Assembly (NCBI GenBank): GCA_016873165.1
Contig: VGXV01000015.1
Coordinates: 38,413 to 78,267, forward strand
From: Planctomycetota bacterium
GTDB taxonomy: Bacteria > Planctomycetota > Brocadiia > Brocadiales > Brocadiaceae
Direction: 5' to 3'
DNA: 39,855 bases
Position numbers and translations under genes: made by a program
Part shown: piece by piece, positions 1-39,855 of the stretch
How the letters are laid out: every line of letters begins with the position of its first letter
How positions within the stretch are numbered: position 1 is the stretch's first letter
Notes under the pieces: model-generated
Told to the model about the DNA's origin: nothing
Seen by the model: the letters and a program-made list of their open reading frames with translations, nothing else
Database searches by the model: none

Positions 1-1065
1 TTTGATTCTGGTCAGGGAGGGATTATTGTTGCGGAAAAACTCAACAAAATGCTTCCCGATGGGAATATAAAACTGCTTCTTTTCACGGACAAGGCAAATT
101 TTCCGTTTGGACAAAAATCAAAAGAAGAAATAAATACTATTACATTCCGGGCTATCCACGAAATAGACAAACGTTGTAAAATTGTGAATACATCAAGCGG
201 GTTTTTTTATTGGATTGTCGGTAAAGCGCCGTATTTTATTAAAGCTTTACTCATCAGGATGGGGATTATTTCTAAAGATATTATTGTCTGCTTTGCCTGC
301 AATACGGTTGATACTATGGTTAATCATAAAAAATTACAAATGCATTTTCCGTATATACAGTTTATAGGCCCGGTCAAAAGGACATTGGCCAGAATTAAAA
401 ATTTGCCGAAGGATGCGAAGATTGGTGTTATAGGCACGGCAGGGACAATAAAAAGCGGTATGTACGAAAAACTTATAAAAGAAGCGGGATACAACGTATT
501 GGTGAAAGCAACTCCGCTACTGGCTGTTTTATCGGAAATGTTATATAAAAAAAGCTTCGATACTGAAGAAAAACAAAAGGAATTTTATAAAATTGCAAGA
601 AGTATAATTTATGTAAATCTGGAAGAATTTATTAAGAAGAACAATATTTCTCACATCTGCCTTGCCTGCACTCATTACGATTATTTAAAAAGCACACTGA
701 AAGACCTTTTCGGAGAACTGGAATTTATCAGTACGGTGGAAACCGTAATTGAAGAAGTTCAGGATCTCATAAAGCAGTTGCCGCTGCAAATGGGAGAACG
801 GGAACTGGAATTTATAAAAAGGCCAAAAAAAGGGAAAGATTTTGATCGGTTGATCCTTGAAGAAATTATTTCTACTCAAAACCTTTCATCAAGTGAAAAA
901 GTGAAATTAGGCGATATTGAAGACCAGATCAAAACCACCCTTCAAAACAAATTAGAAGGCATTACCGCAGATGAAATTGAGGAGATTAAATTTTTTGACA
1001 GCAATAGTGTTAAAATAAAATTTAACGGAAAAGAGAGGGTGGTAAGTCTTTTTAATGTAAATTAA
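1..1065 (+). CDS. murI: Glutamate racemase (MurI-like), 5'-truncated by window edge
   Basis: Interconverts L- and D-glutamate for peptidoglycan precursors in the cytoplasm. The frame is open from base 1 and reads FDSGQGG, the conserved N-terminal racemase motif, so the gene starts upstream of the window and the ATG at 49 is internal. Both catalytic cysteine motifs are present: ACNT (Cys near visible residue 100) and ACTH (Cys near 223), with a PFG substrate-loop motif between the start and the first Cys. About 354 residues are visible, whereas MurI is usually about 265. The extra 90 or so residues form a charged, lysine/glutamate-rich C-terminal tail I do not recognise. It converges on the next gene with only 29 bp between them. 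An aspartate/glutamate racemase of another specificity is possible but less likely. Confidence 0.85.
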   Translation, partial: FDSGQGGIIVAEKLNKMLPDGNIKLLLFTDKANFPFGQKSKEEINTITFRAIHEIDKRCKIVNTSSGFFYWIVGKAPYFIKALLIRMGIISKDIIVCFACNTVDTMVNHKKLQMHFPYIQFIGPVKRTLARIKNLPKDAKIGVIGTAGTIKSGMYEKLIKEAGYNVLVKATPLLAVLSEMLYKKSFDTEEKQKEFYKIARSIIYVNLEEFIKKNNISHICLACTHYDYLKSTLKDLFGELEFISTVETVIEEVQDLIKQLPLQMGERELEFIKRPKKGKDFDRLILEEIISTQNLSSSEKVKLGDIEDQIKTTLQNKLEGITADEIEEIKFFDSNSVKIKFNGKERVVSLFNVN

Positions 1066-1094
1066 ACACTATTTGGGTATGTTTGCCATCTGTG

Positions 1095-2528
1095 CTATGT
1101 ATTGTTACAGTCTCGCTGGGTTTTAAAACCGGTTTCAGTTACAGCGTATTTTTCCTGATATTCATAATCCGTATTTATATCCCATAAATTGTGTGCTTTC
1201 CCGGCAGCTATGTTTTCTGCCGCAAGAATCCCCATTAATATGCTATGGTCCTGGTTATTATACTTGAATGTGCCGTTACGTCCGATCAAAGTTAAGTTTT
1301 TAATTGTATCAAGATAATCTTCGATTTTTTTCAACCGGCTTTTGTACCCTTTATAATAAACGGGATAGGATCTATGAATCCGCCTGACATACCCATCTGA
1401 TATTTTGCCATTCCCTAACAGCCCTGTTTTCTCCATTTCCAAATTAGCCATGTGTATCAGTTTATCGTCATCCATTGTCCAAAGGCTATCACTATCAAAA
1501 CACCAGTATTCCAGCGCCAAAATGGTGTCAGATTGTCCGTTGCATATCGCCGGCACCCAGTTCTTAAAATTGGTGAGTCTCCCCATAAGAAGATCAGGAG
1601 AATGAATATACAACCAGTTATCCGGAAAATACAGCGCTTGTTTTACCCGCAAATAAACAAGGATCGTATTTCTATAGCGTAATGTTTTCGTTGCCTCTGA
1701 AACTTCCGGCGGAACATCGGAAAATCCTCCGACTACATCTGAAATAGGCATCGTCGAGACAATATGGTCGTAAAATTTTATCCGACTATCAATAGTTTCT
1801 ATCGCCACAGCCGTATTGCCCTTCTTAATTACTTTTAAAACAGGAGTGCTGAGGAAAATCCTTCCCTTGTTCTTTTGAATACACTCTGCCATTTTATAAT
1901 AAATTTCACCGGTTCCATGTTTGGGATAGGCAAACTGATCCAAAAGAGTTCTGTGTTTATGATTTCTGTTACCAACGAGGCTTGTTTTAACCGCCTCGTA
2001 CATCGATAATTTCTTGATTCGCTGCGCTGCAAAATCAGCATCTAATTCTGCACAAGATATGCCCCAAAGTTTTTCCGTATACGTTTTGAAAAAACAATCA
2101 AACAAATATTGCCCAAAACGCTTAATTACCCATGTTTCAAATGTGCCATCCTGTTCTGTTGGAAATAATTTTTCCTTTCCATAGCTAAGAATGCCTTTTA
2201 ATATCCCAAGATAACTAAGCTTGGATAGCACATCGAAGGGTTTTAATGGGTAGTAAAAAAATTTATTTTTATAATAAATTCTGGTGAGCCTGTTAACCAT
2301 TTCATAGTCATCGCCAATAACATCCAGCCATAATTGATTAACGCGCGGGTCGCTGCTAAAAAATCTATGAGGGCCGAGGTCTACTTTTTGATTCCATAGT
2401 TCGATAGTTTTTGCCATCCCGCCAACGACAGAATCTGCCTCATATAAATCCACCTCTATGTTTTTTTGCGCTAATTGATAAGCACAGCTAATGCCAGCAG
2501 GACCGGCGCCAATAATCCCAATTTTCAT
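1095..2528 (-). CDS. FAD-dependent oxidoreductase (protoporphyrinogen oxidase / UDP-galactopyranose mutase-like)
   Basis: The chosen start gives a protein that opens directly with the dinucleotide-binding motif GIIGAGPAGISCAYQL, followed by a glutamate at the end of the second beta strand (LYEAD) and the GG of the amine-oxidase/NAD_binding_8 family. A GPHRFF segment and the C-terminal IGRNG stretch also fit this superfamily, which includes protoporphyrinogen oxidases, UDP-galactopyranose mutase-like enzymes and FAD oxidoreductases found in surface-glycan loci. The substrate cannot be told from sequence alone. A GTG at 2564 would add 12 residues and has AAGG seven bases upstream, so it is a real alternative start. 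There is no cofactor-biosynthesis or glycan gene next door to settle the function. Confidence 0.75.
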   Translation of the reverse strand: MKIGIIGAGPAGISCAYQLAQKNIEVDLYEADSVVGGMAKTIELWNQKVDLGPHRFFSSDPRVNQLWLDVIGDDYEMVNRLTRIYYKNKFFYYPLKPFDVLSKLSYLGILKGILSYGKEKLFPTEQDGTFETWVIKRFGQYLFDCFFKTYTEKLWGISCAELDADFAAQRIKKLSMYEAVKTSLVGNRNHKHRTLLDQFAYPKHGTGEIYYKMAECIQKNKGRIFLSTPVLKVIKKGNTAVAIETIDSRIKFYDHIVSTMPISDVVGGFSDVPPEVSEATKTLRYRNTILVYLRVKQALYFPDNWLYIHSPDLLMGRLTNFKNWVPAICNGQSDTILALEYWCFDSDSLWTMDDDKLIHMANLEMEKTGLLGNGKISDGYVRRIHRSYPVYYKGYKSRLKKIEDYLDTIKNLTLIGRNGTFKYNNQDHSILMGILAAENIAAGKAHNLWDINTDYEYQEKYAVTETGFKTQRDCNNT

Positions 2529-2796
2529 AATCGAATTACCATCTAAAAATAATAGTTTCTGCACGATTTAACCTTAATTTTTACACAAAATCAAGGCTTA
2601 AAAGGCTATTTTGGAGCGGCAGTATATCGCATTTTAATTAACATAAAATGTAATAGCGCTTTTTGGAAAAGGCAATGAAAAAGATACCTATTCCGCGCCG
2701 GATGCCGGAGGCTCTCTCTTTACTCCATCCACAAAAACTGTTACAGTTAAAAATTAAAGTATTGTATTGGACAAAACTCTCTATACCAAGAACAAA

Positions 2797-5193
2797 ATGA
2801 ACCCGGAAAATTACTATTCTGACTGCATCCATTGCGGAAAAGCTATTGCAAAAAAGGAACATGCCATTGTAAGCGGCAATGGCGCTGTTTTCTGCTGCCG
2901 GGGATGTGAAACCGTTTATAAAATCCTCAAGAAAGAACATTTTTCATTAATTAACAAACCGCATGCAGGCTCCACCGAATATGATATTCTGGACAGTGAG
3001 GCTTTTTTAAAGGACTATTCGGTACAGCAGGATGGAAAGCAGGGGATGAGATTTTTTGTTGAGGGGATTCAATGCACGGCCTGCCTCTGGATTATCGATC
3101 AGGTTCCCCACTGGATTCCGGAAGTTGAAAATGTGCATCTGAACATGAGCCAAAATACCTTATTTGTGTCTTTAAAGACCCCGGGATTTTTCGGAAAAGT
3201 GGTATCCACCCTTGCGGCATTAGGCTACAAAACATATCCCATTAAAAGTCACGACGAAATAAAGCATTTTCAAAAAAAGGAAAATCATCAGCAATTAATG
3301 AAGCTGGGTGTTGCCGGCGCCTGCGCTGGCAGCATTATGCTCTACTCATTCTCACTGTATGCAGGGCTTAAAGGGCAAATGGCTGTCGTATTTCAGTATA
3401 TCACCCTTGCGTTTTTTCTTCCGGTTTTTTTCTACTGTGCCCAGCCGTTTTACATGAATTTATGGCGGTCGTTAAGGGCACGGCGGCCAAGCATCGACTT
3501 GCCTATTGTGCTTGCAGTCGTCATAGGGTTTGTTTTAAGCCTGTTTAATTTAATCCGGGGCCGCCAGGATTTTTATTTTGATTCGCTTTCCATGCTGATT
3601 CTTTTGCTGCTGGCAAGCAGGTATCTTTTGAACAGGACCCAACAGAAATTTTTAAGCAGTTCATACCTATTGTCCTTTTTTGAGTCACAAATCTGCCGGC
3701 GATGGAATGACGTTCATCATGCGTATGAAAAGGTCTCTGCGCATCATTTAAATGCGGGGGATAAAATCCTCGTGAAAGAGGGAGAACGTGTTCCCGCGGA
3801 TGGAGAAGTGATAAACGATTGGGTCAATATAAACCCCTCGGTTTTAACGGGAGAAAGCCTTCCGCAAAAACTCTTTAAAGGCGCAAAAATTTATGCCGGA
3901 ACGCAGGTGGTTTCCGAAGGCGCTGAAATTTTAATAGAACACACCGCGGGCAGTAGCCGTATCGGAAAAATATTAAAGAAAGTCGAAGAACAAATCTACA
4001 ACAAAACACCATTGATCTCATTGACGGATAAGGCGGCTCAATACTTTACCCTGTTCATACTCGCCATGGGAATAGTGTTCTTTTTGGTATACAGCTTTAT
4101 TGATGTTGCCGGGGCCGTGCAGAGATCGCTTGCCCTTATTATCCTGGCGTGCCCATGCGCCCTCGCCTTTGCAACGCCGCTTGCACAAAGTCTCTCTCTC
4201 AAAAAAGCCTCGAAAAAGGGATACTTAGTAAAAAATGCCGAATCATTTGAAAAATTAAACAAGGTGTCCGATGCCTTTTTTGACAAAACAGGAACCCTTA
4301 CGCAGGGGCGATTTGAATTTTTACGATGGAAATCGCCTCAGGGAAACGAATCGGACAATTTTATACCCGATAATGAAACACTGAATGCCATCTATTCAAT
4401 TGAAGTGCATTCCCAGCATCCCATTGCAAGAACCCTGGTAAAGCAATTGGAAAAAGTTTGTGATAAAAAACTGCCTGTGCATTCATTAAAGGAAATTTCC
4501 GGATGGGGCATTTCCGGAACAGTTGAAAATAACCATTACAAATTAGTATCCGCATTCCCTGTCAATGACAATGGCAATGAGGATTCCGAAATTATATCCA
4601 GCACAGTTGCTATATATCGGAATGAAATACTTGTCGCCTATGCCTGTCTGGGGGACAAACTTCGAGATGATGCAAAAAAAACAATTACCGAATTAAAAAA
4701 ATTAGGCATTCAATCGCACATACTTTCGGGCGATAAAGATGCTCCGGTACAGAATGTTGCAAAAAAACTTGATCTTGGAAATGAAAGGATACATTCAGGC
4801 CTTTTCCCGGAAGAAAAGAGCAAAATAGTCAACAAAGTTCCAAACTCCCTTATGGTTGGCGATGGAGTAAATGATTCACTTGCCATGTCTTCCTGTTCAA
4901 TCGGCATTGCAGTTCAGGGCAGCGTTGAGGCAAGTTTGGTTGCTGCGGATATCTATTCAACAAAAGAGGGGGTTTTCCCCGTTCTCGACCTCACTTTATT
5001 GAGCAGAAATACCCTTTCCATCATAAAGAGAAATCTTATTATATCTTTTATTTATAACTTTACCGGAGGTATTGCTTCGGTTTTGGGTTATATCTCTCCC
5101 CTTATTGCAGCAATACTTATGCCTGTTAGTTCAATCATCATAATACTTTCCACTATTGCAGGAACAAAATTTACACGAAGTTTTAACAAATGA
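2797..5193 (+). CDS. ccoI: Copper-exporting P-type ATPase for cbb3 oxidase assembly (CcoI/FixI)
   Basis: P1B-type ATPase expected to pump copper out of the cytoplasm for the CuB centre of cbb3 oxidase. Domains in order: an N-terminal cysteine-rich metal-binding region (CxxC at residues 10-13, CCxxC at 33-37), typical of FixI/CcoI; an HMA-like domain with CTAC at 93-96; transmembrane segments; the CPC transport motif at 452-454; the phosphorylation motif DKTGTL with Asp496; the hinge motif GDGVND near 688; and two C-terminal membrane helices. The length (798 aa) fits the family. I chose the ATG at 2797; a TTG at 2767 would add ten residues. Context supports the assignment: ccoS follows at 5376 and the oxidase genes after that. 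Confidence 0.92.
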   Translation: MNPENYYSDCIHCGKAIAKKEHAIVSGNGAVFCCRGCETVYKILKKEHFSLINKPHAGSTEYDILDSEAFLKDYSVQQDGKQGMRFFVEGIQCTACLWIIDQVPHWIPEVENVHLNMSQNTLFVSLKTPGFFGKVVSTLAALGYKTYPIKSHDEIKHFQKKENHQQLMKLGVAGACAGSIMLYSFSLYAGLKGQMAVVFQYITLAFFLPVFFYCAQPFYMNLWRSLRARRPSIDLPIVLAVVIGFVLSLFNLIRGRQDFYFDSLSMLILLLLASRYLLNRTQQKFLSSSYLLSFFESQICRRWNDVHHAYEKVSAHHLNAGDKILVKEGERVPADGEVINDWVNINPSVLTGESLPQKLFKGAKIYAGTQVVSEGAEILIEHTAGSSRIGKILKKVEEQIYNKTPLISLTDKAAQYFTLFILAMGIVFFLVYSFIDVAGAVQRSLALIILACPCALAFATPLAQSLSLKKASKKGYLVKNAESFEKLNKVSDAFFDKTGTLTQGRFEFLRWKSPQGNESDNFIPDNETLNAIYSIEVHSQHPIARTLVKQLEKVCDKKLPVHSLKEISGWGISGTVENNHYKLVSAFPVNDNGNEDSEIISSTVAIYRNEILVAYACLGDKLRDDAKKTITELKKLGIQSHILSGDKDAPVQNVAKKLDLGNERIHSGLFPEEKSKIVNKVPNSLMVGDGVNDSLAMSSCSIGIAVQGSVEASLVAADIYSTKEGVFPVLDLTLLSRNTLSIIKRNLIISFIYNFTGGIASVLGYISPLIAAILMPVSSIIIILSTIAGTKFTRSFNK

Positions 5194-5375
5194 TCTTTTT
5201 TTTGTTTGCCAGCAGAAAGATATATATTATTATTACCAATAAACAATTATTACATATTATTTTGCTTTGTGATAATCTTAAAAAAGATAAACTTTAGCTT
5301 TTGATTTAACAAAATATTTGTTTATAATCCCCCTTTTACCTAACTTTTTTATTAAATCATAATATTCATCTTTCA
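5194..5375 (+). other. AT-rich intergenic region upstream of ccoS
   Basis: This very AT-rich stretch between ccoI and ccoS holds no convincing ORF. It contains a promoter candidate near its end (listed separately), so ccoS-ccoNOQP-ccoG can probably be transcribed independently of ccoI. I looked for a canonical FNR/ANR palindrome (TTGAT-N4-ATCAA) and did not find one. Confidence 0.6.
5301..5328 (+). promoter_or_regulatory. Sigma70-type promoter candidate for the cco operon
   Basis: A TTGATT -35 box (5301-5306) is separated by 16 bp from a perfect TATAAT -10 box (5323-5328). It would start RNA about 40 bases before ccoS. The surrounding DNA is AT-rich, which raises the chance of a fortuitous match. 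Confidence 0.5.
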
Positions 5376-5528
5376 ATGACAATACTTTACATAATGATTC
5401 CTGTCGCAATTATTTTAGCTTCATTCTTTGTTTATATTTTTCTATGGGCTGTTAAAAATGAACAATTTGACGACCTTGAAACACCCGCCCACAAAATTCT
5501 AATTGATGACTGGAAAAGAAAATCATAA
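5376..5528 (+). CDS. ccoS: cbb3 oxidase maturation protein CcoS
   Basis: A 50-residue protein found by reading the gap between ccoI and ccoNO. CcoS is needed for insertion of heme and copper into the cbb3 oxidase core. It begins MTILYIMIPVAII, has one transmembrane helix (about residues 4-26), and then the family signature: an aromatic-rich WAV end of the helix, QFDDLETPAHKIL, and a short basic tail. The order hydrophobic helix, then QFDDLE, then PAH-IL is diagnostic of CcoS. No strong Shine-Dalgarno is visible. Its position between the copper ATPase CcoI and the oxidase subunits is the normal one. Confidence 0.93.
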   Translation: MTILYIMIPVAIILASFFVYIFLWAVKNEQFDDLETPAHKILIDDWKRKS

Positions 5529-5577
5529 GAAATAAAATCTGCCGTTAAACCTAAGTATATGGGAGAAAAGAAGAAAC

Positions 5578-7710
5578 ATGAGCGCTTCAAACGCAAAAAC
5601 CTCAAATCTTATTCAAGTCGAATATGACGATAAAATTGTCAGAATGTTTACAATGGCAACCATTATTTGGGCGGCAATCGCTTTTCTGATAGGTGTATTT
5701 GTCGCTTTTCAAATAGCAGTCTGGCCGTTAAATTTTAATACCAGTTGGATGACCTATGGAAGATTGCGGCCAGTGCACACCAATGCCAATATTTTTGCAT
5801 TTGCCGGCAATGCTATTTTTGCAGGAATTTACCATTCTTCGCAAAGGCTGCTGAAGACGCGTATGTTTTCCGACTTTTTAGGCAGGGTTCACTTCTGGGG
5901 CTGGCAATTTGTTATCGTGCTGGCTGCCATAACCATACCTTTAGGGTTAACGCAGGGAAAAGAATATGCAGAATTAGAATGGCCTATCGATATTCTTGTC
6001 GCTCTCGTTTGGGTTGTTTTTGCCATTAATTTCTTTGGCACCTTGCTGAAACGGAATGAAAAACACATGTACGTTTCCATCTGGTTCTATATTGCTACGA
6101 TCATTACCGTTGCAGTGCTCTATATTATAAATGCAATAAGTTTGCCCGTGAGTTTTACGAAAAGCTACATTGTATATGCCGGGATACAGGATGTGCTTGT
6201 TCAATGGTGGTACGGACACAATGCCGTTGCCTTTTTCCTTACCACTCCCTTTCTCGGACTAATGTATTACTATTTGCCTAAAGCAATAAACAGGCCTATT
6301 TTCAGCTACAAGCTTTCGATACTTCACTTCTGGTCTCTTATCTTTATTTATATATGGGCCGGCCCTCATCATCTTCTAAATACGGCGTTGCCTGCATGGC
6401 TGCAAACACTTGGCGTGATTTTCAGTGTAATGCTGTGGGCGCCGAGCTGGGGGGGAACGATAAATGGTTTGTTAACTATACGGGGCGCATGGCACCTGCT
6501 GCGCACGGAACCAATCGTAAAGTTCTTTGTCGCCGCCATTACTTTTTACGGGATGGGCACCTTTGAAGGCCCCCTTCTCTCCGTCAAATCAGTAAATGCC
6601 ATTGGTCATTATACCGACTGGATTATCGGACATGTGCATGCCGGAACACTGGGGTGGAACGGATTTCTTTCATTTGCAATGATTTATTATATTATCCCGA
6701 AAATGTGGAAAACGGAGTTGTACAGTAAAAAACTCGCAAACATACATTTCTGGCTGGGTCTTTTAGGCATACTTCTCTATTACCTTTCCATGCTGGCTGC
6801 GGGAATTACACAGAGTTTAATGTGGAGGGCAATGGATAATAACGGAAACCTTGTCTATCCGGAATTCATTGAAACCGTTATCCGCATAATTCCTCTGTTT
6901 TACTTCCGAGCAATCGGGGGATTGTTATTCATGGTCGGTTTTCTCCTGTTATTTTACAATATTTACAAAACCATTAAATTGTCGTCTCACGATCTGAAAG
7001 ATGAAACGGTTCAGATAAGCGCCACTCCTCATACGGTTTCCCTTTCAGAGCATGGACACCGAAGGCTTGAAGGAATGGCCGCTACGTTTACTGTTTTGGC
7101 GCTTATTGCAATATTGGTAGGTTCGGTTATAGAAATTGCGCCCACTCTTTCCATTAAAAAATATATTAAACCGGAAAACAAGGTCGCAGCGTTTACCCCG
7201 TTGGAACTGGAAGGAAGGGATATTTATATTAAAGAAGGATGCCATAATTGCCATACTCAAATGATCAGGCCAATACATTCGGAAATATTGCGATACGGGA
7301 ATGCGTCCACCATTGAAGAATCGATGTATGACAGACCTTCCCAATGGGGATCAAAACGCACGGGACCTGACCTTGCGAGACTGGGGAAAAAATACCCCGA
7401 TCTCTGGCATTACATGCATATGATAAACCCTCGTTCTGTTATAAAAGAGTCAATTATGCCCGGATATCCATGGCTGGCAAAGAAGAAGACCGATTTTTTC
7501 GGTTTAAGAAAGAAGATCTCTCTCCTGCATAAGATGGGAGTCCCCTATGCAGAGAAAGAACTCACTGATGCAGATATTATAGCGGAAGTGCAGGCGTATG
7601 AAATTGCAGAATCTCTTAAAAAACAGGGAGTAAAGGAAGATATAGCAGACAAGGAAATTGTCGCATTAATAGCATATCTCCAGGCGCTGGGACAGAAAGG
7701 AGTTCAATAA
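5578..7710 (+). CDS. ccoNO: Fused cbb3-type cytochrome c oxidase subunits I and II (CcoN-CcoO)
   Basis: Catalytic core of a high-affinity terminal oxidase in the cytoplasmic membrane. Residues 1 to about 470 are CcoN: a multi-helix heme-copper oxidase subunit with His67 in the motif PVHTNAN (low-spin heme), His214 before the tyrosine-rich helix, His264-His265 (GPHHLLN, CuB) and His352/His354 (GHVHAG, hemes b3 and b). Residues from about 500 onward are CcoO: a single membrane anchor, then a periplasmic domain with one heme c site (C555-x2-C558-H559, GCHNCHTQMIRP) and a downstream methionine-rich axial-ligand region (ESIMPGYPWL). The reading frame is uninterrupted, so this is a true fusion; as far as I recall, similar CcoNO fusions occur in some other phyla. 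Only two bases separate it from ccoQ. Confidence 0.95.
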   Translation: MSASNAKTSNLIQVEYDDKIVRMFTMATIIWAAIAFLIGVFVAFQIAVWPLNFNTSWMTYGRLRPVHTNANIFAFAGNAIFAGIYHSSQRLLKTRMFSDFLGRVHFWGWQFVIVLAAITIPLGLTQGKEYAELEWPIDILVALVWVVFAINFFGTLLKRNEKHMYVSIWFYIATIITVAVLYIINAISLPVSFTKSYIVYAGIQDVLVQWWYGHNAVAFFLTTPFLGLMYYYLPKAINRPIFSYKLSILHFWSLIFIYIWAGPHHLLNTALPAWLQTLGVIFSVMLWAPSWGGTINGLLTIRGAWHLLRTEPIVKFFVAAITFYGMGTFEGPLLSVKSVNAIGHYTDWIIGHVHAGTLGWNGFLSFAMIYYIIPKMWKTELYSKKLANIHFWLGLLGILLYYLSMLAAGITQSLMWRAMDNNGNLVYPEFIETVIRIIPLFYFRAIGGLLFMVGFLLLFYNIYKTIKLSSHDLKDETVQISATPHTVSLSEHGHRRLEGMAATFTVLALIAILVGSVIEIAPTLSIKKYIKPENKVAAFTPLELEGRDIYIKEGCHNCHTQMIRPIHSEILRYGNASTIEESMYDRPSQWGSKRTGPDLARLGKKYPDLWHYMHMINPRSVIKESIMPGYPWLAKKKTDFFGLRKKISLLHKMGVPYAEKELTDADIIAEVQAYEIAESLKKQGVKEDIADKEIVALIAYLQALGQKGVQ

Positions 7711-7712
7711 TT

Positions 7713-7883
7713 ATGAAACAGCAGGCTTTCGCTCATTTTACCGATACCTATTTAGCTGCCATTGGGTTCTTTTTATTCTTTTTTGTTTTTCTCGGCATTC
7801 TTTTTTGGATTCAAAAGAAGGGTTCTGCCAAATACTTTGATTATTTATCCCATTTGCCAATACGCGAGGAGGAGCAATCATGA
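7713..7883 (+). CDS. ccoQ: cbb3 oxidase small subunit CcoQ-like
   Basis: A 56-residue protein lying exactly between ccoNO and ccoP, where CcoQ is normally encoded. One hydrophobic helix (about residues 14-33, rich in phenylalanine) is followed by a basic turn (QKKGSAKYFDYL) and an acidic end (REEEQS). This matches the FixQ/CcoQ plan of a single-spanning protein that stabilises the oxidase. It starts two bases after the ccoNO stop and ends in an ATGA overlap with ccoP, so translation is probably coupled. Sequence identity in this family is low; position and architecture carry the call. Confidence 0.8.
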   Translation: MKQQAFAHFTDTYLAAIGFFLFFFVFLGILFWIQKKGSAKYFDYLSHLPIREEEQS

Positions 7884-8467
7884 GCAAGGATATCCATGTA
7901 AACGATGAACCTGTTGTCGGATATGAATACGACGGAATTACCGAGTATGATAATCCATGTCCTAAATGGTTAATGTATCTTTTCTACGCAACGATCTTTT
8001 TTGCCGTTTTCTACCTTGGATATCATTTTGGCAGTATGAAAAGCGAGAGGTTGCAATTGCAGGTTGCTACGAAGACGGCGCCTTCAGCGGCTGTAACTCA
8101 ACAAGTACAAGAGGAACCAAAACAGCCGGAAATAAGTGAATCAAAACTCACAGCGCTGTTAACTGACCAGCTAGCATTGACAAAAGGCAAAGAAGTATAC
8201 GCCTCAAAATGTTCTTCCTGTCATGGGGAATCGGGGGAAGGACTGATTGGGCCAAATCTGGTTGACAATTACTGGCTGCATGGGAAAGGGAAAATGGCTG
8301 ATATAGCAAACATCATCATATCCGGCATTCCTGACACGGGTATGGCCGCATGGAGCGGAAGGATACCGGAGGAAGATATTCTGCAGATAGCCGCTTACAT
8401 AAAATCAATAAAAGGTACCCGGCCGGAAAATCCCCGGGAACCGGAAGGAGCACTTATAGAAGAATAA
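7880..8467 (+). CDS. ccoP: cbb3 oxidase subunit III, monoheme (CcoP)
   Basis: Membrane-anchored c-type cytochrome that feeds electrons to the oxidase. The N-terminus has the FixP_N pattern: YEYDGITEYDNPCPKWL followed by one membrane helix (about residues 30-51). After an alanine/proline/glutamine-rich linker comes a single cytochrome c domain with the heme site C111-SS-C114-H115 and a methionine near GIPDTGMAAW as likely axial ligand. Classical CcoP has two heme c domains and about 300 residues; this one has one domain and 195 residues. It overlaps ccoQ by four bases, and ccoG starts one base after its stop. Confidence 0.93.
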   Translation: MSKDIHVNDEPVVGYEYDGITEYDNPCPKWLMYLFYATIFFAVFYLGYHFGSMKSERLQLQVATKTAPSAAVTQQVQEEPKQPEISESKLTALLTDQLALTKGKEVYASKCSSCHGESGEGLIGPNLVDNYWLHGKGKMADIANIIISGIPDTGMAAWSGRIPEEDILQIAAYIKSIKGTRPENPREPEGALIEE

Positions 8468-8468
8468 C

Positions 8469-9866
8469 ATGTCTAAAAACTTCTATAATATGCCTGAAGA
8501 TGGCATTCTCATAACCCATCCCATGGCGGTTCACGGATTCTACAGAACGTATAGAACTATTGTTGAAACAATACTGATCATCGCATTTTTTCTGCTTCCC
8601 TGGATAAAAATACACGGTTTCTCCGCAATTCTCATCGACATTCCGAATAGAAGATTTTCGTTGTTTGGTTTGCAATTCTGGGGGCATGATACACCCATGT
8701 TCTTTTTCGTGCTGGCAAGTTTTGCACTGGGGCTCGTCTTTGCCACTTCTGCATGGGGAAGGGTCTGGTGCGGTTGGGCTTGCCCGCAAACGGTTTTTAT
8801 CGATGCAATTTTCCGAAAGATCGAATCCTTCGTTGAAGGAAACCATATCGCACGAATCAGGCTTCAGAAGTCTCCCCTTGACAAAGATAAAGTAATAAAA
8901 AAAACAGTGAAATGGGCATTGTTCTTTTTGGCAAGTTCCATCATATCCCACACAATCATTGCGTATTTTGCCGGAGCAAAAAACATAGCTTCGATGATCG
9001 CAGATTCCCCTTTTGATAATTGGACGATTTTTTTAACTACAAGCATTATTACCATCATCGTGCTGCTTAATTTTGGCTGGTTCCGGGAACAATTATGCAT
9101 ATCGATTTGTCCCTACGGAAGATTGCAGTCGGTATTAATGGACGAAGATTCTCTTGCAATAATGTACGATGAAAAAAGAGGGGAGCCGAGGAAAGGAACA
9201 CAGCCGAAAACATTGGAACATGGCGACTGCATTAATTGTTATAAATGCGTAGCCGTATGCCCTGCAGGAATTGATATCCGCAAGGGGTTGCAGATGGAAT
9301 GTATTGCCTGCACCGCCTGTATTGACGCGTGTGATCAGGTAATGGCAACGGTTAAAAAGCCAAAGGGACTCATCCGGTATGAGTCGGAAAAGGGATTAAA
9401 GGGAAAGCCTGCAAAATTCTGGCGGATGAAAAACATACTCTATCTTGCGTTGGTTTCCGCGTGTCTGATAGGATTAATTTCGTATGTTTCAGGCAGATCC
9501 GATCTGGATATTACTGTCCTGAGAGCGCAGGAAAGCCCCTATCGGGTGATTTCCACCGCCAAAGGAGAACCCGTTATCTCAAACCATTACACGCTGAATT
9601 TAAAAAATCAGAGTTTTCACGAAATGGAAGTGAACGTTACACAAACTGAAGAGAGCAGGAATAAAGGGATTGAAATTGTAGCGCCTGCCTACCCGGAAGT
9701 TATACCTTCCGGAAAGTCGGCAAAGAACCATTTTTTCATTAAATTTCCCAAATCACTTTTAAACAAAAAGGGACAGTTGAATTTTCAATTACATGTCGCC
9801 GCAACATCAAATCAAACAACCAGAAATTATATTAAGGAGCTAACCCTTGCCGGACCTCTCAAATAG
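8469..9866 (+). CDS. ccoG: cbb3 oxidase assembly protein CcoG/FixG (4Fe-4S membrane protein)
   Basis: Membrane ferredoxin of the RdxA/CcoG/FixG family; the family is linked to copper reduction during cbb3 assembly. The protein has several membrane helices in its first half. It carries the conserved WCGWACPQTVF motif after helix two, a second cysteine motif (CISICPYGR), and two 4Fe-4S clusters (CINCYKCVAVCP and CIACTACIDACD). A further helix near residue 325 leads into an immunoglobulin-like periplasmic C-terminal domain, as in FixG. The length (465 aa) is typical. Its last 20 bases overlap the next gene. Confidence 0.93.
   Translation: MSKNFYNMPEDGILITHPMAVHGFYRTYRTIVETILIIAFFLLPWIKIHGFSAILIDIPNRRFSLFGLQFWGHDTPMFFFVLASFALGLVFATSAWGRVWCGWACPQTVFIDAIFRKIESFVEGNHIARIRLQKSPLDKDKVIKKTVKWALFFLASSIISHTIIAYFAGAKNIASMIADSPFDNWTIFLTTSIITIIVLLNFGWFREQLCISICPYGRLQSVLMDEDSLAIMYDEKRGEPRKGTQPKTLEHGDCINCYKCVAVCPAGIDIRKGLQMECIACTACIDACDQVMATVKKPKGLIRYESEKGLKGKPAKFWRMKNILYLALVSACLIGLISYVSGRSDLDITVLRAQESPYRVISTAKGEPVISNHYTLNLKNQSFHEMEVNVTQTEESRNKGIEIVAPAYPEVIPSGKSAKNHFFIKFPKSLLNKKGQLNFQLHVAATSNQTTRNYIKELTLAGPLK
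9834..9839 (+). promoter_or_regulatory. Shine-Dalgarno AAGGAG that fixes a TTG start
   Basis: A full AAGGAG lies inside the 3' end of ccoG, seven bases before the TTG at 9847. This supports the TTG as start of the downstream membrane protein rather than the in-frame ATG at 9889, and implies translation coupled to ccoG. Confidence 0.7.
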
Positions 9867-10554
9867 CCTAATACAAGGCATTGGCGAAATGTCGCCTTTT
9901 TTTGTCCCTTTTGTGATAATTGCCGCAAGTCTTGTCGGCAGTATTCATTGTGTCGGAATGTGCGGAGGGCTTGCCCTTGCCGCAAGCGCTCACAGCAAGG
10001 CGGGCATGATTGCATACCATATCGGGCGTTTTTGCGGATACTGTAGCATTGGAGCGCTTGCAGGATTGCTTGGCGCGGAGTTTATCCATTCGGAAATAAA
10101 ATATCTCTCCTTTGCCTCCACGTTTGTTTTAGGAATAACTTTTTTGATTATCGGATTACGCATTATAAAAGATGGGCAACTGCATATAAAGCAACCCTAT
10201 CTCCTTCGTTTGTTTTACCAGAAAAATGTCGGGCATCTATTGGAATCCAAAGCTTCGCCAAAGATTTCGGGCTTTTTAATAGGGATTCTCAGCCCTTTGC
10301 TTCCATGCGGATGGCTCTATGGTTTTATTCTGATAGCTATCGCAACACACAATCCCCTGTGGGGGGGAATATTGCTAGCCTCTTTCTGGTTAGGCACTAT
10401 TCCGGCGCTCTCGGGAATTTCCTACCTGGCAAAACAACCAATAAAACTTCTTAATACTAAAGCAAAGGTGTTTGTGGGCATTTTTTTGATTTTTATCGGA
10501 ATATCAAGCGTGGTAATAAAATTAACCGGCATGAGCTCAAATTGTTGTCATTAA
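9847..10554 (+). CDS. SafE/DsbD_2-like membrane protein associated with cbb3 genes
   Basis: A 235-residue integral membrane protein with about six helices. Two related motifs, GSIHCVGMCGG in the first half and LSPLLPCGWLY in the second, are the paired cysteine signatures of the UreH/SafE-like DsbD_2 group (often annotated 'sulfite exporter TauE/SafE family'). Members sit next to cco genes in many bacteria, which suggests a part in metal or thiol handling during oxidase maturation, but the transported substrate is not known from sequence. It may stand in for a missing ccoH: no FixH-like gene is seen here. The TTG start is supported by the AAGGAG upstream. The product ends in a possible metal-binding CCH. 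Confidence 0.8.
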   Translation: MPDLSNSLIQGIGEMSPFFVPFVIIAASLVGSIHCVGMCGGLALAASAHSKAGMIAYHIGRFCGYCSIGALAGLLGAEFIHSEIKYLSFASTFVLGITFLIIGLRIIKDGQLHIKQPYLLRLFYQKNVGHLLESKASPKISGFLIGILSPLLPCGWLYGFILIAIATHNPLWGGILLASFWLGTIPALSGISYLAKQPIKLLNTKAKVFVGIFLIFIGISSVVIKLTGMSSNCCH

Positions 10555-10679
10555 CAATTTAATATGAGACATGCTCATTACTTTTCAACAATGTGAATCA
10601 AAAAATGTACGTATGTAAAAACTCGCACTTATTTGCTGAAGGCATGAATAAATCGTTGTGGAAAATCCGCTCATTAAAA

Positions 10680-12011
10680 TCAGGTAATATTCATTGTCAT
10701 CAAGAATTCTGCATTCGTTTTAGATTTCGAAAGCCTGTTTTTTAGCAATTCCATTGCCTCTATTGGATTCATTTCGTTAAGCACTTTCCTGAGGATCCAC
10801 ATGCGTTTAATCTCTTCAGGATTCACAATCAACTCTTCTTTCCGGGTGCCCGAACGGGTGATATCAATTGCAGGAAACAGCCTGCGATCTGCCAATTTTC
10901 TGTCAAGATGGAGTTCCATATTGCCTGTGCCCTTGAATTCTTCAAAAATTACTTCATCCATCCTGCTACCCGTATCCACAAGTGCGGTTGCAATGATTGT
11001 AAGGCTGCCGCCTTCCTCAATATTTCTTGCTGCTCCGAAAAATCTTTTTGGTTTCTGAAGCGCGCTCGCATCAACGCCTCCCGAAAGTATCTTGCCGCTG
11101 TGGGGCACTTCTGTATTATATGCCCTTGCCAATCGTGTGATGGAATCAAGCAAAACAACCACGTCTTTGCCATATTCCACCATGCGCTTTGCTTTTTCTA
11201 TTACCATTTCCGCTACCTGTATATGCCTGCTTGCAGGCTCATCAAAGGTGGAGCCAATAACTTCCGCAGCAACCGATCTGGCCATATCCGTAACTTCTTC
11301 AGGCCTTTCATCGATAAGCAGGATAATCAAAAATATCTCCGGATGGTTTTTTGTGATACTGTTTGCTATTTTCTGGAGCAATACCGTTTTTCCCGTGCGG
11401 GGCGGCGCTACGATCAAGCCTCTCTGTCCTTTGCCAATGGGGGTAACAAGATCCATTATTCTTGTTTCGAGTTCATTGGTGTCTTTTTCCAAAAAGAGTC
11501 TTTCTGTAGGATGCAGGGGAGTCAGGTCGTCAAAAACAATCTTATCTCCCATAATTTCCGGGTTTTCGAAATTTATTGCCTCTACCCGTAATAATGCAAA
11601 ATAACGCTCAGACTCCTTTGGCGGCCTGATTTGCCCTGAGACAACAGCGCCGGTGCGAATGCCAAAACGGCGTATTTGCGAAGGTGAAATGTAAATATCA
11701 TCAGGACAAGGCAGGTAATTATAATCGGGGGAACGCAAAAAGCCAAAACCTTCCGGAAGCACTTCCACTACTCCTTCTCCATACATTAAACCGTTCTGAT
11801 TTACTCTTTCCTTCAGAATTTTGAAAATCAGCTCCTGCTTCTTCAGTCCCGTGTATTCTTTGAGACCTTCGTTTTTTGCGATCTCCTGCAGTTCCTTAAT
11901 CGTCTTTTTCTGTAGTTCTGTTATGTGCATCTTGCCACGTTTAATTTCTTCATATTTTTCATTTGTTTCTTTGTCTATCACGACTGCTTCTTTTTTACCG
12001 TTTGCGGCCAT
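10680..12011 (-). CDS. rho: Transcription termination factor Rho
   Basis: Hexameric RNA helicase that ends transcription at Rho-dependent sites. In order: an N-terminal Rho_N helical region ([19 protein letters not shown]), the RNA-binding cold-shock-like domain ([20 protein letters not shown]), the P-loop APPRTGKT, the Walker B region [15 protein letters not shown] and the C-terminal motif [16 protein letters not shown] start it at the ATG at 12011, which has AAGGAG eight bases upstream and gives 443 residues; an upstream in-frame ATG at 12065 would run into coaE and lacks such a site. It is the last gene of polA-coaE-rho; the coaE stop is 26 bp upstream. Confidence 0.97.
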
Positions 12012-12037
12012 ATGTGTTTTCTCCTTACCTTTTAAAA

Positions 12038-12649
12038 TTACATATTCTCTATATAGTGTTGCCAAAATTTTTTGACTTGCAGAAACGTATTATCGACTGA
12101 AAAGTTATTATCGATAATATAATCCGCATTGTTCTTCTTTTCTTCCAAATCCATCTGGAAAGCTTCTCTTCTTTCCAGGTCTCCTTCTTTCCAATGCCTG
12201 CTGATGTGACTTCGTTTTATTCGCTGCTCTTTCCCGGTGTTTACAAATACAATGTAGTCGCATATCACTGAAAGTCCTGATTCTTCCAATAAGGCGGCAT
12301 CAATAACGATTGCATGTCGTCGTCCGCGATGCTCTATATCGTCAATTTTTGCGTGTATCTGCTTAATGACAATGGGATGCAATATCGAGCATAAATTGTC
12401 TAACCCTGACTTATTCCGGAAAACAATCTCTGCCAGCTCTTTGCGGTTTATTTCCCCGGAATCATCTCTCACCTTCAGGCCGAATGTTTCTAGTATCTTT
12501 TTTTTAATCTCATCTTTTAAAAATAAAGTATGGCACATTTCGTCGGCATCAATGTGTTCTGCGCCCATAGAAGCCATCATGCGGGCAACGGTGCTCTTGC
12601 CGCTGGAGATGCCTCCTGTTATGCCAATAATTTTTGGGGGGTTATTCAC
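12038..12649 (-). CDS. coaE: Dephospho-CoA kinase
   Basis: Catalyses the last step of coenzyme A synthesis, phosphorylating the ribose of dephospho-CoA. The P-loop GGISSGKST is at residues 10-18, followed by the family motif HIDADEMCH (substrate-binding Asp). The lid and C-terminal ADYIIDN motif are present, and the length of 203 residues is normal. Its ATG overlaps the end of polA, so the two are translated as a coupled pair. The coaD gene for the preceding step lies elsewhere in the window (27969-28469). Confidence 0.95.
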
Positions 12650-15312
12650 TATGTTTCCATCCAGTTTTTTCCCGTCTTGATATTTACCTTTACCGGAACT
12701 TTCAGGGTTACAGCCTGCCTCATATCTTCCTGCACCATTACACGAGTACGCTCCAGCGCTTTTTCCTCTACCTCAAAAAGCAGTTCATCATGTATCTGCA
12801 ATATCATGCGCGCTTCATAGTTCCCGGTTTTTAATTTTGCATAAATATTATTCATTGCAACCTTTATCAAATCAGCGGCAGATCCTTGTATTATCGTATT
12901 TATCGCAATTCGTTCCGCAAGATTTCTCAGCTTCTTATTCCCGGAATTAATGTCAGGTATGGAACGCTTTCGATGAAAAAGTGTTTTAACATACCCTGTT
13001 TTACTTGCTTCTTCGACTACCTTATTTCTGAATTTTTGCACACCCTGATACAAATTAAAATATGCCTCGATAAACTCTTTTGCGTCTTTTAATGAAAGCC
13101 CGGTATCCCGTGAAAGTCCAAATTCATTAAGGCCATAAATAATGCCAAAATTGACCGCCTTCGCATTGCGCCTCATTTCAGCAGTCACGTTTTCCAGAGG
13201 AACAGTATAAATAGCGGAGGCCACTGCGGAGTGAATATCCATATCTTCTCTAAACGCCGCCATCAATGCGTCATCTTCGGAAAAATGCGCCAGTATTCGC
13301 AATTCGATTTGGGAATAATCAGCCGACAGGAAGACTGCATTCTCTCCGGCAGGAATAAATGCCCTGCGAATTTGCCTGCCAATCTCGGTTCTGATCGGAA
13401 TATTTTGAAGATTCGGATCACTGCTGCTGAGGCGGCCGGTCGCCGTTACTGTTTGGTTGAATGTCGTATGAATTTTTCCTGTATTCTGATTTAACAGGTT
13501 CGGCAAGGCATCTGCATATGTGCTCTTAAGCTTCGTAAGCTGTCTGTATTCCAATACCAGTTTTGGCAATGGATGACGCCACGCAAGGGAAGCCAGCACA
13601 TTTGCGTCAGTTGACAAACCTGTTTTCGTGCGTCTCATTTTCGGCAATTGTAATGTATCAAAAAGAATAGTTCCTAATTGTTTGTGAGAACTAATATTAA
13701 ACTCCTGCCCGGCAACACGATAAATTTCTTTTTCGAGATGCTGTAATTTTATGAACAAATCACCGGACATCTGTTTAAAGAACAAAGCATCAATACAGAT
13801 ACCGTTCCATTCCATTTCTGCCAACACATAAATCAGAGGAATCTCTATTCCCTGTAATAGTTGCCAAAGTCCTTCTTTTTTTAACAGCGGTTCCATCGTT
13901 TCAGCAAGGCGAAATGTTATATCGGCATCCTGACAGGCGTATTGGCATATCTTATCAACAGGAACGTTGTTCATGGTTATCTGCTGTTTTCCGGTCCCGA
14001 TTAATTCGGAAATCATTATCGTTTTATAAGATAAATATTCAAAAGCTATGTCATCGAGGTTATGGTTTCTTTTTACCGGATTAAGCAGATAAGAAGCAAT
14101 CATAGAGTCAAAATGAATGCCTTTTAAGACAATGTTATATTTTTTCAGCACAAGTAAATCATATTTAATGTTTTGGCCGATTTTCTTTTTATTTTCGTCC
14201 TCCAGAATTTTTCTGATTTCCGGAAGAACATTATTTGCCATTAAATGTTTCGCATTTTCAGGCGCCATTAAAGGAATATAATATGCTTCCCGCTGACACC
14301 AGGAAACCGAAAGTCCGACAATTTCCGCTTTCAGGGGGTCAGCGCTCGTTGTTTCCAAATCTATTGCAAAAACATCTTTTTCGCTAATCCGGCCAAGAAA
14401 CTCCTGAAATTTTTCGATAGTATCCACAAGATGATACCGGGTTTCCTCTGTTTTTGCCGTAGCCACCATATCGGAGAGAAGGGTGTTAAAGCCGAACGAT
14501 CTGAATACTTTCCTGAGTTTTATATTCTCCCCGGCACTCAATCTGCAAGATTCCATATTTACTGTGACAGGAATATCGCTATAAAGTTTCAGAAGTTCAC
14601 GGGAAAATCGGGCCTGGTCTGTGAATGCTCTTAAATTCTCCTGCCTCTTTTTCCCGGTAATACGATCGATATTGGCAAGCACGGAATCCAACGATCCCCA
14701 TTCTTTGATAAGTTCGAGGGCCGTTTTATTGCCAATGCCCGGAACACCAGGAATGTTATCAGATGCATCACCCGCAAGGGCTAATACATCAACTACCTGA
14801 TTTGGCATAATACCTTTTTCCTTGTATAAAACATCTGAATCAATCATTGCCCCTTTTTTCGCGTTCAGGATTTTTACCTTCGGGCTGATTAATTGCTCCA
14901 AATCCTTGTCAGAGGTCACAATTACCACTTCTACGTCTTTTCCACTCAACACCGTCACTAACGATCCGATAACATCATCCGCTTCATACCCTTTTGCCGC
15001 ATAAATTGGAATACCAAATGCCCTGACAACTTTGTAAATTAATGGGATTTGTACCTGCAAGTCTTCCGGTGTTTCTTTACGGGTAGCTTTATATTCACTG
15101 TATTTCTGTTGTCTGTTCGTAGTATATTTCGTATCAAATACTACTGCCAGGTATTCAGGGCGTTGTTCCCTCAGCAACTTCAGCAGCATCCTTGTAAAAC
15201 CATACACTGCGTTTGCCGGTTTCCCATCTGGTGTTGTTAACTTTGCTGCAATAGCATAAAACGCTTGGTAACAATGCGAATGGCCATCTATGATAAAAAA
15301 TCGTTCTGGCAT
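12649..15312 (-). CDS. polA: DNA polymerase I with 5' nuclease and intact proofreading domain
   Basis: Repair and Okazaki-fragment polymerase, 887 residues. The N-terminal 5'-3' nuclease begins FIIDGHSHCYQAFYAI and carries acidic metal ligands (YEADDVIGS, VTSDKDLEQL, AGDASDNIPGVPGIG). The 3'-5' exonuclease keeps its ligands (FAIDLETT, NIKYDLLVL, YACQDAD), so proofreading should work. Polymerase motifs A (SADYSQIELRILAHFS), B (RRNAKAVNFGIIYG) and C (QIHDELLFEV) are all present. It is first in a polA-coaE-rho operon; the promoter at 15335-15363 leaves a leader of only about 16 bases and no Shine-Dalgarno. Confidence 0.97.
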   Translation of the reverse strand: MPERFFIIDGHSHCYQAFYAIAAKLTTPDGKPANAVYGFTRMLLKLLREQRPEYLAVVFDTKYTTNRQQKYSEYKATRKETPEDLQVQIPLIYKVVRAFGIPIYAAKGYEADDVIGSLVTVLSGKDVEVVIVTSDKDLEQLISPKVKILNAKKGAMIDSDVLYKEKGIMPNQVVDVLALAGDASDNIPGVPGIGNKTALELIKEWGSLDSVLANIDRITGKKRQENLRAFTDQARFSRELLKLYSDIPVTVNMESCRLSAGENIKLRKVFRSFGFNTLLSDMVATAKTEETRYHLVDTIEKFQEFLGRISEKDVFAIDLETTSADPLKAEIVGLSVSWCQREAYYIPLMAPENAKHLMANNVLPEIRKILEDENKKKIGQNIKYDLLVLKKYNIVLKGIHFDSMIASYLLNPVKRNHNLDDIAFEYLSYKTIMISELIGTGKQQITMNNVPVDKICQYACQDADITFRLAETMEPLLKKEGLWQLLQGIEIPLIYVLAEMEWNGICIDALFFKQMSGDLFIKLQHLEKEIYRVAGQEFNISSHKQLGTILFDTLQLPKMRRTKTGLSTDANVLASLAWRHPLPKLVLEYRQLTKLKSTYADALPNLLNQNTGKIHTTFNQTVTATGRLSSSDPNLQNIPIRTEIGRQIRRAFIPAGENAVFLSADYSQIELRILAHFSEDDALMAAFREDMDIHSAVASAIYTVPLENVTAEMRRNAKAVNFGIIYGLNEFGLSRDTGLSLKDAKEFIEAYFNLYQGVQKFRNKVVEEASKTGYVKTLFHRKRSIPDINSGNKKLRNLAERIAINTIIQGSAADLIKVAMNNIYAKLKTGNYEARMILQIHDELLFEVEEKALERTRVMVQEDMRQAVTLKVPVKVNIKTGKNWMET

Positions 15313-15334
15313 TTTTGGTTAGTAGTGTAATTTG

Positions 15335-15363
15335 ATTATACGTTGCAAAACCGTGTATGTCAC
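15335..15363 (-). promoter_or_regulatory. Sigma70 promoter of the polA-coaE-rho operon
   Basis: Read on the minus strand: -35 GTGACA (15363-15358), a 17-bp spacer, and -10 TATAAT (15340-15335). Eleven of twelve consensus bases match at the ideal spacing. The start of transcription would fall about 16 bases before the polA ATG. Confidence 0.65.
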
Positions 15364-15788
15364 TTTACATTGGACAAATTACTACATTGGCATTGTACAA
15401 ATATGACAGACAGGGCGATTGCCAGGAAAGATAAATAATGAGGGTATGCCGTACGTTATTTACAATTATGTCTCTAAAAGTGGAAAATAAAGATTATTTA
15501 ATTAATAAAACAATTGCGGTACTTAAAAAACTTCTATCGTATTGAAAAAAAACGGAAAATGCACAGACTGGAAAAGGATTTGATCTACCGCTATGCAAAT
15601 TATGGATGGAATACTTCCTTTGATGCACTGGTCTGAATAATAACATTTAAAAACGTATTGTCAAGTCAAATATAAAAAATCACCTATGATACATTGCTTT
15701 AGATAGACTTCTTGGACACAGGAATAATAAATACGTTATTAGTTTCAGACTGCTTAGGGAAAATACCTTTTACGATACAATTTAATAT

Positions 15789-15818
15789 TTGACAAAATAA
15801 GCTCTTACCTACTATAAT
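15789..15818 (+). promoter_or_regulatory. Sigma70 promoter of the ispG-dxr-rseP operon
   Basis: A perfect TTGACA (15789-15794) and a perfect TATAAT (15813-15818) with an 18-bp spacer. The predicted leader to the ispG ATG is about 170 bases, long enough to hold regulation; only the small stem at 15911-15932 was seen in it. Confidence 0.7.
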
Positions 15819-15995
15819 TTTAGAAATGAATTATATTAAGTCATGTATTTACTGAAACTTACAAAATTATTCCGTAACCTCCCTTGTCCTCAGTTTTTCA
15901 AATATCTTGCATTCCTAATAAATGTCAGGAATTTTTCCGCAAAATGGCGGCCATATCACTGTTTATTTTTATTTTCTTAGAGCGATGATATTATT

Positions 15996-17045
15996 ATGAT
16001 GAAAAGACGCAATACCCGGACGGTTAATGTCGGGGGTGTTTTGATAGGGGGAAACAACCCGATATCTGTGCAAACAATGACAAAAACCCACACAGAGGAT
16101 ATTGATGCAACCGTTAAACAAATAAAAGAACTGGAAGCTGTCGGTTGTAACATTGTGCGGGTAGCAGTGCCCACAATCGTTACTGCAAAATGCCTTGGCG
16201 CGATTAAACGGCAGATAAACATTCCCCTTGTTGCAGATATACACTTCGGACATCACCTTGCCCTTGAAGCCATTGCCCAGGGAGTTGATAAAATACGAAT
16301 CAATCCGGGCAATATGAAAGACAAGCAAAAACTGGAAGAAATAATAAAAACAGCAAGGGACAAGGGAGTTCCTATCCGTATAGGCGTCAATTCCGGTTCC
16401 ATACGAGGGGAAGAAACGCATGAGACGCTGACTTCTTTAATGGTCAAAACCGTTTTGCAATACTGCGAACACTTTGAATCTCTTGGTTTTAAAGATATCG
16501 TATTGTCATTAAAGGCATCTGATGTTCCTTCGACTCTGGAGGCATACCGTTCTATAGCAACACAATGTGATTATCCTTTACATTTAGGCGTCACTGCTGC
16601 CGGCCCGCCAAGTTTGGCAACAATAAAGTCTGCGATCGGTATAGGGGCGCTCCTTTCAGAAGGTATCGGCGACACATTACGGGTTTCTTATACCGGCGCA
16701 TCAGAATTAGAAGTAGAAGCAGGCTTTGACATCCTCGAAGCGCTGGGACTTCACAAACGGCAGAGGACCGAGCTTATTTCATGTCCAACGTGCGGCAGGT
16801 GTGAAATTGATTTGGTAAAAATTGTCGAACAGGTAAGACATCGCCTCCCAAACGACAAAAAACATCTCCAAATAGCTATTATGGGCTGTGTCGTAAATGG
16901 CCCCGGAGAAGCAAGGGAGGTTGATATCGGCATTGCCGGCGGCAAAGGATTTGGGTTTCTTTTCAAAAAAGGAGAAAAGGTAAGAAAGATACCAGAAGAT
17001 CGGATGGTGGATGAACTTTTGGAAGAAATTACCATGATGAAATAA
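15996..17045 (+). CDS. ispG: 4-hydroxy-3-methylbut-2-enyl diphosphate synthase (IspG/GcpE)
   Basis: Iron-sulfur enzyme of the MEP isoprenoid pathway that reduces MEcPP to HMBPP. The N-terminal TIM-barrel half starts RRNTRTVNVGGVLIGG and includes QTMTKTHTEDID, IVRVAVP and DIHFGH. The C-terminal half supplies the 4Fe-4S ligands: CPTCGRCEIDL and MGCVVNGPGEA. The 349-residue length is that of the short bacterial form without an insert domain. The stop codon overlaps the ATG of dxr (TAATG), showing an operon with the second enzyme of the same pathway. Confidence 0.96.
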   Translation: MMKRRNTRTVNVGGVLIGGNNPISVQTMTKTHTEDIDATVKQIKELEAVGCNIVRVAVPTIVTAKCLGAIKRQINIPLVADIHFGHHLALEAIAQGVDKIRINPGNMKDKQKLEEIIKTARDKGVPIRIGVNSGSIRGEETHETLTSLMVKTVLQYCEHFESLGFKDIVLSLKASDVPSTLEAYRSIATQCDYPLHLGVTAAGPPSLATIKSAIGIGALLSEGIGDTLRVSYTGASELEVEAGFDILEALGLHKRQRTELISCPTCGRCEIDLVKIVEQVRHRLPNDKKHLQIAIMGCVVNGPGEAREVDIGIAGGKGFGFLFKKGEKVRKIPEDRMVDELLEEITMMK

Positions 17046-18187
17046 TGAAAAATATTGTTATCCTTGGTTCTACTGGTTCTATTGGAAAAAACACATTACA
17101 GGTTGCCCGCAATTTAAAAGATAGATTTAGGGTAACCGGGCTTTCTACCCATTCACAATGGGAATTTCTCGCCGAACAGGCCGAAGAATTTAACCCTGCC
17201 TATGTGGCTTTGAGCAATCCTCAGTTAGCCGGAAAACTCAAACAACGCCTATCGGGAAATCACACAGAAATAATCAGCGGAAACAATTGTCTTAAAGAAA
17301 TTGTTTTAAAAAGCGAAGCAGATATTGTGGTTTCTGCAGTAGTTGGCGCAATTGGCTTATCCGCAGCAATAGAAACCATACGAACGGGAAAAATTCTTGC
17401 CCTTGCCAATAAAGAAGCCCTGGTTATGGCGGGAAATATTGTTATTCCATTAGCAAAAAAAAATCAGATATTACCGGTAGATAGTGAGCACAGCGCAATA
17501 TTCCAGGCCTTGCAATCCGGCAGGCAGAATGAAATCAAACGTATTATTATTACTGCTTCAGGTGGTCCTTTTTATGGTTTTCCCGCAGACACACTTGCAG
17601 ATGTAACTCCTGCCCAGGCGCTGAAACACCCGACATGGCGTATGGGGCAGAAAATTACTATTGATTCGGCAACGCTAATGAATAAGGCCCTTGAAATTAT
17701 AGAAGCAAAGTGGCTTTTCAATCTGGAGGCAGATCAAATTGACGTGGTAATACATCCGCAATCGATCATACATTCTATGGTGGAATTCTGCGATGGTTCC
17801 GTTATTGCACAAATGGGTATGCCGGATATGAAGGTTCCCATTCAATATGCCTTGACATACCCTGAAAGGGCAAATCTTAAGGTTGAGCCATTGGATTTGT
17901 CACGCATAGAAAATCTTACCTTTAAAAAACCGGACGCTGAAAAATTCCCTGCATTAAAACTTGGTTATCTTGCAGCAAGGGAAGGCGGCACAATTGGCGC
18001 CACGTTAAATGCCGCAAATGAAGTTGCCGTACAAGCCTTTCTTGAAAAGAAAATTCGTTTTACCGAAATATCATCCTTTGTGGAAAAGGTTATCAATAAT
18101 CATCATTTTATTAAAAATCCTTGTCTGGAAGAGATTCTGGCGGCAGATGCCTGGGCAAGGCAGGAGATGGAAAAATGCCTTATTTAA
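17045..18187 (+). CDS. dxr: 1-deoxy-D-xylulose 5-phosphate reductoisomerase
   Basis: NADPH-dependent conversion of DXP to MEP, the committed step of the MEP pathway. It opens with the nucleotide-binding motif ILGSTGSIGKNTL (residues 4-16). It has the metal/substrate site PVDSEHSAIFQ, the flexible loop with HPTWRMGQKITIDSATLMNKALE, and the C-terminal ATLNAANEVAVQAFL. The length (380 aa) is standard. It overlaps ispG at its start and rseP at its end (13 bp); the dxr-rseP pairing is common in bacteria. Confidence 0.96.
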   Translation: MKNIVILGSTGSIGKNTLQVARNLKDRFRVTGLSTHSQWEFLAEQAEEFNPAYVALSNPQLAGKLKQRLSGNHTEIISGNNCLKEIVLKSEADIVVSAVVGAIGLSAAIETIRTGKILALANKEALVMAGNIVIPLAKKNQILPVDSEHSAIFQALQSGRQNEIKRIIITASGGPFYGFPADTLADVTPAQALKHPTWRMGQKITIDSATLMNKALEIIEAKWLFNLEADQIDVVIHPQSIIHSMVEFCDGSVIAQMGMPDMKVPIQYALTYPERANLKVEPLDLSRIENLTFKKPDAEKFPALKLGYLAAREGGTIGATLNAANEVAVQAFLEKKIRFTEISSFVEKVINNHHFIKNPCLEEILAADAWARQEMEKCLI

Positions 18188-19986
18188 ATGTTTCAACAAA
18201 CGTAATTCTTGTTATTGCAGGAATCGGACTGCTTATTTTTGTCCATGAACTGGGGCACTTTCTCATGGCGAAAAAAATTGGCGCCCGTGTTTTAGCCTTT
18301 TCCCTCGGATTTGGCCCGGCTCTATTGAAAAAACAGTGGGGAGAAACCGAATATAGATTGTCCCTATTCCCTCTCGGAGGGTATGTAAAATTAGCGGGAG
18401 AAAATCCTGATGAGGAAAAAACCGGAGCACCGTATGAATTTTCCTCTAAAAGCATCGGGCAACGCGCATCGGTTTTAGTTGCCGGTGTCGCGTTGAATGC
18501 GATTTTAGCATTTATCGCATTTATTGTTGCCTTTGAAATAGGCGTACCTTTTATTACTTCTGAAGTAGGGGATGTTGTGCCCGGTCAGCCCGCATGGGAG
18601 GCAGGAATACAGAGGGGTGATAAAATTTTAGAAATTGGGGGAATCAAGGATCCTGATTTTGAAGACATTTTTACTGTTGTTGCATTAAGTAATTCCACTG
18701 CCGGCATACCCCTCAAGGTAAAAAGAGGAAGCGATGTTTTTAATACGGAAGTGGCGCCCATGTATGACCATGAACAGGGTCTCCAACGTATCGGAATCAT
18801 GCCTGCTACAAGCCTTGAGGTTGATAAAATATTTGCTTTTGAAAATAATGAATCACCTGCAAGGGATGCCGGAATACAGGTGAAAGATATTATTGTCGCA
18901 GTAAACGGCAAACGCATATCTTCCGAAAGTGAATTTCGTGAGGTAGAATCGCAAAGCACAGGCAAAGAAATAACGCTTGCCGTGTTAAGAAATAACGAAG
19001 AAATAAATCTGAAGATAACACCTTCAAAAATATCCCGGTGGATGCTTGGATTGTCCTGTGCATCTTCAGTCATAGATGGAGTGAAAAACCAGAGCCTTGC
19101 TCATAAAGCAGGTTTGATGAAGGGAGATGAAATACTTGAGGTTAACTCGAAGCCGATTATTGGCTTTACCGGTTTGAGAAAAGCATTTATGGATATTGAA
19201 GACAAAACATGTATCTTAACGGTAAAGAGAAACAACAAAATTACATTACTTTCTGTGCCTTTAGACGACACCGGCGCAAAAGAAGAATTTTTTAAGAGTA
19301 TTACCCCCTTTTACGGACTAACAATAGACTCCGTTGTTGAAGGTTTCCCTGCGGAAAAAATAGGATTGAAACCCGGCGACAAAATTATTGCCCTGAATGA
19401 AAAGGAACTGCTCCATTGGAGTGAACTCCTTCAGGCGGTAGTATCCGGGCAGGGAAAACCAATGACCATTGGGTGGATGCGGGGAAGTGAAAAATTATCA
19501 TCTCCCATAGAGCCTCAAAAGAATGGCGAAACGGCGGCAGGGAGCATTGGCGTGAAATTCAGAGAAAAAACGGAAATAAAAAAATATGGCCTGTTTGGGG
19601 CATGCGTAGTAGGCGTCCAAAAAGCGGTTATTAACATACAAAGGCTTTATCTTACGATAAAGGGATTCTTTTCCCAAAGGCTTTCTACCAAAAATGTCGG
19701 AGGATTCATACTTATTGCACAGGCATCGTATGAATCTGCAAAAGTCGGCATGGGAAAACTGGTATACTTTTTAGGGATATTGAGCCTTCAACTGGCGCTT
19801 CTTAATATTTTGCCTGTACCTGTACTCGATGGAGGACATTTATTATTTCTGGCGATAGAAAAAATTAAGGGGTCGCCAGTAAGCCAACGAACACTCTCAA
19901 TTGCCCATTACATTGGATTTGCCATGATTATTTCGCTGGTAATCTATGCCACCCGAAATGATATAATGCGACTGCTTACCCTCTAA
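18175..19986 (+). CDS. rseP: Site-2 membrane metalloprotease RseP with four PDZ-like domains
   Basis: Intramembrane zinc protease that cleaves anti-sigma factors and signal-peptide remnants. The ATG at 18175, eight bases after GGAGA, gives 603 residues and places the first helix at the N-terminus. The zinc site is H24-E25-L-G-H28; the third ligand is in NILPVPVLDGGH near 552. Between the membrane parts I see four PDZ-like repeats, each with an AGI/AGL...GD-I motif: about 125-205, 205-288, 289-365 and 380-460. Typical RseP has about 450 residues and two PDZ domains, so the periplasmic part is enlarged. A TTG start at 18121 would add residues out of dxr and is unlikely. Confidence 0.93.
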   Translation: MPYLNVSTNVILVIAGIGLLIFVHELGHFLMAKKIGARVLAFSLGFGPALLKKQWGETEYRLSLFPLGGYVKLAGENPDEEKTGAPYEFSSKSIGQRASVLVAGVALNAILAFIAFIVAFEIGVPFITSEVGDVVPGQPAWEAGIQRGDKILEIGGIKDPDFEDIFTVVALSNSTAGIPLKVKRGSDVFNTEVAPMYDHEQGLQRIGIMPATSLEVDKIFAFENNESPARDAGIQVKDIIVAVNGKRISSESEFREVESQSTGKEITLAVLRNNEEINLKITPSKISRWMLGLSCASSVIDGVKNQSLAHKAGLMKGDEILEVNSKPIIGFTGLRKAFMDIEDKTCILTVKRNNKITLLSVPLDDTGAKEEFFKSITPFYGLTIDSVVEGFPAEKIGLKPGDKIIALNEKELLHWSELLQAVVSGQGKPMTIGWMRGSEKLSSPIEPQKNGETAAGSIGVKFREKTEIKKYGLFGACVVGVQKAVINIQRLYLTIKGFFSQRLSTKNVGGFILIAQASYESAKVGMGKLVYFLGILSLQLALLNILPVPVLDGGHLLFLAIEKIKGSPVSQRTLSIAHYIGFAMIISLVIYATRNDIMRLLTL

Positions 19987-20124
19987 AAGCACAAAGTTAC
20001 TGCATTAAAACAAGAAAAAGGGGGAAAACCCATACAATTATAGAGAATAGACACTTTTTATGGTATGTGTATGAATTGGGTTTCTGGAAGGAAGAAAAGA
20101 ACCTTTCGCAAAAGGAATAAATTT

Positions 20125-20670
20125 CTATGCCGTAAAAGAATGTATTGCCTGCATACCTTTTTCCAGAGCTTGTTTGTTGATGGCGAGCAAATCTTTTTTT
20201 CTGCCGCTTAATGAAATACTTAACTGATCGAGAATGTTTTCGGCAGTAAATAATTTTTTAATGGTCAAATAAGCCCCCAACATTACAATGTTGGAGACCA
20301 GCACATTCCCCAATTTGCTGGCAATTTCCGTTGCCGGTATTTTGTATATTTTTACATCGGGAAAAAGGTCGCATTTAACCATGGAAGAGTTTAAAAGCAT
20401 CAACCCATCGGGCTTTATCATCTCTTTATACTTCTGATAGGAAGGCTGGTTCATGACAATTAATGTATCTGCTTCTTCTATGAGCGGAGAAAATATTTCT
20501 TCGCTGGAAATAACAAGGTGGTACACCGCGGTACCACCTCTCACCTCAGTGCCGTAAGACGGAAAATATGTCACATAAAGAGAGTTTGCCATTGCCGCCT
20601 GAGCCAGCAACCTTCCCAACAACATCATGCCCTGTCCGCCAAAGCCGGCTAATATAACTTTTTCTGTCAT
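20125..20670 (-). CDS. korC: 2-oxoacid:ferredoxin oxidoreductase gamma subunit
   Basis: Smallest core subunit (181 aa) of a ferredoxin-dependent 2-oxoacid oxidoreductase. It has the family opening VILAGFGGQGMMLLGRLLA, then YFPSYGTEVRGGTA, both highly conserved in gamma subunits. A purine-rich AAGGGAGG precedes the ATG very closely. It is the last gene of korDABC and of the long minus-strand run; it converges on rseP across 138 bp with no clear terminator. Whether the complex uses 2-oxoglutarate (Kor) or branched-chain 2-oxoacids (Vor) is not settled. Confidence 0.85.
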   Translation of the reverse strand: MTEKVILAGFGGQGMMLLGRLLAQAAMANSLYVTYFPSYGTEVRGGTAVYHLVISSEEIFSPLIEEADTLIVMNQPSYQKYKEMIKPDGLMLLNSSMVKCDLFPDVKIYKIPATEIASKLGNVLVSNIVMLGAYLTIKKLFTAENILDQLSISLSGRKKDLLAINKQALEKGMQAIHSFTA

Positions 20671-20679
20671 GCCTCCCTT

Positions 20680-21417
20680 TTACTCCCAATCCTTTATAAT
20701 TCCGAGAGGAAAGGTCCGAGTCATTTTTTCATCGATATACTTCATAGATTCGATGGCGTCCATTCTCCAGTATATCGGACAAGGGGACAATATCTCTATC
20801 AAAGAAAACCCTCTTTTTTCTTTTTGCGTTTTAAATCCTTTTTCAATTGCTTTTTTCGTTTTTCTGATGTTTTCCGGAGACGAAATACTTACCCTTTCAA
20901 TATAGCTGCTTCCTTCCAAAACAGATAATAATTCACACACACGGATAGGATATCCATCATTCGAAGGGTTTCTGCCGCTGAGCGTCGTGGCGCTTTTCTG
21001 TCCTACTAGAGTTGTCGGAGCCATTTGACCGTTTGTCATGCCGTAAATCGCATTATTGACGAAAATAAAGGTTATGTGTTCTCCTCTGTTTGCGGCATGA
21101 ATGATTTCCGCCATGCCAATTGCCGCCAAATCACCGTCTCCCTGATAGGCAAATACAAAATGGTCAGGATGAACTCTCTTAATGCCCGTGGCAACTGCCG
21201 GGGGCCTGCCGTGTGCAGCTTCACACATGTCGATATCGAGATAATTATACGCGAGAACGGAACATCCGACGGGAGCAAGCCCGATGGTTTTATCCCTGAT
21301 TCCCCACGCATCGATAATTTCGGCGATAAGTCTCAGGACAATTCCATGTCCGCAGCCGGGACAGAAATGTGTTGGCGTGTCTATAAATGATTCGGGTTTT
21401 TCACAAATAGCCTGCAT
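20680..21417 (-). CDS. korB: 2-oxoacid:ferredoxin oxidoreductase beta subunit (TPP-binding)
   Basis: Thiamine diphosphate-binding subunit of the oxidoreductase, 245 residues. It shows HFCPGCGHGIVLRLIAE near the N-terminus, GRPPAVATGIKR, and the TPP-Mg motif GDGDLAAIGMAEIIHAANRG ending in NNAIYGMTNGQ. The GDGD and the NNAIYG asparagines are the cofactor ligands. It lies one base from korA and nine from korC, so the three subunits should be made together. Confidence 0.88.
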   Translation of the reverse strand: MQAICEKPESFIDTPTHFCPGCGHGIVLRLIAEIIDAWGIRDKTIGLAPVGCSVLAYNYLDIDMCEAAHGRPPAVATGIKRVHPDHFVFAYQGDGDLAAIGMAEIIHAANRGEHITFIFVNNAIYGMTNGQMAPTTLVGQKSATTLSGRNPSNDGYPIRVCELLSVLEGSSYIERVSISSPENIRKTKKAIEKGFKTQKEKRGFSLIEILSPCPIYWRMDAIESMKYIDEKMTRTFPLGIIKDWE

Positions 21418-21418
21418 A

Positions 21419-22510
21419 TTATTTTACCTCGGCGAATTGTAAAAGTGTTTTTGCCGCTCTGTTCTTTGGCATTATTTCCACTATTTTTTTGATTATTTCC
21501 AGAGAGGTGGGAACTCCCCCTCCTGTTCTGCCATAAAAATGCACGGGACATCTGCCCTCCACCGCGAGTCTCACATCCTCTAGCATCTGGCCAGCACTCA
21601 TCTCTACGGTCAACATGCATCTTGCCCGTTCAGACATTTCTCTGATGAATTCACTCGGAAACGGCCACAACGATATGGGACGTATGAGTCCGATTCGGAA
21701 CTTAAACTGGTGGCTTTTCCTCACAACTTCTTTGCAGATGCGCGCAGAAGTGCCGTAGGCTACCAATATGACATCTGCTTTATGAATATTTACCGCTTCA
21801 TACCGGACCTCATTTTTTTCTATTTCTTTATACTTATTCTGCAACTTAGCGTTAAAAACCTCTAATTCCCCTTTAACAGGATAAAATGATTTTATTATTT
21901 TTCTGTTTCTGTTCTTTGCGCCGGTTAGCGCCCATTCCTTTTGAGGCAAATTTTCCCTGAATTCTTTTTTAAATTCTACCGGTTCCATCAGTTGCCCTAT
22001 CTGGGCGTCACCAAGGATTAAAACAGGGTTGCGATATTTATCCGCCAGATCAAAAGCGTCATACACAAGATCTGCCATTTCCTGCACAGAGGATGGCGCA
22101 AGCACTATAACCCGATAATCTCCATGCCCTCCCCCTTTCACAGACTGAAAATAATCTGCCTGTGAAGCGGAAATATCTCCCAAACCAGGCCCACCACGCT
22201 GGATATTAACAATCACACAGGGAAGTTCACTTCCCGCCAGATACGATATTCCTTCCTGTTTCAGGCTTATTCCCGGGCTGGAGGAAGACGTCATGGTGCG
22301 CCCGCCAGCGGCCGCGCTGCCATATACCATATTAATGGCGGCAATTTCACTTTCCGCCTGAATAAACGTGCCTTTTACCTGAGGCATTCGTACAGACATG
22401 TAATTAATCAGCTCATTCTGTGGGGTAATGGGATAGCCATAATAATATCTGCAACCTGCATAAATTGCCGCTTCTGCGGCAGCTTCATTACCTGTAAGTA
22501 ATTGTTTCAT
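21419..22510 (-). CDS. korA: 2-oxoacid:ferredoxin oxidoreductase alpha subunit (KorA/VorB-like)
   Basis: Alpha subunit (363 aa) that with beta forms the active site for CoA-dependent oxidative decarboxylation, or the reverse carboxylation. Seen: LLTGNEAAAEAAIYAGC, the YYGYPITPQNEL motif, ESEIAAINMVYGSAAAG, SSSSPGISLKQEG and NIQRGGPGLGD. The unfused length and the neighbouring separate gamma gene match the KorA/VorB type rather than the long fused alpha of aerobic Kor. Annotation pipelines often call this branch VorB, so the substrate is uncertain between 2-oxoglutarate and branched-chain acids. Confidence 0.82.
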   Translation of the reverse strand: MKQLLTGNEAAAEAAIYAGCRYYYGYPITPQNELINYMSVRMPQVKGTFIQAESEIAAINMVYGSAAAGGRTMTSSSSPGISLKQEGISYLAGSELPCVIVNIQRGGPGLGDISASQADYFQSVKGGGHGDYRVIVLAPSSVQEMADLVYDAFDLADKYRNPVLILGDAQIGQLMEPVEFKKEFRENLPQKEWALTGAKNRNRKIIKSFYPVKGELEVFNAKLQNKYKEIEKNEVRYEAVNIHKADVILVAYGTSARICKEVVRKSHQFKFRIGLIRPISLWPFPSEFIREMSERARCMLTVEMSAGQMLEDVRLAVEGRCPVHFYGRTGGGVPTSLEIIKKIVEIMPKNRAAKTLLQFAEVK

Positions 22511-22549
22511 AATACGTTGTATCCCAAAAATTGTATGAATAAAATATGA

Positions 22550-22753
22550 TTAATTATAAATTTCTATTGCAACATCAGGACACATTACTGCGCATTTTTT
22601 ACAACCATCACACTTTCCATCCTCTTTAAATCTTACCGGATGCAGTCCCTGGTCATTCAGATTTTCTGAAACCACCAAAGAACTATGATGACATACGGGA
22701 ATACATAAAAGGCATCCCTTACAATAATTTTCCTTGATCTTAATTACGGCCAT
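22550..22753 (-). CDS. korD: 2x[4Fe-4S] ferredoxin subunit of the 2-oxoacid oxidoreductase (delta)
   Basis: A 67-residue ferredoxin with two cluster motifs: CKGCLLCIPVC (the proline that usually follows the last Cys is a histidine here) and CDGCKKCAVMCP. It is the electron-carrying delta subunit of the complex encoded just downstream. The gene overlaps the end of nadK by 14 bases and is 39 bases upstream of korA. The KEYC-type start (IKENYCKGC) is typical for this family. Confidence 0.85.
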   Translation of the reverse strand: MAVIKIKENYCKGCLLCIPVCHHSSLVVSENLNDQGLHPVRFKEDGKCDGCKKCAVMCPDVAIEIYN

Positions 22754-23588
22754 AATTCGGTTGCCCTCCCCAGTTTAATTTTTCCCGCAAAACACCATAA
22801 AAAGTCCTTGCACCGGTGTCGACCATTTGTAATTCAATATCCGACCGTTCGACTATTACTTTATCACCGCACTCCAGTTCGGTATATACTTGCCCATCAA
22901 CGGTAGTACCGATGCTTACCGACTGCGATAACGGTTCTATCTCAATCACTGTATTGCCGGAGACAACCAATGGCCTGTTTGTCAGAGTATGAGGACATAT
23001 TGGCACTATGATAAACGCATTCAAATCCGGCGTCAATAAAGGTCCTCCCGCAGATAAAGAATGTGCGGTAGAACCCAAAGGCGTTGATATGATTAAACCA
23101 TCTGCCCTGTATGTTGCAACGTCTTCACCGTCGATAAGTAATTTTATAGAAATTAATCTCGATAAAGAAGATCGGGAAATAACGACGTCGTTTACGCCTA
23201 ACGATTCATGCACAATTTTATCCATTCGTTTAATCCGGCAAAGAAGAAGCATCCTTTTCCGTATCTTATACTTTCCGGAAAAAATTTTTTCCAGCGATTT
23301 GCAAACTTCCTGTTCCGTAATTTCTGCCAGAAAACCGAACCGTCCCATATGCACGCCAATAATGGGTATCTGATTTCTTGCCAACCTTCTGCAGGTAGAC
23401 AAAATAGCTCCGTCTCCACCAAAAACTACCGCCATTTCGTAATCTTCTTTCGGTATTTCCTCCTGAGACAGATCGACAATTTCTGTCGTGGCATATTTAT
23501 CAAGCCATGGTTTGAGGCCAAACACCATATCATGTATTTTTTTCTTGCTCAAATTCCCGGAAACCAGAATCTTTTTCATTGTTCGCAT
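22740..23588 (-). CDS. nadK: NAD kinase (ATP/polyphosphate-dependent)
   Basis: Phosphorylates NAD to NADP in the cytoplasm. It has the catalytic GGDGA motif (VVFGGDGAILSTCRRL), the phrase GVHMGRFGFLAE, ALNDVV-like GVNDVVISR, and the glycine-rich TPLGSTAHSLSAGGP. Its 282 residues are normal. The ATG overlaps the dxs stop codon, and an internal ATG three codons later is an alternative start. Lying between dxs and korD, it shares the transcript with genes whose products use NADPH or reduced ferredoxin. Confidence 0.95.
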   Translation of the reverse strand: MRTMKKILVSGNLSKKKIHDMVFGLKPWLDKYATTEIVDLSQEEIPKEDYEMAVVFGGDGAILSTCRRLARNQIPIIGVHMGRFGFLAEITEQEVCKSLEKIFSGKYKIRKRMLLLCRIKRMDKIVHESLGVNDVVISRSSLSRLISIKLLIDGEDVATYRADGLIISTPLGSTAHSLSAGGPLLTPDLNAFIIVPICPHTLTNRPLVVSGNTVIEIEPLSQSVSIGTTVDGQVYTELECGDKVIVERSDIELQMVDTGARTFYGVLREKLNWGGQPNYGRN

Positions 23589-25522
23589 TAAACGGCCAGA
23601 TGTCGTTTACCCGCATTTGAAAATGAACCATTTATTTCCGTTAATTCGAGCGCCGCGATAAATTTATCCGCAATGCCATCCGCATCCAAACCGAAATTTT
23701 TCAATATGATTTCCCTTGCCCCATGCTCAAGGAATCTGTCTGGAATACCCATCCGCACAATCTTCCCCGCATCTTCTCTTTCATCAGAAACCATCTCAAG
23801 CACCGCAGATCCAAAACCCCCTACAAGGACATGATCCTCAACAGTAAGAATCACTTTGTGTTTTCTTATTAACGGCAAAATAAGTTTCTTGTCAAGCGGT
23901 TTTGCGAACCGCGCGTTTACCACGGTAGCTTCAATATCTTTTTCTGACAATTTTTCCGCCGCTTCCAAACATCTCTGAACCATGGAGCCATAAGCAAGAA
24001 GCACGCCGTCTTTGCCTTCTCTTATTATTTCTGCTTCTCCGATCCCAAATGTTTTGAATTCAGGATCAAGTTTTTCATCGGGAATATTTTCCTTTGGATA
24101 ACGGATCGCAATTATTTCGCCGGACTCGATGGCAATCTTTAACATAGACCGCAGTTCGTTTCCGTCTTTCGGGGACATCAATACAATACCCGGCAAATTA
24201 CGAAGATAGGCGATGTCAAACACTCCATTATGGGTTGGGCCGTCATTCCCAACTACTCCCGCTCTGTCCATAACAAAAACAGCGGGATTCTTCTGCAGAC
24301 AAATATCATGAAAAACCTGGTCATATGCCCTTTGCAAAAATGTGGAATATATTGCTACGACAGGTTTCAGTTTTCCGGCAGAGAGACCATTTGCAAGCCC
24401 AACGGCATGTTGCTCACAAATGCCAACGTCAAAATACCTGTCCGGAAATTTTTTCCCAAAAGAAACTATTCCCGTGCCATCCGGCATGGCTGCCGTAATG
24501 CCTACTATGGAATGATTTGTCTTTGCAAGTTCTACAAGTGTCTCGCCAAAAACTTTTGTATAAGAGATTTTGTCTGCATCCTGTGTATCTTTCTCTATTT
24601 TCCCTTGCGAGAGTTTAAATTTCCCCGAACTGTGGAATTGTGTGGGGTTTTGATACGCAGGCTCAAAACCACGTCCCTTCTCTGTTCTTACATGCAACAG
24701 GACAGGGCCGTTTAAATGTTTAATATCATGTATTGTTTCTATTAATATTTTATAGTCATGTCCATCAATGGGGCCAAAATAATTAAATCCCAGGTCTTCA
24801 AAAATACGCCCCGGAGTAACGCCGCTTTTTACAAACTCCATCACATGTTCCAGTGTTTTTTCCACAGGCTTCCCAAACACAGGCAGCACGTTAAGCAAAC
24901 CATGTATCTCTTTTCTGATATCAGCATAAAGAGGCATTGTCCGTATCTTGTTTAAATATTTTGAAAATGCCCCCACGGTATTCGATATGGAAATTTCGTT
25001 GTCATTTAACACAACCAGCAGGTTTTTCTTAATATCGCCTGCATGGTTTAATGCCTCCAGCGACATTCCGGCCCCTATACCTCCATCTCCCACAACAGCA
25101 ACGATAAATCTTTTAATACCGGTAATCTCATCTGCGCATGACACCCCCAGCGCAGAAGATATTGCATCTCCACTATGGCCGCATGTAAAAGGATCATAAG
25201 CGCTTTCGTTTTTATCGGGAAAGCCACTAAGTCCCTTGTACTGACGCAGCGTGGAAAATTTTTCTTTTCTGCCGGTAAGTATCTTGTGCACATACGCCTG
25301 ATGACCGACATCCCATATAATTCTGTCTTTCTTGAAATCAAAACAATAATGGAGCGCTATCGTTAATTCCACAACGCCAAGATTGGAAGAAAGGTGACCA
25401 GGGTTTTTTGATACCACATCCACAATAAGGGAACGGATCTCACTTGCCAACTGGGGTAAATCTTCCAGGGGTAACTTTTTCAAGTCTTCCGGAAATTCTA
25501 CAGAATCTAATATATTCCTCAT
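23588..25522 (-). CDS. dxs: 1-deoxy-D-xylulose-5-phosphate synthase
   Basis: TPP-dependent first enzyme of the MEP pathway, joining pyruvate and glyceraldehyde 3-phosphate. Features: GHLSSNLGVVELTIALHY, DVGHQAYVHKILTGR, the TPP motif GDGGIGAGMSLEALNHAG ending in NDNEISIS, and in the second half the transketolase-like MPDGTGI, FDVGICEQHAVGLANG and DRAGVVGNDGPTHNG. The length of 644 residues is typical. Part of a packed operon: xseB lies 60 bases upstream and nadK overlaps it downstream. Together with ispG and dxr in this window it gives three MEP enzymes in two operons. Confidence 0.97.
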   Translation of the reverse strand: MRNILDSVEFPEDLKKLPLEDLPQLASEIRSLIVDVVSKNPGHLSSNLGVVELTIALHYCFDFKKDRIIWDVGHQAYVHKILTGRKEKFSTLRQYKGLSGFPDKNESAYDPFTCGHSGDAISSALGVSCADEITGIKRFIVAVVGDGGIGAGMSLEALNHAGDIKKNLLVVLNDNEISISNTVGAFSKYLNKIRTMPLYADIRKEIHGLLNVLPVFGKPVEKTLEHVMEFVKSGVTPGRIFEDLGFNYFGPIDGHDYKILIETIHDIKHLNGPVLLHVRTEKGRGFEPAYQNPTQFHSSGKFKLSQGKIEKDTQDADKISYTKVFGETLVELAKTNHSIVGITAAMPDGTGIVSFGKKFPDRYFDVGICEQHAVGLANGLSAGKLKPVVAIYSTFLQRAYDQVFHDICLQKNPAVFVMDRAGVVGNDGPTHNGVFDIAYLRNLPGIVLMSPKDGNELRSMLKIAIESGEIIAIRYPKENIPDEKLDPEFKTFGIGEAEIIREGKDGVLLAYGSMVQRCLEAAEKLSEKDIEATVVNARFAKPLDKKLILPLIRKHKVILTVEDHVLVGGFGSAVLEMVSDEREDAGKIVRMGIPDRFLEHGAREIILKNFGLDADGIADKFIAALELTEINGSFSNAGKRHLAV

Positions 25523-25582
25523 ATTTCTCTTCTGTTGCTTAAGGTTTAAAAACCGTGCACACCATACACATACATTTATTTT

Positions 25583-25846
25583 TTACAATATGCTGCTATC
25601 CTTGTCATTATTATTGCCGGCATCTGCAAAATCTTTTACACTGAAAGCACCCTTTTCATCTTTTACTAATATCTGGATTTTTTTTTCTGCATCCTCTAAA
25701 AGAGAAATACACTTTTTATACAGTTTAATTCCATTTTCATATTCAGATAATGTTTCATCAAGGGGCAGATCACCTTTTTCCAGTTTATCTACGATTTCTT
25801 CAAGTCCTTTTAGCGCTTCTTCAAATTTTACTTTTGCCATATACAT
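25583..25846 (-). CDS. xseB: Exodeoxyribonuclease VII small subunit
   Basis: An 87-residue helical protein with the XseB signature: FEEALKGLEEIVDKLEKGDLPLDETLSEYENGIKLYKKC. It binds the XseA catalytic subunit to form exonuclease VII. The acidic C-terminal tail after residue 65 is variable in the family. The ATG at 25840 (MAKVKF) or at 25846 may be used. An 8-bp stem-loop lies directly in front of the gene (25848-25871). The xseA-xseB-dxs order is common. Confidence 0.93.
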   Translation of the reverse strand: MYMAKVKFEEALKGLEEIVDKLEKGDLPLDETLSEYENGIKLYKKCISLLEDAEKKIQILVKDEKGAFSVKDFADAGNNNDKDSSIL

Positions 25847-25847
25847 C

Positions 25848-25871
25848 AGTTTCTGTCATCGGGCAGAAACT
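25848..25871. other. Stem-loop between xseA and xseB
   Basis: AGTTTCTG (25848-25855) pairs perfectly with CAGAAACT (25864-25871) across an 8-base loop. Followed by TTTTATTT only on the plus strand, where no gene would use it as a terminator; in the transcribed minus sense it ends one base before the xseB start, where it could limit ribosome entry. Confidence 0.4.
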
Positions 25872-25935
25872 TTTATTTCCACATATATATTCTTATCATT
25901 ACCTTGTCTTACAACAATCATCAGCAGGCATTCGC

Positions 25936-27180
25936 TTACTCTGCTATTTCAATTACAGAGGAAATAAAACTGCCTTCTGATAACCGGGTTTTCACCTTTG
26001 TGCCAAAAGACAATTCCTTACTTGATTTAATGGGAATATCGTCATGGAGGGCTGTTGTAATCGAGTATCCTCTTTTTAACACTTTTAGCGGACTCACACT
26101 CTCTAATCTATTCGCAAAGCCTGTCAGCCGTTCCTTTTCCAATCTCACAATATGGCTACACAATAGATTTAACCTTTGCATTTTTTCGTCCAATATCTGT
26201 TGCACTCTATGTATCCTGTCAAACGGTTTTTTAAATGGAAAGCTATGTTCTACTCGTAGCAGAGTCGTTCTACTTGTTTTTATTTTAGTATACAATGATT
26301 GTATAAGTCTAGCTTTAATTTTTACTAAAAGATCTTTTAACTGATCATACCGGGGGACAACCAACTCTCCGGCTTCAGTTGGTGTCAAAGCCCTTTTATC
26401 AGCAACCAAATCAGAAATAGTAACATCTATTTCATGTCCCACCGCAGAGATAACGGGAATTTTTGAGGCATAAATGCTTCTGGCCACTACCTCTTCATTA
26501 AAAGCCCATAAATCCTCAAGACTCCCGCCGCCTCTTCCCACAATCATCACATCGATATCGGCAAGGGTGTTCAAATCTGCAATAGCGGCTGCAATTTCCT
26601 GCGCTGCGCCTTCTCCCTGAACCCTTACCGGATAAATCAGGATTTCTACCCTGGCAAACCTTCTGTTAATAACGTTCAGGATATCCCTAATCGCTGCGCC
26701 GGTAAGAGAAGTGACAATGGCAATCTTTTTGGGAAGCAGTGGAATGGGTTTTTTATGGTCCGGATCAAATAATCCCTCCTTCCCCAACCGCTCTTTTAAT
26801 TTTAAAAATGCCTGCTGTAAAGCGCCAAATCCTCTTGGTTCAATATATTCGATAATTATTTGATATTGTCCCCGCGGCTCATATACGGTAACAGACCCAA
26901 AAACCAAAACTTCTATCCCGTCTTTTAAGTCAAATCTTATCCAATTTGCCGCAGATTTGAATATTACCGCCTGAATCTGAGAATTTTCATCCTTCAGTGT
27001 CAAATATAAATGACCGGACGATGGTTTTTTCAGATTAGATACCTCTCCGGCAATCCAAACGTGAGAAAAACCCTGTTCCAGTGAATTTCGTATCTTGCCG
27101 GTGATCTCAGAAACGGTTAGTATACTTTTTTGGTTTTTCACCTCGTCTGATAAAAAAGAAAATGCAGTATTCCTATTCAT
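25936..27180 (-). CDS. xseA: Exodeoxyribonuclease VII large subunit
   Basis: Catalytic subunit of exonuclease VII, which degrades single-stranded DNA to short oligonucleotides. The N-terminal OB-fold is visible in HVWIAGEVSNLKKPSSGHLYLTLKD, and the central nuclease domain shows IAIVTSLTGAAIRDILNVI, DVMIVGRGGGSLEDLWAFNEE and ISAVGHEIDVTISDLVADKRALTPTEA. The 414-residue length is standard. ymdB ends one base upstream of its start, so the pair is co-transcribed. Confidence 0.96.
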   Translation of the reverse strand: MNRNTAFSFLSDEVKNQKSILTVSEITGKIRNSLEQGFSHVWIAGEVSNLKKPSSGHLYLTLKDENSQIQAVIFKSAANWIRFDLKDGIEVLVFGSVTVYEPRGQYQIIIEYIEPRGFGALQQAFLKLKERLGKEGLFDPDHKKPIPLLPKKIAIVTSLTGAAIRDILNVINRRFARVEILIYPVRVQGEGAAQEIAAAIADLNTLADIDVMIVGRGGGSLEDLWAFNEEVVARSIYASKIPVISAVGHEIDVTISDLVADKRALTPTEAGELVVPRYDQLKDLLVKIKARLIQSLYTKIKTSRTTLLRVEHSFPFKKPFDRIHRVQQILDEKMQRLNLLCSHIVRLEKERLTGFANRLESVSPLKVLKRGYSITTALHDDIPIKSSKELSFGTKVKTRLSEGSFISSVIEIAE

Positions 27181-27972
27181 TCAATTTTCCTCTTTTACTT
27201 CGACTCTTTTAATACTTTCAGCTTTTCCCGTTTGGCTGTCCACAACAATTTTTACGCCATTCATGCGCACATCATTCTCTGCCACGTCAAATCGTGTGGG
27301 CATTTGCGTCATAATAGCTTTCAACACGCAATCAATCTTTCTGCCCAATATGGATTCATGAGGTCCAGTCATTCCTATATCACTTATATAAGCAGTTCCC
27401 TTGGGCAATATTTTTTCGTCTGCTGTCATTACATGTGTATGAGTGCCGACAACCCCGCTAACTCTGCCGTCAAGAAACCATCCCAGTGCTATTTTTTCCG
27501 ATGTTGCTTCCGCATGCATGTCGACAAAGATCATCGTCGTTTCGTGAGCAAGTGTCCCTAAAATCTTTTCAACTCCCCGGAAAGGACAATCTATCGGTTT
27601 CATAAATACCCTGCCTAGCAAATTAATCACACCGATCGGATGTCCCAGCTTTGACTGTGCCACCACATATCCTTTTCCGATAGCATACGGAGAATAATTA
27701 TGCGGCCTTATGACATTCTTATGTATTTCCAGAACATGAACCTTTTCTTTTTTATCCCATATATGGTCACCCATGGTGATGACATCCACGCCGTAAGAAA
27801 ACAGTTCTTTTGCTATCTTTTCCGTAATGCCCGCGCCTGCCGCCGCATTTTCTCCGTTTGCAATACAAAAATGGATATCTTCCTTCTCTATAAAAGATTT
27901 CAGTCTGTTTTTTAATATGGTACGTCCGGGACTTCCAACAATATCTCCCAGAATCAGGACGTTGACTTTCAT
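27181..27972 (-). CDS. ymdB: YmdB-type metallophosphoesterase (TIGR00282 family)
   Basis: A 263-residue dinuclear metal phosphoesterase. The motifs are NVLILGDIVGSPGR, CIANGENAAAGAGI, TMGDHIWDKKE (metal ligands Asp, Asn, His) and VGTHTHVMTADEKILP. Bacillus YmdB has 2',3'-cyclic nucleotide phosphodiesterase activity and affects RNA turnover and development; the exact role here is inferred only by family. The start ATG overlaps the coaD stop (ATGA), and the stop touches xseA. Confidence 0.92.
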   Translation of the reverse strand: MKVNVLILGDIVGSPGRTILKNRLKSFIEKEDIHFCIANGENAAAGAGITEKIAKELFSYGVDVITMGDHIWDKKEKVHVLEIHKNVIRPHNYSPYAIGKGYVVAQSKLGHPIGVINLLGRVFMKPIDCPFRGVEKILGTLAHETTMIFVDMHAEATSEKIALGWFLDGRVSGVVGTHTHVMTADEKILPKGTAYISDIGMTGPHESILGRKIDCVLKAIMTQMPTRFDVAENDVRMNGVKIVVDSQTGKAESIKRVEVKEEN

Positions 27973-28469
27973 TCAGTGTTCTTTCTCCGTGACCGGTTGT
28001 ATTTTTGCATTAAACGTTTTTCAACATCCGGAGGAACAAATTGTCCTACGTTGCCGCCCAAACTGGCAGCTTCTCTAATCAAAGTAGAATTTAAAAATGA
28101 ATATTGTTCGCTTGTCATAACAAACACCGTTTCCACATTTTTATTCAATACTCTATTGGTTAACGCCCGCTGAAATTCGTACTCAAAATCAGATACCGTG
28201 CGTATGCCGCGCAATATTATATTTGTTTTCACTTTTACCAGATAATCCACCAGCATACCGCTAAAACAATCAACATCAACGTTTTTCAGGTCCTTGACAT
28301 TATACCTGATCATTTCCATTCTTTCTTCCACAGAAAATAATGATTCTTTCAGCGGATTACAGCCAACGGAAACAATAAGTTTATCGAAAATGACGCTCCC
28401 TCTTCGAATAACATCAAGATGTCCATTCGTAACAGGATCAAATGTTCCGGGATACACTGCTTTTATCAT
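27969..28469 (-). CDS. coaD: Phosphopantetheine adenylyltransferase
   Basis: Fourth step of CoA synthesis, joining AMP to 4'-phosphopantetheine. The nucleotidyltransferase motif is AVYPGTFDPVTNGHLDVI, and the later motifs are RGIRTVSDFEYEFQ and FVMTSEQYSFLNSTLIREA. It has 166 residues as usual. It lies 18 bases after lptD and overlaps ymdB by four bases. Confidence 0.96.
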   Translation of the reverse strand: MIKAVYPGTFDPVTNGHLDVIRRGSVIFDKLIVSVGCNPLKESLFSVEERMEMIRYNVKDLKNVDVDCFSGMLVDYLVKVKTNIILRGIRTVSDFEYEFQRALTNRVLNKNVETVFVMTSEQYSFLNSTLIREAASLGGNVGQFVPPDVEKRLMQKYNRSRRKNTE

Positions 28470-28487
28470 AGAGATTACACCTGTGTT

Positions 28488-31343
28488 CTAAAACCAAAAA
28501 CGCTTTGTTGTTTCCTGAAGACCCTTGGGAGTAATGTCAAACCGGTAAGAATTATCATTACGGATGGGGTCTAGTTCAAGGGTAATACTTCCTATCCAGT
28601 CATGAAAATAGCGGGACAATACAAAACTTGTTTTCAGATTCTTGCTTTCTTCACTTCGATCATCATCCGTATCATCGTCATCAGATAGCGAGGATTTCAA
28701 GTCATATTTTTCCCTTCCCATAATGCTCCATTTTTCATTAATCTGGTAATCTGCCGCCAGCATTATTGTTGAGCTGATATCTCTGATAAATCTGTGACCT
28801 ATAAAAAATTGCCAGTCGGGAGGATTGTATAACTCTGTGCCATAAGACAGGACGTCAAACTGAAAGTCTTCAGTGTTAAATTCATTCCTTTCTGAAACAA
28901 ACGCGATAATATCGGTTAATTGACAACGGAAATCCAGATTAATAAAATTGTCATTTCTTACAATAATTCCATTTATCCCTTCGGTATAAATACCTGAATT
29001 TGTGGGAAACATATAATAATCAATGTTAAAATCTATAAAGTCCACCGTTTTTTCATACCCTGGTTTTCCCCGTTTTGTCTGCAATTTATTTTTAACACCC
29101 ATGACCAGCATCTGTGATGAATCCAATGCATCTATTTCGTCATACTGATACAATTCACTTGGATCGCGGGTGACAAAAGGACTGTAAATATATCGCAGTT
29201 CCGGTATAAATACGTGACGCAGTCGATTGATCCTGAAAAAGTCATTGTAAGCGCTATATGATCTCCAGTGAGTAGAACTCCAATCAAGCCCTAACGAAGG
29301 AATAAAACGGCCCGTTACATCCCCGTTCTCTCGGAACCCTTCAGTTGAAGTATCAATGCTTTCTGTGTATCCGGTAACTCTTCCTTCGACAAATGGCTTA
29401 ACATTAAAAAAACATGGCTGAAACGGGAAACTTAGACGGGAAACACTGTCAATTCTTGTCACCGGCTGAGTGTCGATTGCTTCATTCACTACTCCGGAGG
29501 TAAATCCCGAGAGGGTTTGGTTGTTTTTGCTGGAATCGTCCGATTGTTCGACAGAGTTATTAAAATATGTTGCCGAACTTTCTGAAGAAAATAACATCCG
29601 ATTGTCCAGAAGCGGTTCGCTGATGATCTGGTATTTTACTTCAGGCAGACGTTCCGCATAAGTCTTTTCCCTTAAAGAATCCACCGTCGTATCAAATCCG
29701 TTGAATTGCTGATTTACCAGAAACGTTGCTGCTCTGTTATCCTGAATCTTTCGAAGATAGAATGCTGTTTCATGATCTTTTTCCGTCTTAAATTCATGCT
29801 GAAAATACTCCCTCAAAAATCGTGGATCACTCAGATAGGAATATTCCAAGTCCATACGAATATCCTGCGGGAACATCTGCCGGTGTCTCCATAATATGCT
29901 TCCCCGGTCTTCTTCATCCACCGGTATACGATTGATATCATATTCCCCGTGATCATTCAGATAATATGTATCAACCGTTCCAAAGAGATCCTGCCCCCGG
30001 TAGCCGAAATCGAACCCTGTGCCAATACCACGTTCCTGTAAATAGTCCATTTTAAGTATAAGATCGCTCCACTCTTTTTGTCTTCCTCCGGTAGCCGCAT
30101 AGAGATCCCAATCCGTTCTGATAAATGTGCCAAACCGGGAAGAACTTCCAAACTCCCAGTCTTTTAAAAGTTTTTCCTTCTCCTGAATATCAAGTGATAT
30201 GTATGGAAAATATGCCAGCGGATATTGCCCCAGATAAAAGGAATTGTGCTTTGAAGAAACAATATTATGTTCCTTACTTTGAATTAACCGGATTTTTTTC
30301 CCCTTAAAATGGTAATGAGGATGCCCGTATCCGCACGTAGTTATTTGTCCATTTTTCAGTTCATACTGCCCTTTATCTACATGGTGTATTTCCTCTGCGG
30401 TAACGTGTGCCGGCAAACCTTCCAAAGCGGAGGTTTTGCTCTTCTTGGAACGCGATCCGGTGTTCTCATCGGAAGTTTTATCTTCCTGCCGGGACTGGAC
30501 AGTTGTCTTGATCTTGCCATCTATGATAATGCCCCTGTCTTCTGTCATCTGTTCAAAGATACGATCTGCAATAAGAAAATCATTTTCGCGACGCATGGTA
30601 ACGTTGCCTTCAGCGTATATTTCGCTCAGAGGCAATTCCATCGATTGCTGGGGCACATCGGACAATACGCTTTTGTCAAACCACAAAATTACACTATCTG
30701 CATCAATGGTCATGCCCTCTTTTTTGATTTTTACATTTCCAAGGGCAACGATAATGCGTCTGCCATCATCCTCATCCCATGAATCGATATGGTCAGCAAT
30801 AATATCAATCAATTCTTCCTTTTCCCCTCGGTCTTTGGTTTTTGTCTTATCCGGCACATCCATAGACAGATATTCATCTTCTCCCCTTGAACGAATATCT
30901 TCTCCCCTGAGAAAAACAGGTATCTGCTGTTCATCTTCAAAGGACACAATGGGCACTATATCCGGACTCACTTCGATTCCCGTCATGGTGACAAATTTTA
31001 AATATACCTGCTCAAACTTCTCATAATTTTCGCCATGAAACATCGTTATGTTGCCTTCGCAATAAACCTCTACAATTGCATCTGCATTTTGCAGCGACTT
31101 CTCTTCGTGGAACCAGCAAACCACATTGTCTGCCACTATATGAAAAGGCCCCTGCACAATACTGGCATTTTTTTCAGCAACAAAAACTCTGATCCCCTCC
31201 TTCTTCCATGTGCTAACACGTTTGGCAGAAAGGGAAAACGGTCTATGCGCAATGTTGCTTGCGGATAGGAGGCTGTCTGCAAAGGCAGAAACCCCCGGCG
31301 AGAAAAACAGTGCGAGGATAAAAAGAAGACGTAGTATTTTCAT
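28488..31343 (-). CDS. lptD: LPS-assembly outer-membrane protein LptD (OstA/Imp)
   Basis: Outer-membrane beta-barrel that inserts lipopolysaccharide in the outer leaflet. The start has a signal peptide (MKILRLLFILALFFSPG, cleavage near AFADS). Residues about 30-370 contain repeated OstA/LptA-like jellyroll stretches (ADNVVCWFH...VEVYCEGNITMFHGEN and ADSVILWFDK...IYAEGNVTMRREND), so the periplasmic part seems to have at least two OstA repeats. The remaining 550 or so residues are rich in aromatic, alternating strands, and the protein ends in RFWF, a terminal aromatic as in barrel proteins. The length is 951 residues, longer than the roughly 780 of E. coli. It implies a Gram-negative outer membrane. 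Confidence 0.88.
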   Translation of the reverse strand: MKILRLLFILALFFSPGVSAFADSLLSASNIAHRPFSLSAKRVSTWKKEGIRVFVAEKNASIVQGPFHIVADNVVCWFHEEKSLQNADAIVEVYCEGNITMFHGENYEKFEQVYLKFVTMTGIEVSPDIVPIVSFEDEQQIPVFLRGEDIRSRGEDEYLSMDVPDKTKTKDRGEKEELIDIIADHIDSWDEDDGRRIIVALGNVKIKKEGMTIDADSVILWFDKSVLSDVPQQSMELPLSEIYAEGNVTMRRENDFLIADRIFEQMTEDRGIIIDGKIKTTVQSRQEDKTSDENTGSRSKKSKTSALEGLPAHVTAEEIHHVDKGQYELKNGQITTCGYGHPHYHFKGKKIRLIQSKEHNIVSSKHNSFYLGQYPLAYFPYISLDIQEKEKLLKDWEFGSSSRFGTFIRTDWDLYAATGGRQKEWSDLILKMDYLQERGIGTGFDFGYRGQDLFGTVDTYYLNDHGEYDINRIPVDEEDRGSILWRHRQMFPQDIRMDLEYSYLSDPRFLREYFQHEFKTEKDHETAFYLRKIQDNRAATFLVNQQFNGFDTTVDSLREKTYAERLPEVKYQIISEPLLDNRMLFSSESSATYFNNSVEQSDDSSKNNQTLSGFTSGVVNEAIDTQPVTRIDSVSRLSFPFQPCFFNVKPFVEGRVTGYTESIDTSTEGFRENGDVTGRFIPSLGLDWSSTHWRSYSAYNDFFRINRLRHVFIPELRYIYSPFVTRDPSELYQYDEIDALDSSQMLVMGVKNKLQTKRGKPGYEKTVDFIDFNIDYYMFPTNSGIYTEGINGIIVRNDNFINLDFRCQLTDIIAFVSERNEFNTEDFQFDVLSYGTELYNPPDWQFFIGHRFIRDISSTIMLAADYQINEKWSIMGREKYDLKSSLSDDDDTDDDRSEESKNLKTSFVLSRYFHDWIGSITLELDPIRNDNSYRFDITPKGLQETTKRFWF

Positions 31344-31356
31344 AAAAAATGTAATC

Positions 31357-32463
31357 TTATTTACGAAAGAAAAAATTTTTTATTTGTTCAACAACGTAAT
31401 CCTGTTCTTCCCTTGTAATTTCAGGAAAGATCGGCATGGCCAAAACTTCATTTGCGGCTTTTTCAGATACCGGCAGGTCGCCGGGCTTATACCCTAAATA
31501 TTCAAAACATTTTTGCAAATGAAGGGGTACAGGATAATAGATAACTGTTTCTATGCCATGTCGGGAAAGATGTTCTTTCAAAAGATCGCGTTTCGGCGTA
31601 GCGATCATATACTGATGATATATATGGGTATTACAATTCATAATTTTGGGAAGTCTGACAGGCGTCTCTCTTAATTGTTCATCATAATACGCAGCAACAG
31701 TTCTGCGCTTTTCAGACCATTCATTTAAATACTTCAGCTTTGTGTTCAAAATAACCGCCTGAAGGGCATCCAGCCTGCTATTAATTCCGACATATTCATG
31801 ATAGTATCTCGTAACCGAACCATGCACGCGCAACGACTTAACCAAAGCCGCCAATCTATCATCATTAGCCGTTACCAGCCCTCCATCACCGTATGCTCCG
31901 AGGTTTTTTGACGGGTAAAACGAGAAACAACCGATATCCCCCATTGTTCCTGCCTGCTTCCCCTTGTACAAAGCCCCTATCGCCTGAGCAGCATCCTCAA
32001 TAACATGTAATCCTTTGTCCCGGGCAATTTCAAGAATGGTATCCATTTCGGCGCATTGTCCGAACAAATGGACGGGGAGAAGCGCTTTTGTGTTTTTATT
32101 TGCCACTGAGGCAATCTTATTTACGTCTATATTGTAAGTAACCGGATCGATGTCAACGAATACGGGCAATGCCCCTAATCGCGCAATTGAACCCGCCGTT
32201 GCAAAAAAAGTGAATGGCGTCGTAATAACCTCATCGCCACTTTTGATGCCACATGCCATTAAAGCCAATAATAACGCATCGGTACCGGAAGCAACACCAA
32301 TAGCATACTTGGCGCCACAATAGTTTGCCATACTTTTTTCAAACGACTCGACATAATGGCCCAGAACAAAAGACTGGCTTGCTAAAACATCTAAAACAGC
32401 ACTATCTATTTCCTTTTGAATACTCTTATACTGTCGCTTTAAATCCAGAGAGGCTATTTTCAT
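31357..32463 (-). CDS. DegT/DnrJ/EryC1/StrS-family PLP aminotransferase
   Basis: Sugar-nucleotide aminotransferase family, 368 residues. It shows CGAKYAIGVASGTDALLLAL, TTPFTFFATAGSIAR, VDIDPVTYNID, HLFGQCAEMD, EDAAQAIGA and the PLP lysine in FSFYPSKNLGAYGDGG. Members transfer an amino group to keto-sugar nucleotides used in O-antigen or other surface glycans (WbpE-like). The exact sugar is not decidable. It is the first gene of the long minus-strand run, and its pairing with lptD 13 bases downstream suggests a role in the cell surface. Confidence 0.9.
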   Translation of the reverse strand: MKIASLDLKRQYKSIQKEIDSAVLDVLASQSFVLGHYVESFEKSMANYCGAKYAIGVASGTDALLLALMACGIKSGDEVITTPFTFFATAGSIARLGALPVFVDIDPVTYNIDVNKIASVANKNTKALLPVHLFGQCAEMDTILEIARDKGLHVIEDAAQAIGALYKGKQAGTMGDIGCFSFYPSKNLGAYGDGGLVTANDDRLAALVKSLRVHGSVTRYYHEYVGINSRLDALQAVILNTKLKYLNEWSEKRRTVAAYYDEQLRETPVRLPKIMNCNTHIYHQYMIATPKRDLLKEHLSRHGIETVIYYPVPLHLQKCFEYLGYKPGDLPVSEKAANEVLAMPIFPEITREEQDYVVEQIKNFFFRK

Positions 32464-32674
32464 GAATAAATTATCTTTCCTATCAGATCATTTATGAAAT
32501 CGTTAAGATTGCTAACTCATTATAGTTAAATCATTTAAAGCCAATTATATATCAATGGAACTATCTTTGTCAATCAAAAAGAATATCACTCGCTGTCATA
32601 ACCTATTAAAAACATTAAACTTGATTTAAATTAACCATTTCTTGTAAAATTGGATTGCTCATCAAATTTCCCAC
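32464..32674. other. Divergent intergenic region between the aminotransferase gene and tRNA-Arg
   Basis: This AT-rich spacer has a candidate promoter for the tRNA (32621-32650) and, on the minus strand, a TATAAT at 32524-32519 that could serve the aminotransferase-lptD operon although its -35 box is poor. No ORF is supported. Confidence 0.5.
32621..32650 (+). promoter_or_regulatory. Promoter candidate for tRNA-Arg and nadB
   Basis: TTGATT (32621-32626), an 18-bp spacer and TAAAAT (32645-32650), about 25 bases before the tRNA 5' end, a normal distance for a tRNA promoter. Confidence 0.5.
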
Positions 32675-32748
32675 GCCCCCATAGCTCAATTGAATAGAGC
32701 GTTGGCCTCCGGAGCCAAAGGCTGCAGGTTTGAATCCTGCTGGGGGCA
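32675..32748 (+). tRNA. tRNA-Arg (anticodon CCG)
   Basis: A full cloverleaf can be drawn. The acceptor GCCCCCA (32675-32681) pairs with TGGGGGC (32741-32747), with discriminator A at 32748. The D stem is GCTC/GAGC. The anticodon stem TTGGC/GCCAA encloses the loop CTCCGGA with anticodon CCG, decoding CGG. The T stem GCAGG/CCTGC encloses TTTGAAT. The CCA end is not encoded. It lies 30 bases upstream of nadB. Confidence 0.95.
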
Positions 32749-32778
32749 TTTGACTCATAAAATAGTGCTCCTTTCAAT

Positions 32779-34386
32779 ATGAAAAAACGAATAGAACCAA
32801 AAAGATACCTTATTTCTTTCGACAGTCATACGCTTTCTCACATCTTTACCGACATACTTGTGGTCGGGAGCGGTGTTGCCGGACTGAGCGCCGCTATCCA
32901 GGCATCAAAGTACAATTCCGTTCTCATCGTTACGAAAGATAAAATTGACGAGAACAATACGACCTATGCGCAAGGCGGCATCGCAGTGGTTTTGTCCCCC
33001 GAAGACGACGTCGTAAAACATAAAACCGATACCTTGACTGCCGGGCAGGGTCTGTGCGACGCATCCGTTGTCGGTATGATTATCTCCGAGGGTTCAAAGC
33101 GGGTGCAGGAAATGATCGGCCTGGGAGCGGAATTTGACAAGGAAAATGATCATTTAATCTTTACACAGGAAGGGGGGCATAGTTTTCCGCGAATAATCCG
33201 CGCCCTTGGTGATTCAACAGGAAGAGAGGTGGAAAACACCCTCATACGTTGCATAAAAAAGGACAAAAACATTAAGGTATTTGAATATACGTATACAATA
33301 GACCTTATTACGGAGGACAACGTTTGTCACGGCATAGTAGCATGGCATCCTAAAAAAGGAACTACACTAATATGGGCGAAACAAACCATTTTGGCTACCG
33401 GGGGGTGCGGACAGGTTTACCGGGAAACAACCAATCCAAACATCGCCACCGGAGACGGACTGGCAATGGCATATCGCGCCGGCGCCGCTCTTCAGGATTT
33501 GGAGTTTGTTCAGTTTCATCCTACAACATTATATATTGCGGGCGCAGTGCGTTTTCTTATTACTGAAACGGTAAGAGGCGAAGGGGGGATATTAAGAAAC
33601 AAGAACGGCGAGAGATTTATGCCAAAATACCACGAGAGAGCCGAGCTTGCTCCAAGGGACGTAGTTAGCCAAAGCATTTTGAGGGAAATGCAAAACACCG
33701 ACCATACACATGTATATCTGGACGTTCGTCATATCCCCAAGAAGAGGCTTTATACCCGATTTCCGAAGATTAAGGAAATTTGTGAGTCGTTCGGCATTGA
33801 TATCTCCAAAGATTTGATTCCTGTGCGGCCAAGCGCACATTATATGATCGGAGGAATAAAGGTAAATCGTTTTTCCATGACAACGGTTAAACAATTATAC
33901 GCATGCGGGGAGGTTGCATGCACGGGAATGCATGGCGCAAACCGACTGGGAAGCAACTCTCTTTTGGAAGGATTGGTTATGGGGAATATTGCCGGAATCG
34001 AAGCCTGTAAATCGGCACAAGGCGTTAAGAGAAAACTTGCCCCGTTTTCAATACATGAAACTTCCGGAGGCTCAAAAACCAGTTGGCTGGATCTGGAAGA
34101 TATCGGGAACTCCCTCAAAAGCCTCATGTGGAGAAATGTCGGAATTGAACGTGACGAAAAACGCCTTCTTCAGGCGGAGGAAATGATAGACATGTGGTGT
34201 AAATATGTAATGGACAAGGAATTTTCAAACCCGTTCGGATGGGAATTGCAGAACATGCTTCTTGTGGCAAGCCTTATTGTTTCATCGGCGAATAAACGCA
34301 AAGAATCCCGCGGCGTTCATCACCGAACCGATTATCCGCAAACCGATGATATTCATTGGAAAAAACATATAGTAGTGGCAAAATAG
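32779..34386 (+). CDS. nadB: L-aspartate oxidase
   Basis: FAD enzyme that oxidises aspartate to iminoaspartate for de novo NAD synthesis. After about 25 extra N-terminal residues comes the FAD motif ILVVGSGVAGLSAAIQA, then TYAQGGIAVVLSPEDD, the substrate loop FTQEGGHSFPRIIRALGDSTGRE, LEFVQFHPT, ETVRGEGG and RPSAHYMIGG, with GMHGANRLGSNSLLEGLVMG near the C-terminus. The 535-residue length fits the family, and the HPT and RP-AHY motifs separate it from fumarate reductases. No Shine-Dalgarno is seen before the ATG, and the gene follows tRNA-Arg by 30 bases, so processing of a joint transcript is likely. Confidence 0.94.
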   Translation: MKKRIEPKRYLISFDSHTLSHIFTDILVVGSGVAGLSAAIQASKYNSVLIVTKDKIDENNTTYAQGGIAVVLSPEDDVVKHKTDTLTAGQGLCDASVVGMIISEGSKRVQEMIGLGAEFDKENDHLIFTQEGGHSFPRIIRALGDSTGREVENTLIRCIKKDKNIKVFEYTYTIDLITEDNVCHGIVAWHPKKGTTLIWAKQTILATGGCGQVYRETTNPNIATGDGLAMAYRAGAALQDLEFVQFHPTTLYIAGAVRFLITETVRGEGGILRNKNGERFMPKYHERAELAPRDVVSQSILREMQNTDHTHVYLDVRHIPKKRLYTRFPKIKEICESFGIDISKDLIPVRPSAHYMIGGIKVNRFSMTTVKQLYACGEVACTGMHGANRLGSNSLLEGLVMGNIAGIEACKSAQGVKRKLAPFSIHETSGGSKTSWLDLEDIGNSLKSLMWRNVGIERDEKRLLQAEEMIDMWCKYVMDKEFSNPFGWELQNMLLVASLIVSSANKRKESRGVHHRTDYPQTDDIHWKKHIVVAK

Positions 34387-34388
34387 GT

Positions 34389-34425
34389 CTGCCTTATCTG
34401 TCCGGCAGCTTTTTCATTTTTCTTG
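34389..34425 (+). terminator. Possible Rho-independent terminator after nadB
   Basis: CTGCC (34389-34393) pairs with GGCAG (34404-34408) across a 10-base loop, followed by CTTTTTCATTTTT. The stem is only 5 bp, so this is a weak call. Confidence 0.4.
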
Positions 34426-34451
34426 ACAACATTTATGTATCACATTACATT
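34423..34451 (+). promoter_or_regulatory. Promoter candidate upstream of the palindrome block and yjbQ
   Basis: A perfect TTGACA (34423-34428), a 17-bp spacer and TACATT (34446-34451, four of six). The transcript would carry the palindromes in a long leader before yjbQ. Confidence 0.4.
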
Positions 34452-34485
34452 ACGTTTCTTTCTATAAATAAATGGTAAATTAGCT

Positions 34486-34594
34486 CGTTCCAAAGCTCCT
34501 GCTTTGGAACGTAATTGCTTTAGAAGCTTCGCTTCTCATAACAGGAAGCATGAGCTTCCTTCGCAATTGTGTTTCCAGGCAGGAACATGGGAAC
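34486..34594. repeat. Composite palindromic repeat element (four nested or consecutive hairpins)
   Basis: Hairpin 1: an 11-bp perfect stem from CGTTCCAAAGC to GCTTTGGAACG around TCCT (34486-34511). Then AATTGC (34513-34518) pairs with GCAATT (34563-34568) and encloses two more: AGAAGC/GCTTCT around TTC (34522-34536), and AGGAAGC/GCTTCCT around ATGA (34543-34560). A last, decayed one is GTTTCC/GGGAAC (34571-34594). The architecture resembles dispersed REP or MITE-like repeats; only one copy is in this window, so copy number is untested. Confidence 0.6.
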
Positions 34595-34698
34595 AAGGAT
34601 GATGAATTTGCAAAAATTTGGAAATGCTCCCGAATGGAATTGACACGCCAGATTATTTATTAGATTAAAGAAGCAATAGAAAACATAAAGGATACAAA

Positions 34699-35112
34699 AT
34701 GAAATTTTCAACGGAATACATCACCTTTCATACGAAAAAGCACAGAGAATTAGTAAATATTACGAACGATGTAGAGAGGATATTGCAAAACAGCGGGATA
34801 AAGGAAGGTATGGCGCTGGTTTCCGCCATGCATATTACCGCAGGAGTTTTTATAAACGATGCTGAATCAGGGCTGCACCGGGACATTGAAGAATGGCTGC
34901 AGAAACTGGCGCCGGAGGGGCCGGATTATTACCACCACAGAACAGGGGAATCCAATGGAGACGCACATCTGAAAAATCTTCTCGTGGGACATCAGGTAAT
35001 AGTTCCTGTGACAAAAGGGAATCTGGATATGGGACCCTGGCAGCAGATATTTTATGCGGAGTTTGATGGTCAACGTAATAAAAGACTGGTTATAAAAATA
35101 ATGGGAGAGTAA
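34699..35112 (+). CDS. yjbQ: YjbQ family protein (UPF0047)
   Basis: A 137-residue protein of the UPF0047 family, whose members have been linked to weak thiamine-phosphate synthase activity; the physiological role is not settled. Seen: the family motif [18 protein letters not shown], then ADHRTGE-like [21 protein letters not shown] and the C-terminal [13 protein letters not shown], with several conserved histidines that may bind metal. It lies 9 bases before the oxidoreductase gene, suggesting co-transcription. Confidence 0.9.
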
Positions 35113-35121
35113 ATTTTTACA

Positions 35122-37206
35122 ATGGTAATGAACAATTCAAAAATGACTGATACAAAATACACCTGTGAAGAAGCGCCGTGTGTTATGGCATGCCCAATCC
35201 GGCAGGATGCGCGTGACTATGTCCAGCTTATCGCAAGGGGTCTTTTTAAGGAGGCGTACCGGCTTGTCAGGGAGAGGAACGTGCTTCCTTCATCATGTGG
35301 CCGCATATGCACCCATCCCTGTGAAACAAAATGCAGAAGGAACAGCACTGACGCGCCAATTGCAATTGCATGGCTCAAACGCTTTCTCAGCGACAACTAT
35401 TCCGAAAAGATTTACACCAAACCGGGCCGCAATTATCCGGAAAAAATTGCAATAATCGGGGCAGGCCCGGCAGGGCTTGCGGCGGCAAATGATTTAGCCC
35501 TTATGGGGTACTCATGCACAATATTTGAATCAAACTCTACCCCGGGCGGCATGCTGCGCATGGGTGTTCCTACCTACCGTTTGCCAAGGAATGCTATTGA
35601 TAAGGATGTTGCGCTCATACAGCAATTAGGGGTGGAAATAAAGTACAACACCACTTTGGGAAAAGACGTTACCCTTGATGGCTTGAAAAAAGAAGGGTAT
35701 GCCGCTATTTTTATCAGTGTGGGGTTGTTTGACAGCCGCAATTTAACCCTAGAGGGAATACAATACGATGGTGTTTTGAAGGGCATCGATTTCTTACGAG
35801 AAGTCAATTCCGCAGGAACTGCCAAAATAGGAAAAAACATATTGGTGATCGGCGGAGGAGCCGTTGCTATGGATTGCGCCAGAACCGCATTGCGGCTCAA
35901 ACCGGAAAAGGTGTCAGTGGCATGCCTTGAGGCACGCAAAGAAATGCCGACCACCGATTTTGAGATAGAAGAAACCCTTCATGAGGGTATCAAACTGTAT
36001 AATTCCGTAGGTCCGAAACGCATTCTGGGAAAAGGGGGAATGGTTACAGGTCTGGAAACGCTCAGGGTAAAATATGTCTTTGATGAACAAAAGCGGTTTA
36101 ATCCTGCTTTTTACGAGGGATCGGAATCCATCATAGAGGCGGACACCATTATTCTCGCAATCGGCCAGACGTCAAATCTCTCCTTCCTGAAGAACCAGGA
36201 GGGTTTGCAGATTTCACGGGGAGGAACCATCATTGCGGACCCAAATACCTTTGCGACCTCGGTTCCAGGAATTTATGCAGGAGGAGATATCGTTCTCGGT
36301 AGAGGCACCCTGACCGAATGCCTTGCACAAGGGAAAAAAGCGGCAATTTCTATTCATAACTCCCTGAGAAACGAAAAGCGAAAAGATGAAAAATGGGCTG
36401 ATAAACCTGAGGTGCAGAAAATGGCGGATTCAAGAGTCCCCCTCGTGAAAAAAGAGCAGAAACAGGACATGCCCATGCTGTCTCTAGGTGAAAGATTAAA
36501 TTCTTTTGATGAGGTGGAATTGGGATTTTCGCATGAAATTGCCGTAAGGGAAGCACAGCGCTGTATGAATTGCGGCGCCGGGGCATTTGTTGACGAAAAT
36601 ATATGCATCGGCTGCATTACCTGCGTGAGGGTGTGCCCTTTTGACGTTCCGGAGTTCAGAAAGGGAGAAACAACAGCTTACATTGGCGGAGACTGCCAGT
36701 CGTGTGGTTTGTGCATAGTAGAGTGTCCCGCAAAGGCAATCAGCTTCAAAACTCCTTTGGAAGACCGCGGCAGAGAGAGATTGAAAACCCTTTTTGCGGA
36801 AAAATCAATCAAAAACACAAAGCCGTTAATCGTCAATTTTTACTGTCAGTATGGTTCTTTAAGCGGCAATACCAAAAGTAATGCTGTCGTAGAGAAGCAT
36901 GTGAAACGTATCGGCATTTTGGGGCTTGGAAAGGTAGATCCTTCATTATATCTCAATGCCCTTGAATGGGGCGCCGATGGCGTTTTGATAACCGCCTGCA
37001 AAGAGGACGGATGCCACTTCTGCGCGGAATATGACTGGATAAAAAAACGGTCAGAATACGTTGGAAAAATCTTAAAAGAACTGGGAATGGATTCCAGAAT
37101 ATTCCAGACACATTTTATTTCGTCACAAACGGATACTGCTTTCCTTGATATAGCAACGCAGATGGTAAAAGATGTTGAGAGTGTGATATCGGTAAATAAG
37201 TCATAA
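35122..37206 (+). CDS. GltD-like FAD/NAD(P) oxidoreductase with ferredoxin and MvhD-like domains
   Basis: Multi-domain electron-transfer protein, 694 residues. It begins with an N-terminal Fer4_20-like region with cysteines in CVMACP and CGRICTHPCETKC. Then come two nucleotide-binding folds, one with AIIGAGPAGLAAAND near residue 110 (FAD) and one with LVIGGGAVAMDCARTA near 240 (NAD(P)H). These are followed by two 4Fe-4S motifs between about 480 and 545 (CIGCITCVRVCP and CQSCGLCIVECP). The C-terminal domain (about 565-690) resembles MvhD/FlpD of hydrogenase-heterodisulfide reductase systems, with CKEDGCHFCAEYD. GltD domains take electrons from NAD(P)H, and MvhD passes them between Fe-S proteins. 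Next to metV, the likely job is reducing methylene-tetrahydrofolate reductase; this is inference. Confidence 0.88.
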   Translation: MVMNNSKMTDTKYTCEEAPCVMACPIRQDARDYVQLIARGLFKEAYRLVRERNVLPSSCGRICTHPCETKCRRNSTDAPIAIAWLKRFLSDNYSEKIYTKPGRNYPEKIAIIGAGPAGLAAANDLALMGYSCTIFESNSTPGGMLRMGVPTYRLPRNAIDKDVALIQQLGVEIKYNTTLGKDVTLDGLKKEGYAAIFISVGLFDSRNLTLEGIQYDGVLKGIDFLREVNSAGTAKIGKNILVIGGGAVAMDCARTALRLKPEKVSVACLEARKEMPTTDFEIEETLHEGIKLYNSVGPKRILGKGGMVTGLETLRVKYVFDEQKRFNPAFYEGSESIIEADTIILAIGQTSNLSFLKNQEGLQISRGGTIIADPNTFATSVPGIYAGGDIVLGRGTLTECLAQGKKAAISIHNSLRNEKRKDEKWADKPEVQKMADSRVPLVKKEQKQDMPMLSLGERLNSFDEVELGFSHEIAVREAQRCMNCGAGAFVDENICIGCITCVRVCPFDVPEFRKGETTAYIGGDCQSCGLCIVECPAKAISFKTPLEDRGRERLKTLFAEKSIKNTKPLIVNFYCQYGSLSGNTKSNAVVEKHVKRIGILGLGKVDPSLYLNALEWGADGVLITACKEDGCHFCAEYDWIKKRSEYVGKILKELGMDSRIFQTHFISSQTDTAFLDIATQMVKDVESVISVNKS

Positions 37207-37246
37207 ACCAGACGATGAAATTTTTTTCATAAAAGGATAAAGAAAA

Positions 37247-37924
37247 ATGATTGTCGCTGATTCAAAACCGTTTCAGGAAATAGAGCAAATGCTCTCTGAG
37301 TATAAAAAGGTGTATATTGTCGGATGCGGTTCATGCGTTACCATATGCCATACCGGCGGTGAAAAACAGGTGGCGGAGCTTGCTTCGAAAATCAGGCTTG
37401 CCGCAAAATTAAAGGGGAAGGCCATTGAAGTAATAGAAGATTCCATCCTCCGGCAATGTGAGTGGGAATTTATAGAAGAGGCAAAAGATGTAGTTGCCGA
37501 CTGTGACGCGGTTTTATCCCTTGCCTGCGGCATCGGCGTGCAATATATGGCGGAAAGATTCCCGAACGCAAGGGTATTTCCCGGACTGAACACAACATTC
37601 ATGGGCGCCCCTACGGAACAAGGGGTCTTCTGGGAACGCTGCGCCGGTTGTGGTAATTGCATCATTGGCTCTACCGGCGGGCTATGCCCCGTAAGCCGAT
37701 GCGCAAAAAGCCTTTTAAACGGACCCTGCGGCGGTTCACAAAACGGGAACTGTGAGATTTCAAATGAAACCCCATGCGTCTGGAACCAGATATACGATCA
37801 GCTTGACACACAACAATTACTATCAACCATGGAAAATATCACCCCACCGAAAGACTGGCGCACCGGAGCGGAAAATCACCCCAGAAAGATGGTGCTGGAA
37901 CATCTGGTGATGAAAAAGGAATAA
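37247..37924 (+). CDS. metV: MetV-type protein (methylenetetrahydrofolate reductase C-terminal domain)
   Basis: A 225-residue Cys-rich protein of the MTHFR C-terminal domain family, known in acetogens as MetV, which binds MetF and carries Fe-S or zinc sites. Cysteine motifs: CGSCVTICHTGG at the N-terminus, DAVLSLACGIGVQYM, and a dense C-terminal cluster CAGCGNCIIG, GLCPVSRCAKSLLNGPCGG and NCEISNETPCVW. The 41-bp gap from the oxidoreductase and the shared orientation point to a joint unit. The gene that usually goes with it, metF, does not follow; accessory DNA begins 30 bases downstream. Confidence 0.85.
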   Translation: MIVADSKPFQEIEQMLSEYKKVYIVGCGSCVTICHTGGEKQVAELASKIRLAAKLKGKAIEVIEDSILRQCEWEFIEEAKDVVADCDAVLSLACGIGVQYMAERFPNARVFPGLNTTFMGAPTEQGVFWERCAGCGNCIIGSTGGLCPVSRCAKSLLNGPCGGSQNGNCEISNETPCVWNQIYDQLDTQQLLSTMENITPPKDWRTGAENHPRKMVLEHLVMKKE

Positions 37925-37955
37925 AATCCATCCTGTTTGTTATAAAGGGGAATTT

Positions 37956-38167
37956 ATGTTAACAGAATATATCCAGAAGGCAATGGAACTTGCTCACTAT
38001 GGAATAATTGAAGATGAAGAAACATACGGGGGAGAAATCCCGAATTTTCAGGGTATTTGGGGTCGGGTAAAAAATCCTGAAAATGCAGGGAAAAATTAAG
38101 AGAAGCGTTGGAAGAATGGATTGTTTTCAGATTAAAGAATAACCTTGAGTTGCCAGTAATATTGTAG
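37956..38167 (+). pseudogene. HicB-like antitoxin gene with a frameshift
   Basis: Starts with AAGGGG five bases before the ATG. The first frame reads MLTEYIQKAMELAHYGIIED, then GGEIPNFQGIWGRVKNPEN, which is the N-terminal half of a HicB-like antitoxin, and stops at 38099. Reading on from 38084 in the preceding frame gives CREKLREALEEWIVFRLKNN and a P at the expected distance, stopping at 38167. The combined protein would be about 70 residues, the normal size. Restoring one A in the run GAAAAT at 38079-38084 would join the halves as PEKCREKL, so this is a single-base deletion or a sequencing error. No hicA partner is visible on either side. Confidence 0.72.
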
Positions 38168-38197
38168 TTGGGTTTTGTTTCACTCAACCCAACCTAC
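38164..38197. repeat. Palindromic repeat (GTAG-TTGGGTT type)
   Basis: GTAG TTGGGTT (38164-38174) pairs with AACCCAA and CTAC (38186-38197, one bulged C) across an 11-base loop. The sequence type is a widespread bacterial extragenic palindrome. It touches the end of the HicB-like frame and supplies the false C-terminus of the minus-strand ORF next to it. Confidence 0.6.
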
Positions 38198-38326
38198 TTG
38201 GCTCTGACACCGAACATCTGGAGCATCGCCAAGCTCGACAATCCGGTAGTCAACTCCGAAGTGCCGATTGAATATCAGCAAGAAGCCCTCCGACATTGTG
38301 TGCTTGATTCGCTGCTTCTCGTTCAC
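38180..38326 (-). pseudogene. Truncated ORF, probably the first part of a gene-cassette protein
   Basis: A minus-strand frame open from a GTG at 38326 (an in-frame ATG follows nine codons later). It reads NEKQRIKHTMSEGFLLIFN, then HFGVDYRIVELGDAPDVRC, and ends QVGWVE. The last six codons lie in the palindromic repeat, so the natural C-terminus has been lost. The coding part looks like a genuine protein start; I cannot name the family with confidence. The start lies 13 bp after the attC-like site, the usual place for the first gene of a cassette. Confidence 0.45.
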
Positions 38327-38338
38327 AAACCTTGCGCC

Positions 38339-38397
38339 GTATAACGCGGGGCTGAGCCGGTGCCTGCAGGGCATCCGTCTCCAGTGCCTTGTTATCT
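38339..38397 (-). other. attC-like integron recombination site
   Basis: A 59-bp imperfect palindrome directly after the vapC stop codon. Its plus-strand left end ATAAC (38341-38345) pairs with the right end GTTAT (38391-38395). On the minus strand the right-hand box reads GTTATAC, near the GTTRRRY core. Inside, the arms GGC-TGAG and CTCCAGTGCC pair with extra unpaired bases on one side, and the centre GGTGCC/GGCATCC forms a stem with one extrahelical T. Length, boxes and bulged bases fit an attC site. No integrase gene is seen here. Confidence 0.5.
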
Positions 38398-38405
38398 TCT
38401 TTTTT

Positions 38406-38771
38406 CTATTGTTCTCTATAAAGAATGTTCAGTTTAGAACTAACGGTGATCAACTGTTTATCAGCCGTCCACAATAAAGTATTAGTCAACAATGAAGACG
38501 CCAATAAATGCACATCAATAAGCCCAATCCCTATGCCCATTAATTTTCTATTCTCAATAAAATGCAGAATCTCATCGTTCTCAACAGTTCGTGCTTTCGG
38601 AAGAGACCTTAGCAATGAAATTATCTCTTCTCTATTTTTGAGATGTCCGCATGCCAACTCACCGATTATAAATGGATGACAAACAACCAGCTCATCCAAT
38701 AATAATTTCTGAAGATGTGAATTCCCTTCCCGGAAGTGAGATATCCAGATTGAAGTATCAACAAGAATCAT
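38406..38771 (-). CDS. vapC: VapC-type PIN-domain toxin ribonuclease
   Basis: A 121-residue PIN-domain protein. VapC toxins cut RNA and are neutralised by the VapB partner. The four acidic metal ligands are visible: Asp5 (MILVDTSIWI), Glu38 (IIGELACG), Asp86 (GLIDVHLLA) and Asp104 (WTADKQL). The length is normal. It starts two bases after the antitoxin stop, and the attC-like site follows its own stop by only eight bases, the tight gene-attC arrangement of an integron cassette. Confidence 0.92.
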   Translation of the reverse strand: MILVDTSIWISHFREGNSHLQKLLLDELVVCHPFIIGELACGHLKNREEIISLLRSLPKARTVENDEILHFIENRKLMGIGIGLIDVHLLASSLLTNTLLWTADKQLITVSSKLNILYREQ

Positions 38772-38773
38772 TG

Positions 38774-38971
38774 CTAATTGCTCGTAATGCGTCTTCTGGG
38801 AATCTGACGAAGTCCCTTTTCAGTTCCGCCGAGTTCAGCAAGTCTCCTTGCGCTCTCACGAGTAATCAATGCTTCAAGTCCCAACCTCACTAAAGCTGTC
38901 TTTTCAGTAATTCCGGTAAGTTTTGATGCTTTCTCTAAAATCTTGTCATCTATGTTTAATGTCGTTTTCAT
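38774..38971 (-). CDS. vapB: VapB-type ribbon-helix-helix antitoxin
   Basis: A 65-residue antitoxin with the N-terminal DNA-binding strand MKTTLNIDDKILEKASKLTG and a following helix (TALVRLGLEALI), then a basic tail (IPRRRITSN) for binding VapC. Such proteins bind their own promoter. The predicted promoter lies so close to the ATG that the message may be almost leaderless, and no Shine-Dalgarno is seen. Direct repeats of ATATGTGC upstream may be its operator. Confidence 0.85.
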   Translation of the reverse strand: MKTTLNIDDKILEKASKLTGITEKTALVRLGLEALITRESARRLAELGGTEKGLRQIPRRRITSN

Positions 38972-38978
38972 ATGTACT

Positions 38979-39007
38979 AATATGTGCTAAAGATATGTGC
39001 ATGTCAA
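38979..39007 (-). promoter_or_regulatory. vapBC promoter and possible operator repeats
   Basis: On the minus strand a perfect TTGACA (39007-39002), a 17-bp spacer and CATATT (38984-38979, four of six). The plus strand has two copies of ATATGTGC (38980-38987 and 38993-39000) and a third ATATGT at 38970-38975, overlapping the promoter and the vapB start, where an autoregulatory VapB complex could bind. Confidence 0.45.
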
Positions 39008-39105
39008 ACAATTTCTTTGAAGATAACGTACGCATAACCGGCGGCTGTAAGCCGTCCGGTGGATGCGATGGTTGTGGTCATGATAAAACTCATTCAATAC
39101 TTTAA
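39001..39105 (+). CDS. Possible 34-residue Cys-rich peptide
   Basis: Reads MSNNFFEDNVRITGG, then CKPSGGCDGCGHDKTHSIL. Three Cys in C-x5-C-x2-C-x-H spacing could bind metal. Against it: no good ribosome site, its ATG overlaps the vapB -35 box, and the Cys region coincides with a 35-base hairpin (39032-39066) that could itself be the functional element. I do not recognise a family. Confidence 0.25.
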   Translation: MSNNFFEDNVRITGGCKPSGGCDGCGHDKTHSIL

Positions 39106-39211
39106 AAAAATAACCTGGTGGTTGGAAGTATAAAATTCAAATAATCTGAATAAATCTCAATACTATATAACTGCGCATAAGTAATAATACACAAATCAAG
39201 GGGGGGGAACG

Positions 39212-39589
39212 ATGCAGGCGATTTTTGCAAAGGGCGATCAGCGTACGGTCAATAAACTTCTAACGCTTCGCAAAGAGGTATTGAAAGACTATCAGTACCG
39301 CGCGGCAACACGAATGCACGCAATCATTCTCAGTATAGAAAAGAATACATCAGGGGACATAGCAAACATATTAAAAGTCAACCGTACCAATGTCCCTCTC
39401 TGGATTAACAACTGGAATTCTTATGGGACAGAAGGTTTATTGGAAGGACATCGCAGTGGGCGCAAAAGCAATCTCATGGCAGAGGATAGAGAAAAGCTGT
39501 GTGATATTCTTGAGAGCGGACCCGTTTCGTATGGGTTGAACACTGGTGTATGGACTTCCAAGATTATAACAGGGCTAAGTCAAATATAA
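39212..39589 (+). pseudogene. Truncated IS630-family transposase (N-terminal part)
   Basis: Starts with AAGGGGGGG five bases upstream of the ATG. The 125 residues hold the helix-turn-helix DNA-binding half of an IS630-type transposase: RAATRMHAIILS, SGDIANILKVNRTNVPLWIN, GTEGLLEGHRSGRKSNL and the linker up to GVWTSKIIT. It then runs into GLSQI and a stop. The DDE catalytic domain (about 200 residues) is absent, so it cannot transpose by itself. Confidence 0.82.
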
Positions 39590-39771
39590 ATGTAAGCAAG
39601 GATAAACAAGAAAGATAAAGAAAAAACTGGCTTTTTCGGAATAAATTTTTTATACTGTTATTATGAGCGATAAAGAGAGACGAAAAAGCACAGAACCTCT
39701 AATACTAAGTTGCATTCATACATAAACTAATATATAATATCCTCCCGGTAAATTTATTATTGGAGGATATT
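39590..39771. other. Spacer between two transposase genes
   Basis: AT-rich. A 20-codon frame starting MSDKERRKSTEPL at 39663 may be the start of a gene broken by the insertion that follows, but nothing else supports it. Terminal inverted repeats of either element could not be matched within the window. Confidence 0.4.
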
Positions 39772-39773
39772 AT
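39734..39773 (+). promoter_or_regulatory. Inverted repeat enclosing the Shine-Dalgarno of the last transposase
   Basis: ATAATATCCTCC (39734-39745) pairs perfectly with GGAGGATATTAT (39762-39773) across a 16-base loop. The right arm contains the GGAGG ribosome site and the first two bases of the ATG, so an RNA hairpin would block translation started from outside. Confidence 0.6.
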
Positions 39774-39855
39774 GAGAACACCTAAAGCAATAAGCGATCA
39801 GCAACAAGAATCGTTAAGAACCCTACTGGGTCAAACTAAAACCAAGGCTGATTTT
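39772..39855 (+). CDS. IS630-type transposase, N-terminal fragment (runs off the window)
   Basis: Starts at an ATG six bases after GGAGG. The 28 visible codons read MRTPKAISDQQQESLRTLL and then GQTKTKADF, which resembles the opening of IS630-like transposases with an N-terminal winged helix. It differs from the transposase at 39212, so two distinct elements lie side by side. The rest is outside the window. Confidence 0.65.
   Translation, partial: MRTPKAISDQQQESLRTLLGQTKTKADF

Follow-up and report, generated by a model that had tools for sequence, protein, structure and literature searches.

Which protein feeds electrons to the methylene-THF reductase (MTHFR) of anammox bacteria? Anammox papers name the reductase, not its electron-feeding protein, in the passages concerned (PMC3655542, PMC6828613, PMC12213060; papers given by PMC number are cited throughout for individual passages). 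The question is raised here by a gene for a multidomain oxidoreductase located directly upstream of metV in the window, the whole 39,855-nucleotide stretch of DNA that was analysed. A sequence-only reading had described this gene as a GltD-MvhD fusion, a single polypeptide with NAD(P)H- and FAD-binding folds, ferredoxin clusters and an MvhD-like domain. Pfam bears this out for 35122-37206, with Fer4_20, Pyr_redox_2, two Fer4 and FlpD domains, which amount to an FAD-NAD(P)H module of GltD/NfnB type, a dicluster ferredoxin and an MvhD domain. The same reading correctly placed metV downstream in the same direction but gave the gap as 41 bp; the measured gap (37207-37246) is 40 bp. The features of the region are as follows.

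32779-34386, + strand: nadB, upstream neighbour in the window
34699-35112, + strand: yjbQ, upstream neighbour in the window
35122-37206, + strand: GltD-ferredoxin-MvhD fusion gene, 694 aa, ATG start (ORF and Pfam)
35161-35406, + strand: N-terminal Fer4_20 of the fusion, residues 14-95, with the Cys of two GltD-type [4Fe-4S] clusters (Pfam, alignments)
35377-35379, + strand: Lys86 of the fusion, equivalent of StnC Lys170, Glu in NfnB (alignments, PMC10482914)
35443-36315, + strand: FAD/NAD(P)H module of the fusion, Pyr_redox_2, residues 108-398 (Pfam, Foldseek/VIA-align)
35917-35949, + strand: nucleotide loop VACLEARKEMP of the fusion, residues 266-276, with the acidic Glu270 (alignment)
36559-36573, + strand: RCMNC motif of the fusion, residues 480-484 (alignments)
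36583-36744, + strand: two-[4Fe-4S] ferredoxin domain of the fusion, residues 488-541, resembling the HdrA C-terminal arm (domain search, alignment)
36841-37182, + strand: MvhD (FlpD) domain of the fusion, residues 574-687, whose Cys pattern differs from that of canonical MvhD (Pfam, alignments)
37247-37924, + strand: metV-like gene, 225 aa (Pfam)

The metV product carries DUF5981, the C-terminal domain of MetV, at residues 111-205 (Pfam, E 2.8e-35). The NCBIfam family nearest to fusion residues 10-542 is PRK12771, whose members are GltD-like proteins that bind NAD(P), with 462 bits, under the model cut-off of 516, and residues 487-691 fall on positions 571-774 of HdrA2 (NCBIfam). No RnfC domain was found by Pfam in the nadB, yjbQ, fusion and metV products, the operon region of the window. 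A promoter and terminator scan gave sites no commoner than in shuffled sequences, and a viral fold library returned only generic matches. A plasmid collection contains 142 records matching the fusion, all below 60% identity; the three matches listed stop at fusion residue 586-592, short of most of the MvhD domain.

The window genome (G000; 4.05 Mb, 191 contigs) is rated 100% complete. The fusion is its sole FlpD match, no second MvhD being found in the genome, and the adjacent metV is its sole DUF5981 match. The sequence-only reading had noted that metF is not downstream, and indeed neither metF nor a remnant of it was found in the window (tblastn best E 6.3). It had also proposed to look for metF elsewhere in the genome, where the sole MTHFR-family match was located at G000:C7:93914-94801. 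The two genes that together mark a MetVF-type enzyme are therefore both present, metV in the window and a single metF elsewhere, and they are contiguous in relatives. A genome-wide search for CCG domains gave one protein of 410 aa with Fer4_8 and two CCG domains, presumably of the GlcF/HdrD type rather than HdrB, and no HdrB (two CCG domains, approximately 300 aa). Hydrazine synthase alpha (PF18582) has no match in the window genome; of the 62 genomes surveyed from the order, 40 have it, as do both congeners examined and none of 14 control genomes. The host is read as an anammox bacterium of an order that we take to be that of Brocadia and Kuenenia.

Gene linkage was surveyed in these 62 genomes, counting as fusion an FlpD match in a frame longer than 600 aa and as neighbours genes on the same strand within 4 kb. 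FlpD was found in 55 genomes, metV in 56 and metF in 54, and the fusion in 52. Fusion, metV and metF stand in a row in 30 of the 62, which upholds the earlier proposal that the fusion belongs with MetV and MetF. In six genomes the fusion adjoins metV and metF is not adjacent; five of them have metF elsewhere and G309 has no metF match. All three genomes of the window genus examined are among those with metF elsewhere, so the missing downstream metF is a peculiarity of this genus. In its single-contig genome G088, fusion and metF are approximately 200 kb apart, indicating that the split is not an assembly artefact. The fusion adjoins metF in 13 genomes, all of family f3, with metV on another contig in 11 and without a match in two. 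It is unlinked in three, two belonging to family f94 and one (58% complete) having the fusion alone. Fusion-metV, metV-metF and fusion-metF pairs are thus each adjoining in some lineage, and the fusion is linked co-directionally to metV and/or metF in 49 of the 52 fusion genomes, so its position beside metV is more than chance. Fusion genomes lacking metF had been named as evidence against the proposal, and the outcome of this check is mixed; metV was found in 49 and metF in 50 of the 52, but G309, rated 96% complete, has fusion-metV and no metF match. Among the ten fusion-less genomes, metV and metF adjoin in three (in two of which metV begins less than 600 bases from the contig's first base), lie on different contigs in one, are represented by metV only in three and are both missing in three.

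The fusion-metV-metF order also occurs outside the order, in G275 (same class), in G011 and G208 (other planctomycetes) and, among the best 80 of 359 relatives in a named-genome scan, in Phycisphaerales (L075), a Coriobacteriia MAG (L077) and a Chloroflexota MAG (L080). All six outside loci with enough downstream DNA run into metV and metF; for L076 the contig ends within metV, and for L074 immediately behind the fusion. The gene order in L077 is acsB-cdhD-fusion-metV-metF-CbiA-type ATPase-pterin-binding gene, a CODH/ACS cluster, and in G208 folD starts 12 bp past metF. In 15 further planctomycete stretches with FlpD frames of approximately 600-760 aa, taken to control for selection, no MvhD-bearing protein with a full GltD module was found, and the out-of-order FlpD frames examined (approximately 590-770 aa) yielded no other GltD-MvhD fusion with a full GltD module that is unlinked to metV. 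From 294 genomes sampled across the phylum, 26 out-of-order MetV-type loci were entered (frames of at most 340 aa, E <1e-27, weaker matches excluded). An MvhD match lies directly upstream in 15 of them and in 11 there is none; the 15 comprise three GltD fusions, three frames of 200-600 aa and nine frames below 200 aa. In the tree, 19 of 20 fusion rows group with one long outsider (82/80, weak), and L080 is placed elsewhere (99/96), a topology compatible with one or with several origins of the fusion.

Other arrangements were seen in five of the MetV-type loci with upstream MvhD, each of which runs on into metV-metF. L171 encodes a Moorella-like HdrA with a GltD module followed by mvhD, and L167 an HdrA-like frame without a GltD module followed by mvhD. 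The HdrA frame of L170 runs off the contig and the locus goes on through mvhD, and L168 and L169 have ferredoxin-MvhD fusions at this place.

The window fusion shares 46% amino acid identity with HdrA of Moorella stamsii (L079, 1488 aa) over HdrA positions 163-643, the GltD module, and 42% over positions 1409-1487, the C-terminal ferredoxin arm. Its MvhD domain shares 26% identity (E 3e-14) with the product of the mvhD gene that follows this HdrA. The HdrA core, a TrxR-like FAD domain between the GltD and ferredoxin matches, is absent from the fusion, to which this comparison is confined. The fusion thus resembles a Moorella-type HdrA reduced to its GltD module and ferredoxin arm, with the core omitted and MvhD added. 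GltD insertions in HdrA have been described before (PMC9430772), and so have ANME proteins in which HdrA and NfnB are fused (PMC9012536). The HdrA sequence compared here is from M. stamsii, and the biochemistry of NADH oxidation comes from M. thermoacetica. In that species NADH is oxidised at HdrA (PMC8760232, PMC9430772), M. thermoacetica MetF being where methylene-THF is reduced (PMC8760232). HdrA of Sporomusa ovata, which has no GltD domain, shows 0.5 U/mg of NADH:viologen activity versus 190 in Moorella (PMC9430772), so the GltD module is the likely entry of NADH. By analogy, NADH is the likely donor to the fusion, whose nucleotide loop reads VACLEARKEMP versus LACLESRQEMP in M. stamsii HdrA.

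This loop was also compared among 34 distinct fusions, leaving out L002, which is the window sequence again. The acidic LE form was found in 27 and a YRR form in four (L048, L049, L050 and L080), and three were unread by the pattern; YRR also occurs in 8oh5_C, which binds NADPH. Judged from these residues, Glu in the loop may specify NADH and Arg NADPH. The position of Lys86 is occupied by Lys in all 34 distinct fusions (35 entries scored, 30 by pattern and five by eye, one of the five being the duplicate), and by Glu in 4ylf_B and 5jca_L in the alignment. StnC, a protein that no longer bifurcates, has the equivalent Lys170 as a ligand of its proximal cluster in one of its states, at a position where NfnB carries Glu (PMC10482914). 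The conserved StnC-type Lys therefore favours a linear flow from NADH to methylene-THF over bifurcation. The RCxxC motif that opens the Nfn L subunits near the N-terminus sits behind the FAD module in the fusion, a permutation also found in StnC and 9bov. In 15 fusions of family f1, the MvhD domain lacks the canonical pCsG Cys and keeps three Cys plus a CHFC Cys, whereas L049 and L050 (f2) keep all four canonical Cys. Since one conserved Cys of canonical MvhD is missing in f1 and another present instead, the [2Fe-2S] cluster of this domain is uncertain in that family.

The fusion was modelled from a 29-row alignment (mean pLDDT 83.7, pTM 0.74); four rows were removed ahead of the prediction, and standalone MvhD rows had misaligned in a trial alignment. 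The pLDDT falls below 50 at residues 1-15, 424-438, 486-496, 516-544 and 580-583, and the ferredoxin domain is weak. The best solved matches are 9bov_A (Z 44.1, 2.4 Å, 460 residues), 8oh5_C (43.3) and 9n5v_A (42.1), followed by Nfn L subunits (Z 35-36), in a comparison well tested over residues 15-426 only. The single-chain model of MetV has a pLDDT of 38, and MetV matched no solved structure at E 0.001 or at E 1.

Collectively, these results make it probable that the fusion oxidises NADH as the electron-input subunit of a methylene-THF reductase of MetVF type working without HdrABC. We infer complex formation, specificity for NADH, a linear (non-bifurcating) flow and its direction. NADH would give up its electrons to the FAD in the GltD module. 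From there they would cross the two [4Fe-4S] clusters of this module, then the pair in the ferredoxin domain, and so reach the MvhD domain. Strep-tagged MvhD pulls down MetF in S. ovata (PMC9430772), which suggests that the MvhD domain is a natural docking piece of the fusion and may dock on MetV/MetF. The Fe-S clusters of MetV would then hand electrons to the MetF flavin, and MetF would turn methylene-THF into methyl-THF, supplying the anammox Wood-Ljungdahl pathway. Such a linear NADH feed of MetVF would resemble that through RnfC2 in type III enzymes (PMC8760232). The earlier suggestion that NAD(P)H electrons reach MetF without HdrABC is thereby narrowed to NADH as the likely donor, by the loop shared with M. 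stamsii HdrA, and HdrABC looks dispensable here, HdrB and MvhD having been searched genome-wide and the HdrA core judged from the fusion.

A role of the complex outside CO2 fixation, either in providing methionine or methyl groups or in oxidising methyl-THF, is unlikely. Acetyl-CoA synthase (CdhC) is present in 56 of the 62 genomes of the order, with one match in the window genome, and the fusion of L077 lies inside a CODH/ACS cluster. Eight further fusion genomes were checked, and CdhC is present in G011 and the genomes of L077 and L080 but gave no match in the other five: G275 (rated 96% complete), G208 (82% complete) and those of L074, L075 and L076 (the last 1.5 Mb), of which the incompleteness of G208 and the small L076 genome weaken the count. 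The fusion is therefore not always accompanied by acetyl-CoA synthase, in departure from the earlier expectation of a C1 pathway in fusion genomes, and its role in the CdhC-negative genomes may be biosynthetic or reversed.

Rather unlikely, too, is bifurcation, which the sequence-only reading had considered possible and which the residues now speak against. Two NADH oxidised at the GltD flavin would reduce methylene-THF through MetVF at high potential and ferredoxin at low potential, giving the anammox bacterium reduced ferredoxin. In favour of it, GltD shares its fold with NfnB, which bifurcates, and the solved structures nearest to the fusion belong to the bifurcating complexes 9bov, 8oh5 and 9n5u, as subunits. 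The Hdr-type MTHFR of Moorella has been proposed to bifurcate (PMC9430772, PMC8760232), and by itself it did not catalyse NADH-dependent methylene-THF reduction (PMC8760232). However, a Lys of the type found in the non-bifurcating StnC replaces the NfnB Glu ligand in 34/34 fusions (PMC10482914), the fusion lacks the HdrA core and thereby the FAD domain of that core, and the type III RnfC2-MetVF enzyme is driven by NADH without bifurcation (PMC8760232). An HdrABC-free flavin-bifurcating MTHFR, in which methyl-THF formation driven by NADH is coupled to the reduction of ferredoxin and thereby provides low-potential electrons for anammox CO2 reduction, appears improbable.

We likewise give little credence to a dicluster that takes electrons from reduced ferredoxin for MetVF, with the GltD module only balancing with NAD(P)H, which would make the fusion a ferredoxin:NAD(P) oxidoreductase coupled to MetVF. 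The fusion does contain a dicluster ferredoxin domain, and MetVF enzymes take reduced ferredoxin in vitro (PMC8760232). This dicluster, however, matches the HdrA C-terminal arm (42%). Electrons coming from MvhD enter Hdr-Mvh complexes through that arm (PMC9012536), which makes the dicluster more likely a part of the internal wiring, and energetics are argued to oppose ferredoxin as donor in acetogens (PMC8760232). An unrelated NAD(P)H oxidoreductase whose gene only happens to lie beside metV is strongly disfavoured: metF has moved away in the window genus and the fusion is unlinked in the two f94 genomes, but the linkage spans families and phyla and the fusion matches the electron-input proteins of Moorella MTHFR domain by domain.

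The preferred reading, an NADH-oxidising subunit feeding MetVF, can be compared with the four described MTHFR types, MetF, MetVF, MetVF-RnfC2 and MetVF-HdrABC-MvhD (PMC8760232, PMC9430772). The window system has MetV, MetF and MvhD in common with type IV of M. thermoacetica and S. ovata, and the GltD NADH module and HdrA C-terminal ferredoxin arm in common with that of Moorella; the gene order, HdrA-mvhD-metV-metF in M. stamsii (L079), is also shared. Unlike type IV, the fusion has no HdrA core, the window genome no HdrB-like gene, and GltD, ferredoxin arm and MvhD form one polypeptide. Type III of Acetobacterium woodii, whose MetVF does not use NADH without RnfC2 (PMC8760232), likewise has, on the proposed reading, an added NADH module feeding MetVF linearly, but the window module is GltD-ferredoxin-MvhD and not RnfC, as type III is described in PMC8760232. 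StnC and the NfnABC A-subunit (8oh5, 9bov, 9n5u) share with the fusion a permuted GltD with a C-terminal RCxxC (VIA Z 41-44 within residues 1-492), and StnC also the Lys at the proximal-cluster position. StnC, however, has a NuoG-like domain following its GltD module, and its partner is a bifurcating module of HydBC type (PMC10482914); no NuoG/molybdopterin domain was found by Pfam in the fusion. NfnB (NfnL) has the GltD fold, FAD and two [4Fe-4S] clusters in common with it (VIA Z 35-36), but its CxxC lies close to the N-terminus, it carries Glu where the fusion has Lys86, and its partner is NfnA. No description of a GltD-MvhD fusion with MetV, nor of MetV with MvhD in anammox bacteria, was found in open PMC texts. 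The fusion-MetVF arrangement fits none of the four types, and this HdrABC-free architecture of MetVF-type methylene-THF reductase is apparently undescribed. It offers a concrete, expressible three-protein candidate for feeding the anammox enzyme and a small system for telling linear from bifurcating methylene-THF reduction. If the reading is true, the HdrABC core is not needed for the Moorella-type NADH module to function, and the arrangement is a fifth architecture beside the four MTHFR types.

The gene preceding the GltD-ferredoxin-MvhD fusion is yjbQ in all loci examined from family f1 of the host's order (14/14), and in 11 of these 14 nadB lies within the same stretch as yjbQ and the fusion. 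In the window, a gap of 9 bp separates yjbQ from the fusion that follows it. The place after metV, occupied by metF in many relatives, is taken by a PIN-domain gene and an HTH frame.

Window 34699-35112: yjbQ (UPF0047, secondary thiamine-phosphate synthase family)
Window 38406-38771 (-): PIN-domain gene
Window 39212-39589 (+): short HTH frame, resembling part of a transposase

Other proteins were found before metV in loci from a Deltaproteobacteria MAG and a Desulfobacterales MAG (L090 and L111) and from a planctomycete (L169).

L090:679-3876: 1065-aa protein, GltD module in the C-terminal half
L111:4324-7467: 1047-aa protein, GltD module in the C-terminal half
L169:2665-3831: 388-aa protein, two ferredoxin and two MvhD stretches

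The GltD-module proteins directly precede metV, which is followed by metF in L090 and truncated by the locus end in L111; they may represent another form of MetV input. The L169 protein precedes metV-metF.

Hydrazine synthase alpha, the anammox marker, had no match in the host genome, whose assembly is rated 100% complete. Since several relatives carry two copies, an assembly gap is the likely explanation.

In family f3 genomes (e.g., G321, G331, and G292), fusion-metF is located apart from metV wherever both were found, and standalone mvhD genes and CCG frames of HdrB size occur on the same contig. Scalindua profunda reportedly has a cluster resembling heterodisulfide reductase (PMC3655542).
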